Assembly: GCA_026414265.1 (NCBI GenBank)
Contig: JAOAJI010000005.1
Span: 1 to 50,748, forward strand
Source: Microcaldota archaeon
Lineage (GTDB): Archaea > Micrarchaeota > Micrarchaeia > Anstonellales > SKW190
Length of the DNA stretch: 50,748 bases
Direction: 5' to 3'
Made by a program: the position numbers and the translations under genes
The notes under the pieces: model-generated
Told to the model about the DNA's origin: nothing
Seen by the model: only the letters and a program-made list of their open reading frames with translations
The model's database searches: none
Shown here: positions 1-50,748 of the stretch, in pieces
Layout: every line of letters begins with the position of its first letter
Position numbering within the stretch: the stretch's first letter is position 1

Positions 1-2306
1 TCATATTCTTCTAGAGCGTTGAGTATGAGTTCTGCTGAGACCTGTTGTCTGCCAACACTCTTAACATGGCCCTTGTAATTTCTAATTACCATCAAAGATC
101 TCGTTGCACAGTGCCTAAACCTTCTTCTAAAGAGTTCTGTGTTTTTAATCGCTTTTTCAACGTATTCTTCAAGATTGCTTTTAACTGACTCAAAAATATT
201 TCTTATGTCTAAATTCGTGTTAATCGGAACATTTATCGAGAAACCGTAGTCTGAAAAGTAGACCTCAATGTTTGAGCCTAGTAGCTTAGAGACATAGTAT
301 CCAAAAGCTTTTGATAATGCATTGTTGACCCTCCTACCGCGTAATGAGAAAAATACGTGGTTGATTTTGTCTTTTTGATAATCTATGTACTTCTCAACAT
401 ACAAATTTTTTGATTCATATTTGATCTTTTTATGAGCAAAGAACTTTTTTTGTGCCTCTATGTAAAATAAAATTGATTTTGCTGAGTTTTCATCGCAGTT
501 CAATGAATTCATGATTTCTGTCAAATCGATCTTTTTTGCCGTAAGCAGCTCCTGCCTGTAATTATCTATTGCAGTCGCTAGATCATAAGATAATGGAAGC
601 ATTTCACTTACCCACGAAGGTACATTGGGCTTTGCGTCTGTTACTTTTTTGACATAAACTCTCTGGCCATTAGATTCCAAAAATTCGTAAACTCTACCAC
701 CAAGAACAAATCTATCGCCTTTGACCAAATACTCTAAGAAAATCTCGTCTAAAGTACCTAAAGGCCTGTGTGTGTTTGCATCAACCACTACAGCAGCAAC
801 CTGATCAGGAATGGTTCCTACGTTAGTAACGTAAATCACACGCCCCATCCATTTGGTGAAAAACTTTTCTTCACTTAAAACTATTTTGCTGTAAACATTG
901 TAGGTTTCAAGTTTACTGTATCTGCCTGCTAAATAGTTCAATACTGACATATAATCTTCTTTGCTCAAATCAGAATAACAATAACTTTTTCTTATTATCC
1001 CGTATGCTTCTTCTATTCCGTAAGCTTTTTCCGCGCCCATACCGACTAATTGCTGAGCAAGCACGTCCAAACAGTTTCTTGGAATACTTACTCTGTCCAA
1101 TCTCTTCATTTTCGCATAGCTGGCTAGTACACCTAGTTCTAACAGCTCTTCGTGGCTATTACCTATCAACACCCCTTTTGAAGTCTCGTGTAATCTGTGA
1201 CCGCTTCTACCAACCCTCTGCAAACATCTTGATATGCTTTTAGGAGAGCCTATTTGAACAACAACGTCAATGTATCCTATGTCTATTCCCAGCTCTAATG
1301 AAGTTGAGCTAACCACTGCTTTTAACTTGCCTGTTTTCAGTAAATTTTCTACTCTTAATCTTTGTTCCCTTGACAAAGAAGAGTGATGTGCCTCTATGTC
1401 CTCAATATTACAATACTTCATCAAGTGGAATACCACGCTTTCTGCGCCTGAACGGGTATTCGTAAATATCAAAGTTGTTCTGTTTTCAGATATTATTTTT
1501 CTTAGTAATTTGTAAAGTGCAGTGTCCTTTTTTCCATAGTCTTGCAGTAAATCTGCAATAGGAGAGACTACTTGTAATTCGAAAGGCTTCGAAAAAGATG
1601 CATTGACTATCATACAATCTCTTGGTTGATCGTTATCTTTGTAACCGACCAAAAACTTTGCAACTTCTTCCAGAGGGAAAACTGTGGCGCTCAAACCTAT
1701 CCTGGTAAACTCTAATCTGCTGTTAAGCCTTTCCAAAGAAAGTGATAAATGAACTCCTCTTTTGTTTGAACACAAATCGTGAATCTCATCAATAATAACA
1801 AACTCTGGCTTGAAAGCTTCAGAAAATTTTCTGGAATTCAAAAGGATGGCAAACGATTCTGGTGTAGTTATCAGTATATGAGGAACCTTTTTGAGCATCT
1901 TTGATCGTTCGTTTTGAGGCGTATCACCTGTTCTAACAGCTATCCTTATGTTTTCAGCACAAGCGCAAAAGCTTTTCAGCTCTTCCAAAGGTTCTTTTAA
2001 GTTTTTTTCTATGTCATTGTTAAGAGCACGTAGAGGGCTTATATAAACTGCATAAACCCTATCTTCTAATCTTTTCTTTTCTGACAAGTCCACCAAATAA
2101 CTAATGATGCTCAAAAACGCAGTCAGTGTCTTACCAGAACCGGTAGGGGCAGTTACTAACACGTTTTTTCTGTTCTCTATCAAAGGAATAGCCATCAGCT
2201 GAGGCAGTGTCAATTCCTTGTACTTTCTTAACCAATTCACTACATGCCTGTTCAATGTCTTTTCGACTTCTTCACGGGTAAATACTCTGTCTGAAAAAGA
2301 GATCAT
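1..2306 (-). CDS. Lhr-type DEAD/DEAH superfamily 2 helicase (C-terminus cut by window edge)
   Basis: ATP-dependent nucleic-acid helicase of the archaeal Lhr (large helicase-related) family, implicated in DNA repair or recombination. The frame stays open from 2306 to the left window edge, so about 768 residues are present and the end is missing. Visible motifs are a Q-like motif (LTLPQLMAIPLI, about 33-44), Walker A TAPTGSGKT (about 52-60), a DEIH box (about 175), LSAT (motif III), a TNTRSGAE region, STSLELGIDIG, and QRVGRSGHR (motif VI), followed by a winged-helix-like and Lhr-core region. ATG at 2306 is chosen because GTGA lies 7 bases upstream and the helicase Q region follows directly. A TTTATAAT box about 20-25 bases upstream suggests a short leader. 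Family assignment is firm; subtype is less certain. Confidence 0.93.
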   Translation of the reverse strand, partial: MISFSDRVFTREEVEKTLNRHVVNWLRKYKELTLPQLMAIPLIENRKNVLVTAPTGSGKTLTAFLSIISYLVDLSEKKRLEDRVYAVYISPLRALNNDIEKNLKEPLEELKSFCACAENIRIAVRTGDTPQNERSKMLKKVPHILITTPESFAILLNSRKFSEAFKPEFVIIDEIHDLCSNKRGVHLSLSLERLNSRLEFTRIGLSATVFPLEEVAKFLVGYKDNDQPRDCMIVNASFSKPFELQVVSPIADLLQDYGKKDTALYKLLRKIISENRTTLIFTNTRSGAESVVFHLMKYCNIEDIEAHHSSLSREQRLRVENLLKTGKLKAVVSSTSLELGIDIGYIDVVVQIGSPKSISRCLQRVGRSGHRLHETSKGVLIGNSHEELLELGVLASYAKMKRLDRVSIPRNCLDVLAQQLVGMGAEKAYGIEEAYGIIRKSYCYSDLSKEDYMSVLNYLAGRYSKLETYNVYSKIVLSEEKFFTKWMGRVIYVTNVGTIPDQVAAVVVDANTHRPLGTLDEIFLEYLVKGDRFVLGGRVYEFLESNGQRVYVKKVTDAKPNVPSWVSEMLPLSYDLATAIDNYRQELLTAKKIDLTEIMNSLNCDENSAKSILFYIEAQKKFFAHKKIKYESKNLYVEKYIDYQKDKINHVFFSLRGRRVNNALSKAFGYYVSKLLGSNIEVYFSDYGFSINVPINTNLDIRNIFESVKSNLEEYVEKAIKNTELFRRRFRHCATRSLMVIRNYKGHVKSVGRQQVSAELILNALEEY

Positions 2307-2365
2307 AATGATTCACTTGATGCACTAGATTATAAACATAGACAAATCAGAATACTAAAAGTTAA

Positions 2366-2455
2366 GAAGATGTCTTGAGGAAGGAAGCGGTACACTATTA
2401 CTAGCTCCGCTCCTTCCACAGGCAACGTGCTATGCGCATGTGCGCAAAAGATCTT
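2366..2455. ncRNA. GC-rich paired region, candidate structured RNA
   Basis: The divergent gap between the Lhr gene and the next membrane protein is AT-rich except for this block. An 11-pair stem joins 2379-2390 to 2407-2417 (GGAAGGAAGCGG against CCGCTCCTTCC, one bulged A) around a 16-base loop. A second small hairpin lies at 2434-2445 (GCGC/GCGC), and AAGAT (2366-2371) can pair with ATCTT (2450-2454) to close the block. A TTTAAAAAT box at about 2465-2475, read on the minus strand, would place a start near 2450. No ORF with a ribosome binding site fits. It could instead be a regulatory element of either neighbour. I do not recognise a known RNA family. Confidence 0.3.
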
Positions 2456-2584
2456 ATGTTAACTAAAATTTTTAAATCATGTTTATAACGAAAATTAATC
2501 CAAAAAATATAACAACTCAAGTATAAGGTTTAAAAGTGCCTCTATTTTGAATCGAATATTGTTAATAAAAAAAGGTGATCAAGA

Positions 2585-3022
2585 ATGGTAGAGAAAATTG
2601 TGAAAGGTGCAGAAACTGCACACAAGCATATCCATAAAAAAATAGACGAGATTCATAAGCAAGCAGTACATTATGGACCTATAGCTTTTCTTGGAGGCTT
2701 GCTGCTTGCATTGTTGATAACTATTTTGCCAATCCAAGACCAAACATGGAAAAACGGAAAACTTGTTTTCCTGTTGTTGATAGGAGTATTTGTAGGTTTT
2801 GTTAACGTAACAGAAACTGAAACAGTGAAGTTCCTGCTAGGAGGAATAGCACTTATAATTACGTTCAATGCCCTTACACAAATAGTTGATTTCACATTAG
2901 AAATGTTACCTTACGTACAAATACTACTCAAAGCGTTTTTATTTGACTTGATGACAATGATATCAGCTGCTGTTGCAGTAGTAGGCTTTAAGACTGTGTG
3001 GGACGTAGCAAAAGATGTCTAA
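2585..3022 (+). CDS. Small multi-pass membrane protein, unknown function
   Basis: A 145-residue protein I do not recognise. Residues 1-32 are polar and His/Lys-rich (HKHIHKKIDEIHKQ), followed by hydrophobic segments at about 33-50, 59-73, 83-98 and 107-137. It is thus probably a three- or four-pass membrane protein with a short cytoplasmic tail. GGTGAT lies 6 bases before the ATG, and GTTTAAAAG at about 2528-2536 is a plausible TATA box, giving a leader of about 30 bases. It is transcribed alone, divergent from the helicase and convergent with trmI. A T-rich stretch after the stop (3059-3075) could terminate it. Confidence 0.75.
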   Translation: MVEKIVKGAETAHKHIHKKIDEIHKQAVHYGPIAFLGGLLLALLITILPIQDQTWKNGKLVFLLLIGVFVGFVNVTETETVKFLLGGIALIITFNALTQIVDFTLEMLPYVQILLKAFLFDLMTMISAAVAVVGFKTVWDVAKDV

Positions 3023-3076
3023 AGTAAGTTAGTAACTTTAATGCGACAACTAAAACAAACTTTTTTTATTTTTTAT

Positions 3077-3757
3077 CTAACTTTTCTTCTTCTTAAAAAC
3101 TGCCAAAAAAGTTGAATGCACTATCTGAGTTGTGAGCGGTCTACAAGCCCTTTCTGTTATCTGCCAATCTCTTAACTGACATTCAGTTATGAGAACGTCA
3201 TTGAATGCTTTAGACCTTGCAAATTCAACCAGTCTTTTTAACTGATCTATCGTAGGTAATACACACACAAAGTAATACTCGTCTCTAAATAAGTCATTTT
3301 CATACCTAAGTATGTTTTCTAAAGCCTTTTCAGGCTCTGGTAAATCAAGAGTTAATAAATCTATTGAATGCTTTTCATGAATAAACTCAGGCAAATTACA
3401 AGTGCAAATATCTTCTTTGTGTAAACTTATGTTCTCAGCTTTTGATAAGTTTATGTTTTTAACAGCGTTCTTGTAGAAATCGTCTCTAATTTCGAAAGAA
3501 TGAACTTTTTTTACGAAACGTGATAGAGATACGGCTAAGAACCCAGAGCCAAAACCAGCATCTAACACTACTGAATTTCTGTCTATGTCAGTATAGGCTA
3601 GGATTATGCCTATGTCTTTAGGTAGTAATGCCTGAGGCAGTCTCTTAAGCCTTTTCAGATGCTCAGGCAAGTGTAAATCGATTCTTCTGCTCTTCTTCTT
3701 TGATGCTTTTTTGTCGATTTTGTTTTCAAAAGGATTGTTTTCTTGATTGTCGTTCAT
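3077..3757 (-). CDS. trmI: tRNA (adenine-N1)-methyltransferase, TrmI-like
   Basis: Predicted SAM-dependent enzyme that methylates A57/A58 in the T-loop of tRNA (Gcd14/TrmI family). The SAM site reads DAGFGSGFLAV (about 66-76), the acidic residue follows in HSFEIRDD, and the C-terminus has the family ending RACRPL...HSTFLAVFKK. At 226 residues it is slightly shorter than typical archaeal TrmI (about 250), because the N-terminal domain is reduced to a Lys/Arg-rich lead. It sits 16 bases downstream of purE on the same strand and is probably co-transcribed with purC and purE. No strong ribosome binding site precedes the ATG. Confidence 0.85.
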   Translation of the reverse strand: MNDNQENNPFENKIDKKASKKKSRRIDLHLPEHLKRLKRLPQALLPKDIGIILAYTDIDRNSVVLDAGFGSGFLAVSLSRFVKKVHSFEIRDDFYKNAVKNINLSKAENISLHKEDICTCNLPEFIHEKHSIDLLTLDLPEPEKALENILRYENDLFRDEYYFVCVLPTIDQLKRLVEFARSKAFNDVLITECQLRDWQITERACRPLTTQIVHSTFLAVFKKKKS

Positions 3758-3773
3758 TACTATCTAAAAAAGA

Positions 3774-4166
3774 TTATTTCTTAGCTAATTTAATTATTCT
3801 GGCTGCCAAATGTGCTGCGTTCTTGCCATTGTCTATCCCAACTGCTGCAACAGGGACACCAGAAGGCATTTGAACTGCAGATAAAAGTGCATCTAGACCC
3901 ATTAACTTAGCTGATACAGGCACGCCTATAACTGGTTTGTCTGTAATACTCGAAACAAAACCAGGCAATGCCGCTGATAAGCCTGCTATGCAAATAAATA
4001 CTTTTGCATCTGTTGTCTTGACTATTTCCCTGACCTTGTCAGGCTCTCTATGAGCACTGGCAACCGTTATCCTACAACTTACCTTGTATTCGTCCAAAAC
4101 TGCTTTTGCATCCTCTGCTATCTGCATGTCGCTTTTACTACCTAACAATATCTCAACTTCAACCAT
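3774..4166 (-). CDS. purE: N5-carboxyaminoimidazole ribonucleotide mutase or AIR carboxylase, PurE
   Basis: Purine synthesis enzyme producing CAIR (phosphoribosyl-aminoimidazole carboxylate), just before the PurC step. Family motifs are GSKSDM (about 9-14), ASAHREP (about 37-43), AGLSAALPG and a C-terminal GIDNGKNAA. Its 130 residues are a little short of the usual 155-165. A GTG nine bases upstream would add MDL, but it lies inside AGAGGTGGA, which is the evident ribosome binding site, so ATG at 4166 is preferred. It follows purC by about 50 bases. Whether it is class I (N5-CAIR mutase) or class II (AIR carboxylase) cannot be settled from the sequence alone; no purK is in the window. Confidence 0.92.
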
Positions 4167-4218
4167 CAAATCCACCTCTGTTATTGATTAATATTATGCT
4201 ACAAACTCTTCATACAGT

Positions 4219-5130
4219 CTACCATTCAAATTTCTTACCCGTCAGTTTCTCGTATGCTTCGATGTATTTCTTCGTAGTATTAGCTATGATCTCATCCGGC
4301 AGATTAGGCGCAGGAGGTTGCTTGTTCCAGTTTATCTTTTCTACGTAATCTCTTACATATTGCTTGTCAAAGCTCTTCTGTTCTTTACCTACTGAATACG
4401 TTTGCTTGTCCCAAAACCTTGAAGAATCAGGAGTTAATATTTCATCTATCAAGATCAGCTCGCCATCTGAGTCGATTCCGAATTCGAATTTAGTATCTGC
4501 TAAGATTATGCCTTTCTCTAACGCGTATTCATGAGCACTCTTGTAGATTTCTATACTGATTTTCTTGAGCTTGTGGTAAATTTCTTTATCACCAGTGTTA
4601 TGATAAACTATTTCTTCTGCCTCTTTTTCCGTTATGTTTATGTCATGACCTACAATTGCTTTTGTTGCAGGAGTGAAAATAGGCTCCTTAAGCTTACTTC
4701 CGTTCTCTAAGCCAGGCTCTAATTCAATCCCACAAACTTTACCAGATTGCTTGTATTCTTTGTAACCTGAACCTGCTAAGTAACCTCTGACAACTGCCTC
4801 TATCATGATCGGAAATGCTTTTTTAACGTACATAGACCTGTAAGGCAACTGTAAATCAGAATTCTTGTATTCCGAAACCTCTTTGGGTAATTTCAATAAA
4901 TGGTTTTTGTACTTCTTGAATTTGTTGAACCAGAACAGGCTCATCTGAGTCAACACTATTCCTTTCTTTGGTATGGGTTGTGGAAAAACCACATCAAAAG
5001 CAGACAATCTATCAGATGCAACCATCAAAATGTTTCCTTTGAAAAAGTAGTTGTCCCTCACCTTCCCGGATTTGAACAGAGGGTACTCCAACTCTATCCT
5101 GTAGTATGCGTTAGACACATTACCTGTCAT
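4219..5130 (-). CDS. purC: SAICAR synthetase PurC
   Basis: Joins aspartate to CAIR using ATP, giving SAICAR in purine synthesis. The N-terminus carries LFKSGKVRDNYFF and MVASDRLSAFDVVFPQPIPKKG, the centre has EAVVRGYLAGSGYKEY, and the C-terminal half contains ADTKFEFGID and LIDEILTPDSSRFW, all family signatures. Its 303 residues match the longer Ade1-like form rather than the compact form of about 240 residues. A start 63 bases further upstream is possible, but GGGGTGTC lies 7 bases before the ATG at 5130 and conserved sequence begins there. It is the first gene of the purC-purE-trmI run, divergent from the HAD gene. Confidence 0.95.
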   Translation of the reverse strand: MTGNVSNAYYRIELEYPLFKSGKVRDNYFFKGNILMVASDRLSAFDVVFPQPIPKKGIVLTQMSLFWFNKFKKYKNHLLKLPKEVSEYKNSDLQLPYRSMYVKKAFPIMIEAVVRGYLAGSGYKEYKQSGKVCGIELEPGLENGSKLKEPIFTPATKAIVGHDINITEKEAEEIVYHNTGDKEIYHKLKKISIEIYKSAHEYALEKGIILADTKFEFGIDSDGELILIDEILTPDSSRFWDKQTYSVGKEQKSFDKQYVRDYVEKINWNKQPPAPNLPDEIIANTTKKYIEAYEKLTGKKFEW

Positions 5131-5265
5131 AAAAAGACACCCCCATATTTCCGATTTAAGTTCAAATCTTTTAAAACACTTTTGAATTTTCATAAAAGAT
5201 ACTGAGTCTAAGTGTTAGAGATCAGATAAGTATTTAATTATCAATAACGTAAATTCCTTGGTTTT

Positions 5266-5829
5266 ATGATAGAGCCTAAAACAAAACTAATTATCCTTGA
5301 TATCGACGGAGTAATAGTTTACTCTAAAAACGCTCTTAATTACCTGTATTCTAATTTGTTCAAAGAGTTCGGGTATGATTTCGATAAAGATTTGATACCT
5401 TTAGTCTATGGAAAAACAGATAAAGAAACATATCAAACTTTTGTAAGCTTAGGATACGATATCGGAAGTTACGAAGACTACAGAAATTCTTTAAGCAAGT
5501 ACAAACAAGAAGCAGATAAATACTATGAACTTACACCCATAGGTAATACTGTACAGTATTTGTCACAAAGATACAAGGTGTGCGTCGCAACTAATAGGAT
5601 AAGGAGCTCCGCAGAAAGGATCTTGAACAAATTCGGAATTCTCAATTTTTTTTATTACGTTGCTTCTGCAACCGAGTACGAGCCTAAACCACAGCCAGAT
5701 ATGCTTTTGGCGTGCGTACAAAAAGCTAATGTGGAAGAAAAAGACGCCATGTTCGTTGGAGACACAAAAATAGACGAATTGGCTGGCAAAAAAGCAAACA
5801 TAAAGACCATTCTTGTAAAATTTGAATAG
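5266..5829 (+). CDS. HAD-superfamily phosphatase, phosphoglycolate phosphatase-like
   Basis: A 187-residue haloacid dehalogenase hydrolase. Motif I is ILDIDGVI (nucleophile Asp12, acid/base Asp14), motif II lies in VCVATNRI, the motif III Lys is in EPKPQPD, and motif IV is FVGDTKID. The cap is a small helical C1 insert between motifs I and II. The substrate cannot be told; phosphoglycolate, a sugar phosphate or a nucleotide are all possible. GTATTTAATTA at 5228-5238 lies about 28 bases before the ATG, and no ribosome binding site is visible, so the transcript is probably leaderless. The next gene begins within 25 bases and may be co-transcribed. Confidence 0.88.
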   Translation: MIEPKTKLIILDIDGVIVYSKNALNYLYSNLFKEFGYDFDKDLIPLVYGKTDKETYQTFVSLGYDIGSYEDYRNSLSKYKQEADKYYELTPIGNTVQYLSQRYKVCVATNRIRSSAERILNKFGILNFFYYVASATEYEPKPQPDMLLACVQKANVEEKDAMFVGDTKIDELAGKKANIKTILVKFE

Positions 5830-5853
5830 TAGCATCAAGTGGTTGTTGTTAAA

Positions 5854-7059
5854 ATGGACATCAAACTTATAATAGGTATTGTATTAGTGGTTGGCCTAAT
5901 AATACTACTATTATCTTCATTAAACAAAAACAACGAACTTTTAAATGAACTTGGTGAAGTAAAAAACCAAAACCAACAACTACATGAGCAAGTTCAGAAC
6001 CTTGAAGCCAAGTTAAAAATTACCAACAAAGAACTCGATGAGTTGAAAAATAAACACAAACTACTTAAAGAAGAACTGGAATCTGCTAAAAACGATCTTG
6101 TTGATAAACAAAACAAAATTACAAGCCTGAACAATTTACTTAAAGAATTAGAAGAAAAAAATCAAGAACTAAAGAACGAACTAGATGAAAAAAACAGATT
6201 GCTGATAGAAAAAGAGCACTCATTGAGAAATGCTTCTGATACAATCACTTCTTTGAAAAATGAAGTTATTGAAATAGAAAATAAGATCAATAATTACATT
6301 TCATGGTTCAGGAGTAATGCAATCATCCCAAAAAACGAAAGAACAAATATTTTCATAAGAAGCGCAAAAGAAAAATGCGTCAAAGAAGACTACTTGCTTT
6401 TGCCATGCCTGTCATTCCTAATAAAACAAACCCTGGATTTCAATTACAAACATGAAACTAACGATAAGTTGTATTCAATAACTGAGATGCTAAACAATTA
6501 TTACGGGGATTGCGAAGACTTTTCTCTTCTGTTCAAAGCTATCATAAAAGAATTCCAAGCAGACAACTACAAGCTCAAGGTATTAGGTAAAGGAGGAGAT
6601 CGATCAATAATTTATAGCGATAGAGACGGAACCTATTACTATTACCCGAATACTTCGTTCATAGAATTGGATAACTTGGGGAAATATCACATCTACATGG
6701 CCTGTTACTGGCAATACGTAGATTACGAAAATAATACAAAAATAGGACATTGTGCCAATTTATTCACTAAAAAAGTCATAAGCTCGTCACAAGACCTGAC
6801 TAACAATTACTTGAAAGATTCTTATGTTATAGAACCCCAAAACGGCTTCTGCATCTCAATGATAGACAGTTTTAATCAAAAATGTGTCAATGAAAAGGTC
6901 ATAAAAGTCTGTGAGAATTCAGACCTTGATTGCCAAAACCAGTTCAACAAGATAGTCTTGATAGTTACTGACAACGATTTCTTCATTTTCTTAGAAGACA
7001 AATGGCTCGCATACTCAGAATACCTTGAAAAAATCAAAGAAATCGAAAAAAAAGCCTAA
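5854..7059 (+). CDS. Membrane-anchored coiled-coil protein with transglutaminase-like domain
   Basis: A 401-residue protein of unknown role. Residues 3-24 form one hydrophobic anchor, residues about 28-150 are a continuous Glu/Lys/Leu coiled coil, and the C-terminal 250 residues contain YYGDCEDFSLLFKAII. This Cys-Asp context (Cys about 219) is typical of transglutaminase-like cysteine peptidases; the following GKYHIYMACYW could supply the His. Several further Cys (HCANLF, GFCIS, KCVNE, KVCENSDLDC) suggest an extracellular fold with disulfides. A GTG at 5839 would add five residues, but ATG at 5854 leads directly into the anchor. It probably projects from the cell surface; cleavage, cross-linking or a non-catalytic role are equally open. 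Confidence 0.72.
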   Translation: MDIKLIIGIVLVVGLIILLLSSLNKNNELLNELGEVKNQNQQLHEQVQNLEAKLKITNKELDELKNKHKLLKEELESAKNDLVDKQNKITSLNNLLKELEEKNQELKNELDEKNRLLIEKEHSLRNASDTITSLKNEVIEIENKINNYISWFRSNAIIPKNERTNIFIRSAKEKCVKEDYLLLPCLSFLIKQTLDFNYKHETNDKLYSITEMLNNYYGDCEDFSLLFKAIIKEFQADNYKLKVLGKGGDRSIIYSDRDGTYYYYPNTSFIELDNLGKYHIYMACYWQYVDYENNTKIGHCANLFTKKVISSSQDLTNNYLKDSYVIEPQNGFCISMIDSFNQKCVNEKVIKVCENSDLDCQNQFNKIVLIVTDNDFFIFLEDKWLAYSEYLEKIKEIEKKA

Positions 7060-7136
7060 TCCATTAAATTAAAATTAAATATAAATTAGTTTCTATTCCA
7101 TTACTTACTTGAAAAGAGTATTCGTTATGTAAGCAA

Positions 7137-7209
7137 GCGGTCGTAGTCTAGCCTGGTAGGACACCGGCCTTCCAAGCCGAAGACCCGGGTTCAAATCCCG
7201 GCGGCCGCA
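7137..7209 (+). tRNA. tRNA-Gly (anticodon UCC)
   Basis: Acceptor stem GCGGTCG (7137-7143) pairs with CGGCCGC (7202-7208) with one G-U pair; the discriminator is A and no CCA is encoded. The anticodon loop CTTCCAA (7169-7175) gives UCC. The T arm is CCGGG-TTCAAAT-CCCGG. The first anticodon-stem pair (27-43) is a C-A mismatch. AAATATAAATTAG at about 7078-7090 is a likely TATA box. Confidence 0.96.
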
Positions 7210-7238
7210 CTTTATGCCGCGCTTTATTTATTAATTAA

Positions 7239-7267
7239 AATTGACCAACACCTAATTGACCAACACC
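7239..7267 (+). repeat. Two 14-base direct repeats upstream of the rpl7ae promoter
   Basis: AATTGACCAACACC occurs at 7239-7252 and again at 7254-7267, a one-base gap giving a 15-base period. The repeat ends about 8 bases before the apparent TATA element (AAATTTATAAG, about 7274-7284), in the BRE/activator zone. It may be an operator for the ribosomal-protein operon or a slippage duplication. Confidence 0.6.
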
Positions 7268-7338
7268 AAGATTAAATTTATAAGATTATGCTTACTAAAT
7301 TGACTTATCAAAACCTATGATATGAGGTGAACTATTTT

Positions 7339-7830
7339 ATGGCCAAAGCATATGTGAAATCAGAAACACCAGCTGAGATTGTAGAGCTGTTTTACACGAT
7401 CTTAACAGTGGCAAAAGACTCAGGAAGGGTCAAGAAAGGAGTAAACGAAGTCACTAAATCTGTTGAAAGAAACAATGCTAAAGTAGTTGCGATGGCAATG
7501 GACGTAGAGCCAGAAGAAATAATGATGCATTTACCCAAACTCTGTGAGGAAAAAGGCATACCTTATGTTTACGTGCAAACTAAACAAGAACTCGGTAAAA
7601 TGGCTGGCTTGAACGTACCTACGTCATCAGTAGCTATAGAAGACGCTGGTAACGAAAAAGAAAAGCTAAGAACACTTATAGAGAGATTGACTGGTAAAAC
7701 TTTGCCTGCAGAAGAAAAAGCCAAAAAAGAACAGACTACAGAAGAGCAACAAAAACCAAAACCTAAGGAAAGCAAAGAATCAAAAGAACAACATAAACAC
7801 TCAGAGGAAAAACCTAAGAAAAAGAAATAA
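7339..7830 (+). CDS. rpl7ae: Ribosomal protein L7Ae (50S and box C/D, H/ACA, RNase P RNPs)
   Basis: Kink-turn RNA-binding protein shared by the large ribosomal subunit and archaeal guide RNPs. Core signatures are GRVKKGVNEVTKSVERNNAK, VAMDVEPEEIMMHLPKLCEEK, IPYVYVQTKQELG and GLNVPTSSVAI. The globular domain ends near residue 120; a tail of about 40 residues of Lys/Glu/Gln follows, which most archaeal L7Ae lack. A GTG at 7327 would add four residues, but it lies inside the ribosome binding site GAGGTGA (7324-7330), so ATG at 7339 is used. First gene of the rpl7ae-rps28e-rpl24e-ndk cluster, a classic archaeal order. Confidence 0.96.
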   Translation: MAKAYVKSETPAEIVELFYTILTVAKDSGRVKKGVNEVTKSVERNNAKVVAMAMDVEPEEIMMHLPKLCEEKGIPYVYVQTKQELGKMAGLNVPTSSVAIEDAGNEKEKLRTLIERLTGKTLPAEEKAKKEQTTEEQQKPKPKESKESKEQHKHSEEKPKKKK

Positions 7831-7874
7831 TGAGTCATCTGTAAGTATGCATATGTAATGAAAGGAAGATCACT

Positions 7875-8174
7875 ATGGGCGGAGCTAAAAAAAGGCCTAA
7901 AAAAGAAGCAGTTATTGACGAATCCAAACTTGCACAACAAGAAACAAGTAAAGGCCAGCAACAATCACAGACTGAAGGCACTCCTGCAGAAGTAGTCGAA
8001 ATCATAGGAAAAACTGGAGTAGCAGGTGAAGTTTATCAAGTACTGTGCAAGATTCTGGCTGGCAAGGACCAAGGCAGAGTTCTGAGAAGAAACGTCAAAG
8101 GACCTGTTAGGTTAGGCGACGTTTTAATATTGCTTGAAACTGAAAGAGAAGCTAAAGACATCAAAGTTAAATAA
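7875..8174 (+). CDS. rps28e: Ribosomal protein S28e
   Basis: Small-subunit protein near the mRNA exit channel. Residues about 37-99 match the family: [38 protein letters not shown] and LLETEREA. It has an N-terminal extension of about 35 residues, rich in Lys, Gln and Ser, so it is 99 residues instead of about 70. AAAGGAAG upstream is a weak ribosome binding site; no other start lies between the extension and the core, so the extension appears genuine. It lies 44 bases after rpl7ae. Confidence 0.95.
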
Positions 8175-8215
8175 GACAACTTAAAAATGTTGTACTGTGC
8201 CAGAAGTGATAATGT

Positions 8216-8395
8216 ATGGTCAAATGTTCTTTCACCGGCAAAGAAATACCCAAGGGCAAAGGCATCATGTACGTAAAAAGAAACGGGCAAGTCCTATTCT
8301 TCATTAATTCAAAAGCCAAAAAGAACTATTTCATGGGCAGAAGCAATAAAAAACTCAAGTGGATAACCAAAAAAGAGAAAAAGAAAAAATCGTGA
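8216..8395 (+). CDS. rpl24e: Ribosomal protein L24e, zinc-finger Cys mostly lost
   Basis: A 59-residue large-subunit protein that starts MVKCSFTGKEIPKGKG and continues YVKRNGQVLFFINSKAKKNYFMGRS, the L24e pattern. The family normally has four zinc-binding Cys (C-x2-C and F-C-S-S-K-C). Here only Cys4 remains: Thr7, Ile30 and Ala34 occupy the other positions. A Lys-rich tail follows. AGAAGTGAT lies 6 bases before the ATG. Position between rps28e and ndk matches the archaeal order and confirms identity. Confidence 0.93.
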   Translation: MVKCSFTGKEIPKGKGIMYVKRNGQVLFFINSKAKKNYFMGRSNKKLKWITKKEKKKKS

Positions 8396-8401
8396 TCGCT
8401 T

Positions 8402-8899
8402 ATGCAAGTCACACAAGGCTCAAATCAATCAAAAATCCAAAAGACTCTGATACTGATTAAACCAGACGCGATGGAAAGAAAACTTGCAGGTCAAATAATA
8501 ACTAGGTTTGAACAAAAAGGACTTGATATAGTTGCTATAAAAATGCTCACAATGACCAAAGAACTTGCTCAAAAACATTATGCACAACATCTCAACAAAC
8601 CATTTTACAAAGGACTAGAAGAATTCATGTGCTCAAGACCTATAATTGCTATGGTGGTTCAAGGAGTTGAAGCCATAGAAGTAGTAAGGAATTTAGTCGG
8701 TGCAACAAACGCAAGAAAGGCTTTGCCTGGTACTATAAGAGGCGACTTGGCGAATAGCCTGTCATCAAACGTAGTACACGCTAGTGATTCCGCAGAAGCA
8801 GCTGAAAAAGAAATCAAGCTCTTTTTCAAAGAAGAAGAAATATTTGATAAACACAAACCAATTTTACAAGACCTCATGTATGCCAAAGACGAATTGTAA
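8402..8899 (+). CDS. ndk: Nucleoside diphosphate kinase
   Basis: Transfers the gamma phosphate from NTPs to NDPs through a phospho-histidine. The core begins TLILIKPDAMERKLAG, the catalytic His126 is in NVVHASDS, and RPIIAMVVQG, TNARKALPGTIRGDL are intact. At 165 residues it is longer than the usual 140-150, with about 12 extra at the N-terminus. GTGATC lies 5 bases before the ATG. Last gene of the ribosomal cluster; the infB gene often found next in archaea is absent, and the following gene is convergent. Confidence 0.96.
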   Translation: MQVTQGSNQSKIQKTLILIKPDAMERKLAGQIITRFEQKGLDIVAIKMLTMTKELAQKHYAQHLNKPFYKGLEEFMCSRPIIAMVVQGVEAIEVVRNLVGATNARKALPGTIRGDLANSLSSNVVHASDSAEAAEKEIKLFFKEEEIFDKHKPILQDLMYAKDEL

Positions 8900-8932
8900 T
8901 TGAATTCTCCAAACACTGAAATGGATCACGAG

Positions 8933-11254
8933 TTAGAAATGACCTTTAACTGCTACAAAGCGATCGTTCAAAGACTTTATGTATTTATACCAATCTGCTT
9001 CTGAGTCAAAAGGCTCATGATGAAACCTTGCATAAGCCTGAGCAAAATAGTTCAAAAGAAATTCGTAAGATTTGAAGTAATTTAAATTATGTCCTTCTGA
9101 GATCGAGTGTTTTACTAAATCAATAAGCTCCTCTAATAGTTCAGATTTATTATATACTAATCTGAATATGACAAAGGCCTCATTCAATAAAATTTGATTG
9201 AAAATGTCTATTGTGTCAGTTTCAGAACTAAGCAAGAGATCGTGATTTATTACCAATCTTGATGTCGCAAACACATCAACCAAAGATTTTGCAGCTATGC
9301 TCAAACCCTGATATCTTACATCAGACTTGCTTATTTTAGTGAATATACTGTTAGAAACACGTTTATGTGCTTTTAATAACTCATCAAAGCTGTATTCATC
9401 GCCCAAACTACTTAAAATGCCTTTATTTACAACTATCATTCTGTTAGGCAAATAAAGCTTTTTTTCAAAAAGCTTTAACACCAAAAGCAATTTAGTCATT
9501 GAATTGTAGTCCTCTGTGACCTGAGAAAATCTAAACGACGCTGTCCAGAAATTGTTAAACTTTGAATCCATCTGAAATTCGTCTTCAAGAAGAATGAGTT
9601 TGTCAATAAGAAGGTTATACTTCTTTTGATATTCAATTAGTTGCGTTTCGTTTGATCTTATTTCATCACGATCAGAAGATCTTTCCTCAATAAACATCAA
9701 AACACTATCTATTATCTCATACCTTATCTTTGATAATTCCGATAGTATGTCTTTGTTTGTGAAAAAATTATTTCTGACTAAAAATTCCTTGAACAATTTT
9801 TCAAAGTTATTTTTATATGTTATCACGTATAGATTCTCATTCATCATCTTTTTTTCTACCTTATCTATATCAACGCTATGCAATATCGCGTAACTTTGAC
9901 TCAGAAAAATGTATGTTTCTGGCAACAATTTTTTTTCTAAATCATCATAATCAACTAACATTGTTCTCAGTAAATTCTTTGACAATTCTATCGGTTTGAC
10001 TACTTCTTCCTCATAATAAGCGAAAAAGTGTTTCTTTTCGTGTGAAAAACCACTTAAATTTTGATCTATGTTTGAAAGCAGCAATTTGGTAATAGATATA
10101 CCACAATTGTCGAGCTTTTGTTGCAGATATTGACGATCTTCTTCAGATTCGTTATCAGCATACTTGAGCAAACAAACAACTGAGCTCTTTGATTTATCAA
10201 TGATAAATATTCCGTTTAGAGATAAGACTATCCTGTGGTAATCTTTTAACTTAGATTTAATTTTTTCAAATTTCTGTACTGATTCTGCATCGCAGTACTT
10301 TGAAATAAACTCAGCTAGTAACTCCAAAGATCTATCACGCACCACAACAGAAGTAAACTTTTGATCAATGGATTTTCTACTTCTTTGCAAGCTATTAAAT
10401 AATATATTCATTATTAATTCATTATCATAATCTATAAATTGACTCAAACGAACAGAAGTTAAAGCTCTGTAATCAAGAAAAAACTTGCGCGAAGAAAAAA
10501 CATAATTTCTAATACTTTTGTTAAATGGATCACAAACAATCAACCTAGAGTCATTGGTCTTGATAATGATTAAATTTTTGTTGTCTGAAATTACAGGAGT
10601 ATGAATAGAATACCAGTCGTTAATCATTGAAATTTTCTTGTCCAAGAACTTGAAAAAATTTTTGTTATCAATCAAATAAATTTCTTCTATGCGCTCTGAA
10701 TCGAAAATGCTTTTATTACTGTATAAAAACGACAATGCTTGTACCAAAGGTAATAATTTCTCTGTCACTTGCATAGTTATTCTTTTAGAAACAAGCAATT
10801 TTTTTGAAACCTCAGACCTGATCAATGTAATCAGTTGTTGATTGAATTTCAGGAATAAGTGACTACCATCATCAAATCTTATTGATATCCCAAATAAATT
10901 AATACCATATGAAACTTTTGAATGTAGATTACTTTCTTTTATTTTTGTACCTGTCATAGTGTTCTCATCAACTAATGACAATAATTTGATAAAAGTTGTT
11001 GAAGGTCTCATTTTGGACATGTAGGTATCGAAAACGTTTTTGTCCTCAAACAAACTTGAAAGAACTCGGTAACCCTTGCTATAATCTACATTAGCTAAGA
11101 TATAATCTCGAAGTTCATAACTTTCTACATCTTTTTGAATTTGATTATTTTCCAATATCTTCCTTGTTTTAAAAAATTCTGGGATTAAACTGAAGGCTCT
11201 TTCCTTAGAAATTTGTAGGTTTGATTTAGGATTGGTTAACAGAGTCAACACCAT
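8933..11254 (-). CDS. Large orphan protein (773 residues), mostly helical
   Basis: I do not recognise this protein. It has no signal peptide or membrane segment and no nucleotide-binding motif. The N-terminal 300 residues alternate beta-like stretches (YGINLFGISIRFDDGSHLFLKF; NLIIIKTNDSRLIVCDPF) with helices; the C-terminal 400 residues are Leu/Lys/Glu-rich helices without clear heptads. Acidic and basic residues are balanced. ATG at 11254 is the first in-frame start; no clear ribosome binding site is seen and the nearest TATA-like element is about 180 bases upstream. It is convergent with ndk. A continuous 2.3-kb frame with normal composition makes it a real gene. Confidence 0.8.
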   Translation of the reverse strand: MVLTLLTNPKSNLQISKERAFSLIPEFFKTRKILENNQIQKDVESYELRDYILANVDYSKGYRVLSSLFEDKNVFDTYMSKMRPSTTFIKLLSLVDENTMTGTKIKESNLHSKVSYGINLFGISIRFDDGSHLFLKFNQQLITLIRSEVSKKLLVSKRITMQVTEKLLPLVQALSFLYSNKSIFDSERIEEIYLIDNKNFFKFLDKKISMINDWYSIHTPVISDNKNLIIIKTNDSRLIVCDPFNKSIRNYVFSSRKFFLDYRALTSVRLSQFIDYDNELIMNILFNSLQRSRKSIDQKFTSVVVRDRSLELLAEFISKYCDAESVQKFEKIKSKLKDYHRIVLSLNGIFIIDKSKSSVVCLLKYADNESEEDRQYLQQKLDNCGISITKLLLSNIDQNLSGFSHEKKHFFAYYEEEVVKPIELSKNLLRTMLVDYDDLEKKLLPETYIFLSQSYAILHSVDIDKVEKKMMNENLYVITYKNNFEKLFKEFLVRNNFFTNKDILSELSKIRYEIIDSVLMFIEERSSDRDEIRSNETQLIEYQKKYNLLIDKLILLEDEFQMDSKFNNFWTASFRFSQVTEDYNSMTKLLLVLKLFEKKLYLPNRMIVVNKGILSSLGDEYSFDELLKAHKRVSNSIFTKISKSDVRYQGLSIAAKSLVDVFATSRLVINHDLLLSSETDTIDIFNQILLNEAFVIFRLVYNKSELLEELIDLVKHSISEGHNLNYFKSYEFLLNYFAQAYARFHHEPFDSEADWYKYIKSLNDRFVAVKGHF

Positions 11255-11702
11255 TTTCTTCAGTTTTTGCAGGAAGATATTTCTGTAAATCAGTTAATGA
11301 ACTTCTAGATTAGAATTCTTTTTGCTATTGTTCCTATATGCGCCTGACTGAAACAGACCTATTTTCTTTTTTAACTTTGGCCAAAAGCCACTTTCCGTAA
11401 AACCAAAAACACCACAGAAAAATATTTTATAACATGAGATTATAAAATTATACCATAAATGATAGAAGATCCTTAATTATTTTTTCAATGCTTTCAAAAC
11501 TCAATAGAATAATCTCAAGTAATTACACATAAGAAGTAGGCTTATTTACTTAATAAAACTTCTCCTTTTTTTAAAATAAAATCTGGCTAATTTTGCTCAT
11601 TTTTCATCGTTTTTTTATATAAAAAAGAAGAGAACAATCCAAACACTACACTATTACAAGAAGATTAAACAACAATGAGAGAAATTAAAAAATTTAAAAA
11701 TT
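11255..11702. other. AT-rich intergenic region without a recognised gene
   Basis: About 450 bases between the orphan gene start and the S-layer terminator. It is A/T-rich and has no ORF with a ribosome binding site. Minus-strand TATA-like tracts at about 11425-11450 (TTATAAAATA, TATAATTTTATAATC) could drive the orphan gene with a leader of about 150 bases. Within that leader a near-palindrome CTTTGGCCAAAAG lies around 11378-11392. I see no known RNA family. Confidence 0.5.
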
Positions 11703-11732
11703 AAAAGAGAGAGAGCTTGGAAAAAGCTCTCT
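11703..11732 (-). terminator. Hairpin/T-tract terminator of the S-layer gene
   Basis: AGAGAGCTT (11710-11718) pairs perfectly with AAGCTCTCT (11724-11732) over a 5-base loop. On the minus strand the hairpin is followed by CTCTTTTAATTTTTAAATTTT. It lies 43 bases after the stop codon of the S-layer gene, as expected for a strongly expressed transcript. Confidence 0.7.
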
Positions 11733-11774
11733 TTTGGTGTTATCTTGGGGCTGTTATGCTGCTACTTGTTGTTC

Positions 11775-14561
11775 TTAGCTGCTCTGTAAGCTCGCTAAGA
11801 ATTGGTCAGCAGCTGCCATTGTGTCCTGGCCCGTTAAACCAGCCACTACAATGACATTGCCCTGTTTTCTTACAACCACTCTCTGTTGGTTGAAATCAAC
11901 AGAGCCTGCCAATGCCCTTTCAGTGACTGTGTTTACCGCAGGACCACCGACTGAGATCACTAGACCGCTTGGGGATGCACTGTCAAGCACTACCATTCCA
12001 GACGGTAAGCTTGCAGGAACGACTGATTGTACTGAAGAACCTAGTTCGTTGCCAGCTGCATCGACTATTGCAGCCCTTACGCCAGAGGAGTCAACAGTAC
12101 AAGTTGGAGCACCTGCACCTGTTACTGTACAACCACCGACTTCACAGTTGATCTTCTTGACCTTTACTTTTACGCCTGCCCAGTCTCTTTCGTCACCCTC
12201 TCTGAGCGTCTCTTCGTTGGCAGCCCGTGCAGCAGTACCTGCAGCAGCAACCTCGAACTTGAGCCTTGCAACACCCTTGGCTATCTTCAGTCTCAAATCG
12301 CTCTCTGAAGAGTATGACAAATACGAACCCCTGTGAGACAACTGGTTGACCTTCAGAAGCTTAGGTGAAGAAACAGATGTATAACCAACGTTACCGTCTA
12401 TTCTCCTAGTAAATCCATAGTATATGTTGTTGTCCAAAACATCTGTACCTGTTGCTGTTTGATAGAACTTTGTTGAACCATCCGTAATGGTGAATGAAGC
12501 AGTCCAGTTGAAACCTTCGTATGAATCCGTGTCCCATTTACCAGAGTCTTCTATAACAGTTAAGTTAGCCCTGTCTGTTGTAGACCATTTAGGCAAAGAA
12601 AGAATGACTAGACCTCCATCAGCTATAGACGCTTGGGTACCAGCAGTCTTGTATTCCCATACATAATTAATTGCTGTATCAGAACCGTTGTAATCATAAG
12701 CACCGAAGGATGCTGTTGAACCGCTTGTACATGTTAGTTGGTTCTGTAGAGGATAAATTACATCATACCTGTCGTTGTTAGAGGATGCATTTAATACAAC
12801 ATAGAACGTGTCGTACTCTGTTGGCAACGCGAATTGGCCACCAAACGATGATGTAGGTTTCAAGACCTTTTCACTTGATCTAATTGTTAACACTGGAACT
12901 GATGTATAGCTAACTGTTGTGTTACATACAGACTGGACAGCCGAGTTATCGTTTCTTGATGAGTTAACTACACCTACTCCAGACAATGTCCTTGTTTCAA
13001 GCTTGAATGTCAAATCTGCATAGTCCTTTGATTTGTCTAGGTCAACGCCGACATACTTTAACTTGAACTGAGCAGGTTTAACCATCATCGGGATTTCAGA
13101 ACCAGGAGAGTAAGTGTCTGCATCAAATGTTTCTCTGTACACAGTTATTTCCCTCAAAGAATCAGCTTTTGCACCGTTCGTACCGCCTTGTACATTTGAA
13201 GGCTTCAGATCGTTTACCCATTTTAACTTAACATAGTAGTTCTTGTTGTCTGTTGCATCAACCTGTTGACCGTCCCTTAATGTTTTCTCGTCTTTGACAA
13301 CAGCCAATTCTGCCCATTTCTGAGTCAATGTGAAACCAGGAGCAGTCTGGTAAACTCTTATCTTAACTTTAGAACCGCTTGGAGTCAAAACTTCTGTTGA
13401 TTGACCAGGTTTAACCTGTGTCTGTTGTATCACTTGGTCAGATGAATCAAGTATGTCCAATATTGCGTAGTGGACATTGTCTTGACCAGTGGCAAGTGAA
13501 ATATCACCTAATCTTACTTTGATGTCCTCTGCTTCAAGAGGAGCACCACCAACGTTCAAGATTCCGTATTTGGATTCTTTTGCTAGTGTGACTGAACCAC
13601 CAAATTCAAAGTCACCATCAGCAGTCAAGTTCTTTGCACTAGGAGGAGACATTGCAGTAATTACCCAATCTTCTCCCATGAACTTGATCCTTACTCTGTG
13701 GTTGCCTATGTAGTAGTTGTCTGATGTGGAACAACCAGCCAAGTAACCTTGGTCTGCTTGGTCGTCCGTACATACAGGAATACCTGCATCAGCACTAACT
13801 CCGCTAACACCAAAGAACTTTGTTGAGTAAGCAAACAATTCAGGTCTTAGTTTGATGTTGTTGTTGTCATCAAGGTCATCAAACTTGTTGTAACCTGCAA
13901 ACCACAAGTATTGTCTTTGCTCCCATCTCTTTGCTGATCTTTCATCAACAACAGAGTTTGTTCTTAAAGCAGTCAAATCACTGCCAGAAACTCTTACCAT
14001 ACCTTCTTTGAAAGTACCTAAGTTGCTAATAGACAAAAACGAGTTAGGATTAACATAGTCGTTGTAGAATGGGAAATCATATTTATTGTTAGATCCCAAT
14101 TCAGATGAAGAAGAATCCCATCTGTCAGTACCTGCATTAGACCTTACTCTGTTTTCTGTTTGCCTGTCTGCATAGTCGTCAATCAATGTTGTAAACCTGT
14201 AAGTTCCACCTGCTTCACCAGGTAATTGAACTTCCAGTACAACTGATTTGTCTGTTACAGGACAAGTACCTGCACCTGTACCAGAACCGCCAGTAACACT
14301 GCATGTAGGAGTGCCTTTTACTACAGCGCTCAAAGTAGTAGCCTTGTTTGCTTTGCTTGCCAAGTAAGCAGCTATCTTCGCAGCAGCAACACCGTCAGTT
14401 CCTAGTCCCTTTTCACCCACGACAACAGTTACCTGAGGTACACCATTGTCGTTTACAAGCTGCGTACCTTCATAAGATACAGCTCCTGCAAAGCCCAATG
14501 ACAGAGCCATGACAGAGCTGATACCTAACGCAGCCAATTTCTTTACAGAAATTCCTTTCAC
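11775..14561 (-). CDS. S-layer protein
   Basis: Main cell-surface lattice protein. The N-terminus is a signal peptide (MKGISVKKL, then a hydrophobic segment to FAGAVS), followed directly by VTVVVGEKGLGTDGVAAAKIAAYLASKA, which resembles the N-terminal domain of methanogen-type S-layer proteins. The end, FNQQRVVVRKQGNVIVVAG...TMAAADQFLASL, matches the paired C-terminal domain, in which N- and C-terminal parts fold together. The 900 residues between are Thr/Ser/Gly/Asp-rich with few Lys and many N-x-S/T sites. Cys pairs occur (PTCSVTGGSGTGAGTC; INCEVGGC). Starts with GTG, 6 bases after GAGGTGAT. A strong promoter and terminator flank it. Confidence 0.93.
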   Translation of the reverse strand: MKGISVKKLAALGISSVMALSLGFAGAVSYEGTQLVNDNGVPQVTVVVGEKGLGTDGVAAAKIAAYLASKANKATTLSAVVKGTPTCSVTGGSGTGAGTCPVTDKSVVLEVQLPGEAGGTYRFTTLIDDYADRQTENRVRSNAGTDRWDSSSSELGSNNKYDFPFYNDYVNPNSFLSISNLGTFKEGMVRVSGSDLTALRTNSVVDERSAKRWEQRQYLWFAGYNKFDDLDDNNNIKLRPELFAYSTKFFGVSGVSADAGIPVCTDDQADQGYLAGCSTSDNYYIGNHRVRIKFMGEDWVITAMSPPSAKNLTADGDFEFGGSVTLAKESKYGILNVGGAPLEAEDIKVRLGDISLATGQDNVHYAILDILDSSDQVIQQTQVKPGQSTEVLTPSGSKVKIRVYQTAPGFTLTQKWAELAVVKDEKTLRDGQQVDATDNKNYYVKLKWVNDLKPSNVQGGTNGAKADSLREITVYRETFDADTYSPGSEIPMMVKPAQFKLKYVGVDLDKSKDYADLTFKLETRTLSGVGVVNSSRNDNSAVQSVCNTTVSYTSVPVLTIRSSEKVLKPTSSFGGQFALPTEYDTFYVVLNASSNNDRYDVIYPLQNQLTCTSGSTASFGAYDYNGSDTAINYVWEYKTAGTQASIADGGLVILSLPKWSTTDRANLTVIEDSGKWDTDSYEGFNWTASFTITDGSTKFYQTATGTDVLDNNIYYGFTRRIDGNVGYTSVSSPKLLKVNQLSHRGSYLSYSSESDLRLKIAKGVARLKFEVAAAGTAARAANEETLREGDERDWAGVKVKVKKINCEVGGCTVTGAGAPTCTVDSSGVRAAIVDAAGNELGSSVQSVVPASLPSGMVVLDSASPSGLVISVGGPAVNTVTERALAGSVDFNQQRVVVRKQGNVIVVAGLTGQDTMAAADQFLASLQSS

Positions 14562-14613
14562 TCTATCACCTCATAGATAATTTGGAATTGTAGATATTAC
14601 AAAAAGAATAACC

Positions 14614-14627
14614 TTTATAAATTTTGC
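14614..14627 (-). promoter_or_regulatory. TATA/BRE promoter of the S-layer gene
   Basis: On the minus strand GCAAAA-TTTATAAA-GG forms a BRE plus TATA box (TATA at 14614-14621). Initiation is expected near 14590, leaving a leader of about 30 bases that holds the ribosome binding site GAGGTGAT at 14565-14572. Confidence 0.7.
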
Positions 14628-14757
14628 TTTACGGTTGTTATAATTTCTTGATTTTCAGATATGACCAAATCTGTTTTCTTGAGCACCGACGAGAAATTTT
14701 GATGAATTCTTTTCTGCAAAAAACGAAATCAGAAGTTAAATTCGTATATCAAGTCCA

Positions 14758-14832
14758 CGGGCCCGGTGGGATTCGAACCCACGACCTTCTGCTTAGAAGG
14801 CAGCCGCTCTGTCCAGACTGAGCTACGGGCCC
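14758..14832 (-). tRNA. tRNA-Arg (anticodon UCU)
   Basis: Acceptor GGGCCCG pairs with CGGGCCC, discriminator G, no CCA encoded. The anticodon loop is CTTCTAA, giving UCU. D arm GCTC/GAGC and T arm GTGGG-TTCGAAT-CCCAC are intact. Position 27-43 is a G-A mismatch. Confidence 0.96.
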
Positions 14833-14895
14833 TTAAGTGTAAAGCGCGCAATTAGTTTTAGATAAGAAATAAACGTTTTAAAATTTTATTGATGA

Positions 14896-16548
14896 CTACC
14901 TAAAAAAAGTTTCAAGAATTCCTGTTAAGACAAAGTATATTATTATCAAAGATATTAGTATTAGCGCAGCAGCAAAAGATTTAGAATAAACCAATGAATT
15001 TCCAACTATTTTAACTTTGCTCTTGAAATAACCAAATCGTCCACGTAACTCTACTTCTTTTAACTGATTGAATTCTGCCAACATCTGTTCTACAATAGGG
15101 ATGACCTTTTGTTCATCAGCTAATGGATTAGTTATACCTCTTTTAAGATTTATTTCATGTGTGTCTGTACTACAAAAAACAAAGTTAGAAGCGTATTTCT
15201 TGATGAGTAACTCTAGTTTAGACCTTAGTTCTTTTGCAATAGAATTAGAGTCAAACACAATAAATAGCCATTTTTCATTCTTAGTAGAAAACTGAATTAT
15301 ACAGATACCGTTTGAGCCGAGTTCTTCTAACTCATTAACATCTTTCTTAAGAAATTTTACATGACAAGACTCAAATTTTTTATCGATAATTTTGTTAATA
15401 GCTTCCTTCATAGCATCGAAATAATTCTTTCCAGCTTTTGATTTTTCATCAACATACCAGATTTCATCTGTATCACAGTCATGTGAATCAACGATAACAG
15501 GGCTTTTGAAAAATTGTTTTGCATGAGTTACTAATTTATGCCCAAATTCTTCTGTTATGTCTTCTGTAAGGTTTGGATAATTAGAGAAAAGTATAAACGT
15601 TATTTCATTAAAATCCACAATCACGCATTTGGCGCTTTCAGAACTAGCATCGCTAAATCTAACTTTAAGGTCTTTGTAATCATCCTCTCCCTTATTATAA
15701 TTAATAATATGATTGGCCAGATCAAGGACTTGACTCCGTACCACGATATTACTATTATGAGTGACACTGGTATGTAATATTATGTACTTGTTGTCTTCAG
15801 TTTCTCTTTCTCTCAAAAGTTTTGTGAAATCACCACTGCCGATACTGGAAACAGGCCCGAAATGGATTTGAGGTATAACGATATTAAAATGAGTTTTTCG
15901 ATAAGGAACACTCAAAATAAAGGTCTCTATTTCTTTTTCAGAGCCAATTCTAGACAGCATTCTATTTAGCTCTTCATCTTTGCCGTCATACCAAAAATCA
16001 AGTAAACTTGCTAATGTATCTGAAGTTTTGATCTTCAAATGCTTGTTTGACAAATAATCTACTAATCTGATAAAGAGTTCAAATGATACAATCGTTAATA
16101 AGAGCTGATAAAGGTTATGTGTAGAAAAACCAACAAACCCCAACGATGAAAATAATAATAAAACTGTTGAAATCAAGAAATGCTCTTTAAGCATTGCTCT
16201 TAAGATGAAGTAAACCGGAATCAAAAATAAACCTATAAAGAGATTCAACGAAACAACTTTTTCAGGGAATATATCAAAAATTAGAACGAAAAAGTTAACA
16301 TATAGAATGTCTTTAATCAGTGTAAAAAACAATGCTAATGCGCAATACAGCGTCATAATAAAAAGTAATTTGTTGCTTCTGTAAAGGTAATATTTATACA
16401 ACAAGTAAACTAACGGAATTATTAAAAAGATATTAAGAAAACCTAATAGTAAGAAAGAGATCAGAACAATGAAAAAGCTAATTTTATTATTAGGATTAAA
16501 AAATAGTTTGGAAAAGTAAAGAAGGGTTTTGGCAGATTTAATGCTCAT
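14896..16548 (-). CDS. DUF2070 family membrane protein
   Basis: Conserved archaeal membrane protein of unknown function. Six or seven hydrophobic segments fill residues about 15-165, a large cytoplasmic domain follows, and a last segment lies near the C-terminus (about 520-542). The soluble domain carries the family's His/Asp clusters: PQIHFGPVSSIGSGDF, ILHTSVTHNSN, VIVDSHDCDTDE and FCSTDTHEIN, which look like a metal-dependent active site. A TTG start would add 11 residues. ATG at 16548 is preferred because TTTTTAAAC lies about 27 bases upstream, fitting a leaderless transcript. Confidence 0.82.
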   Translation of the reverse strand: MSIKSAKTLLYFSKLFFNPNNKISFFIVLISFLLLGFLNIFLIIPLVYLLYKYYLYRSNKLLFIMTLYCALALFFTLIKDILYVNFFVLIFDIFPEKVVSLNLFIGLFLIPVYFILRAMLKEHFLISTVLLLFSSLGFVGFSTHNLYQLLLTIVSFELFIRLVDYLSNKHLKIKTSDTLASLLDFWYDGKDEELNRMLSRIGSEKEIETFILSVPYRKTHFNIVIPQIHFGPVSSIGSGDFTKLLRERETEDNKYIILHTSVTHNSNIVVRSQVLDLANHIINYNKGEDDYKDLKVRFSDASSESAKCVIVDFNEITFILFSNYPNLTEDITEEFGHKLVTHAKQFFKSPVIVDSHDCDTDEIWYVDEKSKAGKNYFDAMKEAINKIIDKKFESCHVKFLKKDVNELEELGSNGICIIQFSTKNEKWLFIVFDSNSIAKELRSKLELLIKKYASNFVFCSTDTHEINLKRGITNPLADEQKVIPIVEQMLAEFNQLKEVELRGRFGYFKSKVKIVGNSLVYSKSFAAALILISLIIIYFVLTGILETFFR

Positions 16549-16601
16549 AATAAAAGTATGGTTCAGCCAGTTTAAAAACAAAAAACATTTGCGAGTTTCT
16601 G

Positions 16602-16847
16602 CTACTTGCTATTCTTACTTTCTTCATCCTTTAATTCTTTCCTTATTCTTTTTTTTATGACCAGTACTGTTGAAGATTTCTTTGTCAAAACTCTTTTCAA
16701 GTATTCTGCATTCCTCAAGTATTCGTTTGTAATTTGCTTGAATGACTTCTTCTTTTTGAGCGCAATTTTCATTAGCTCAAGAGTAACATAGCGTATTTCC
16801 ATGTTTGCAGAAGAAGCAGCTAATTCATCTAACTCAATGTCGCCCAT
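16602..16847 (-). CDS. Small Lys-rich helical protein, unknown
   Basis: An 81-residue protein I do not recognise. An acidic start (GDIELDELAASS) is followed by basic helices (MKIALKKKKSFKQITNEYLRNAEYLKRVLTKK; VIKKRIRKELKDEE), suggesting nucleic-acid or ribosome binding. Starts further upstream would add a hydrophobic stretch encoded by the promoter region; ATG at 16847 lies about 30 bases after TTTATATAT, fitting a leaderless start. It precedes the DUF2070 gene by about 50 bases on the same strand and is divergent from pantoate kinase. Confidence 0.6.
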   Translation of the reverse strand: MGDIELDELAASSANMEIRYVTLELMKIALKKKKSFKQITNEYLRNAEYLKRVLTKKSSTVLVIKKRIRKELKDEESKNSK

Positions 16848-16997
16848 GAAAAATAGTATTATGATATGGATATATAAAGATATTTGCAAACCTATATTCC
16901 AGTTGAACTCGAGTTCAACAATCAACTACAAAATTATGTTGATTGCCAAAGAAAAGATTATGGGATTATAAAGGTCTGACTACAAATAATAAGTTAT

Positions 16998-17822
16998 ATG
17001 GAAGTTGCGATTGCTTATTCGCCATGCCATATTTCTGGATTGGCAGTTTTATACAGAGACAGTTCTGTAGGCGCTGGCTTCTGTATTGAAGAAGGCATGA
17101 TGACAAAAGTTTCTATCAAACCTACACAAAACAAGGTTATTGCCAAATTTTTCTACAATAATCTGCCTTTAGAGAGCCCTGCAACAAGCCTGAGAGTAGT
17201 AAAAAAATACGCACAAGAGTATGGCAAGCCTTTCGAACTGACTGTCAACCATTACTGTAGCTTACCTATTGGATATGGTTTAGGCATAAGCGGAGCTGCT
17301 GCAATTTCATTATCCTATGCGCTTAATTATGCGCTGAACATGAACCTGAGCGAAAAAGATGTAGTCAGGATTGCACATAATGCAGAGGTAGAAGCAAAAA
17401 CAGGTTTAAGCACAGTCATAGGTTTATCACTAGGCGGCTTAGTAATAAGACCCAAACACAAGTTCAGAGACATACAAAGAAAATCCGTTAACGACACTAT
17501 TTACATATTACCTGTTGCACCAATAAGCACTAAGCAAATCATTTCCACAGACATGTGGAAAAGCAAAGTAAATATGTACGGCAGAAAGGCTATGAGGATA
17601 TTTTTGTCTGAAAAATCAATAGATTCACTTATCCAAGCAAGCAGGTACATGGCTATAGAAACAGGTTTAGCAGAACTTAATTCTTTCTTCTACAAGTACA
17701 TAACTTCAAACAAAGATTGCGGTATGGCAATGTTTGGATTTACTTTGTTTTCTAATAAGCCTATAGGCCATCCAAGAGTGATCAAAACTAGAGTAACTGA
17801 CAAAAAAGCACAACTACTTTAA
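16998..17822 (+). CDS. Pantoate kinase (GHMP family)
   Basis: Archaeal coenzyme A pathway enzyme that phosphorylates pantoate. It starts with AYSPCHISGLAV (compare PAHITG in the family), has SVGAGFCIEEG near residue 25-35 and the GHMP ATP motif LPIGYGLGISGAAAIS at about 88-103, then EVEAKTGLSTVIGLSLGGLVIR. Its 274 residues are normal. ATTATAAAG at about 16962-16970 sits about 30 bases before the ATG with no ribosome binding site, suggesting a leaderless mRNA. GMP synthase subunit B follows by 26 bases. Confidence 0.87.
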   Translation: MEVAIAYSPCHISGLAVLYRDSSVGAGFCIEEGMMTKVSIKPTQNKVIAKFFYNNLPLESPATSLRVVKKYAQEYGKPFELTVNHYCSLPIGYGLGISGAAAISLSYALNYALNMNLSEKDVVRIAHNAEVEAKTGLSTVIGLSLGGLVIRPKHKFRDIQRKSVNDTIYILPVAPISTKQIISTDMWKSKVNMYGRKAMRIFLSEKSIDSLIQASRYMAIETGLAELNSFFYKYITSNKDCGMAMFGFTLFSNKPIGHPRVIKTRVTDKKAQLL

Positions 17823-17848
17823 AAAGATAAAAAGACAGTGTGATCTAA

Positions 17849-18799
17849 ATGAACGTCAAAAAGTTTTATGATAGATTTGTCTCAGAATACAGTTTCCTAA
17901 AAGACAAAAAAATCATAGCAGCTTTGAGCGGAGGAATTGACTCAACAGTGGCAAGCATCCTGATAAGAAAAGTAACACAAAAGCATAATTTCAAGTGTTT
18001 TTTTGTTGACACTGGATTAATGCGAATAGCTGATCTAGAGAATATAGAATATATCAAAAACAGGTTCGATTTAGAAATACACATCTTGAACAGACAAGAA
18101 GAATTTTTTGACGCTCTCAAAGGAGTCACTGATCCGGAAAAAAAGAGAAAGATAATTGGTAATCTATTTATCAAAATATTAGAAGAGCAAGCCAGAGAAT
18201 TTAATTCTGAATACCTTTTGCAAGGAACTATTGCACCAGATTGGATAGAAAGCGGAGTAGGTAGAGCAACGATCAAAAGCCATCACAATGTTGCTGGACT
18301 ACCTGAAAAAATGAACTTAAAGTTGATCGAGCCTTTGAGAGATTTGTATAAGCATGAAGTACGTGAACTTGCCGTTTTTTTAGGCATGGACAAAAGAATG
18401 ATAAATAGACAACCATTTCCAGGACCTGGATTGGCAGTAAGGATTATCGGAGAAGTAACCAGACAAAAAGCAGATATTTTAAGAAGGGCAACAGACATTT
18501 TAGAGAAAGAAATAGAAAAAGAACACTATTCTGGAAACCTAGAGAAGTTGCCTTGGCAATATTTCTGTGCCTACTTTCCAATAAAAACAGTTGGTGTAAA
18601 AGGCGACGAGCGAGCATACAACGAAACCATAGTTATTAGAATCGTTGATTCAGTAGACGGAATGACTGCTAATTTTAGCAAAATAAATCACGAACTGTTA
18701 GAGAGAATAAGTACGAGAATAACTAACGAGATTCCTGTAGTAGGTAGAGTGCTTTTTGACATAACAAACAAACCTCCTGCAACAATAGAATATGAATAA
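17849..18799 (+). CDS. guaAb: GMP synthase subunit B (ATP-pyrophosphatase)
   Basis: Converts XMP to GMP by adenylation and amination; in many archaea it is separate from the glutaminase subunit. The PP-loop is ALSGGIDSTVAS (about 25-36). LLQGTIAPDWIESG, NVAGLPEKMNLKLIEPLRDLYKHEVRELA and RQPFPGPGLAVRIIGEV are family signatures, and the C-terminal dimerisation domain ends NKPPATIEYE. The length of 316 residues fits. GTGATC lies 3 bases before the ATG. No subunit A gene is in the window, so the amide-transferring partner must be elsewhere. Confidence 0.95.
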   Translation: MNVKKFYDRFVSEYSFLKDKKIIAALSGGIDSTVASILIRKVTQKHNFKCFFVDTGLMRIADLENIEYIKNRFDLEIHILNRQEEFFDALKGVTDPEKKRKIIGNLFIKILEEQAREFNSEYLLQGTIAPDWIESGVGRATIKSHHNVAGLPEKMNLKLIEPLRDLYKHEVRELAVFLGMDKRMINRQPFPGPGLAVRIIGEVTRQKADILRRATDILEKEIEKEHYSGNLEKLPWQYFCAYFPIKTVGVKGDERAYNETIVIRIVDSVDGMTANFSKINHELLERISTRITNEIPVVGRVLFDITNKPPATIEYE

Positions 18800-18895
18800 T
18801 TAGGTTCTAAGTACAGGCACAAAGTTTTTATTTTATTGCTCTTATAGTCATCTATCATATTCTGTAGCTAATTTAATTATTGTCTCCATAGCAAA

Positions 18896-18970
18896 GGGCC
18901 CGTAACTCAGCTTGGCCAGAGTGTCTGACTTTTAATCAGAAAGTCGTGGGTTCGAATCCCACCGGGCCCG
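18896..18970 (+). tRNA. tRNA-Lys (anticodon UUU)
   Basis: Acceptor GGGCCCG (18896-18902) pairs with CGGGCCC (18963-18969), discriminator G. Anticodon stem TCTGA/TCAGA encloses CTTTTAA, giving UUU. T arm GTGGG-TTCGAAT-CCCAC. ATTTAATTA about 25 bases upstream is a probable TATA box. Confidence 0.96.
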
Positions 18971-19031
18971 TTGACACTTACATATACTTAGATGACATTA
19001 AGTTTCAAAGCAGTTGTTATTATTTTCCTTG

Positions 19032-20831
19032 TTATTCAACTGTAACTGATTTAGCTAAGTTTCTTGGTTTATCTGGATTTAAGTTATTTTCAACTGTCAT
19101 TCTGTAAGCGAAGTATTGCAATGGTACAATATAAGAAATAGGAGAAAACAACTCTGGTATCATTTCCATTACGATCGAATAATTCGACAACTTAACAACG
19201 TCTTGATTGTCTGTTACAGTTACTATTTTAGCACCTCTGCTTTTACATTCCAAGATGTTCGACTCAATTTTCTTAACTAAAGAATCAGATGGAGAAATCG
19301 CGATAACTGTTGCTTTATCTGTAATAAGAGATAAAGGCCCGTGTTTAAGTTCACCTGCAGGAAATGCTTCTGCATGCTTATAAGAAATTTCTTTGAGCTT
19401 AAGAGCAGCTTCTAAAGCAGTAGGATAACTCAGACCTCTACCGATAAAATAGAAATCGTTTTCTGACTTGAGTTCTTTAGCTATCTTTTCTACATTCGTC
19501 AGACTATTATTATTTTTTAAAAAATTACCAACTATTTCTCTAAACTCTTTCAACTTCTCTAATTCTGCTGAATTATTAACCAATGAAAAAGCTATTTTGT
19601 ATAGAATGATCAATTGCGCTATGTACGTTTTCGTTGCAACCACTGAAATCTCAGGTCCAGAGTTCATGTACAATTGCAAATCAGATTCTCTGGAGATAGA
19701 AGAACCATAATGGTTTGTTAAACTAACTATTTTTACTCCTTTTCTTTTTGCGTTCTTTACAGCAGTTAAAGTGTCCAATGTTTCTCCTGACTGGCTAATA
19801 GCTATTAATAAATCATTAGCGTTAGCAGGATTGAGATACACATACTCTGAAGAATGGTATACATGTACGTCTCTTCGACAGACTTTGTTAAATACGTATT
19901 TTGCAACTAAAGCAGCATGATAACTTGTACCACAAGCTGTTATGTAAATATTATTTGAAGAATCGATAGCAGATAACACATCAGAAACATCAGAAGCAAA
20001 AGCGTTAGGAATCACTTCAGGAATTTCTTTTATTTCCTTAAGCATAAAGTAATCGTAGTTAGACTTGTCTGCTTGTGTGTAATGAAATTTAGTTTCAATT
20101 ACTTGTTTGGTCTTTAAAGAATTACCAGAAATGTCAAAAACCTTTATACCATCTTTGGCGTCAATAAATCCATATTCGTTATCTTCAAGAATTATGAACT
20201 TGTTTGTTAATTTTAGTGTACTCATAGACGCCATGTCAGAAGAACAATAATAATTATCACTGTTATTGCCTACGCCAATACCTATTACTAAAGGATTAAC
20301 CAACTTCGCAAAGTATATTCTGTTTTCTTTATTATTAATACACAAAATAGCAAATGTTCCTTGTAGTTCAAGTACTGCTTGATGAAACGCTATTTGAAAG
20401 TCTTTGTGCTTTTTAAATTTGTCTGCAATTAGATGGGCTATAACTTCAGAATCAGTCTCTGAAGAAAAATTGTAACCTTTCTCAAGTAATTCTTTCTTTA
20501 AGGTCAAATAATTCTCAATTATTCCGTTATGGATTATAGCTATGGTCGAATCTTCATCAGTATGCGGATGTGCGTTCTCATTACAAGGTTTTCCATGAGT
20601 TGCCCATCTGGTATGCCCTATGGCTATTTTTGAATCTTTTAAAGAATCGATGTCTTTAAAGACTAATGAAATTACGTTTTTGACTTCACCTGTTGCTTTA
20701 TATACCTTAATTTTAGAATCTTTCTTTACTGCTATACCTGCAGAATCATAACCTCTGTATTCTAGAGCTATTAATCCGTTCATTACTCTTTCTACTGCCT
20801 TATCGCCAATAACACCTATTATTCCGCACAT
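19032..20831 (-). CDS. glmS: Glucosamine-fructose-6-phosphate aminotransferase
   Basis: Makes glucosamine-6-phosphate from fructose-6-phosphate and glutamine, first step to UDP-GlcNAc for surface glycans. N-terminal Cys2 starts the Ntn glutaminase domain (MCGIIGVIGD; RGYDSAGIA; GHTRWATHGKPCNENAHPH; HNGIIENY). Two SIS domains follow (TACGTSYHAALVAKY; ISQSGETLDTL; FIGRGLSYPTALEAALKLKEISYKHAEAFPAGELKHGP), and the conserved end DKPRNLAKSVTVE is present. Its 599 residues are normal. TATA-like AATATTTAATC about 25 bases before the ATG suggests a leaderless transcript. Confidence 0.97.
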   Translation of the reverse strand: MCGIIGVIGDKAVERVMNGLIALEYRGYDSAGIAVKKDSKIKVYKATGEVKNVISLVFKDIDSLKDSKIAIGHTRWATHGKPCNENAHPHTDEDSTIAIIHNGIIENYLTLKKELLEKGYNFSSETDSEVIAHLIADKFKKHKDFQIAFHQAVLELQGTFAILCINNKENRIYFAKLVNPLVIGIGVGNNSDNYYCSSDMASMSTLKLTNKFIILEDNEYGFIDAKDGIKVFDISGNSLKTKQVIETKFHYTQADKSNYDYFMLKEIKEIPEVIPNAFASDVSDVLSAIDSSNNIYITACGTSYHAALVAKYVFNKVCRRDVHVYHSSEYVYLNPANANDLLIAISQSGETLDTLTAVKNAKRKGVKIVSLTNHYGSSISRESDLQLYMNSGPEISVVATKTYIAQLIILYKIAFSLVNNSAELEKLKEFREIVGNFLKNNNSLTNVEKIAKELKSENDFYFIGRGLSYPTALEAALKLKEISYKHAEAFPAGELKHGPLSLITDKATVIAISPSDSLVKKIESNILECKSRGAKIVTVTDNQDVVKLSNYSIVMEMIPELFSPISYIVPLQYFAYRMTVENNLNPDKPRNLAKSVTVE

Positions 20832-20902
20832 GAATTAAGATGTAAAGGAATGGGATTAAATATTATATTGTTTATAAAATAATCATCTACGGTGGTCAAT
20901 AG

Positions 20903-21736
20903 ATGGTTTCAGTCGTTCTAAGTGCAAACAAATTCGCCTATGTGGTACTAGGTATTTCTGCTGCAGCGTTATTGATAGCTTTTACCTTACCTACTGCAAA
21001 TGACTACTTAACTTTTGTTAAAATTCTTGCTACATTTTTAACTGCGTTAACAGCTCTAATTTCATTGCTCATTTACAAATATGGTTATATCATCATTCCT
21101 CAAATTACCAAGAGACTGAAGATAACTACACCTTTACCTTTGTATTTTGAAATTTCTCCGACTCAAGATACTATACTTGCCACTGATGGCAATCTATACT
21201 ATGCAAGTGCTTTCGTAGGCCTCAATATATTCAAGTCAGCAATAGAAAGACCCGAATCTGAAATGACCACTTACATGAAATCATTTGAACGTGCGATATC
21301 AGGTCTCAGATATGTCACAAAAATTTCTTATCTGATTTATGTAATAGATATCACCAAGAAAAGAGAATCCATTAAAGAAAAAATATACACTGTCCAATAC
21401 AAACTGAACAGGGAAAGAGAAAAAACAGACCCTGACCCTATAACTATCGAAAAACTCGAAAACGAACTGGCTTTGTGGCAAACAGAACTAGAGAGATTGA
21501 CAGCAGGAAACAAACCTATGGCTATTGTTGCATATGTCCAAACAACGGCAATAGGAGTGAGCAGAGAACAAGCAGTCGCTGTGGCAAAAAGACAGGCAGA
21601 AGAAATAAAAGCTTGGATACAGAACTCTTTAGCCGTAGATGCAAGAATATTAACAGCTGAAGACATGCTTAGATGCTTTGATTGGGAATTTATGATTCCT
21701 AGGGAATACGCAGAACTTGACCAACAATTAAACTGA
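20903..21736 (+). CDS. Two-pass membrane protein resembling the VirB4/TraC N-terminal region
   Basis: A 277-residue protein with two membrane helices at about 10-29 and 36-60 and a cytoplasmic domain. The soluble part (GNLYYASAFVGLNIF; ATYMKSF-like FERAISGLRY; a Glu/Lys coiled segment at 155-195; MAIVAYVQTTAIGVSREQAVAVAKRQAEEIKAWI; DARILTAEDMLRCFDW) resembles the N-terminal domain of VirB4/TrbE-type ATPases, which is normally fused to the motor. The motor is the next gene, about 35 bases downstream, so I read this as the split-off half. CGGTGGT precedes the ATG and TTTATAAAA lies about 28 bases upstream. Homology is pattern-based and needs a profile search. Confidence 0.62.
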   Translation: MVSVVLSANKFAYVVLGISAAALLIAFTLPTANDYLTFVKILATFLTALTALISLLIYKYGYIIIPQITKRLKITTPLPLYFEISPTQDTILATDGNLYYASAFVGLNIFKSAIERPESEMTTYMKSFERAISGLRYVTKISYLIYVIDITKKRESIKEKIYTVQYKLNREREKTDPDPITIEKLENELALWQTELERLTAGNKPMAIVAYVQTTAIGVSREQAVAVAKRQAEEIKAWIQNSLAVDARILTAEDMLRCFDWEFMIPREYAELDQQLN

Positions 21737-21771
21737 TAGATAATTAAACATTGACACTAGGTAGGATCTGT

Positions 21772-23328
21772 ATGGGATGGCTAAAAATTTGCGAAGTAGA
21801 TAACCAATCAATTTCGATGAGAAATATATTAGTTATGCCCCCTGAACCTCCTGCAGATTATCTAATGCACGACATAGCAGATTCTATCTACATAGGAAGA
21901 ACACGAATATTTAATATTCCATTTCATTGGCATCATAAGTACCTTACCAATCCTCATATTTGTGTAGTAGGGATTACTGGAGCAGGTAAATCATACTTTG
22001 TAAAAACGTTTTTGGTTAGGACAAGTTTAGTGTGGGGAACTAATGCAATCATCATAGACTGGGCAGGTGAATACAAAGATTGGGTTGCTAGTACTAATGG
22101 TAAAATAGTCTCTTTAGGCTCTGGAAACTACATTAATTTACTAGATTTAGGAGGAATGACCCCTAATGTCAGAATTAAACAAATAATAAGAAGTTTAGAA
22201 CTTCTTACAGATATTGGAAATTATCCAGAACAAAAAAGATTGACAGAGCTTGCTATAGAAAAAGCATACTTAGAGAATGGTTTTAAGCTAAGTGAAACCA
22301 AACAAGTTGACCAATTGGGTAGACCATTAAAAGTACCTACTCTAAAGGACGTTGTCAGAATATTAGAGGAGAAACTTGCAAAAGGCGATTACGAATTTCC
22401 TGCAGAATTAGAAAATGCAATTTACAGACTAAAACAATTCACCAAAGAAGGCCAAGACTACTTTGCCAGACAAAGTACACTTGATCTTGAAAACTTGACT
22501 AAATCAGGATTAGTAGACATAGACCTCTCGAAATTACCAGACGAAGTATTTAGAGCATTGTCTGCATTGACCATTTTACAGTTTTTGAAAGAAAAAATGA
22601 GACAAGAGGGCTGGGCAAAGGAAAAAGGAGTTAAATTATATATTGTACTAGATGAAGCATGGAAAATAGCCAAGGAAGAGAATAGCGATGCTGTAATGAT
22701 TGTAAGAGAAGGAAGAAAATATCAATTCGGGTTGATAGTTGCATCACAAAACCCTACTGACATAAGCGAAGCAATCTTTAGCAACGTGGGAACAACTTTT
22801 ATTCTTAAGATAAAATTCGAAAAGTATTTGGACTATTTACAAGGTACCTTGAACTTTTCAGATTTTATAAAAGAAGAGATTAGGAATTTAGGAGTAGGAC
22901 AAGCAGCTGTCAATTTGGCATGGACTGTTTCATCTGATTTTTCACAAACTTTTATTATAGACCACATTGAAGGCGAAGAACCCAGAAAAGAATACTTTAT
23001 AGATTTAGGGAGTGTCCTTGGTGATGATATGGCACAAACACTAGCTATTAGAAAAGATGATTTGAGAAAGAGATTAAAGCTTTATGGTGTTAATGAGACA
23101 CAAATAGAAGAAGTTAATTCAACCTTTGACAAGGGAAACAGACACATGGATATCGTAAACTTCGTAGTACTCTTAGACAAATTTGGTATCTCTAGAAGCA
23201 ATATTACATCCTTGCTCAAAGACTTAGGCCTTGATGACAGCACAATAATAAATATATTTACTAAAGTAGATTATAAGAAATTGGATATCATGAGTGAAGA
23301 AATGACTCAATTAGAATTAGACCAATAA
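21772..23328 (+). CDS. VirB4/HerA-like secretion ATPase
   Basis: A 518-residue motor ATPase of the VirB4/HerA-FtsK group. Walker A is VGITGAGKSYF (about 67-77), then IIIDWAGEYKDW, Walker B LYIVLDEAWK (about 285-295), a sensor-like REGRKYQFGLIVASQNPTDIS and an Arg-containing segment. LDLENLTKSGLVDIDLSKLP is the stretch preceding Walker B in VirB4/HerA proteins. The C-terminal 90 residues are helical, possibly a protein-binding tail. A TTG start would add seven residues; ATG at 21772 lies 6 bases after GGTAGGA. The preceding gene supplies the membrane part. Expected role: power substrate transfer or pilus assembly at the membrane. Confidence 0.85.
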   Translation: MGWLKICEVDNQSISMRNILVMPPEPPADYLMHDIADSIYIGRTRIFNIPFHWHHKYLTNPHICVVGITGAGKSYFVKTFLVRTSLVWGTNAIIIDWAGEYKDWVASTNGKIVSLGSGNYINLLDLGGMTPNVRIKQIIRSLELLTDIGNYPEQKRLTELAIEKAYLENGFKLSETKQVDQLGRPLKVPTLKDVVRILEEKLAKGDYEFPAELENAIYRLKQFTKEGQDYFARQSTLDLENLTKSGLVDIDLSKLPDEVFRALSALTILQFLKEKMRQEGWAKEKGVKLYIVLDEAWKIAKEENSDAVMIVREGRKYQFGLIVASQNPTDISEAIFSNVGTTFILKIKFEKYLDYLQGTLNFSDFIKEEIRNLGVGQAAVNLAWTVSSDFSQTFIIDHIEGEEPRKEYFIDLGSVLGDDMAQTLAIRKDDLRKRLKLYGVNETQIEEVNSTFDKGNRHMDIVNFVVLLDKFGISRSNITSLLKDLGLDDSTIINIFTKVDYKKLDIMSEEMTQLELDQ

Positions 23329-23354
23329 GATTAACATATTACTACGGTGATTTT

Positions 23355-23837
23355 TTGACCTCTAAAAGTAAAATGCATGAAAATTACCATAAGATGCCCA
23401 TATGTATTGTATGCGGTACTGAACTGCCTGGACTGATGATAAAGGACGCAAAAAAAATTTATGAAGAGGATATAGTTTTAGTAACATTAAGAAAAATAAA
23501 AAATATTATAATGCCTGGAAAAACAGGTATTCACCAACTTTATGTGTGTAATAACTGCTTAGATAGATACAAAGAAAAAAGAAAAAGATATGAATCAACT
23601 ATGAATACGATAATCGTAATCGCTGTTCTTTTATCTATTATTGTGATAATTTTGCCTCTAATGTATGTGCGATTACCTGACTTGGTGAGTGTGATTTTCT
23701 CTGTTGTCTTTCTATTAATGTTTGTTGTTTTAGCAACGCTATCTTACGTACCTCCACTCGAAGAATCCAAGCATAAAAATTCATCACAACACGTCGAATC
23801 TATGAAACAATCAACAGAATTAAAAAACAAAAACTAA
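23355..23837 (+). CDS. Zinc-ribbon, two-pass membrane protein
   Basis: A 160-residue protein I do not recognise. CIVCG (about 17-21) and CNNC (about 65-68) form a four-Cys zinc ribbon on the cytoplasmic side, followed by hydrophobic helices at about 84-106 and 110-131 and a polar tail. It begins with TTG at 23355, 5 bases after GGTGAT; ATG at 23373 is the alternative. It lies 26 bases after the VirB4-like ATPase and is followed immediately by the next gene, so all four genes from 20903 probably form one transcript and this may be an accessory subunit. Confidence 0.7.
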   Translation: MTSKSKMHENYHKMPICIVCGTELPGLMIKDAKKIYEEDIVLVTLRKIKNIIMPGKTGIHQLYVCNNCLDRYKEKRKRYESTMNTIIVIAVLLSIIVIILPLMYVRLPDLVSVIFSVVFLLMFVVLATLSYVPPLEESKHKNSSQHVESMKQSTELKNKN

Positions 23838-23855
23838 TTTATGTTAGTGACTCTT

Positions 23856-24632
23856 ATGCCATTGCCAAATTCGTCAGCATCTTCAACTAAAGAAAAGAAA
23901 ATTGAACAACAAGAAGAACAACAAAAACAACAGTTTGGGGCAAGCAAATTTGTTCTTCCAGTAGAGCTATTATCATCTATTGACTCTGTTTATGATAAAC
24001 TTATTCAGTTAAACAGTATCAATACAATTAAGAGTGATAACAAAGTAACTATACTGAATGTAATTACAAGAGACATTAATAAAAAACCTGCAATATTTAC
24101 CATGATACAATTCGAAGAAAACTTTATCACTGTAACGTATACTTATGGACCTGGAATGAGTCCGAAAAAAAAGTTCTTAGAAACTATGAGTTTCTTGTTA
24201 AACATATTAACTATATTAAAAGATGATTACAAAGTCGATGTTAGTTTGATTAATCAATTACTAACCAAGATATTAGACGAACTAAAAGATTTTGCTGATT
24301 TAAAATATGAGGCATTACATTCTTTATACGACAACTTGAACCAACAATATTTGCAAGCTTTAAAAGAATTAAAAAATCTAAAGGACGCTAATGACCAACT
24401 GATAATAGATAATTATAATCTAAAAACAAAAAACAACCAACTTATTGCAAAACTAGAAAAATTTACGAACCTTTCTGATGATGTTTTAAAAGCTAAAATT
24501 CAAGAATGGATAATTGCAAACAAAGGCGAAATAGACATAATTGAGTTTGCAAAAGTATATAATGTCTACGAAGGTAGAGTTGAAGAAATATTAAGGCAGT
24601 TGATGGATGAAGGCTTTCTGGAAAGCAAGTAG
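23856..24632 (+). CDS. Coiled-coil protein with C-terminal winged helix-like domain
   Basis: A 258-residue cytoplasmic protein without a recognised family. A Gln/Glu/Lys-rich N-terminus is followed by a globular part (TILNVITRDINKKPAIFTMIQFEENFITVTYTYG split across about 65-100), a coiled coil at about 165-215, and a final 45 residues (IQEWIIANKGEIDIIEFAKVYNVYEGRVEEILRQLMDEGFLESK in pieces) that look like a winged helix. ATG at 23841 would overlap the previous stop region and has no ribosome binding site; GTGACT lies 5 bases before ATG 23856. Last gene of the VirB4-like cluster; it may regulate or cap the ATPase. Confidence 0.65.
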   Translation: MPLPNSSASSTKEKKIEQQEEQQKQQFGASKFVLPVELLSSIDSVYDKLIQLNSINTIKSDNKVTILNVITRDINKKPAIFTMIQFEENFITVTYTYGPGMSPKKKFLETMSFLLNILTILKDDYKVDVSLINQLLTKILDELKDFADLKYEALHSLYDNLNQQYLQALKELKNLKDANDQLIIDNYNLKTKNNQLIAKLEKFTNLSDDVLKAKIQEWIIANKGEIDIIEFAKVYNVYEGRVEEILRQLMDEGFLESK

Positions 24633-24648
24633 TAAGAAAAATTGATCA

Positions 24649-27390
24649 TTATTTGTAAGAACTCAAATAATTAATAACCTCATCTACCGTCATTATCTTT
24701 AATGTTTTTTTAAGGAATGCTATCTTTAAATCCATATATCTGACGTCATCTGAATAAAGTGATTCAATAAATCTGTTTTTATCTTCTAAATCCCCTAAAA
24801 CAAGAATTACTTCTTCACGCATCAAGTAAGGAAGCATGTGGAAACTCGTTTGCGACTTTTCAGATATAACAAATAGATAAACTTCTTTAGTCGAAAACAC
24901 GAAAGTAAAATTAGGCTTATCAGGTTCTAATTTCAACTCATATTTTATTGCAAGTGACAATGCCTTTTCTCTTATCATTCTGATTACAGACAAATATTTC
25001 ACGTCATAAAGTGAGTTAGATTCCCATGCAGATGGACAATAATAATTTCTATACCTTTTGATAAGGCCTTTTTCTATTAAAGACGAAAGGATTATTTCTA
25101 AATTATAATCGTTTATTATCAATTTCTTTCCTTTTACATCCATATCGTATATGGTTTTTTTAAGCTCCTCTATAGTCAAAGGCATGTATTCCCATCCATA
25201 TTTTCTGTTCGCCCTCTGGAAAAGTCCCAAAATAAATTCTGGCTTTACTTTAACCTTGTTGATCTTACTAAGAGGGAAATCCGGAACAGTCAAATAGTAC
25301 ATCTTTTCCTCAGGCGCTCTGATAAGTCTCGAAACAAATACAAAAATAAAAGCACCGATTAACATTACTAAGTAAATCGGGTCCTCATACCAAATGTAAG
25401 GCTTCAAATAATTAAGTTTAAGCTCAATTGAGTATCTTTTCTTTTCTTCTATTTGTTTGTCTTTAGGTAAAAAAACAAATCTAAAAGTGTGCTCACCTAC
25501 AGTAGCAGCTTCGTTTATCGAAACATCAAATGAAGAACCGTTTACTCTTCCAATGTAACGTGAATCATAATAAATATCAACATAATCTACTGGATAAAGC
25601 TTATTGGTTGTTTTTGAAACTATACTAAAATTAAATTTTCCTTTTGCCCAATCACCGATCCCTATGAAAGGAAGTACCATGGGTTCATCTAGCATCACGT
25701 AAGTCTTTCCTATTACTTTTGTTTCTTCCATGTCTTTTGAGGCAACAATAACGTAGCCCCCAGGAGGCACAGGAAGGTCTACTTGCTTACCAATAATCTT
25801 TAAATTAACTAAAAAAGGCCCTCCTTGTAATTTTTGAGTATGTAGTTTTTTTTCTCCTTGATAAATGTGCAGATATACATCACTTAATTCATTTGTAAAC
25901 TCATTGAAGTCCAAAGTTAGCACAGGTTTTATTTCACTGATCAAATTAGATACTATAAACGCATATCCTTGAGGAGGTTCAAAATACAACATTCCTTCAT
26001 GCTCAGTTACAGTCCTATGAAATAATAACTTTTTATATTCGGTATTAGTGGACGTTATACCTTGAAAGATAATGGCATAGTATAGAGAGTCTAAATTATA
26101 ATCCAAGTTATCTACTAAAACTATATTTGCTTCTTCAGTTAAATTGCCTTTACTTTTTTTGTAATAAGAGTAGTACTCTAAATTAATCAGTACCTGTGAA
26201 ACATCATCAACAGAATCTTCAATAGACCCCCAACCAACTGATAAAGGAACTGGAAAAAATATTATACCCCCCAATCCAGTTTCACTCACAATCATCTGTA
26301 GCCCATTATCTAATACCTTCATTGAACTTTGATCACCCAACACAATGTATTCTCTACTCATCAACTTTAGTTTAGAGAGCTTTTGTAAGTTTGATTCTTG
26401 ATTACTATATCCAGGAGTACCTTTTTTTAACATTTTAATACCGGTATCATACTCTGAATTCATAGAAGTTTGCACTACTTTTCCATCACTTTTAACTGCC
26501 CTGTCAAAGCTATCTCCAACGTAAAAAATTAATATGTCCTTTGAAAGTAAATCCTTGATTAATTTACCTTTATTTTCTAAAAATTCTATTGGAATGTAAT
26601 TAACCGGAATTATAAGTATAGAATTCTCTGATATTTCTTCTAAGTCCTCTAGCTCTATCATTACAGGATATATGCCTGAATCAGCAAGTTTTTGTTTTAA
26701 TAAATTAACAAAGCCAAGATATGATTCCTGATATTGATGATAAACTAAAGGGTTTAGTTCTAAGATAAACACATTTGTTTTGAATGGTTGCTTTGACAAA
26801 AATACCGTATATGAAAGATTGGTTAGGTTCATATATGTAACATTTACCAATGAATAGAAAACCTTGTAATTCATATTATCCTTTGAATATGGAACTAATC
26901 CACCGTCAAATTCATCAACTTTTAATAATGTTTTTAAAAATTCAGATTCAGAAACAGTTTGACTACCAGCTTGAATAAATATTAAATAAACCGAAAAAGT
27001 AACAAAAGCGATAAAGACAAACATGACGCCTAAAAGCTTTTTGGCTAAGCTAGTAGGCGAAATAACCTTTATTTTCCTTAACTCAGAATCCGTAACTGTT
27101 TGTTTTTTATCACCCTTCTTCTCACTTTTGATAACATCTAATTCTTTTTCCTTATAATCTTCTTTCATCTTTTTTATTTCTAGTAAACCAAGTTCAACTA
27201 AGGAATTACGGATTCCATAAACTACTCTCGCAATGAAAGGTAGTGCCTCTATATCTTTAAATGAATAATATCTCTTGGCATCAAATCTTTTCTTTATCGC
27301 AAAATAAAATTTTCTTCTAAAAATTTTGAGTTTAGATTTTTGTTCCTGTAGAGAATCTTGATCCTGCTTTTGGTTATCCGTCTCAACCAT
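24649..27390 (-). CDS. Large two-pass membrane protein with extracellular and cytoplasmic domains
   Basis: A 913-residue protein I do not recognise. Order: basic cytoplasmic segment (1-120), membrane helix (about 122-144), a long exterior region (about 145-650) with beta-rich repeats near its end (PVPPGGYVIVASKD; IYYDSRYIGRVNGSSFDV; EHTFRFVFLPKDKQ), a second helix (about 658-678), and a cytoplasmic domain of about 230 residues that includes a winged-helix-like part (LEIILSSLIEKGLIKRYRNYYCP) and a basic end. It follows the NAD kinase gene by 29 bases and converges on the VirB4-like cluster. Topology suggests a surface sensor or envelope-spanning scaffold; linkage to the transfer system is only positional. 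Confidence 0.75.
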   Translation of the reverse strand: MVETDNQKQDQDSLQEQKSKLKIFRRKFYFAIKKRFDAKRYYSFKDIEALPFIARVVYGIRNSLVELGLLEIKKMKEDYKEKELDVIKSEKKGDKKQTVTDSELRKIKVISPTSLAKKLLGVMFVFIAFVTFSVYLIFIQAGSQTVSESEFLKTLLKVDEFDGGLVPYSKDNMNYKVFYSLVNVTYMNLTNLSYTVFLSKQPFKTNVFILELNPLVYHQYQESYLGFVNLLKQKLADSGIYPVMIELEDLEEISENSILIIPVNYIPIEFLENKGKLIKDLLSKDILIFYVGDSFDRAVKSDGKVVQTSMNSEYDTGIKMLKKGTPGYSNQESNLQKLSKLKLMSREYIVLGDQSSMKVLDNGLQMIVSETGLGGIIFFPVPLSVGWGSIEDSVDDVSQVLINLEYYSYYKKSKGNLTEEANIVLVDNLDYNLDSLYYAIIFQGITSTNTEYKKLLFHRTVTEHEGMLYFEPPQGYAFIVSNLISEIKPVLTLDFNEFTNELSDVYLHIYQGEKKLHTQKLQGGPFLVNLKIIGKQVDLPVPPGGYVIVASKDMEETKVIGKTYVMLDEPMVLPFIGIGDWAKGKFNFSIVSKTTNKLYPVDYVDIYYDSRYIGRVNGSSFDVSINEAATVGEHTFRFVFLPKDKQIEEKKRYSIELKLNYLKPYIWYEDPIYLVMLIGAFIFVFVSRLIRAPEEKMYYLTVPDFPLSKINKVKVKPEFILGLFQRANRKYGWEYMPLTIEELKKTIYDMDVKGKKLIINDYNLEIILSSLIEKGLIKRYRNYYCPSAWESNSLYDVKYLSVIRMIREKALSLAIKYELKLEPDKPNFTFVFSTKEVYLFVISEKSQTSFHMLPYLMREEVILVLGDLEDKNRFIESLYSDDVRYMDLKIAFLKKTLKIMTVDEVINYLSSYK

Positions 27391-27419
27391 AATTTATAAC
27401 CACACATTGGCACTTTAAC

Positions 27420-28178
27420 CTAAATTCTTATCAGCTTTTGTTTTTTTGAACTCTTTTTGACTTTAATTACGTCATGTTCACCTATATTAAATACACACAG
27501 ACCATCTATTATTAATTCAATTTTTTGATTTTTATTTTCTCTGTCATGTAGATTTATATCTATTACAGAAGAATTATTAACATACGTTGGAGTAAATTCT
27601 CTTCTGTGTGCAGCGACAGCCACCAAAACCAAAGAATTTGAATTTTCTTCAATGATATCAGCATAACAAGCATATGCGTGAGCAGATGAACCTGTCGGAG
27701 TTGCTACTATAAATCCATCGGCAAAAAAATTGAATTTATTAACAGCTCTTCTTTGATTGAGTACTACTTCAAACTTTAAAATTTTTGGAAATGCATTTCT
27801 TATAAGTACCTCATTCAATGCTGTTCCTATAGATATATTGTTAAAAATAACTTCAATCAAAGTCTTGGTTTCTACAACAAATTCTCCTGAGATTAATTTA
27901 TTAATCTGCTTTTGCCAACTATCTGTTTTAGCCTGGCAGATATAAGAGGTCTCTGTCCCTATCCCTAAGATTGGCAAATCATAATCTTGAAATTTCATTC
28001 TGTTGTATAATAGAGTTCCATCTCCCCCTAATGTAATTAAATAATCTGCTTTTGACGGATCGTCAACTACCTCTACACCTTTATCAATCATATATGCAAG
28101 AATATCTTTATAGACAATCACCAATTCTTTCTTGAAAGGATTTAATTTAAACAATATCCTCAACTCATCACCAACCAA
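27420..28178 (-). CDS. ppnK: NAD kinase
   Basis: Phosphorylates NAD to NADP. Motifs are YLITLGGDGTLLYN (GGDGT about 51-55), ALNEVLIRN, and DGFIVATPTGSSAHAYAC; the C-terminal beta domain ends DGLCVFNIGEHDVIKVKKS. The length of 252 residues is typical. The listed start is a TTG; GGTGATGAG lies just inside, and TTG codons 6 or 9 are alternatives, so the first residues are uncertain. It is divergent from the pilin-like cluster. Poly-T tracts near the start hold the likely promoter. Confidence 0.9.
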   Translation of the reverse strand: MVGDELRILFKLNPFKKELVIVYKDILAYMIDKGVEVVDDPSKADYLITLGGDGTLLYNRMKFQDYDLPILGIGTETSYICQAKTDSWQKQINKLISGEFVVETKTLIEVIFNNISIGTALNEVLIRNAFPKILKFEVVLNQRRAVNKFNFFADGFIVATPTGSSAHAYACYADIIEENSNSLVLVAVAAHRREFTPTYVNNSSVIDINLHDRENKNQKIELIIDGLCVFNIGEHDVIKVKKSSKKQKLIRI

Positions 28179-28276
28179 AAAAAGATTTTAAGAACACTGT
28201 GTTTTTTATAACTATAAAAATAAGGTAAAAATTTTATATATAGTAGCCTTAATTTCTTATGCAATAGCTGGTTCAT

Positions 28277-28738
28277 ATGCCTGGTGAATCATTCACTCAA
28301 ATGATTTTCTTCATTACTGCAGTTACTGTTGCAAGCATGCTCGTGTTTGCGTTAAACTCAAATTTCCAATCTTTCATGAAAAGTCTCAACTTTAAAGCTA
28401 AAAGCGTTTCTTCACAAGTAGCTACCTCAATAAAAATAATTAATGACCCTTGTTACTTAAATGACACTGTGCATGTTAAGAATATCGGCTCACCTATCCA
28501 AGACCCAAACACAACAACAATCATCATTAACGGAGAAATTAAAATGCCTTCAAACGTGACCATACAAATAGGCTCTAACTGGATACAGGTAAATTCATCA
28601 ACAATATGGGAAAAAGGCCAAATCGTAGCATTCAAAATGCCTAACACTTTACCTAAAAACAATCAACTAAATAGAATAAAAGTAGTCACAGAAAACGGTA
28701 TTTTTGATGAAATTGTTTATACTAACGTAAGTTGCTAA
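28277..28738 (+). CDS. ArlF/ArlG-like archaellum or pilus stator protein
   Basis: A 153-residue secreted protein. The short N-terminus MPGESFTQMIFFITAVTVASMLVFAL is the typical start of archaeal ArlF/ArlG (FlaF/FlaG) proteins, which have one helix without a long leader and an exterior beta-sandwich. The exterior domain (INDPCYLNDTVHVKNIGSP; TTTIIINGEI; VTENGIFDEIVYTNVSC) fits an immunoglobulin-like fold with a possible Cys-Cys bridge and several N-glycosylation sites. TTTTATATATAG about 40 bases upstream is a TATA box. Two pilin-like genes follow closely. No other archaellum genes are in the window, so the partner filament may be a pilus. Confidence 0.72.
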   Translation: MPGESFTQMIFFITAVTVASMLVFALNSNFQSFMKSLNFKAKSVSSQVATSIKIINDPCYLNDTVHVKNIGSPIQDPNTTTIIINGEIKMPSNVTIQIGSNWIQVNSSTIWEKGQIVAFKMPNTLPKNNQLNRIKVVTENGIFDEIVYTNVSC

Positions 28739-28765
28739 ACATAACTTAACATAAAAGGAACGAAA

Positions 28766-29155
28766 ATGTCAAATCATAATAAGAAACTTAATATAAAAAA
28801 AGCTCAAGTAGCTTTTGAGATTTCGATAAATATAGTTTCTTATTTTCTCTTCATAAGCATGTTATCTGCTAACATAGATACATTGGTAAATGAAAAGATT
28901 GTAAATAACATCTACCAAAAAAACGCATATACTATTGCTACTGAAACTGAGCTTGCTGTCCAAAACGCCAAATTGAGAAAAGGCATGATATATCACATAA
29001 ACTATGAGAATCTTTTAATAGAGAAAGTTAACAACGAAAGCCTGTTACTCAATTACACTTATCCACTGGCTTATGCAAAAATTGACGAGAATATGACGAT
29101 AGATGAGTTTGAAGGCAAAGGGATTGTTAATTCTTGGACAATTTCAAGAACATGA
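28766..29155 (+). CDS. Type IV pilin-like protein, class III signal peptide
   Basis: A 129-residue protein with a basic lead (NHNKKLNIKKA), the processing motif KAQVAFE, and a hydrophobic helix. In archaeal class III signal peptides the prepilin peptidase cuts before the Q, which leaves Glu at position 5 of the mature protein as here. The remaining 80 residues are a small exterior domain. Its stop overlaps the next ATG by four bases (ATGA), showing translational coupling. AAAGGAAC precedes the start. Likely a minor pilin. Confidence 0.75.
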   Translation: MSNHNKKLNIKKAQVAFEISINIVSYFLFISMLSANIDTLVNEKIVNNIYQKNAYTIATETELAVQNAKLRKGMIYHINYENLLIEKVNNESLLLNYTYPLAYAKIDENMTIDEFEGKGIVNSWTISRT

Positions 29156-29658
29156 TTATTATGATGATAATTGTGCAAAATAACATAAAAGCTCAGATCG
29201 CAACCATTGAGTTCGTAATGGCATCAACTGCAATCTTGTTCATGTATTTATTCTTGACTAACTATCTCAACACTTTAGCAGATAACACAGAAATAGAAAA
29301 AAACAGAGCTATCCTAAGAGCAGACATAGAAAAAATATCGACTTATACATTATCAGCTGGGAATCCAGAAAATTGGTCTATCCAATCAGGTGTTCCAGGT
29401 TTATTGTGCACAAACAATGTTGTATGCCAAGAAAAATTGGATTTGTTCATGCAATTGTGCTCATTAAATTATTCAAGAATAAAAAAATCATGGAATTTGA
29501 ATTCTGATTTTTCCATGAAATTAATAAATAATAGTTTTAGCCAATGCATTTGTAACTGTGGAATCACAAACAGAAAATTTTCTGAGACAGACATAATATC
29601 TATACCACATAATGATACTGTATACTCGATAATAATCTCAACCTATTCTCTAAAGTAG
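29152..29658 (+). CDS. Type IV pilin-like protein with Cys-rich exterior domain
   Basis: A 168-residue protein. The lead contains IKAQIATIEF, like the KAQxAFE motif of the neighbours but with Glu one place later, followed by a hydrophobic helix (VMASTAILFMYLFLTNYL). The exterior domain holds six Cys (LLCTNNVVC; LCSLN; CICNCG), suggesting disulfides. ATG at 29152 overlaps the previous stop (ATGA); a TTG 18 bases earlier is less likely. Probably a minor pilin acting with the previous two gene products. It converges on the LamG pilin gene. Confidence 0.72.
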   Translation: MIIMMIIVQNNIKAQIATIEFVMASTAILFMYLFLTNYLNTLADNTEIEKNRAILRADIEKISTYTLSAGNPENWSIQSGVPGLLCTNNVVCQEKLDLFMQLCSLNYSRIKKSWNLNSDFSMKLINNSFSQCICNCGITNRKFSETDIISIPHNDTVYSIIISTYSLK

Positions 29659-29686
29659 TTCAATCCATACTAGGTTTTTATAAAAA

Positions 29687-30775
29687 CTATATGTATTTGG
29701 CTAAATAATTTTCCTCTATTTCAAAACTGTCAAGAGCCCTTGAATAAATAAGGATTTCATCTATGTCCATTTTCGTAAATGAATTGGTTAGATTATTGGT
29801 TCCTATTGTTATTGGATTATTTAAAGAATTTACATTTATATTTCCAACAAAAGAAGAATTTACCAGTAGGGAATTGATGTACAAAGAAATATGTGTTGAA
29901 TTCTTTACAGCTACTATGTGATACCACTCATTCAACGCTATAGGATAAGAAACATTGTAAGAGCTTGAGTTACTAGCTACACGAAATACTATACTGTTGT
30001 CATTTCCAGTAGAAGATAAGAAGATACCGTATTCGGAAGACGATATTGTTGCATCAGATTTCCATTTAACTATTCCATAATAATTACTAAAGCCTGATGA
30101 GCCTTCAGTCTTTCTTAAAACAGCTAAAATTGAAAAATCAGATGAAGAGAATCTTATGTTGTCTTTGTCAGGTATTATGAAATAATTAGAACCGTTCAAA
30201 GAACAATAACTGTTTATGACCCCATTATTCTCTTTAGAACAATTAGGATTGTTAACAGAAATAGCGTGATTTTGATAAATAGTAGAATCATTAGTCGTGT
30301 TTGAAAAATTGTAACTTGCAACCAATCCATGTGTCTTTCCTAAAGTTGGATAAACTTTAACTACTTTGTTCTCTGCCTTGAAAACAGAGAATAAATACTT
30401 TCCAGTAGAATTTGGCAGTTTTCCTGTTATGTTAAACCTGAAATTCCTAAATGCAGTAGAGCCTTTGTAAGATATAGCTATGGCCTTACCTGAACCAAGT
30501 GAAGAATTTGAACCTATGTAACTGTTATTGAGGTCTATACCACTAGGAAAAACCAAGTATACGTATCTTTGTGAACCTATTGGCAGTCCATAAACCTGGT
30601 TAATTGTAAATTCTAAAGCTTCTAATGAAGTGTCAATACTCGAGACATTAGTAGAATCAACCAAATTAGCGTATGTAAAAGCAAATATAAGAACTATTGG
30701 AATGAGTAGCAGTGATGCTAACAACATGTTTTCAAAAGCTGCTTGGGCCTTTACAAAAAATTTTTTATTGGTCAT
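29687..30775 (-). CDS. Pilin-like protein with LamG (concanavalin-like) domain
   Basis: A 362-residue surface protein. The N-terminus has VKAQAAFENMLLASLLLIPIVLI, a class III signal peptide plus membrane helix with Glu at mature position 5. A beta-rich region (about 60-150) leads to a LamG-type lectin domain at about 165-362, with SYNFSNTTNDSTIYQNHA, DFSILAVLRKTEG, LNEWYHIVAVKNSTHISLYIN and DIDEILIYSRALDSFEIEENY, the classic closing signature. Many Asn-glycosylation sites. RBS AAGGT overlaps the upstream gene's stop; ATG at 30775 is preferred to a TTG six bases earlier. Likely an adhesin pilin for glycan or surface contact. Paralogue of the next gene. Confidence 0.82.
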   Translation of the reverse strand: MTNKKFFVKAQAAFENMLLASLLLIPIVLIFAFTYANLVDSTNVSSIDTSLEALEFTINQVYGLPIGSQRYVYLVFPSGIDLNNSYIGSNSSLGSGKAIAISYKGSTAFRNFRFNITGKLPNSTGKYLFSVFKAENKVVKVYPTLGKTHGLVASYNFSNTTNDSTIYQNHAISVNNPNCSKENNGVINSYCSLNGSNYFIIPDKDNIRFSSSDFSILAVLRKTEGSSGFSNYYGIVKWKSDATISSSEYGIFLSSTGNDNSIVFRVASNSSSYNVSYPIALNEWYHIVAVKNSTHISLYINSLLVNSSFVGNINVNSLNNPITIGTNNLTNSFTKMDIDEILIYSRALDSFEIEENYLAKYI

Positions 30776-30777
30776 AA

Positions 30778-31881
30778 TCAATTACCTTGATATCCCATGT
30801 AGTACAGATCCTCAACCTCAAATTTGTTCAATGACTTGTTGTAAATCCTTAAATCGTCTATAACTCCGTTTATGTATACACTACCCCTTCCGCCTATCCT
30901 GAAATAGTTCTGTGCTTCTGTAAAACCACCTGACCAAGTCGTTGAGTTCCTCTTTAGTCCGTTAACAAAAATGTCAATAGATCTATTGGTGTAATAAATA
31001 ACAACTACATGATACCATTTATTTACCTCCATTTGAACAGAAGAAGATACGTTGAACAGAGTTGCGCCTGAATTGTAAATAAAAGCAGTAGGCACGTTTG
31101 AAGGAACAGAAACAAACCAATGATATGTATAACCACCAACTACTACTTCATCCCAGGAAGAAGATTCAATAGTTGACGGTTTGTACCAAAACGAAATTGA
31201 TATATTGTTTGACAAAGGATTAGTGTAATTCCTTATCCCCAAAGGAATACTGATATAACTAATACTTCCAGAAAAATTACATGCAGTCTGTATTATTCCT
31301 GTAGTCGTATTACTACAATTTACATTTCCTGTTATAGTACCGTTAAACCTTTTCGTGTAATCATTAGTTGAATTATCAAAATTCCAATAAGAAATTAAAT
31401 TAATATCGTTGAACACGCCATTAAGGTCTTTTAAATTTTCGTATGTATCAATCCTTATTCTGTCATTAGAAGTCTTATAGACTCTTAACATATAGGTACC
31501 TGGATTTGATGGCAGTCTGCCATAAACATCAACACTAAATAGCTTGAATGCAGTTGACTGCTTGTACGCTATCTGTATCGATTTTCCTTTTGAACCGTTT
31601 AAAGAACCAATATAAGATAATGAACTGTTATAACCTGTTGGCAATGAGATTACCACATCAACAAATGAATTTGACGAGAGTTGTGTTAAGTCATCTACTG
31701 CTTTTCCTAATCGGTCAAGCGCGCTATTCACATAGTAGATTCCCAAAGAATCGTTAAAAGAGACATAGGCCAAAGAAGTCATATATAATATTACTATAGA
31801 TAAAATGACCATTGAACCAAAATATTCGAAAGCGGTCTGTGCCTTATGAATGTTATAACTCGAAAACAAAGATTTCTCCAT
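30778..31881 (-). CDS. Pilin-like protein with LamG (concanavalin-like) domain, second copy
   Basis: A 367-residue paralogue of the downstream gene with the same plan: lead with HKAQTAFEYFGSMVILSIVILYMTS, a beta region with LPTGYNSSLSYIGSLNGSKG (compare FPSGIDLNNSYIGSNSSLG in the paralogue), then a LamG domain with ISYWNFDNSTNDYTKR, ISISFWYKPS, VNKWYHVVVIYYTNRSIDIFVNG and GVIDDLRIYNKSLNKFEVEDLYY. The stop TGA abuts the next start region, so the two are co-translated. TTTAAGATG about 25 bases before the ATG suggests a leaderless mRNA. Tandem duplication is likely. Confidence 0.82.
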   Translation of the reverse strand: MEKSLFSSYNIHKAQTAFEYFGSMVILSIVILYMTSLAYVSFNDSLGIYYVNSALDRLGKAVDDLTQLSSNSFVDVVISLPTGYNSSLSYIGSLNGSKGKSIQIAYKQSTAFKLFSVDVYGRLPSNPGTYMLRVYKTSNDRIRIDTYENLKDLNGVFNDINLISYWNFDNSTNDYTKRFNGTITGNVNCSNTTTGIIQTACNFSGSISYISIPLGIRNYTNPLSNNISISFWYKPSTIESSSWDEVVVGGYTYHWFVSVPSNVPTAFIYNSGATLFNVSSSVQMEVNKWYHVVVIYYTNRSIDIFVNGLKRNSTTWSGGFTEAQNYFRIGGRGSVYINGVIDDLRIYNKSLNKFEVEDLYYMGYQGN

Positions 31882-31959
31882 TAAAATGAAAATACATCTT
31901 AAACTTTTATTCTTAACATCAAAAAAATTAAAGTGTTGTAATTAGAATAAATAGATTGA

Positions 31960-33252
31960 TCAAGGTACTAATCTTGTTCTATCTCTTGGAAATAACACCA
32001 CTTCCCTTATGTTTGTTACATTAACTATTTTCATAGCGAATCTTTCTAACCCTATTGACCAACCAGCATGAGGTGGCGCGCCATATCTAAATGCGTTTAT
32101 GTAGTATTCAAATTTTTCAGGAGCTAGATCACGTTTTTTTAGTTGCTTTATCAAAAGCTCAGGCACGTGAATTCTTTGAGCCCCTGACGATATCTCTGTA
32201 CCTCTATACAATAAATCAAATGCTTTGCATTTTTCTTCATTATCTTCCAAAGGCATTGAGTAAAATGCTCTTATCATTGTAGGATATTCATAGACCATAA
32301 CAAACTCTTTTCCTAATTTTTTGCACAAAAATTCTTCGTGTTCACGAGAAAAATCTTGACCCCATTCAATGTCAAACTCAGAGCTCAATAGATTTATTGC
32401 TTCATCATAAGAAATCATTTTTACTTCATCATCAACTTTAAGATCAACTCCTAAAGTATCCAATTGTTCTTTGCAATCTGATTTTACTTTTTTGACTATG
32501 TGCAATGCTACGTCAGATAGAATTTTCATGACATCAAAATGATCTGCAAAAGCCATTTCGATATCCATTTGAAGGACTTCGTTCAGATGAAATGTAGTAT
32601 TGTGTTTTTCTGCTCTGAAAGCATATGTTGTCATAAATACTTTTTCCATACCACCTATTACTGCCATTTGTTTGTAGAGTTGAGGGCTTTGGGAAAGAAA
32701 AGCTTCTCTTTCAAAGTAAACAATAGGGAAAAGATTGCTCCCACCTTCCGTGGCAGATGCAACAATGCAAGGTGGACGAATCTCCTGAAAACCTAATTCT
32801 AATAATTTTTCCCTAAAAGCATATGGTATTTTAGATACTACATCAAATATCGCTCTTATTTTTTTTCGCCTCAGATCAACATATCTGTAGTCTAATCTTA
32901 CGTCAATGTCACTCTCAATTCTTTCAGTTAGGTCTATCGGAAGTTTTCTTTCAACTTTTGATAATATCTTTACATCTATCGGAATTAATTCTATACCTCC
33001 AGGCGCATTCTTCATGTGTATTACTTTACCATGAACATAAAGGACATCTTCTTTATTAACATCTAAATAGTTCAATATGTTTTCATCAACGACGCCTTTT
33101 TTGGCAGTTATCTGTACTACGCCTGTTGAATCCCTTAAAATAACAAACTTGACTTTACCAAGGTCCCTTACATCTTGAACCCAACCAGCAGTCTTAACTT
33201 CTTTGTCAACCATGGTTTTTAGACTGCCTATAGAATGTTCTTTGTACCTCAT
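31960..33252 (-). CDS. aspS: Aspartyl-tRNA synthetase, archaeal type
   Basis: Class II synthetase that loads Asp on tRNA-Asp. An OB-fold anticodon domain (GWVQDVRDLGKVKFVILRDSTG, in two parts) is followed by the class II core: motif 2 YAFRAEKHNTTFHLNEV, ASATEGGSNLFPI, and motif 3 GWSIGLERFAMKI; the end ELIVP-like LFPRDRTRLVP is typical. The tRNA-discrimination region has KNAPGGIEL, which is closer to non-discriminating than to discriminating archaeal enzymes. ATG at 33252 is preferred because TTTATAATT centred near 33280 is about 28 bases away; the ATG at 33270 would lie almost inside that box. Confidence 0.94.
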   Translation of the reverse strand: MRYKEHSIGSLKTMVDKEVKTAGWVQDVRDLGKVKFVILRDSTGVVQITAKKGVVDENILNYLDVNKEDVLYVHGKVIHMKNAPGGIELIPIDVKILSKVERKLPIDLTERIESDIDVRLDYRYVDLRRKKIRAIFDVVSKIPYAFREKLLELGFQEIRPPCIVASATEGGSNLFPIVYFEREAFLSQSPQLYKQMAVIGGMEKVFMTTYAFRAEKHNTTFHLNEVLQMDIEMAFADHFDVMKILSDVALHIVKKVKSDCKEQLDTLGVDLKVDDEVKMISYDEAINLLSSEFDIEWGQDFSREHEEFLCKKLGKEFVMVYEYPTMIRAFYSMPLEDNEEKCKAFDLLYRGTEISSGAQRIHVPELLIKQLKKRDLAPEKFEYYINAFRYGAPPHAGWSIGLERFAMKIVNVTNIREVVLFPRDRTRLVP

Positions 33253-33343
33253 AAGACCAGCCGTTATCATAATTATAAAATACTACTTTATTGTATGGAT
33301 ACAAATATTTAAAATTAATAAGAGAATTATTAATGGACTACCA

Positions 33344-34516
33344 ATGACACATGATCAAAACAAATGGATGGAAATAGAAGCAGAAGTTGTTGATGTTGCT
33401 CATAGAGAAAATTCGAACAAACTAGAATTACTTAAAACTGATGAGAAAACTTTGTTGGAGCTAAAAGATAAAATAAGAAACAAGTTAACGTCTAGCGAAA
33501 AAATTGAAGAAAAAATAAGAGCTTATGAGAAATTAAATATGTTGATCAACGAATTAGATCAAAGTGAATCTAATGACTTTTTTTTTAACTTAGAAAAAGA
33601 ACTAACTAACGAAAGAATATCAAATGCAGAAAGATTGGTGGAAATTATCCACATGGCAGTAAATTGTAAAAGACACGAGTATTCTCTACACAAAAGCTTA
33701 GAATTATTTAAAAATTATAATAGACTCAATACCGACTTATTAGAAAAATTGTATAACTCTTTCTTGTTCAAAATAGACAAGAATCTAGAACACAAAATAA
33801 GATCTATTATAGATTCTTTAATTAATGAATTAATTATTTTAATAAGAGAATATCAAAAAGCAATTGATCTGCTTGAAGAATTTAGGTTACATGAAGATAT
33901 AAGACATTCAAGCATAAGAAACACAGAATCTCTATGCACAAGAATAAGACTACTCTCAAACAAAACTGAAGAACTGATAAAGAAAAAATTAGTTAATGCA
34001 CTAGAAGACAACAAACTTGTTTTGAAAACAGATGAAACCCTATTTTTTAAAGAGTTCTTTATTCTACTCGATAAACTAGAAGAACTTCAGTTGAAGAAGA
34101 AAAAATTACATGAAAACCTAAAAAATTACTTAGAAGAACTAAGCAGTATGATAATAGAAGAAGTTATGTCTATGAAAGATACAAATAGATTAATCAGTGA
34201 AAAGCATTATTTGACAGAAAAAGAGATAATGAGAATAGTTGAACAGTTGAACAAAACTAGAGGTAACACAGCCTCCTTTGATCAATTCACAACAAAAATG
34301 ATTCTAGACAAACTATGTGAACTCGATTATATTGTTAATCTAAATAAAAAGTACAATAGTAATATCTTAAATAAAGTGGTTAGTTCTTACACCAAGACGT
34401 TCAAAGAATTAGGACCACATAAAACTATTGTCTATGAATGTCTCAATAATGAAATAACTAAAGATAGATTTTCAACAGAAACAACAACCATAATCAGAAA
34501 AATTCTTAAAGGTTAA
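33344..34516 (+). CDS. Helical orphan protein, 390 residues
   Basis: I do not recognise this protein. It is almost wholly alpha-helical, rich in Lys, Glu, Leu and Ile, without membrane segments. Short coiled-coil-like blocks occur at about 25-70 and 225-270. An N-terminal extension with hydrophobic stretches from upstream starts would be encoded over the divergent promoter and aspS 5' end, so ATG at 33344 is preferred, with AATATTTAAAATT about 30 bases upstream. Its last 11 bases overlap the convergent kinase-like gene. It may be a structural or adaptor protein. Confidence 0.72.
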   Translation: MTHDQNKWMEIEAEVVDVAHRENSNKLELLKTDEKTLLELKDKIRNKLTSSEKIEEKIRAYEKLNMLINELDQSESNDFFFNLEKELTNERISNAERLVEIIHMAVNCKRHEYSLHKSLELFKNYNRLNTDLLEKLYNSFLFKIDKNLEHKIRSIIDSLINELIILIREYQKAIDLLEEFRLHEDIRHSSIRNTESLCTRIRLLSNKTEELIKKKLVNALEDNKLVLKTDETLFFKEFFILLDKLEELQLKKKKLHENLKNYLEELSSMIIEEVMSMKDTNRLISEKHYLTEKEIMRIVEQLNKTRGNTASFDQFTTKMILDKLCELDYIVNLNKKYNSNILNKVVSSYTKTFKELGPHKTIVYECLNNEITKDRFSTETTTIIRKILKG

Positions 34517-35438
34517 ATAATTCTTTTATTACCACTCCACTGAATCTATCTCCTAACCCAACCTGAATTTTTTCTAGTGCATAAACTTTTTTGCAGTATG
34601 AATCTGCAATTTTTAAATACTTAAACAAAGAGCTGCAGTTAGTATATAATTTACTTCTTGAATGAACAAAATATCTAATTCTATTATCTAAATCACTATA
34701 AATCTGCTTTAGATGATTGTATTCTTCAAGTGACATTCCATAGAGGTCAATATAATGATAAGACGATTCTATGAACTCTTTTAGTAATTCTGAAGAAGAA
34801 AAATGTGCAAGCTCACAAAACTTAAACTTCGCTTTTGCTTTTTTTATAATGTCTGACATACGAATAATGGCGTTTTCATCCAAAAGATGTGCACCACTCA
34901 CTATCAACAAATCATACTCGTTTTTTAACAGTTTCTGAATCAAAAAAATATCTCTTTTTGATACAAATAGATTATTTAAATCAAATACAGGAGTTAGAAT
35001 AATTCTTCTAAGCTCTGTTTGAAAAATCAAGTGACTGTTGTGAATTCTCATATTGTTAAAATAAATGTTCAACTTTCCCATTCTTCTTAAAGTAGTGAAA
35101 GCAATTTTGTCTGACCACGGAACAAATACGTGGCTTTGAATTCGTTTGCTTTGTAAAAGTACACTTAACATGTTGCCTATATTTCCGCCTAACAAAATCC
35201 TTGGCTTTAAGTTTTGAGTTTGCTTTAAGATACAGTCATAAGAGTCTTTGTCAAGTAAAATCTCTCCTTGTACTCCTTTATCTAAAATCGTTTTGAATTG
35301 ATTACCTGAATCACTAATTTTATTCGTTTTAGCCAAAGAAAAAAATAAAGACTTCAAAGAAGATTCAGCTAACTCATACAATATATCTGTATTTATATTG
35401 AAAAGTAATAAAATTTTGAAATTTTTTTGTTTAGTCAT
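34506..35438 (-). CDS. ADP-dependent sugar kinase-like protein (glucokinase/phosphofructokinase family), divergent
   Basis: A 310-residue protein resembling the archaeal ADP-dependent glucokinase/phosphofructokinase family. Supporting blocks are RILLGGNIGNML (compare GGQAGIMA), HVFVPWSD, LLIVSGAHLLDE, KFKFCELAHFSSSELL followed by IDLYGMSLEEYNHL (compare HxELAS and GMNExEL), and VGLGDRFSGVV near the end, where the Asp is the expected catalytic base. The family NxxE metal motif is altered, since Asn is replaced by Ser in GMSLEE. Length is shorter than the usual 450. It ends the operon after AlaX, six bases apart. It may be an active kinase of another sugar or nucleoside, or a degenerate relative. 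Confidence 0.6.
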   Translation of the reverse strand: MTKQKNFKILLLFNINTDILYELAESSLKSLFFSLAKTNKISDSGNQFKTILDKGVQGEILLDKDSYDCILKQTQNLKPRILLGGNIGNMLSVLLQSKRIQSHVFVPWSDKIAFTTLRRMGKLNIYFNNMRIHNSHLIFQTELRRIILTPVFDLNNLFVSKRDIFLIQKLLKNEYDLLIVSGAHLLDENAIIRMSDIIKKAKAKFKFCELAHFSSSELLKEFIESSYHYIDLYGMSLEEYNHLKQIYSDLDNRIRYFVHSRSKLYTNCSSLFKYLKIADSYCKKVYALEKIQVGLGDRFSGVVIKELFNL

Positions 35439-35444
35439 TTTGAA

Positions 35445-36161
35445 TCAGTCAAATTTTTCCTCTGCTAGTCTATAGTAAATACGCTTATTATTTTTTCCTT
35501 TGTTTTCAACATGTAGTATCTCTATCTTTCCGATTTCAGAAGTTTGGTTAACGTGTGTGCCTCCATCAAATTGCGCATCCAAATCGCCTATTATCACAAC
35601 ACGTAGAATCTCTAGGTCTTCAGGTATTCCTTTGGCCAATCTTGAAAATTTCTCAATACCTTCTATTTCTTTACGCCTGTAAAACTTTATTTCAACTTTG
35701 TGGTTTCTTTGAATTTCTTGGTTCAGTAGTTCTTCTATTTCTTTAATATTGTTCTTGTTAATGTCTGCATTAAAATCTATTCTGCATTTATCTAAATCTA
35801 AGTTACCACCTGTTATGAGGCAGTTGTATTTATTATGTAAAATTGCCGAAAGTATATGAGTTGCAGTATGTAGTTTCATTAGTTTGTATCTTCTTTCCCA
35901 ATCAAGCTTACACTTAACTATATCTCCTTCTTTGAGTCCTTCTTTATCAACAAAAATAGTGTAGATATTGTTATCTTTTCTTACATCAGTTACTTCATAT
36001 ATCGCGGAAGAAGAAAAAATCTTGCCTTTGTCACAAGGCTGACCTCCAGAAGTAGGATAAAAGTAAGATCTGTCAAGAAAAACTCTATTACCCTCTACCT
36101 TGATAACGTTTGCATCGAATTCTCTAACATAAGCGTCATGCAAATACAATAACTCAGTCAT
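35445..36161 (-). CDS. alaX: AlaX-type alanyl-tRNA editing protein
   Basis: Free-standing editing domain that hydrolyses Ser or Gly wrongly attached to tRNA-Ala. Residues YFYPTSGGQPCDKG (about 34-47), HTATH (98-102) and DGGTHV (about 199-204, with NQTSEIGKI after it) form the fold and zinc site. The Cys found here in AlaRS itself (CGGTH) is Asp, leaving His98, His102 and His203 as visible ligands. Its 238 residues match the AlaX-M class. GTGAT lies 5 bases before the ATG. It follows a small ORF by 11 bases and is followed six bases later by the kinase-like gene. Confidence 0.92.
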   Translation of the reverse strand: MTELLYLHDAYVREFDANVIKVEGNRVFLDRSYFYPTSGGQPCDKGKIFSSSAIYEVTDVRKDNNIYTIFVDKEGLKEGDIVKCKLDWERRYKLMKLHTATHILSAILHNKYNCLITGGNLDLDKCRIDFNADINKNNIKEIEELLNQEIQRNHKVEIKFYRRKEIEGIEKFSRLAKGIPEDLEILRVVIIGDLDAQFDGGTHVNQTSEIGKIEILHVENKGKNNKRIYYRLAEEKFD

Positions 36162-36172
36162 TAAATATCACG

Positions 36173-36337
36173 CTAAACTATTTTTAGCTTATTACCAGGT
36201 CTAGAATTTTTGTCACTATTAAGAAATTTAAGAAAATCATGAACATTTTTTGCTATAAGCACTACAACACTACGAGAAAACGGATGTTGTATTTGTGGCT
36301 TGTTTTCTTGGTTAACTGTTGTTTGGGAAGTTGTCAT
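36173..36337 (-). CDS. Small protein of 54 residues, unknown
   Basis: A short frame with ATG at 36337, 6 bases after GGTGAC, starting MTTSQTTVNQENKPQIQ and ending KNSRPGNKLKIV. It has a central segment FSRSVVVLIAKNVHDFLKFLN that could be a helix. Its first 26 bases overlap the end of the CobO-like gene, and it stops 11 bases before alaX, so it fits the operon. The gap would otherwise be empty. No family recognised. Confidence 0.5.
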   Translation of the reverse strand: MTTSQTTVNQENKPQIQHPFSRSVVVLIAKNVHDFLKFLNSDKNSRPGNKLKIV

Positions 36338-36776
36338 TTTTTGTCACCATAGTAATTAGCTCAACTGAATTATATATGCTTTTTGGTAATTCATCAGTTT
36401 TTCCTGTCAATACAAGCTCGACATCAAAAGGTCTTTTCTTGATTAACTCAAGCAGAGTTTCATTGTCAATAAGGTCCAAACAATCCAATAAACCATCCAA
36501 CAAAATAATATCGTAGTCTCGTGAGATCATCCTGTCAATTGCATGAGTTATGATCATCGTTATGTCATCGCTTTTCCTTGCATTAAAGAAATAAGTATCA
36601 ACGTCTTTTAGTTGTTTTAAGATTTCTGTAACGCAATTAGGGATAAATTGAATAACTAAGCACTTAAACTCATGTCCTGTAGCTCTTATGATTAAACCAA
36701 TAGCTGGATAGTAAACCAAATCAGAATTTCCATAGTAAATTTCTGTAATGCCTCTTTTGAGCTTTTTTAAAGTCAC
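36312..36776 (-). CDS. CobO/BtuR-like protein lacking the Walker A loop
   Basis: A 154-residue protein that matches the fold of cob(I)alamin adenosyltransferase CobO/BtuR. Residues 26-46 (IGLIIRATGHEFKCLVIQF) correspond to the family's GLALRAxGHGxKVxxxQF, residues about 89-100 (DIILLDGLLDCL) to Walker B, and 119-143 (ELVLTGKTDEL...VELITMV) to VLTGRxAPxEL...ADLVTEM. The preceding Walker A, normally GxGKGKTTA, reads YYGNSDLVYYPA, so Gly-Lys-Thr/Ser residues are gone and ATP binding is unlikely. The catalytic Glu of Walker B is Gly. Starts with GTG. Probably a pseudoenzyme or regulator in the alaX operon. Confidence 0.62.
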   Translation of the reverse strand: MTLKKLKRGITEIYYGNSDLVYYPAIGLIIRATGHEFKCLVIQFIPNCVTEILKQLKDVDTYFFNARKSDDITMIITHAIDRMISRDYDIILLDGLLDCLDLIDNETLLELIKKRPFDVELVLTGKTDELPKSIYNSVELITMVTKNDNFPNNS

Positions 36777-36850
36777 AATTCCTTTAATAAAGTATTACAT
36801 TTTTATACCTAAATTACGTAATATACTCGAACATATCGAAGTTGACTTAT

Positions 36851-37201
36851 ATGACTTTGGCGGAGAAAGAAAAAACTGAACAAAAAGAAAAACCAGGCCT
36901 ACAAAAAAAAGAAGAACTGATACCTACAATAAAGATGAAAACAACTACTTATTCCTTGAATAACGTTAACGATCTAAAAGTTCTAAAGGAAAAGTACGCA
37001 ATAGACATTGAAAAGCTTGACGTAAAAAAAATTTTTGACGCTACTCATCTGAAAATAAATTTAGACAAAAGAAATAATAGAGTCACCTTAACTTTACTTT
37101 CTAAGCAGTTAATAAAAGCACTTGGAAGTTTTGACGGAAAAAACTTCAAGTTTATTTTACCTGAAGAAAAAAAACCTACAAAAAACATAATAGATAAATG
37201 A
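36851..37201 (+). CDS. Small Lys/Glu-rich protein, unknown
   Basis: A 116-residue protein with a charged disordered N-terminus (MTLAEKEKTEQKEKPGLQKKEE) and a compact C-terminal part (KYAIDIEKLDVKKIF; LKINLDKRNNRVTLTLLSKQLIKAL; KNFKFILPEEKKP). I do not recognise it. ATG at 36851 is preferred to a TTG nine bases earlier. Its stop overlaps the ribosome binding site of the 51-residue gene, so the two are coupled. Divergent from the CobO-like gene across about 75 bases. Confidence 0.6.
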   Translation: MTLAEKEKTEQKEKPGLQKKEELIPTIKMKTTTYSLNNVNDLKVLKEKYAIDIEKLDVKKIFDATHLKINLDKRNNRVTLTLLSKQLIKALGSFDGKNFKFILPEEKKPTKNIIDK

Positions 37202-37210
37202 GGTGTTTTT

Positions 37211-37366
37211 TTGACTAAACCAGATAAATTATATAACCAAAAAAAACGTGCAAATGGCAATATCAAAATCGTTTATTACGATAAGCCATTTACGCCTAAA
37301 GTTAGACAAGCTGATATAATTGCTTCTCAAAACTTTTACCAAATGCTTAAGTTCTTTACTGCTTGA
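37211..37366 (+). CDS. Small protein of 51 residues, unknown
   Basis: A TTG start 6 bases after GAGGTG, which overlaps the preceding stop codon. The protein MTKPDKLYNQKKRANGN... contains basic and aromatic residues and IVYYDKPFTPKVRQADIIASQNFYQ; no Cys and no hydrophobic helix. The strong ribosome binding site and tight spacing support translation. I do not recognise a family. Confidence 0.55.
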   Translation: MTKPDKLYNQKKRANGNIKIVYYDKPFTPKVRQADIIASQNFYQMLKFFTA

Positions 37367-37433
37367 ACCAGAATTAGTTTTTAAGGTTTATTGTTACTAC
37401 AAATTATATTATAAAAATTAAGTAAGCTTACTT

Positions 37434-37610
37434 GCCAAGGTAACTCAGCCTGGTCTAGAGTGCCAGACTCATAAGCAAACTTGAATCTTATGAGTGTTGA
37501 TCGCCTCAAAATCAAATATGGAGATGACAAACTTTGGCGAGATGATAAAGAAAAGATATCAGGCATTCTGAGACATCTGGAAGTCGCGGGTTCAAATCCC
37601 GCCCTTGGCA
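37434..37610 (+). tRNA. tRNA-Met (anticodon CAU) with a 101-base intron
   Basis: Exon 1 is 37434-37473 and exon 2 is 37575-37610. Acceptor GCCAAGG pairs with CCTTGGC, discriminator A. The joined anticodon stem-loop is CCAGA-CTCATAA-TCTGG, giving CAU; acceptor and T arm GCGGG-TTCAAAT-CCCGC match archaeal elongator Met rather than initiator. No CCA is encoded. The intron follows base 37, the canonical position. Confidence 0.93.
37474..37574 (+). other. tRNA intron with bulge-helix-bulge splice motif
   Basis: The splice junctions form a canonical motif: the 4-pair helix CTCA (37468-37471... with CTC-A) and TGAG (37569-37572), a bulge TAA on the 5' side and ACA on the 3' side, each cut after the second base, next to the CCAGA/TCTGG stem. 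The intron also holds CTTATGAGT (37487-37495), complementary to ACTCATAAG around the anticodon, and a TCGCC/GGCGA stem. EndA about 5 kb away is the expected enzyme. Confidence 0.8.
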
Positions 37611-37650
37611 ATTATACCTTTGCAATTTTATACTTCTTATAGTTAAATTA

Positions 37651-38817
37651 CTAGTTTGTCTGCAGCTGGTGTTGCATTCTTTCCCTTCGTAAAGGCGTTC
37701 TGTTCAATTTCTGATTACTTTTTGCCCATTCAAAGAAAGTATCTCTTACACCAAACCTAATTTGGTCACTTAACAAATGTTGTTCTCTATTTGCAGGTGA
37801 ATAATTTTTTAGCAAATCTTCAAGCCTTGTGATAATCCTTTGATATTCTTTAGATATAGCTAATAGCTCAGGAGTAGACCTTGCACTTCTCTGTTTTTCG
37901 GAAAGTTGTGCAAGCATAGAGTTCACAGTTTCATAATATCCGACTATCTGTTTATATATCTCCTCAGGTACTTTGCCATTGTTTGTTTTTGATTCACGTA
38001 CATACATTATATCAATAACCTGGTCAAGTAAATTTGTTGCTCTTTGATGTAACCTATTTAAAGTGGCATTAAGCCTATGATCTAACCTAACAGGAACTTG
38101 GTTATGTGGAGGTCTTTGCTGATTAATTATGTTTTGAGGATTTCGAGATGCTGTATCTCTTGATATTGGCATTGGAGCCAACGTAGGAGGTTGAGGAAGT
38201 TCTTGTGGTTTACTTGGATTGTAACTCTCAGCATAGAGATTAGGATTATCGTAGTTCATTCTTCTATCTTCTAAGGCAGTACCGTCTCTTTGCTCAGAAG
38301 CGGTCATGGGTTGGTCATTTTTATTTTTGTTGGATAAGTAATAGATTAAACTTACTCCACCTATGATTAATGCAAGAGCACCTGTTATGTAAGGGTGCTT
38401 TATAGGAAATTTAGTTGCTACATTAATGGCATTTCTACCTGCAGTAAAAACAGCTGGTATTATTCCTCTACGTATTACTGGACTGGTTCTTTGCCCTATT
38501 TGTCTTCCTCTGTTTAATACATTCCCTATCCGCTGCCTCCCAGTGTTTATACTTCCTCTGGCTCTGTGTCGCGCTCTGTTCACCATCTCCTGCCCAGCAT
38601 TCCTTGCTCTATGCCAAGCCGATCTCATACGCTCACGGCCACTCTGCCTATATTGATTCACTCTTTCACGCAAATTAATTCTTTGTTGGTTATTTCCAGC
38701 GTTTATGTTAGGTTGATTTTGAGGATTTTGCGTTGGCTCAGGTATTGGAGCAGGAGTAATAGCAGGAATAATATTGTTGTTTTCGTGATTGTTTAAATTT
38801 TTTTTATCTTTTGGCAT
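37651..38817 (-). CDS. Arg/Pro/Asn-rich single-pass membrane protein, unknown
   Basis: A 388-residue protein I do not recognise. Order: Asn/Pro-rich linker (about 10-45), an Arg-rich helical region (about 45-120; for example RERMRSAWHRARNAGQEM), a membrane helix near 140-160 (ITGALALIIGGVSLIYYL), a Pro-rich linker (about 170-240) and a C-terminal helical domain (about 250-388) with many Gln, Arg and Leu. The Arg-rich part could bind nucleic acid or membrane phosphates. TTG at 38835 would add six residues; ATG at 38817 follows GGGTGTG by five bases. It is divergent from ilvC. Confidence 0.7.
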   Translation of the reverse strand: MPKDKKNLNNHENNNIIPAITPAPIPEPTQNPQNQPNINAGNNQQRINLRERVNQYRQSGRERMRSAWHRARNAGQEMVNRARHRARGSINTGRQRIGNVLNRGRQIGQRTSPVIRRGIIPAVFTAGRNAINVATKFPIKHPYITGALALIIGGVSLIYYLSNKNKNDQPMTASEQRDGTALEDRRMNYDNPNLYAESYNPSKPQELPQPPTLAPMPISRDTASRNPQNIINQQRPPHNQVPVRLDHRLNATLNRLHQRATNLLDQVIDIMYVRESKTNNGKVPEEIYKQIVGYYETVNSMLAQLSEKQRSARSTPELLAISKEYQRIITRLEDLLKNYSPANREQHLLSDQIRFGVRDTFFEWAKSNQKLNRTPLRRERMQHQLQTN

Positions 38818-38921
38818 CAATACACACCCAACCAAAATTTCATTTTTGGTCTTTAAATATGTTTGTTTTAGCTTTTGTTTACTTAAAAAGAGTTTTAACT
38901 TCTTTTTTCATAATAGATATC

Positions 38922-39914
38922 ATGAAAACTAACATCCATAGCAAGCAAGAGAATATAGAAAGACATCTGCAAAAGCCAACCATAGCGATCATAGGGTATG
39001 GCCCAATGGGCAGGGCATTTGCTCTGAATCTGCGTGACTCTGGTTACAATGTTCTAGTTGGCTTAAGGAAATCAAGTAAAAGCATAGAATCTTGCAAAAA
39101 AGACCATGTTACTTATTCTAGTATTGAAGAAGCAGTTGAAAAAGCAAAAATTATCTGTATGCTTTGTTCCGACATAGCAATGAAGGAAGTGTATGATAAA
39201 TACCTCAAAAAGATTAGAGAAAATAAAGTACTTGTCTTCGCCCACGGCTTTGCAATAACATATAACTTGATTAAGCCAAAAAAGAATTTTGATGTGATCT
39301 TACTGGCGCCAAAGGGAACAGGAAAAGCAGTGAGAGACAATTACGTCAATGATACAGGTACTTTCTGTCTTATGGCGGTTCATCAAAATGCTAGTGGCAG
39401 AGCATGGGAATATGCTAACGAACTTGCTAATGCTCTTAAGTTAAACAAAAAAGGCTTCTTGAAAACAACTTTCAGAGAAGAAACAATCACAGACATATTC
39501 GGTGAACAAGCAGTACTTTGCGGAGGCGTAAGCCAGTTGATAAAATACGCCTATGAAACATTAGTTGAAAATGGATACGACAAAAGGCTAGCTTACTTAG
39601 AAGTACTTCATGAACTGAAGCTAACAGTTGACATAATTCATGAACAAGGACTGACAGGCTTATGGAATAATGTTTCATTAACAGCAAAATACGGCAGTCT
39701 GACAAACAGAGATAAAATAATTTCGAAAGACGTTAAAAACAATATGAAGAGATTATTAAAAGACATTGAATCTTATGCTTTTGCGAAAAGCATTACTGAG
39801 GAATTTTACAAGCACTATTCTAAAAATTTGCATAAGTTAATCAAGGAAGAAGAAAAATCAGATTTAGAAAAGACAGGGAAAGTGCTCAGAGAAAAGATAA
39901 TCGAGAAAAACTAA
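38922..39914 (+). CDS. ilvC: Ketol-acid reductoisomerase (KARI)
   Basis: Class I NADPH-dependent enzyme. Residues GYGPMGRAFALNLRDSGYNV form the nucleotide site; FAHGF, LAPKGTGKAVR, TTFREETITDIFGEQAVLCGG carry the metal Asp and Glu, and AYLEVLHELKLTVDII and NNVSLTAKYG complete the active site. All catalytic residues I can locate are kept. The classical role is in branched-chain amino acid synthesis; in a reduced archaeon it may also reduce ketopantoate for CoA. Its 330 residues are normal. ATG at 38922 is preferred to a start 111 bases upstream, which would add a non-conserved hydrophobic extension. Confidence 0.95.
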   Translation: MKTNIHSKQENIERHLQKPTIAIIGYGPMGRAFALNLRDSGYNVLVGLRKSSKSIESCKKDHVTYSSIEEAVEKAKIICMLCSDIAMKEVYDKYLKKIRENKVLVFAHGFAITYNLIKPKKNFDVILLAPKGTGKAVRDNYVNDTGTFCLMAVHQNASGRAWEYANELANALKLNKKGFLKTTFREETITDIFGEQAVLCGGVSQLIKYAYETLVENGYDKRLAYLEVLHELKLTVDIIHEQGLTGLWNNVSLTAKYGSLTNRDKIISKDVKNNMKRLLKDIESYAFAKSITEEFYKHYSKNLHKLIKEEEKSDLEKTGKVLREKIIEKN

Positions 39915-41206
39915 AATTTGATACCTTTGAACATTTGCTGAAACTTTTTTTGCATGTTTTTGTCATTACTGAACATTTTAGCCATCTTCTCTGCTTTCTT
40001 GAATTTAGAAATCAAACCTCTTACGTCCTCTTCTTTTGTTCCTGAGCCTTTTGCTATTCTCAAAATACGAGACCTGTTTTTCAGCAAATCAGGATTTTTC
40101 CTTTCATCTTTCGTCATAGATTGGATTATTGCCTCAATTTTCTTAAGTTCTTCCTCTTGCTTGACAACCAAGTCTTCAGGCAGATCATTGATGCCTAACA
40201 TGCCAAGAACGTTACTTAAAGGACCCATTTTTTTAGCAGCTTTCAACTGCTTCAAAAAAACGTCAAAGTCCAAGTTTTTTATATCTTGTTCAGATACCTC
40301 TATCTGCTCTTCTTTGACTATTTCTTCAAACTTTTTTAACAAAGTCTCCAAATCAGGAAATCCTAGGATACGGGATATGTATTTGTTAGGGTCAAATACC
40401 TCAAAATCTTTGATTTTTTCACCTGTACCAACAAAGTAAATCTTAGCGTTACATATTTTACAAGCAGAAATAGCGCCTCCTGCTTTACCTGAACCATCAA
40501 TTCTTGTTATGATTATACCATTGATGCCAACAGCGCTGTGAAATGCTTGAATTTGCTTTTCAGCAACTTGGCCTATGTCAGCTGATATAACCAAGAAATT
40601 AATGGATGGCTTATACCTTTCTGAATAGTACTTCAGTTCATTAATCAGTTCTTCATCAAGAGCATTTCTACCAGAAGTATCGAGTATCAAAACATCTTCT
40701 TTAATAGTGTTTATTTTATCAATTAGTTCATCCCTATTTCTGGCAGAGTAAAAACTGACGTTTATTTCCTTTGATAACTGTTGTAATTGGTCCATAGCAG
40801 CAGGTCTGTCAAAGTCTCCGGCGATAATGGCTACAGAATAACCCCTGTCCTTTATAAACTTTGCAAGCTTTGCACATGTCGTTGTTTTACCAGAGCCATA
40901 AAGACCTACCAACATTATCCTCATATTTTTAGAAATTTCAAATACTTCCTTTTGGCCTATGATTGAAATGAGCTCGTCATAGATTAGTTTAATTAGTTGC
41001 TCCCTAGCATCTATTTGTTTTATGACTTCTTTCTCAATTGCTTTCTTTCTAAGATTTTGAGACAATTCAAATACAAGCTTTACATTAACATCAGAAGCAA
41101 TCAAGATTCTCTGTAGCTCTTTTATCAGTTCTTCTACTTCTTTCTCATCAAGCAGTTTCTTGCCCATGAGTTTTTTTACAAGGGCTCTAAGCCTTTCTGC
41201 AAGCAT
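39911..41206 (-). CDS. srp54: Signal recognition particle protein SRP54
   Basis: GTPase that, with 7S RNA, brings nascent membrane and secreted proteins to the translocon. Helical N domain (1-90), then GTPase: G1 GLYGSGKTTT (101-110), G2-like DFDRPAA (131-137), G3 DTSGR, G4 TRIDGSGKAGGA, and GTGEKIKDFEVFDP. The M domain (about 310-431) has KKMGPLSNVLGMLG and ends at MQQMFKG-like KKFQQMFKGIKF. Several GTPase positions differ from the usual GLQGSGKTT, DTFRPAA and TKLDG. Leaderless start likely (CTTTAAATC about 28 bases before ATG). The stop overlaps ilvC by four bases, convergent. Confidence 0.94.
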   Translation of the reverse strand: MLAERLRALVKKLMGKKLLDEKEVEELIKELQRILIASDVNVKLVFELSQNLRKKAIEKEVIKQIDAREQLIKLIYDELISIIGQKEVFEISKNMRIMLVGLYGSGKTTTCAKLAKFIKDRGYSVAIIAGDFDRPAAMDQLQQLSKEINVSFYSARNRDELIDKINTIKEDVLILDTSGRNALDEELINELKYYSERYKPSINFLVISADIGQVAEKQIQAFHSAVGINGIIITRIDGSGKAGGAISACKICNAKIYFVGTGEKIKDFEVFDPNKYISRILGFPDLETLLKKFEEIVKEEQIEVSEQDIKNLDFDVFLKQLKAAKKMGPLSNVLGMLGINDLPEDLVVKQEEELKKIEAIIQSMTKDERKNPDLLKNRSRILRIAKGSGTKEEDVRGLISKFKKAEKMAKMFSNDKNMQKKFQQMFKGIKF

Positions 41207-41249
41207 ACTATAATATCAGAACAATGGATTTAAAGTAATTATTAATATA

Positions 41250-42356
41250 CTAAGTAATCCTATGATTTTGATTGCTTTTGTTTGAAATGTTTTTGATGAA
41301 CTGGAAATTTACTCCTCTTAAATTTGCCTCGTTAGCTATAACTTTAGCTACTGTGGGATTGTTCAATAAAACGGTATTTTTATCGAAAAACTGCTTATAT
41401 TGAGTTTCAAGATAATCTAACACTATTTGAGAGTTTGAATTAGAAAGCCTGATTGCTTTTATAAGCTCTTGGATTTCGTTTAATAATAACAGATAATGTG
41501 TAACCAATAAATTTAATGCTGATGGCTTTTCTCTTATAAGTTTGTCATTGTTTAAAATCTCTTCTACATTGTTTTGAAGCACTTTAGCTAATTGTATTGC
41601 TAATTCGGTTTTTAACTCTAAATTATTCACAGGCCAATAATTAACTGCAGATGCTATGTAATATAATAAATTTCTTATGGAATGATTTTTGAGCAGAGGC
41701 TTATCTGTCTTGAAGTCGGTGTAAAGCCATTTCTTTATCAACGAATCAAAAATATTTAATACTAATTGTCTTTCAACATTCTTTAATAGCAATACTTCGT
41801 CCTCTTTTAAACCCAGCCTCTTAAGTTCCTCATATCTGCCATTTCTAAACTCAGAAGAAAGTCTGTAAAAGTTGGCAACTAAGATTTTCATACATGCAGA
41901 AATTACCTGTTCATCTGTTTCAATTTTTTCAATTCCTTTTTTATTGATAAAATGCAACCTCGAAACAACTTCCTCGTCTTTGTTCGATCCAATTGCTAAC
42001 AAAACCTCTGTTAAAATCTCAGGGTGATTATTTATTTTCTTACTGGCATTACCTATAACGATACTCGTGTATTTATCAGAGAATACTTTGTTTAGAACTA
42101 TTTCAGCTGGAAAAACATTGTGACCAACTAAATTTAATGGAATTGACCTTAATAGATATATCAAAAGCTGTTCTTTTAGCCCTGAATATTCTGGATTAGA
42201 AAATTTTGTTTTTGTATTTGAAAACAATTCCATCTCTGCCAAAAGATTAAAGTAAAAAGCCAATTCTTCAAAAGAAAAGTTAACTTTACCTTTTTGATAT
42301 GAATCAACTACTTGTTTTAGTTCATTCAATAAGTCATCATCAATAATATCATTCAT
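41250..42356 (-). CDS. Helical orphan protein, 368 residues
   Basis: I do not recognise this protein. It is helical, rich in Leu, Asn, Lys and Ile, with no membrane helix or catalytic motif. Phrases such as LLKNVERQLVLNIFDSLIKKWLY and ALNLLVTHYLLLLNEIQELI suggest a helical repeat (HEAT-like) scaffold. GTGAT lies 5 bases before the ATG. It lies between endA and srp54 on the same strand, about 45 bases before srp54, so it may be co-transcribed with the latter. Confidence 0.72.
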   Translation of the reverse strand: MNDIIDDDLLNELKQVVDSYQKGKVNFSFEELAFYFNLLAEMELFSNTKTKFSNPEYSGLKEQLLIYLLRSIPLNLVGHNVFPAEIVLNKVFSDKYTSIVIGNASKKINNHPEILTEVLLAIGSNKDEEVVSRLHFINKKGIEKIETDEQVISACMKILVANFYRLSSEFRNGRYEELKRLGLKEDEVLLLKNVERQLVLNIFDSLIKKWLYTDFKTDKPLLKNHSIRNLLYYIASAVNYWPVNNLELKTELAIQLAKVLQNNVEEILNNDKLIREKPSALNLLVTHYLLLLNEIQELIKAIRLSNSNSQIVLDYLETQYKQFFDKNTVLLNNPTVAKVIANEANLRGVNFQFIKNISNKSNQNHRIT

Positions 42357-42450
42357 AATATCACTGTTGTGTTATAGAAAGAGGTGTTTTGGTTATTAAT
42401 GTTTGTATAAACAAAACGATTTAAAACATTTGCTTTTTTTAATAACGGTT

Positions 42451-43656
42451 CTATGGCTGTATCCACTCAAGTTCATAATAGCTTATTTTACTGCCTTTGA
42501 GAAGTAATTTCTTAACTAGATAATATGTAACTCCTGTTTCTCTATCAACTATACCTATTATTAAATTGGTGTTCTGCTCCCGTGCATCAGATATCAATGA
42601 TTCCAGTTTATGACCATCTACACTATCATCTTCATGAAATGCATAATATAGATATTCTTCACGTTCTGAGTTATTCAATAGTTTATTAGATGCTACATTT
42701 TCAGAGCGCGTATATGCATAAAACGTTAGATTTACTTTTTCAACATTTTCTATACTTTTTCCAGCAACTTTCTTTTGCTGTCCAAGAGGTATGGCTAAAA
42801 TAAAGGTTTTCCTTACTGAATGAGCAACTCTTATTGCCCTAGACAACTCTGAAATATCAATAGAAGAATGCTCAGGTATACAGTGAAGTACGTGAGATGA
42901 ATGAAAATAGTTACTTTCAGAATCGATAGGTTTAGCATCAGGTAAATAAACTCTAAAGTGTGTACCAAACTTAAAGCCTGTTTTTATAACATACCCTAGT
43001 CTTCTCCATTCACTGTAAACATCATAAAGGACCTTAAAGTCTCTTATCCTCTTACTGAGTTTATCGTTCAATTCTTTTTCTTTGATATTAGATATTGTCA
43101 ATACATTTTTCTGAAATAAATACAATGTCTCAAAAGAATCAAGTTTAAGGAATGAACCTCTTTGAGAATTCTTATATGACCCTATTTGACCAAACCAATA
43201 ATTATAATATAGGTATTCTGATAATTCATTTTTTTCACAAATAGTCATGCAGTCTTGAGCATAAAAAGTGCCTTTTAATTTTTCTTTTGGAAGAATGATT
43301 TCTTTAGATTCAGGATATTCTACTTGAAGCTGTTTGTTTGTTGTTTCGAAGCATCGGTAGTTGTTTATTATCAAACCCCTTTCCCGCCAGTCTCTGTATG
43401 CGTAATAATTAGTAAAAAATTTTTGTTTGTTTGTTGTGAGAAACAATAATTCTTGTGCGTCAAGCTCCTGAAAAGTTGATTCGTCTTTGATTATCGCCTT
43501 ACGCATCTCATACAAATAAAAAACTTCAATTATGTCTAAATAAAGAACTGATTTGTGCATTTTTCCATAGTAAGCTCTTCTTAATACCGATATAGTATAA
43601 GGATCGTCTGAATAAAATAACCTGGCTTTTTTATTAAAGTAAATTTGCAAAGTCAT
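42451..43656 (-). CDS. endA: tRNA-splicing endonuclease, likely three-unit type
   Basis: Cuts bulge-helix-bulge introns from tRNAs. Its 401 residues suggest three linked units. Residues about 206-290 form the catalytic unit: DVYSEWRRLGYVIKTGFKFGTHFRVY, with Tyr237, His252 and Lys283 (VRKTFILAI) as the expected triad. Residues 84-145 (YYAYRDWRERGLII) look like a degenerate repeat, and residues about 308-400 (HKLESLISDAREQNTNLIIGIVDRETGVTYYLV) a second non-catalytic repeat. This matches the epsilon-2 plan known from ARMAN archaea rather than the 170- or 300-residue forms. The intron-bearing tRNA-Met is nearby. It is divergent from tyrS. Confidence 0.85.
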   Translation of the reverse strand: MTLQIYFNKKARLFYSDDPYTISVLRRAYYGKMHKSVLYLDIIEVFYLYEMRKAIIKDESTFQELDAQELLFLTTNKQKFFTNYYAYRDWRERGLIINNYRCFETTNKQLQVEYPESKEIILPKEKLKGTFYAQDCMTICEKNELSEYLYYNYWFGQIGSYKNSQRGSFLKLDSFETLYLFQKNVLTISNIKEKELNDKLSKRIRDFKVLYDVYSEWRRLGYVIKTGFKFGTHFRVYLPDAKPIDSESNYFHSSHVLHCIPEHSSIDISELSRAIRVAHSVRKTFILAIPLGQQKKVAGKSIENVEKVNLTFYAYTRSENVASNKLLNNSEREEYLYYAFHEDDSVDGHKLESLISDAREQNTNLIIGIVDRETGVTYYLVKKLLLKGSKISYYELEWIQP

Positions 43657-43710
43657 ACATACTTTACTTTGATTTGAAGCATTAAAAATAGATATAGATA
43701 ATTAGCTATC

Positions 43711-44781
43711 ATGGATGTTCAAACTAAAATTGATTTGGTATTGAGATATCCTACAGTAGAATGCATAACTGTTGATGAGCTTAAAGAACTTTTTGAAACT
43801 CGAAGCACTTTAAAGCATTATATAGGCTTCGAAATATCTGGAAAAGTGCATCTAGGTACAGGATTAATGACCGCTACTAAAATCAAACAATTAAAAAAAG
43901 CAGGAGTAAAAACAACTATATTTATGGCAGATTATCACGCGTGGATAAACAATAAATTTAACGGAGACCTGGAATTGATACAAGAAGTAGCAAAAAAATA
44001 TTTCGAACCTGCTATGAAATCTCTGAATCTTGAAGACACGGAATTTATACTTGCAAGCAATCTCTACAAAGATACAGGTTATTGGAAACACGTACTTGAT
44101 ATAACAAAAAATACTACCATGAACAGAATGTTGAGATGTACTACAATCATGGGACGAACTGTATCTGATTTGAGTAACGATTGCTCTTACATTCTTTATC
44201 CAGCCATGCAATGCGCAGATATAATTCAATTAGATGTTGATATTATGCATGGAGGAATGGACCAAAGAAAAGTACACATGCTTTATAAGGACTTGCGAGA
44301 AAAATTAGGAGAAAGAGAAAGAGTGGCACTACATACAAAACTGTTAATGGGTCTACAAGGACCAAAAAGAATGGGCTTCGAAGAAGATGAAACCTTAGAT
44401 GCACAGATTTCAAGTAAAATGAGTAAAAGTAACCCTATGTCTTGCATCTTTATTCACGACTCCGAAGAAGAAATAGCAAACAAAATAAAAAGTGCTTATT
44501 GCCCAATCAAAGACATAAAAAATCCTGTTGTAGAAATATCTGAATTGATATTAAATGAATATGGAGAACTGAGAGTAGAAAGACCTATGAAATACGGTGG
44601 TGACATGACTTATACTGTTTTCTCAGAACTTACGAATGACTATGCTAACGGTAAATTGCATCCAACTGACCTTAAGAATGCCGTAACCAAGTATTTGATA
44701 AAATTACTTGAACCTGCAAGAAAGTTTTTCCAGAATAAACAAGATATAATTAATTTTGTGGAAAAAAAACAAAAAGAATAA
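43711..44781 (+). CDS. tyrS: Tyrosyl-tRNA synthetase, archaeal type
   Basis: Class I synthetase for Tyr. The HIGH motif is HLGTG (about 47-51) after YIGFEISGKV; the Tyr-binding region has YPAMQCADI and DVDIMHGGMDQRKVHMLYKDL; KMSKS is SKMSKSNP (about 234-240). The C-terminal anticodon domain is short, as in archaea and eukaryotes (356 residues). The promoter is AT-rich with no ribosome binding site visible. DUF357 follows by 15 bases. Confidence 0.96.
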   Translation: MDVQTKIDLVLRYPTVECITVDELKELFETRSTLKHYIGFEISGKVHLGTGLMTATKIKQLKKAGVKTTIFMADYHAWINNKFNGDLELIQEVAKKYFEPAMKSLNLEDTEFILASNLYKDTGYWKHVLDITKNTTMNRMLRCTTIMGRTVSDLSNDCSYILYPAMQCADIIQLDVDIMHGGMDQRKVHMLYKDLREKLGERERVALHTKLLMGLQGPKRMGFEEDETLDAQISSKMSKSNPMSCIFIHDSEEEIANKIKSAYCPIKDIKNPVVEISELILNEYGELRVERPMKYGGDMTYTVFSELTNDYANGKLHPTDLKNAVTKYLIKLLEPARKFFQNKQDIINFVEKKQKE

Positions 44782-44796
44782 ATTAAACGTGATACT

Positions 44797-45054
44797 GTGA
44801 GAAATATACCTGAACAAGAAAGTTCAAACCTTGAGAGAATTAAAAAAGATATCGAAGAATTTTATAAAACAATCAATGACAAAAATAAAAACAAACACAT
44901 TAGCCAAGAAGTGAAAGACATGGCTATAAGATATGCTAATGATGCGGAATACTTCTTAGGAATTAAAGATTATTTCACTGCATGGGGTTGCATCAACTAC
45001 GCATTTGGATTGATAGATGCTGAACTAAAATTAATCAAAAAAATCGAAAAATAA
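44797..45054 (+). CDS. DUF357 family protein
   Basis: An 85-residue archaeal protein of unknown function. A charged helix is followed by the family pattern AIRYANDAEYFLGIKDYFTAWGCINYAFGLIDAEL, a two-helix hairpin. It starts with GTG, four bases after GTGAT. Co-transcribed with tyrS, 15 bases downstream, which hints at a translation or tRNA-linked role. Confidence 0.82.
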   Translation: MRNIPEQESSNLERIKKDIEEFYKTINDKNKNKHISQEVKDMAIRYANDAEYFLGIKDYFTAWGCINYAFGLIDAELKLIKKIEK

Positions 45055-45092
45055 AAATCTATGTCTGATAACGTCATTAAAATGAATTAGCA

Positions 45093-45713
45093 TTACTTCT
45101 TTTTCTTACTAACTTTCTTTGCCTTTCTAGTTTCGTGCTCTTGTGTTTCTTGTTTCTGTGATGTAGATGTATCATGTGGCGTTTTTCCTCTTGCCATCTC
45201 CATCAAAGTTGAATAAACCTTGTGGAAATATATGTAGTTCCAAAGGACTCCTATGAACGTCATCATGATAAATAATACAAATAATTGAAATGCTTTTGTC
45301 TTTATCAAAATAAAAATAAATCCTAAAGTAATAGGAAGCGATGGAGGTAACAAGAACAGATACGAGGCGTTTTTAATTGCGGACTCAAAATCATTGCTTT
45401 TAACTGCAGTTAGATATTCGTCATTGAACAAATACCACAGCCCAATAATACCTGCACCTGCAAAAGCTATGAAAAAAGCTGCCAAATACACGTGCTGAGG
45501 CTGCATTTGGTCACTTAACCTGTCATAAATTGATGAACCTACAATCTTGGCTAATGGATTGACTTCGTTTTCGTTTTCAACCAATTGATCTATACCTTGG
45601 CTCAAGAGCCACACTGCGAAAAGACCTATTATTAAAGATAAAATTATAGGGCCTAAAAGAGCATTCCAAAGTAATGAAACTCTAACTACTTTATCAGTCT
45701 CCTGATTTAACAT
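45093..45713 (-). CDS. Four-pass membrane protein with Lys-rich tail
   Basis: A 206-residue protein I do not recognise. Hydrophobic helices lie at about 12-39, 75-96, 122-139 and 142-160, with a cytoplasmic tail ending in KKVSKKKK. A loop of about 35 polar residues is between helices one and two. GGTGGG immediately precedes ATG 45713; an earlier ATG overlaps that site. It is convergent with the DUF357 gene, and tRNA-Lys(CUU) lies behind it on the same strand. Membrane role unknown; it could belong to the nearby secretion cluster but only by position. Confidence 0.7.
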   Translation of the reverse strand: MLNQETDKVVRVSLLWNALLGPIILSLIIGLFAVWLLSQGIDQLVENENEVNPLAKIVGSSIYDRLSDQMQPQHVYLAAFFIAFAGAGIIGLWYLFNDEYLTAVKSNDFESAIKNASYLFLLPPSLPITLGFIFILIKTKAFQLFVLFIMMTFIGVLWNYIYFHKVYSTLMEMARGKTPHDTSTSQKQETQEHETRKAKKVSKKKK

Positions 45714-45831
45714 ATACCCACCCATCTTTCAATACAATAAGCCTTTTAGAATTTATAAAGTTTGCTCTATAATGTGAAAACCTTTAGTGATTTTGTAGAT
45801 ACCTAACAATAAAATTTGAGAATTAGTTAAA

Positions 45832-45905
45832 CGGGCCCAGTGGGATTTGAACCCACGACCTTTTGGTTAAGAGCCAACCGCTCTACCAAGCTGAGCTATG
45901 GGCCC
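45832..45905 (-). tRNA. tRNA-Lys (anticodon CUU)
   Basis: Acceptor GGGCCCA pairs with TGGGCCC, discriminator G, no CCA. Anticodon loop CTCTTAA gives CUU. D arm GCTC/GAGC and T arm GTGGG-TTCAAAT-CCCAC are intact; 27-43 is a G-A mismatch. GTTATAAAATC about 50 bases upstream is a TATA box, implying a short 5' leader trimmed by RNase P. Confidence 0.95.
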
Positions 45906-46042
45906 GTAATGCTTCTTGTATGATGTAGAATTATTGTTGATTCATGGAAAGATTTTATAACTTTTTCATTATCTAATCATAATCATAGCATTTTAAATTA
46001 TTGCTGTTGTTCTGAATCACTAAAAAAATCTTGTTTGATTCT

Positions 46043-46567
46043 ATGTATTATGTTTTGGTAATGATTGTTCTTCTGTACTTCTGCACAAATTTTTTCATCA
46101 GTGTTATATCTGACAACTATTCCTATGATTATTCCGTAATCTATAATAAACAAAATTATCAAATAGTGTTTTTTAAAGAACAAAGAATGAAACACGAGTT
46201 GGATAACGAAATAAAAAATATCGTATCGAAAATAGTAAACTCACAAGAATATCTTAATACTAAGGATTTAGCAGCAAAAACAGCGCTTTTTAAAACTAAT
46301 TTTGAAAAAGAATTACTCGAACTGGATAGTAAATTAAAAAAAGACGAAGTTGAACTAGTCTGCGTAAATAATAAAGAGCATAAGAAACTAATCATCCTTG
46401 AAAAGTTATATTACGGCAAATGCTATTCTTGTAAAAAAATCTGTGATTATGTTTTTTTACCAGATACTGAAAAGTTAATATTAATGCCATCAAACAGTTT
46501 TGCAGTACTTGGCTCATTAGATAACTACGCATACATCAGTGTTTCAGAAGTGAGTGCATATGGATAG
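46043..46567 (+). CDS. Pseudopilin-like protein, single N-terminal membrane helix
   Basis: A 174-residue protein. The N-terminus (MYYVLVMIVLLYFCTNFFISVIS) is a bare membrane helix with no basic lead, followed by a helical and beta exterior part containing Cys pairs (ELVCVNNKEH; GKCYSCKKICDYVF). I do not recognise a family. A TTG start 12 bases earlier is possible. It is the first of four small membrane-anchored proteins that run directly into a secretion ATPase gene, so it probably serves as a minor pilin or anchor of that system. It overlaps the next gene by 8 bases. Confidence 0.65.
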   Translation: MYYVLVMIVLLYFCTNFFISVISDNYSYDYSVIYNKQNYQIVFFKEQRMKHELDNEIKNIVSKIVNSQEYLNTKDLAAKTALFKTNFEKELLELDSKLKKDEVELVCVNNKEHKKLIILEKLYYGKCYSCKKICDYVFLPDTEKLILMPSNSFAVLGSLDNYAYISVSEVSAYG

Positions 46568-46820
46568 CTCTGAGTTGATTTTATCTCTCTTAATTGCAAG
46601 CATTGTTTCATTAATATTAATTAATTCACTAAAGAACTATATCAAAACTCTAGACTATCAAGCTATTAACAAGCTAAATCATGAATGTGAATTAGTTTTA
46701 TTCAGCAAAACAAATGCGAATATAGGTATAAAGCATAACGTTTTATCAAAAATTATAGAATTAGAGGAGGAAAATAAAAAATATTTAATTCTAGGCAATA
46801 TGTCTTGCAGAATAAATTGA
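46560..46820 (+). CDS. Pseudopilin-like protein, 86 residues
   Basis: Starts MDSSELILSLLIASIVSLILINSL, one membrane helix whose short acidic lead resembles ArlF/ArlG and minor pilin starts. A small exterior domain with two Cys (HECELVLF; GNMSCRIN) follows. ATG at 46560 is preferred to GTG at 46554; GTGAG precedes it inside the end of the previous gene. Second gene of the four-gene set; likely a minor pilin. Confidence 0.65.
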   Translation: MDSSELILSLLIASIVSLILINSLKNYIKTLDYQAINKLNHECELVLFSKTNANIGIKHNVLSKIIELEEENKKYLILGNMSCRIN

Positions 46821-46842
46821 CTTTTTTAAAAAGGCATTAAAT

Positions 46843-47118
46843 ATGTATTCGATTGACTTGGCGATTAATACAATAATTTTGTTTTTTATGATTCTTTACA
46901 TAATAAACTACATCTTTTTTATTAATTATGAAAAAATGGAGCAGATAAAAATCACAAAACTTCTACGCTTAGGCAATTACTTTATTACCAATGAAAATAC
47001 TCTAGACCACGATTTTCTCAGATTAAACAATATAACTTATTGTAAAGATTGCTATTTAACAGGAACTGTTTGTATTTCCAGGAAAGAAACTGTTTATTGC
47101 TTTGAGGTGATAGGTTAA
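46843..47118 (+). CDS. Pseudopilin-like protein with four-Cys cluster, 91 residues
   Basis: Starts MYSIDLAINTIILFFMILYIINYIFFI, a membrane helix. The exterior part ends in YCKDCYLTGTVCISRKETVYCFEV, whose four Cys could form two disulfides or bind metal. AAGGC lies 8 bases before the ATG. Third of the four-gene set. Its final codons contain the GAGGTGAT that serves the next gene. Confidence 0.65.
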   Translation: MYSIDLAINTIILFFMILYIINYIFFINYEKMEQIKITKLLRLGNYFITNENTLDHDFLRLNNITYCKDCYLTGTVCISRKETVYCFEVIG

Positions 47119-47119
47119 A

Positions 47120-47386
47120 ATGTACCATTCACTTGAAACACTTATAAGCATGATTGTATTTATCTTTTGCTTGAACGTTCTGTTAAACACATTAACATCT
47201 ATAGACTGGGAATTAACAGAAAGTGTAATTGAAATAAAAATAAGTTATGCCTTAGATTATTACCAAGGCTATGTTTTAAAAGATACGCAAATTTACCAAA
47301 CGGCATTTCCTGAAATGATCAAATGCGATCAAAAACTCAAAATTGTGTTAAAAAATTGGTACAATTCGTATACTGTAATCTGCTGA
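47120..47386 (+). CDS. Pseudopilin-like protein, 88 residues
   Basis: Starts MYHSLETLISMIVFIFCLNVLLNTL, a membrane helix with a Glu near residue 6, then an exterior domain of about 60 residues with two Cys (MIKCDQKL; YTVIC). GAGGTGAT (47103-47110) overlaps the end of the previous gene and lies 9 bases before the ATG. Fourth of the set; the secretion ATPase gene follows after 76 bases with a possible second promoter (TTATAAAG). Confidence 0.67.
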   Translation: MYHSLETLISMIVFIFCLNVLLNTLTSIDWELTESVIEIKISYALDYYQGYVLKDTQIYQTAFPEMIKCDQKLKIVLKNWYNSYTVIC

Positions 47387-47462
47387 TGTTTATAATAAAC
47401 TTCATTAAAATACAACACCTAATTGATATTGATTATAAAGTAAAATATTCTTTTTATGTCAT

Positions 47463-49742
47463 ATGTGTTTACCAACCTTAGAGGGCAATAGACTTATAAT
47501 GGATTGTGCACACTGCTCATACGAGATGTACTCTGCTAAATGTATTCAGAGCCATCTGAAAACGATATCTGCATTTCAATCAGTTTGGAAAGAAATGCGA
47601 TACGAAGAAGAAGTAACGATTAACTTCGCTCCTGAATCAGTAAATACATTAGTCGAGTATGTTATCTTCATACGAGACTTCGAAAAAATAATGAGTGATC
47701 AGAAAACTTATGGACATCCTCAAGATGAAAATTATAACAAAAGAATAAATTTGCTCAAATCAGCTTATGAAAAACTTTTTATTGACCCGAAAAAAGTAAT
47801 AGATATCATTGAATCCTACAACGAAGACTTGCCTCAAAGATCAGTATTCTTGGATGGATATAACAAGTTCTCGGTTATAAGAAAGGCTCTGCTCAAGGTT
47901 CTCAAAAACCTCAAAATTATCAACGAAATGCAAAACAAGCATACAGTAAGAGAGCTGTTCCTCGAATATGCAAAACTAAAAGAGTACGAATTCGTTGAAA
48001 TGCTATTGTTACCTGTACCGCCTAACGCCAAACCAATAGACGATCCAGACAGTAAAATACAATTACCATACGGGATAGTCGCTAAAGTCTATGACCTTGA
48101 AGGCAGTGAAGCCAATATTTATCTCATTGAAAACACATATCTGGAGAATATACCTCCTCAAATAATACCTTATATAAAACAATTGATTGAAGAAGAAACC
48201 AAAGCTTTTCCTTCTTCTGAGGACATGGCAGGACTATTCGAAAACAAGATCAGGGAATACAGGAACTATTTCAACGAAAAAGCTCTGCAACTAAATATCA
48301 CTTTGACTCCTCAACAAGCCCTGGGAATAGCAAGAGAATGTGCGTGCTGGACAGTCGGCTTAGGCGCACCTATAGAAAACCTTGCTCTTGATAAAGAAAA
48401 CATCACAGATATTTACATAGACGGCCAAAACAGTCCAATATACATTGAACACAGAAAATTTGGGCTTTGTCACACAATCTACAGGTACAACTTGAATTTG
48501 CTTGAACATGCATTCAGGAATATCGTGCTTTTTTCAGGAGAAGGAAGAAAATTCGACGACAAAAATCCTGTAGTAGATGTTGTGCTAAAAAGATTGGCTA
48601 TGCGATGCCACCTCCAAAGACCACCAGCAACATTCTCAGAACTGCAAGGGGCTCTTAGAATAATGAGGGCACTACCATTCACTTATTGCCAATACTTAAA
48701 CTACTATGCTATGACGCCTTTCTATGCAGGCTACGATGATTTAATGGTTTCACTTGGTTGCAGCGAAGCAGTATTAGGCTTGAAAGGCGTTGGAAAAACA
48801 TCTTTTACAGCTGCAAAAATTGCTGCCATTGGTACTAAAATGAGAATCCTTCCTATTCAAGATATTGAAGAGATTCCAGTTAAAGCCTACAGGAAAAGAG
48901 GGTTCCACATAGGCGCAATGAAAGTTCAGAGCTCAGACATAGAAGGAATGCATCAAATCGGAGGTAATGAATTAGATTTGTTGAGCATGGCAAACGCATC
49001 ACTGAGAATGGGTGATGCGTGTATTATCATAAACGAAATTAGGTCTAGAACAACTATTCAAGGTGTCATCAATATACTGAATACTCAACCAGGTGTTTTT
49101 ATATTATATAATCTGCACGCACAAAGCCTGAAAGACGTACAAGACAGACTGGAATTGGTATTTGGAATACCTAGTGCTAGTATGTACGCAACAGAAAGAT
49201 ATACATTCCTAAAAAAAGTTAGGTTCGGAAGACAAAAAACAGTCAACAGAGTACTTGGTGAAGCGTATGAAACAGATATCAACAATAAAGAATTCGTACA
49301 AACTTTTGGCTTCAAAAAAAGAACCTCAATGAAAGACTCTGCTTTACTTTGTTACTTTTTAAAAAATCCTGAAGCGCATTCATGGACCCTTGATAACCTT
49401 GACCTTACTAAGCTCAAGAAAAATCTCAATTTCTCTGCAGAACCACCTGTTGTCAAAAAACGTGCTAATGACAACGGATTTGAATTAGAAGATTATATTA
49501 TGGACGCATTCTTCAAGGCAAAGATTTATTACGATATAAAAGAAATTGCAAGTAGAACAAATCTAAAAAAATTACTCGAAATTGACTTTGTTTTGAAAGT
49601 AACTGCAGAAGCAAACAAGTTATTGGTTATGCACGAAAAGAAATACGGAGGAATCGATTATTCTAACTTAGTGCCTGAATGGAACGAAATATTCAAGCAA
49701 TTGGCCAAAGAAGAAATTACTCTTCTGAAAACTAACCAGTAA
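47463..49742 (+). CDS. VirB11/GspE-type secretion ATPase
   Basis: A 759-residue ATPase of the type II/IV secretion group, expected to drive pilus or archaellum-like assembly. The N-terminal 25 residues contain DCAHCSYEMYSAKC, a possible zinc site. Residues about 60-290 are helical, 290-430 the NTD2-like part (ECACWTVGLGAPIENLALDKENITDIYIDG). Walker A is GLKGVGKTSF (about 439-448), then PIQDIEEIPV and Walker B ACIIINEIRSRTTIQG (about 518-533), HAQS and a C-terminal helical region. The Walker A lacks the usual GPTGSGKTT but keeps GxGKTS. ATG at 47463 or 47499 are both possible. No TadC/ArlJ membrane partner is in the window. Confidence 0.87.
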   Translation: MCLPTLEGNRLIMDCAHCSYEMYSAKCIQSHLKTISAFQSVWKEMRYEEEVTINFAPESVNTLVEYVIFIRDFEKIMSDQKTYGHPQDENYNKRINLLKSAYEKLFIDPKKVIDIIESYNEDLPQRSVFLDGYNKFSVIRKALLKVLKNLKIINEMQNKHTVRELFLEYAKLKEYEFVEMLLLPVPPNAKPIDDPDSKIQLPYGIVAKVYDLEGSEANIYLIENTYLENIPPQIIPYIKQLIEEETKAFPSSEDMAGLFENKIREYRNYFNEKALQLNITLTPQQALGIARECACWTVGLGAPIENLALDKENITDIYIDGQNSPIYIEHRKFGLCHTIYRYNLNLLEHAFRNIVLFSGEGRKFDDKNPVVDVVLKRLAMRCHLQRPPATFSELQGALRIMRALPFTYCQYLNYYAMTPFYAGYDDLMVSLGCSEAVLGLKGVGKTSFTAAKIAAIGTKMRILPIQDIEEIPVKAYRKRGFHIGAMKVQSSDIEGMHQIGGNELDLLSMANASLRMGDACIIINEIRSRTTIQGVINILNTQPGVFILYNLHAQSLKDVQDRLELVFGIPSASMYATERYTFLKKVRFGRQKTVNRVLGEAYETDINNKEFVQTFGFKKRTSMKDSALLCYFLKNPEAHSWTLDNLDLTKLKKNLNFSAEPPVVKKRANDNGFELEDYIMDAFFKAKIYYDIKEIASRTNLKKLLEIDFVLKVTAEANKLLVMHEKKYGGIDYSNLVPEWNEIFKQLAKEEITLLKTNQ

Positions 49743-49750
49743 AAAACATG

Positions 49751-50143
49751 TCAGCATGTAATTTGAGTTCCTCCTCCACCACCACTTGTAGCTGCAGACC
49801 ATAAACTATTTATTATTGCAGGTCCTGCAGTTGCTATTATCAATCCCATGATTGCGCCTACAAGCATGTTGTTGCTCCATACATTTGCCCTGGCCCTTGT
49901 CTCTGCACCTGTAAACTGACCACCAATGTATACAACTCCAGAACCCATGATCATCAACATTGCTAATGGAGGTATTAGACTTCTTACACCGTTACATACA
50001 TCACAAATCGTAATGCATAACTGTCTTAATCCAGTATTTGTAATAGAATTACATTGTGACTGACATTGAGGATTTTGAGAAAAACCTAATGAAACAAACA
50101 GTATCATTAAAATTGATAATGTCCTAAAAACTTTTTCTATCAT
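49751..50143 (-). CDS. VirB2-like pilin
   Basis: A 130-residue secreted protein with a signal peptide (MIEKVFRTLSILMILFVSLGFS, cut probably before QNPQ), a Cys-rich segment (QCQSQCNSITN; LCITICDVCNG), two membrane helices (LIPPLAMLMIMGSGVVYIGG and AIMGLIIATAGPAIINSLW) separated by TGAETRARANVWSNN, and a Gly-rich end with a final Cys. The plan of two helices with a short polar loop is that of VirB2/TrbC pilins (T4SS_pilin-like). TATATAAC about 25 bases before ATG 50143 favours this start over one 18 bases earlier. It converges on the secretion ATPase gene. Confidence 0.72.
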   Translation of the reverse strand: MIEKVFRTLSILMILFVSLGFSQNPQCQSQCNSITNTGLRQLCITICDVCNGVRSLIPPLAMLMIMGSGVVYIGGQFTGAETRARANVWSNNMLVGAIMGLIIATAGPAIINSLWSAATSGGGGGTQITC

Positions 50144-50219
50144 AAAATTCGCCTTTGGCATATGTTATATACTATAGTGGTAATTTTTATAATTCTTTTT
50201 TGTAATCGATTGTAGTAAA

Positions 50220-50748
50220 CTAGTAACCCCATATTATCCAACAATTAAATGGAAGTGTTACACCGCCACCATGAGGAGGAGGTGGTGGTGGAGTAACAAC
50301 GGTATCGTCTTGTTTTCTTATTAATGTAACTTTATGAGGCAAACCTTTCAATGGACTGTCGCAAACTCCCTCAAAGTAGATTCTATCTAAACTGACGTTT
50401 ACAGTTACGTTGTGATGCAAGTAAAGATTCTTGAATACAACTGTAGCGGAATTATTTGTTGAATTTAAGTTAATCCAATCACTTTCACTTACAGGTATAC
50501 TCGCTGCAGCTGAAGAACCTGCCTTTTCAAGAATAGCCAAGTCTAACTTAACCTTAAATTTAACATTACTGTCAGTACAGTAGAAATGCTTAGGCTTCAA
50601 AGTCAAGTTATATGTTAGATTATAATAACCATTAGCTGGAACATCAAATGTATTTGATATAATTTGTCCTGAGGCATATGTACCGTTAGTCAAGTTTTGA
50701 ATGAAGTATTCAATTTCCTGACCTATTCTCGAATCAGATAGATTTATT
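50220..50748 (-). CDS. Secreted beta-rich protein, N-terminus cut by window edge
   Basis: The frame is open to the right edge, so 176 residues are visible. It contains a beta-rich domain with many N-glycosylation sites (YYNLTYNLTLKP; NSTNNSATVVF; HHNVTVNVSLDRI), two or three Cys, then a hinge of six Pro followed by HGGGVTLPFNCWIIWGY. I do not recognise the family. It lies on the same strand before the VirB2-like pilin, 77 bases away, so a surface or pilus-associated role is likely. The Pro run would require aIF5A for smooth translation. Confidence 0.7.
   Translation of the reverse strand, partial: INLSDSRIGQEIEYFIQNLTNGTYASGQIISNTFDVPANGYYNLTYNLTLKPKHFYCTDSNVKFKVKLDLAILEKAGSSAAASIPVSESDWINLNSTNNSATVVFKNLYLHHNVTVNVSLDRIYFEGVCDSPLKGLPHKVTLIRKQDDTVVTPPPPPPHGGGVTLPFNCWIIWGY

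Follow-up and report, generated by a model that had tools for sequence, protein, structure and literature searches.

Among the described systems most similar to the one reported here are the Ced system of the Sulfolobales (CedA, CedA1, CedA2, CedB, CedD and CedE) and the Ted system of the Thermoproteales (TedA, TedB and TedC), the latter a trio of VirB6-, VirB4- and VirB2-like proteins (PMC9905601). VirB4 is normally one chain, as in the VirB type IV secretion system (T4SS) of R388, where VirB6 assembles from five copies of one subunit and the two-TM protein VirB3 wraps the VirB4 N-terminal domain (PMC9259494). A near-precedent for its division has been published: in Ced, one part of a VirB4 N-terminal domain comes from CedB and another from CedD (PMC11868833). 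In the Patescibacteria, T4SS are near-universal and mostly relaxase-less, and in one class they are essential for epibiotic growth (PMC12102498). Here we report that almost all Micrarchaeota carry a relative of the DNA-passing machines of bacteria and some archaea. It is apparently undescribed; we found no description of it in the open literature searched. The Micrarchaeota are presumed to be host-dependent.

The locus was noticed in a 50,748-nucleotide stretch of a Micrarchaeota genome (the window). A sequence-only reading had proposed a split VirB4-type ATPase within a four-gene membrane cluster. Open reading frames A to D are confirmed at the positions it gave, adjacent and conserved; the cluster, however, has five genes, the fifth being E, which is inverted in the window's genome and co-directional after D in related loci. 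The mechanical start of B is a TTG at 21751, whereas the ATG at 21772 fits the conserved N-terminus of the family, MGxL. As claimed, the third protein has zinc-ribbon cysteines and two TM helices; the fourth has the coiled coil, but its winged-helix match is weak. The same genome holds a second, paralogous split pair, A2-B2 (type 2), and a D paralogue, D2, follows the second ATPase. Comparison of sequences and structures demonstrated that the motor is split, which fold A has and to which class B belongs, as well as the conservation of the operon and its linkage to U and pilin genes. We conclude that the locus very probably encodes a two-chain VirB4/CedB motor, which drives a Ced-like T4SS-type machine borne on the chromosome and inherited vertically in Micrarchaeota.

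Table 1. Genes of the split-motor locus and the pilin gene in the window.
Feature	Position	Strand	Evidence
A: VirB4/CedB N-terminal domain as own protein	20903..21736	+	AlphaFold2, Foldseek PDB, profile match to type-2 A
B: HerA/VirB4/CedB-class ATPase, helical C-terminal tail	21772..23328	+	NCBIfam, Pfam, tree
C: zinc-ribbon and two TM, third gene	23355..23837	+	sequence; order kept in 54/55 loci
D: coiled-coil/winged-helix, fourth gene	23841..24632	+	weak MarR/EAP30 matches; conserved order
E: two-TM, large ectodomain, fifth gene	24649..27390	-	order elsewhere; AlphaFold2; Foldseek
VirB2/TrbC-like pilin	49751..50161	-	PF18895, PF04956 weak; family-level matches; neighbours A-B in other families

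Protein A (277 aa) has two N-terminal hydrophobic (TM) helices, followed by an alpha/beta domain with a long helical hairpin. Searching the PDB with its AlphaFold2 model (pLDDT 88.9, pTM 0.69) by Foldseek showed that the top 10 matches are all TrwK/VirB4 (prob 1.00), the sole confident fold match; the E-values are 2.9e-3 to 2.4e-2, with TM ~0.4 over 175-196 columns, and the ten matches represent one protein. Among viral proteins, Gp155 of Bacillus phage G matches best (prob 1.00); a further phage match (prob 0.99) is annotated 'component of type IV transporter system'. Direct hhalign comparison of A with single bacterial VirB4 sequences or with VirB4 upstream neighbours gave nothing significant, and Pfam gave no match of note. 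A matches the type-2 A profiles at 1.7e-82 (hhalign), and the CedB profile runs collinearly over the genome's own A2-B2, with A2 at CedB positions 7-193 (E 7e-5) and B2 at 248-522 (E 3.5e-27). Among type-2 A members, 6 of 21 match CedB and two match a VirB4 family weakly. Together, profiles and model show that A is a membrane-anchored VirB4 N-terminal domain, a likeness on which the sequence-only reading had staked its case.

That reading had also pointed to a VirB2-like pilin 26 kb away. The pilin is real, but the distance is in itself no evidence, since the genome has several pilin copies, of which this is one. It has an N-terminal signal-like helix and hydrophobic helices, and matches T4SS_pilin and TrbC (PF18895, PF04956) weakly as a single member, at 1.8e-6 and 7.2e-6 at the family level. 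In the window's genome, U and pilin genes are not adjacent to the type 1 A-B pair and the parts are dispersed. In other families, VirB2-like pilins and/or CedA/VirB6-like U genes precede the operon, as PIL-PIL-PIL-A-B-C-D-E (locus L280), U-array-A-A-B-C-D-E (L274, L275, L276 and L284) or PIL-U-A2-B2 (L277-L279). At L277-L279 and L281, a CedB-like motor, a CedA/VirB6-like protein (by weak CedA matches) and a VirB2-like pilin are encoded side by side, in line with the comparison to Ced drawn earlier. This linkage indicates a Ced-like type IV secretion-type machine, a class assignment that is well supported.

U genes were present in 16 of 16 A-B genomes tested and in none of seven genomes without A-B. 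The seven CedA-profile matches in 19 genomes all fall on U genes, weakly (best 6.8e-6); no VirB6 Pfam model matches U, and PDB sequences gave ABC-transporter matches only, of doubtful meaning. The genes lie in arrays of six, often two per genome, and within lineages the position in the array corresponds to an orthologous group, an arrangement that is new here and suggests a membrane channel of six different subunits. A larger U tree does not unite every position group across the families: in f12/f13, positions 1, 2, 4 and 6 fall into position-specific clades of their own. A tentative extension, which we hold to be possible at somewhat below an even chance, is a distinct T4SS class for exchange with host cells, combining a hetero-oligomeric channel, in which six VirB6/CedA-like subunits (U1-U6) would each take one ring position, with a VirB4 motor of two chains and a surface subunit with Ig domains.

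In the proposed machine, A, anchored by its two TM helices, would supply the VirB4 N-terminal domain and B the ATPase ring and helical tail. The two would bind each other beneath a membrane channel that the CedA/VirB6-like U proteins would form and at which VirB2-like pilins would make up a pilus. An adaptor role is probable for C and D, which may face DNA. E, a two-TM protein whose large ectodomain consists of Ig/macroglobulin-like beta domains and whose C-terminal domain is cytoplasmic (AlphaFold2 pLDDT 76.9), may be an outward-facing scaffold or adhesin; it belongs to no family, and Foldseek gave generic beta-sandwich matches only. We infer, with about an even chance of being right, that the likeliest cargo is single-stranded DNA, moving inward to serve repair or nucleotide supply, as is the case for Ced; secretion towards the host ranks next. 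VirD4 and relaxase, marks of a conjugative element, have no match in the window's own genome (PF02534, PF03432), and eight other genomes gave stray weak matches only. The same machine might instead secrete proteins or hold a host cell; it would then serve an episymbiont as a contact-dependent system for effectors or nutrients, and E would be its adhesin. Presumed host dependence, the T4SS of Patescibacteria, the nanohaloarchaeal giant surface proteins that join Ig-like repeats to a VirB4/TraG-like ATPase, and the ectodomain of E all fit this alternative, whereas the lack of a recognised coupling protein and the resemblance of D to winged-helix proteins, a hint of nucleic acid, speak against it; we regard it as unlikely, though the strongest of the rivals.

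The identity of the ATPase bears on whether DNA repair could explain the locus. B has Walker A (GITGAGKS), Walker B (VLDEAW) and SQNP motifs and matches the DUF87/AAA_10/TraG P-loop. In NCBIfam, CedB (1.2e-22) and VirB4 families (3e-21 to 3e-19) both outscore HerA; against the CedB equivalog NF041017, B reaches 80 bits and B2 93 bits, short of the curated cut-off of 700 bits. Among solved structures, the best sequence matches of B are HerA central domains (57 bits against HerA chains, 35 bits against VirB4; CedB is also HerA-like), as expected if B were a HerA-type repair or resection motor and A an unrelated membrane anchor. The genome, however, has a HerA of its own (L007 8809-10335), and the tree splits B from 12 resident HerA proteins with SH-aLRT 99, so that the grouping with HerA/NurA repair proteins that was to count against the proposal did not appear. 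The VirB4 fold of A and the linkage to U and pilin genes likewise oppose a repair motor, which is already largely refuted and very improbable; among the reading frames of the operon, none was recognised as NurA-like. With its DEA(W/H) Walker B, B is by sequence a HerA/VirB4/CedB-class P-loop ATPase distinct from the genome's real HerA.

Homologues of A were found in 39 of 39 genomes of the order and 253 of 295 genomes of the phylum, and the order A-B-C-D-E is kept in 54 of 55 informative loci, indicating that the cluster is more than chance; conservation of gene order was a check proposed beforehand. B follows A in 75 of 80 loci, and four of the other five stop at a contig end; in one species (L084) the two genes lie apart. 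Among 24 genomes, both genes are present in 14 and no orthologue of either in nine; the remaining genome has B next to a contig edge. A gene of ~520 aa after type-2 modules, once suspected to be part of the system, was read from its sequence as PheT, and another as PurD, both of them housekeeping genes. A remnant of a conjugative plasmid, ICE or virus in the chromosome is scarcely credible: VirB4, VirB2 and VirB6 are classic conjugation parts, and the nearest plasmid matches of B are VirB4/TraC on plasmids, 83 of 130 predicted conjugative, but these and the phage matches to B are distant, with no close relatives. Moreover, the operon is near-universal in the phylum with B ~62% identical throughout, is often flanked by housekeeping genes and goes with no relaxase or VirD4 match beyond those stray weak ones, and A occurs in none of 2.9 million viral contigs.

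The split itself is general. In all 75 loci holding both, A and B are separate genes rather than domains of one chain, mostly in different reading frames, and no real A-B fusion was found across the Micrarchaeota loci, confirming the division first seen in the window. That a single VirB4 gene only seems broken, through a frameshift or an assembly error, as the A-B gap of just a stop codon and 35 nt in the window might suggest, has a negligible chance and is excluded by the comparative data: A2-B2 is likewise split, tandem A-A-B copies occur in some loci, and the single apparent fusion (L147) stems from a run of N in its assembly.

If this reading is true, the tiny and probably host-dependent archaea of an entire phylum have in common a machine that serves exchange with other cells, much as the Patescibacteria, which are bacterial episymbionts, have their T4SS. 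With VirB4 naturally split, membrane anchoring is parted from ATP hydrolysis, and each half can be tested alone. A secretion channel built from six VirB6-like subunits in fixed order would be a rare case of full heteromery and would open the question of VirB6 ring symmetry to sequence analysis and structure prediction.

The Micrarchaeota system shares with Ced a CedB-like motor, polytopic proteins of the CedA/VirB6 kind and VirB2-like pilins, and in neither was a relaxase or VirD4 found; in Ced, one VirB4 N-terminal domain is made by CedB and CedD together (PMC11868833). It differs in that N-domain and ATPase are separate genes, whereas in CedB, as in CedD, they share one chain, in the addition of C, D, E and six-gene U arrays, and in that no CedB or CedA model reaches its cut-off on the Micrarchaeota proteins. 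With Ted it shares the three-part set and, apparently, a pilin with a signal peptide, as in TedC (PMC9905601); TedB is reported as one VirB4-like protein, Ted lacks C, D and E, and its ParA and Rad50 neighbours were not seen in the Micrarchaeota loci. The fold of A is that of the TrwK/VirB4 N-domain of R388, and A itself bears two TM helices, the number found in VirB3 (PMC9259494), whereas VirB8-10, VirD4 and relaxase were not recognised in the Micrarchaeota system. The patescibacterial T4SS is similarly widespread in a small-genome episymbiont radiation (PMC12102498), but is of the bacterial MPF-FATA type with VirB3/PrgI and TrsD, and no split VirB4 is described. Several VirB6-like paralogues with variable extensions are found in Rickettsiales (RvhB6a-e; PMC2653234), as five duplicates in a full bacterial T4SS rather than six per array. 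Finally, giant SPEARE-type surface proteins of nanohaloarchaea, also DPANN, link Ig-like repeats to a VirB4/TraG-like ATPase (PMC10266531) in one fused chain, whereas E, A and B of Micrarchaeota are separate.

The split of the VirB4-type motor into an N-terminal domain protein (A) and an ATPase (B) is real and phylum-wide. A homologues were found in all 39 of the order's genomes, with two copies in most, and in 253 of the 295 genomes of the phylum (88/96 near-complete genomes). A scan of named genomes gave 100 relatives, and the 80 kept are labelled mostly Micrarchaeota, the others 'ainarchaeum', Burarchaeum or archaea, with one Woesearchaeota and one Euryarchaeota label that we take to be errors. 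B lies downstream of A in 75 of 80 loci; of the five others, four run into a contig end, and in L084 the two genes lie apart. No true A-B fusion was seen among the loci compared, an apparent one (L147) being an artefact of an N-run. The four ORFs proposed by the sequence-only reading are all present, and the order A-B-C-D-E is kept in 54 of the 55 related loci with enough sequence, establishing an operon. Its four-gene cluster must be extended by a fifth gene, E (approximately 850 aa), inverted in the window. The window's genome also holds a second, paralogous split set (A2, B2) on contig C24, which encodes a two-TM protein of 238 aa, an ATPase of 472 aa and a protein with a coiled coil. A often occurs in tandem duplicate (A-A-B). 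Pontibacillus and Geobacillus plasmids (L250, L251) encode ~620-aa VirB4-like ATPases with an overlapping 274-318-aa gene of no recognised family ahead; these genes have no significant similarity to A, though the arrangement is alike.

The AlphaFold2 model of A (68 sequences; pLDDT 88.9, pTM 0.69) was compared with the PDB using Foldseek. The top ten matches were all TrwK/VirB4 chains (probability 1.00, E 2.9e-3 to 2.4e-2, TM about 0.4), and the following hit had probability 0.57. Among predicted viral structures, the top match was Gp155 of Bacillus phage G (E 7e-5, probability 1.00). Type-1 A proteins (the window's kind) and type-2 A proteins (the A2 kind) form one family by sequence (hhalign 1.7e-82). 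The CedB model is collinear on the second pair, with A2 at 7-193 (7e-5) and B2 at 248-522 (3.5e-27), indicating that the split point falls between the CedB N-domain and ATPase. By its modelled fold and the CedB profile match of its paralogue, A is a VirB4 N-terminal domain, as first proposed.

B matches Pfam DUF87, AAA_10 and the TraG P-loop. NCBIfam ranks CedB first (1.2e-22), followed by VirB4 of mycoplasma ICEs (3e-21), CedD (1e-19), CD1110 VirB4 (3e-19) and, after these models, HerA (3.5e-14), all scores lying far under equivalog cut-offs. In a PDB sequence search B scores higher against HerA chains than VirB4 chains; CedB and CedD, earlier classed as HerA-clade, are likewise reported with HerA likeness (PMC11868833). 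We rejected a repair HerA identity for B, since the genome has its own HerA (contig C30) and a maximum-likelihood tree sets B and B2 apart, at support 99, from 12 resident HerA, on the bacterial VirB4 side (built by quick search with SH-aLRT as the sole support measure; bacterial VirB4 rows are long branches). B is established as a HerA/VirB4/CedB-class ATPase. In two loci B is enlarged by a ~510-aa insertion immediately ahead of the Walker B strand, which in L149 looks like an intein carrying a homing domain of LAGLIDADG type.

In the model of E (pLDDT 76.9), two TM helices flank an ectodomain (about 143-670), and the cytoplasmic C-terminus is folded. Its structure matches are generic beta-sandwich proteins, and we therefore describe the modelled protein only as 'Ig/macroglobulin-like'.

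An operon survey in other families, using profiles built for the purpose, established linkage of A and B to VirB2-like pilins and to U genes encoding CedA/VirB6-like polytopic proteins (see table). T4SS_pilin matches 15 of the 23 pilin-family members (best 1.8e-6) and TrbC/VirB2 matches 10 (best 7.2e-6), while a PDB profile search gave a single hit, TrwL (E 0.1). CedA-model matches in 19 genomes fell on U genes in 7/7 cases (best 6.8e-6), and the only control matched was Sulfolobus acidocaldarius. U is present in 16/16 A-B genomes tested and 0/7 genomes without A-B, establishing co-occurrence; among 24 genomes, 14 carry both genes, one carries only B (at the edge of a contig) and nine carry an orthologue of neither.

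Positions of genes, operons and neighbouring features
Feature	Location	Description
A	window 20903-21736	two hydrophobic N-terminal helices
B	window 21772-23328	ATG start (mechanical call, TTG 21751); P-loop ATPase motifs GITGAGKS, VLDEAW, SQNP
C	window 23355-23837	zinc ribbon, two TM
D	window 23841-24632	coiled coil/winged helix
E	window 24649-27390 (-)	ectodomain protein
ORF run	window 28277-30781	several ORFs, single N-terminal hydrophobic helix each; pilin-like or secreted
Pilus-like cluster	window 46031-49742	four small one-TM ORFs, then TadA/FlaI/VirB11-type ATPase; resembles a distinct type IV pilus-like cluster; convergent to VirB2-like pilin gene
Enlarged B	L149:2665-5829; G084:C37:2710-5805	about 1,055-1,067 aa
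B-tail gene	L274:9284; L275:7310; L276:8373; L044:5518; others	~98-112 aa, directly 3' of B, duplicating its C-terminal helical tail
Pilin fusion	L188:11464-13185	573 aa; pilin-like N-terminus, long cysteine-rich domain; perhaps tip or adhesin pilin
Large frame	G016:C15 near 89226	4,596 aa; weak match to a P-loop of VirD4/HerA type; candidate giant surface protein carrying an ATPase, nanohaloarchaea-like
Operon	G079, stretch of 1,178,830-bp contig	five U genes, then A-A-B-(B tail)-C-D-E
Operon	L275, L276, L284	U-A-A-B-C-D-E
Operon	L280	three pilins-A-B-C-D-E
Operon	L283	pilin-A-A-B-C-D-E
Operon	L281	pilin-U-A-B
Operon	L277-L279; several type-2 loci of the order	pilin-U-A2-B2
U array 1, window's genome	contig C30	U1-U5, reaching contig end
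U array 2, window's genome (apparently split)	contigs C83 (L299), C50 (L269)	U1-U3; U4-U6

Exactly six U genes were found in 15 of the 20 arrays inspected, the remainder being truncated or seemingly with one member missed, and many genomes have two arrays. In arrays of the window's order, position corresponds to orthologous clade (5 label changes, the minimum possible; 0/200 shuffles). A larger tree groups most U genes of G079 and of the window's genome with the matching U1-U6; for families f12 and f13 it places positions 3 and 5 with U3 and U5, the other positions forming position-specific clades of their own. The second array of the window's genome appears to be divided between two contig ends, so C83 and C50 are predicted genome neighbours.

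We infer that A, anchored by its two helices, would hold the B ring beneath the U channel, and that pilins would be levered into a pilus. The helices may take the place of VirB3, which in R388 has two TM helices and surrounds the VirB4 N-domain (PMC9259494). Host-directed secretion is the main rival to DNA transfer; Patescibacteria (PMC12102498) and nanohaloarchaea (PMC10266531) offer parallels. The most likely cargo is the one proposed for Ced, single-stranded DNA, because of the CedB/CedA likeness and because relaxase (PF03432) and VirD4 (PF02534) have no match in the window's genome, with stray weak matches only in 8 others. In open full text (subscription papers and preprints were outside the search) we found no description of the system in Micrarchaeota or DPANN T4SS literature.

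In some U proteins the polytopic part is preceded by two pilin-like repeats, recalling the CedA1-like N-terminus of CedA (PMC9905601). Six distinct U subunits long conserved in order suggest a heteromeric membrane channel, in which U1-U6 may share one ring. VirB6 forms a homopentamer in R388 (PMC9259494), and five VirB6 duplicates occur in Rickettsia (PMC2653234).

Follow-up and report, generated by a model that had tools for sequence, protein, structure and literature searches.

In type 4 pilins, the N-terminus of one subunit is paired with an acidic residue near position 5 of its neighbour. Micrarchaeota presumably live on other archaea, with pili as a suspected contact organ, and we know of no description of their minor pilins. 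The H-I-J-K minor pilins of bacterial type 4 filaments (GspH-K, PilHIJK or ComGD-G) are encoded by a run of four small pilin-like genes beside an assembly-type ATPase gene, and have an acid near +5 in three subunits and none in the largest. They form a tip complex capped by the subunit lacking Glu5 (PMC10191384). ArlF and ArlG (FlaF/FlaG), two archaellum stator proteins encoded within the arl cluster together with ArlI/ArlJ, have a pilin-like N-terminal helix and an external domain without a class III leader. The archaeal minor pilins EpdA-C of Methanococcus, and those of the type IV pilus loci surveyed by Makarova et al. in 2016 (PMC4858521), are small, linked to a secretion ATPase, poorly conserved and often Cys-rich, while keeping their class III signals and sitting with a TadC-like platform; the main text of that survey makes no mention of Micrarchaeota. 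The Ced and Ted DNA-import systems, described without a pilin quartet, have VirB2-like (CedA1/TedC) and VirB4-like (CedB/TedB) proteins (PMC9905601). The ATPases TadA/CpaF, VirB11 and ArlI have in common an ATPase domain at the C-terminus, in which Walker A, Walker B, Asp and His boxes are found.

The locus compared here with these systems lies in a micrarchaeal contig of 50,748 nucleotides, called the window in its entirety (Table 1). As an earlier note on this DNA had reported, four small genes (A to D), each encoding a helix and cysteines, nearly touch one another and lead into a secretion ATPase gene. Genes A and B share 11 nt, gaps of 22 nt and 1 nt separate B from C and C from D, and 76 nt lie between D and the ATPase gene. 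The hydrophobic helix is found 1–10 residues from the start in each of the four ORFs, which contain 2–5 Cys residues. The location of these residues in an exterior domain, as claimed in the note, holds only in part: every protein has cysteines, but one Cys of A and one of D are inside the helix. Gene A, for which a TTG at 46031 is an alternative start, has no acidic residue near +5 and carries a CxxCxxxC motif (KCYSCKKIC) at its C-terminus. The codon-usage score is 0.19–0.22 bits/codon for A, B and D, in the right frame only, compared to a maximum of 0.12 among 24 spurious overlapping ORFs of comparable size, while the score of C (0.10) is within the range of the latter. Chance ORFs were ruled out by this coding bias for A, B and D, and by profile homology for C.

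Table 1 Features of the locus in the window (coordinates in nucleotides of the window).
Feature	Coordinates	Strand	Length (aa)	Description	Basis
Gene A	46043..46567	+	174	N-terminal hydrophobic helix MYYVLVMIVLLYF	ORF call and coding score
Gene B	46557..46820	+	87	M-D-S-S-E5, then helix	ORF call and coding score
Gene C	46843..47118	+	91	M-Y-S-I-D5, then helix; C-I-x-R motif of the C family kept	
Gene D	47120..47386	+	88	MYHSLE(6)TLIS, then helix	
ATPase	47463..49742	+	759	TadA/VirB11/ArlI superfamily	
VirB2/TrbC-like	49751..50161	-		Small secreted pilin-like protein; convergent with the ATPase gene	

The set A-B-C-D is found in about 50 micrarchaeal loci across the class, always in this order and with the genes overlapping or nearly touching, and neither Pfam nor NCBIfam has a family for any of its members. 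A is the longest of them in the relatives, with median lengths of 202, 105, 132 and 123 aa for A, B, C and D. The A proteins of the relatives start with MRG↓YLSFVLV... and contain a CxxCxxxxC motif, the B proteins have the class III motif K(G/A)↓QxxxE5 (canonical form KGQxxxE), and the leaderless D proteins start with MQTIEAIIS. Of the B, C and D sequences, 60/61, 63/63 and 58/58, respectively, have an acid near +5 (181/182 in total), compared to none of the 53 A sequences with a recognisable leader. The window proteins, with no acid in A and E5, D5 and E6 in B, C and D, respectively, follow the same rule as the H-I-J-K pilins, i.e. an acid in all but the largest subunit. The proposal in the earlier note of an undescribed minor-pilin set gains from the fixed-order micrarchaeal unit, its absence from Pfam and NCBIfam, its recurrent proximity to the ATPase, the near-total lack of a platform beside the latter and the acid pattern, and is tempered by quartets in lineages without the ATPase, by predicted folds which are only partly pilin-like and match no solved pilin, and by the positional nature of the orthology of window A and B.

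We give about an even chance to the explanation that the four window proteins represent a reduced version of a minor type IV pilin-like set of Micrarchaeota, which would form the priming/tip complex of a type 4 filament, with the leaders lost, the platform provided in trans and the adjacent ATPase as the probable motor. The N-terminal helix would anchor each of the four in the membrane and leave a Cys-bearing head outside, the acids near position 5 of B, C and D would pair with the N-terminus of a neighbouring subunit, and A, the largest and without an acid, is as expected of a capping subunit. The adjacent TadA/VirB11-type ATPase would probably extract the complex from the membrane by acting on a platform encoded elsewhere. 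Finding the acid pattern of the bacterial H-I-J-K pilins in a fixed archaeal four-gene set would suggest that priming follows one logic in both, in spite of the lack of detectable homology. The quartet differs from those pilins by the absence of any detectable sequence homology, by C and D models without a match to solved pilins, by its lost leaders (D across the order, all four in the window), and by having no platform, major pilin or prepilin peptidase gene beside it. It is, like the archaeal minor pilins described above, small, ATPase-linked, poorly conserved and Cys-bearing, but the window set lacks their class III signals and TadC-like platform.

As stated in the earlier note, no basic class III leader, which would be expected in a tip complex, was found ahead of any of the four window genes. 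Leader motifs are present on A, B and C of the relatives and on D in other orders, while D is leaderless across the host's order; in L191, L046, L204, L060, L157, L158, L159 and L154, its start is immediately preceded by a stop codon. Since the relatives keep these short leaders, the leaderless state of the window set is derived. This is relevant to the possibility that the four proteins are ArlF/ArlG-like envelope anchors or stators, which would stay at the base and tie the motor to the cell surface layer. ArlF and ArlG are archaellin-like but leaderless (PMC8978795), as are the window four and the D proteins of the order, but a derived absence of leaders, four proteins with the H-I-J-K acid pattern instead of two with different domains, the lack of any ArlF/G family match in Pfam or NCBIfam, and the absence of an adjacent platform or arl genes make this quite unlikely. 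If the set instead forms a priming complex, the class III leader would have been lost from all four proteins in the window lineage, so that each protein would begin directly with the mature +1 residue or beside it, and prepilin peptidase would not be needed. D, which bears a leader in other orders and none here, provides a natural series in which the need for leader cleavage in pilin assembly can be examined.

The assignment of the window genes to the quartet was examined with profiles of its members. A C profile built without the window has gene C as its sole match in the 1.18-Mb genome (E = 1.4e-4). In C profile searches, gene C also ranked first among 352 window frames (E = 1.1e-6) and was the top non-quartet match among 4828 ORFs (23.6 bits). 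Other pilins of the window genome score 19.8 and 17.6 bits, so that orthologs and paralogs are not clearly told apart by the profile. For the D profile, the best window match is gene D, although it is weak (E = 0.03) and limited to the helix region, and the profile search for A and B gave no significant match to window A or B. These two are putative counterparts of the relatives' A and B by their position, and for B also by E5, their orthology being unproven by sequence. After class-wide re-training, the C profile had taken up paralogous pilins and gave a higher score to 29134-29658 than to window C; such profiles were therefore not used for orthology. Further pilin-like genes are located at 28766-29658 in the window and in the C39 locus in L085.

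The four window genes could also be unrelated or paralogous small membrane proteins placed before the ATPase by chance, with the true quartet lost or located in a part missing from the sequence of this genome, which is 91% complete. The significance of C alone by sequence, the existence of other pilin-like genes, and the much shorter window proteins (87 vs 105 aa for B, 91 vs 132 aa for C and 88 vs 123 aa for D, compared to the median of the relatives) are in line with this. It is nevertheless improbable, as number, order, spacing, the size rank of A and the acid pattern are all those of the conserved set, and the C and D profiles point to the third and fourth genes, respectively. The loss of four leaders and the shortening could likewise indicate a decaying, non-functional remnant with eroded leaders and head domains, which is hard to reconcile with intact frames, start codons on or beside the mature +1, retained acids and cysteines, and the coding bias of A, B and D; we consider this highly improbable.

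The folds predicted for C and D are partly pilin-like. The model of a relative's C consists of one 48-residue helix (13-60) followed by antiparallel strands (pLDDT 87), and that of a relative's D of three helices and a hairpin (pLDDT 85). Foldseek and PDB searches for C and D gave no match to any solved pilin. With respect to the pilin-like fold named in the earlier note, the long helix and strands of C, modelled singly, are a partial resemblance, with no structural match for either protein.

The core motifs and a profile match place the ATPase in the TadA/VirB11/GspE secretion ATPase superfamily. A long divergent N-domain is followed by Walker A (GLKGVGKT) and Walker B (INEIRSR); residues K445, T446, E470, E525 and H552 are invariant, and the Walker A/B, Asp and His boxes are conserved in the host's order. 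The match to NCBIfam TIGR03819 (E = 3.8e-16) is below the equivalog cut-offs, and that to Pfam T2SSE reaches 15.9 bits for a cut-off of 24.9; resemblance to VirB11 profiles, PDB 2oap and CpaF was also observed. The N-terminal region and the lack of a neighbouring platform set it apart from TadA/CpaF, VirB11 and ArlI. It is a single-copy ortholog in 57/59 genomes of the host's order. The quartet lies within about 7 kb of the ATPase gene in the window, in 11 genomes of one family and in four f4 loci (L238, L255, L258 and L052). The conservation of gene order with the ATPase, by which the note proposed to judge the set, is seen as a recurrent proximity in several families, but quartets also occur in lineages of several families without this ATPase (L279, L284, L285, L287, L288 and L295), and the ATPase is present without a detected C in some genomes. 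The arrangement of four genes directly before the ATPase was not seen in 40 relatives in a naive ORF view; the quartet was found downstream or a few kb away. Outside the order, ATPase and C co-occur at the genome level (11/13 vs 15/200, p = 7e-10, a statistic which ignores phylogeny), while the co-occurrence of ATPase and quartet at the family level is weak.

The absence of a nearby platform protein, also claimed earlier, agrees with the lack of any T2SSF match on the contig, and the search for a platform gene outside the window, advised in the note, gave 11 T2SSF matches elsewhere in the genome. The combination of a T2SSF platform and a major pilin, as in a complete type IV pilus locus, was not found in this locus. 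A platform adjoining the ATPase is missing from nearly all loci of the relatives, and a dedicated one nearby was rejected after a search of all loci, with L242 and L078/L256 as the only exceptions. In genomes with a single platform pair, this pair is already accompanied by its own ATPase, which counts against a platform acting in trans. The sharing of platforms can be tested with such an ATPase, encoded by nearly all genomes of one order without a platform beside it.

The protein encoded convergently with the ATPase has a signal peptide, two hydrophobic segments and a GAETRARANVW loop, a topology consistent with VirB2/TrbC, although its Pfam matches (T4SS_pilin, 0.0075; TrbC, 0.0096) are below cut-off and a sequence search of solved VirB2-like pilins gave no match. 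Together with a VirB4-like ATPase gene on the same contig (21751-23328), it recalls the Ced/Ted systems. The quartet could be an external adaptor or tip of VirB2-like filaments in a type IV secretion or conjugation-like machine with the VirB11-like and VirB4-like ATPases as motors, in keeping with the VirB11 profile matches, the VirB2-like genes found directly upstream of A and on its strand in numerous loci from at least four families (L158, L160, L161, L162, L165, L168, L173, L174, L258 and L255, among others), the VirB2-like gene adjoining the window ATPase, and the presence of VirB2-like proteins in 240/295 and VirB4N-like proteins in 245/295 micrarchaeal genomes. Both are, however, near-universal in the phylum and also occur in families without the quartet or the ATPase, which indicates that they function without them. 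VirB4 is near the quartet only occasionally (L159, L258 and L255) and was rejected as an obligate partner, being phylum-wide and mostly distant. None of the genes adjoining the set was found to be VirB6-like, and T4SS subunits lack the leaders of type IV pilins and the acid at position 5 that B and C have. We therefore regard this machine as rather unlikely. An all-leaderless, peptidase-free tip complex with a dedicated platform-less ATPase, physically coupled to the VirB2-like pilins, would constitute a type IV pilus/type IV secretion hybrid in a presumably episymbiotic archaeal phylum, which appears very unlikely.

The five ORFs described in the earlier note were recovered on one strand and nearly contiguous (see table). 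Its reading of the four small products A–D also held, a hydrophobic helix standing at the start of all four and a long basic leader in none (0/4). The codon usage of A, B and D exceeded that of all spurious overlapping ORFs tested in the window; that of C did not in the same test, and C is supported by homology instead. An archaeal host is indicated by the archaeal-type TyrRS, tRNA endonuclease and DUF357 genes nearby.

Features of the window, of relatives and of other contigs of the source genome (G000)
Feature	Location	Strand	Characteristics	Counterpart in relatives
Gene A	46043-46567	+	N-terminal hydrophobic helix	~190 aa; MRG-YLSF..., CxxCxxxxC
Gene B	46557-46820	+	N-terminal hydrophobic helix	~105 aa; KGQ-xxxE
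Gene C	46843-47118	+	N-terminal hydrophobic helix	~132 aa; KG-xxSFD
Gene D	47120-47386	+	N-terminal hydrophobic helix	~120 aa; MQTIEA
ATPase	47463-49742	+	TadA/archaellum/VirB11 superfamily
VirB2/TrbC-like	49751-50161	-	Conserved GAETRARANVW loop	Same loop in L160, L236, L173
VirB2-like, upstream of A	L158, L160, L161, L162, L165, L168, L173, L174, L255, L258	as A
PPPPPPHGGG protein	50220-50747	-	C-terminal part
Split VirB4	20903-23328		277-aa part with N-terminal hydrophobic helices, then TraG/HerA-like ATPase
VirB4N-like	20903-21736			Homologs in 245/295 micrarchaeal genomes, often two each
Second pilin-like cluster	28277-29658		153-aa leaderless protein, then two KAQ-leader proteins
Pilins with leaders	28766-31881
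Adjacent KAQ-leader pilin-like pair	29687-31881	-	364 and 367 aa; apparent LamG-type C-terminal domain
Pilin-like B-C-C'-A	L085:7526-9790 (contig C39)		Adjoins complete ATPase and split platform (T2SSF)

Gene-order conservation with the ATPase, the check proposed earlier, was borne out in part: on a naive ORF view, none of 40 relatives showed such a set just ahead of the ATPase. In one family, a unit of four genes lies a few kb downstream of it, encoded on the other strand. Profiles of C and D built without window sequences matched 31/59 and 33/59 genomes of the order, respectively, and most loci found in this way retain the order A-B-C-D, also in other orders of the class. A-B-C-D is a real, conserved and undescribed four-gene minor-pilin-like set, with no Pfam or NCBIfam family assigned to any member; a Pfam search with the window proteins likewise recognised none. 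Searched against the 1.18-Mb source genome, a window-free C profile (20 sequences) had a single match at E<=0.01, the third small gene of the window (E=1.4e-4). This gene was also the top match among 352 window reading frames (E=1.1e-6) and the top non-quartet match among 4828 ORFs, with 23.6 bits versus 19.8 and 17.6 for other pilins of the genome (the last protein of the second pilin-like cluster scores 17.6). The top window match of the D profile was the fourth gene, weakly (0.03), while A and B were assigned through order, size and acid pattern, and A also by a similar Cys motif. By these comparisons the window set is probably orthologous to that of the relatives, as a reduced, leaderless form of it. 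Most D proteins of other orders carry a leader motif, K-G; those of this order begin at the initiator Met, usually four residues ahead of Glu. A stop codon stands immediately before that start in eight species, so that a leader is impossible there. In the window, A, B and C have lost theirs too. The source genome retains pilins with leaders, and a candidate prepilin peptidase lies on contig C22 (23.5 bits, slightly below the cut-off). The KAQ-leader pair may be regarded as candidate adhesive pilins. A cluster on contig C47 (L087) resembling bacterial CpaB/CpaC/TadA/TadB is likely assembly contamination, which is reported at 3.3% for this assembly.

Glu5 is near-universal in type 4 pilins, the exception being the subunit which caps the minor-pilin tip complex (PMC10191384). 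In the micrarchaeal set an acid occurs within the first residues in 60/61 B, 63/63 C and 58/58 D members; B entries tallied as "+3" are E5, because the motif matched QA greedily. Of the A members whose leader can be recognised, 0/53 have such an acid, and A is the longest of the four subunits. The window agrees, with none in A, E5 in B (MDSSE), D5 in C (MYSID) and E6 in D (MYHSLE). A-B-C-D is most likely a tip/priming complex. The pilin fold anticipated earlier is partially supported by models from relatives: the model of C (from L224; pLDDT 87, pTM 0.68) has one 48-residue helix and, after it, antiparallel strands, in line with the overall architecture of type IV pilins. D is predicted as helix-helix-helix plus hairpin (pLDDT 85, pTM 0.60), and neither model matched the solved structures searched.

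The ATPase reached at best 15.9 bits with Pfam T2SSE, and its superfamily was identified from NCBIfam profiles (TadA, archaellum ATPase, VirB11) and from the solved structures of AfGspE (2oap) and CpaF. Matching loci are mostly labelled Candidatus Micrarchaeota. It is a single-copy ortholog in 57/59 genomes of the order (45–54% identity, full length) and occurs in 92/295 genomes of the phylum sample, namely almost the whole order and 13 genomes from seven other families. The platform gene noted earlier as missing is indeed absent beside the ATPase, as in nearly all relatives, while each genome of the order has T2SSF genes elsewhere; the eight platform loci examined each include an ATPase of their own, and most also a KGQAAMEYL-type major pilin. 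The missing platform is therefore a general property and not an accident of the window. C and the ATPase share a contig in 18 genomes; the distance between them is <=7.1 kb in 12 (the window, at 0.6 kb, and 11 genomes of one family) and 26–51 kb in the other six. Divergent quartets of family f4 also lie within ~6 kb of the ATPase (L255, L258, L052, L238), the first two with a VirB2-like gene and A-B-C-D, then opposite-strand genes, then the ATPase. The close linkages may descend from one ancestral linkage, and the loci are therefore not independent. Outside the order, C was found in 11/13 genomes with the ATPase versus 15/200 (Fisher p=7e-10, not phylogeny-corrected). The association is weak at the family level because C also occurs in seven ATPase-less families (f16, f17, f20, f21, f24, f25, f28); this ATPase is evidently not required for a quartet to be present.

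In many loci the gene immediately 5' of A belongs to a VirB2/TrbC-like family whose GAETRAR loop is conserved; L236, L071, L226 and the window have members of this family close to the ATPase. Since this family is multi-copy and near-universal in Micrarchaeota (240/295 genomes), as is the VirB4N-like protein near-universal, the link to the quartet or ATPase is suggestive only. Upstream of the window's VirB2-like gene, the PPPPPPHGGG protein is truncated at the contig end.
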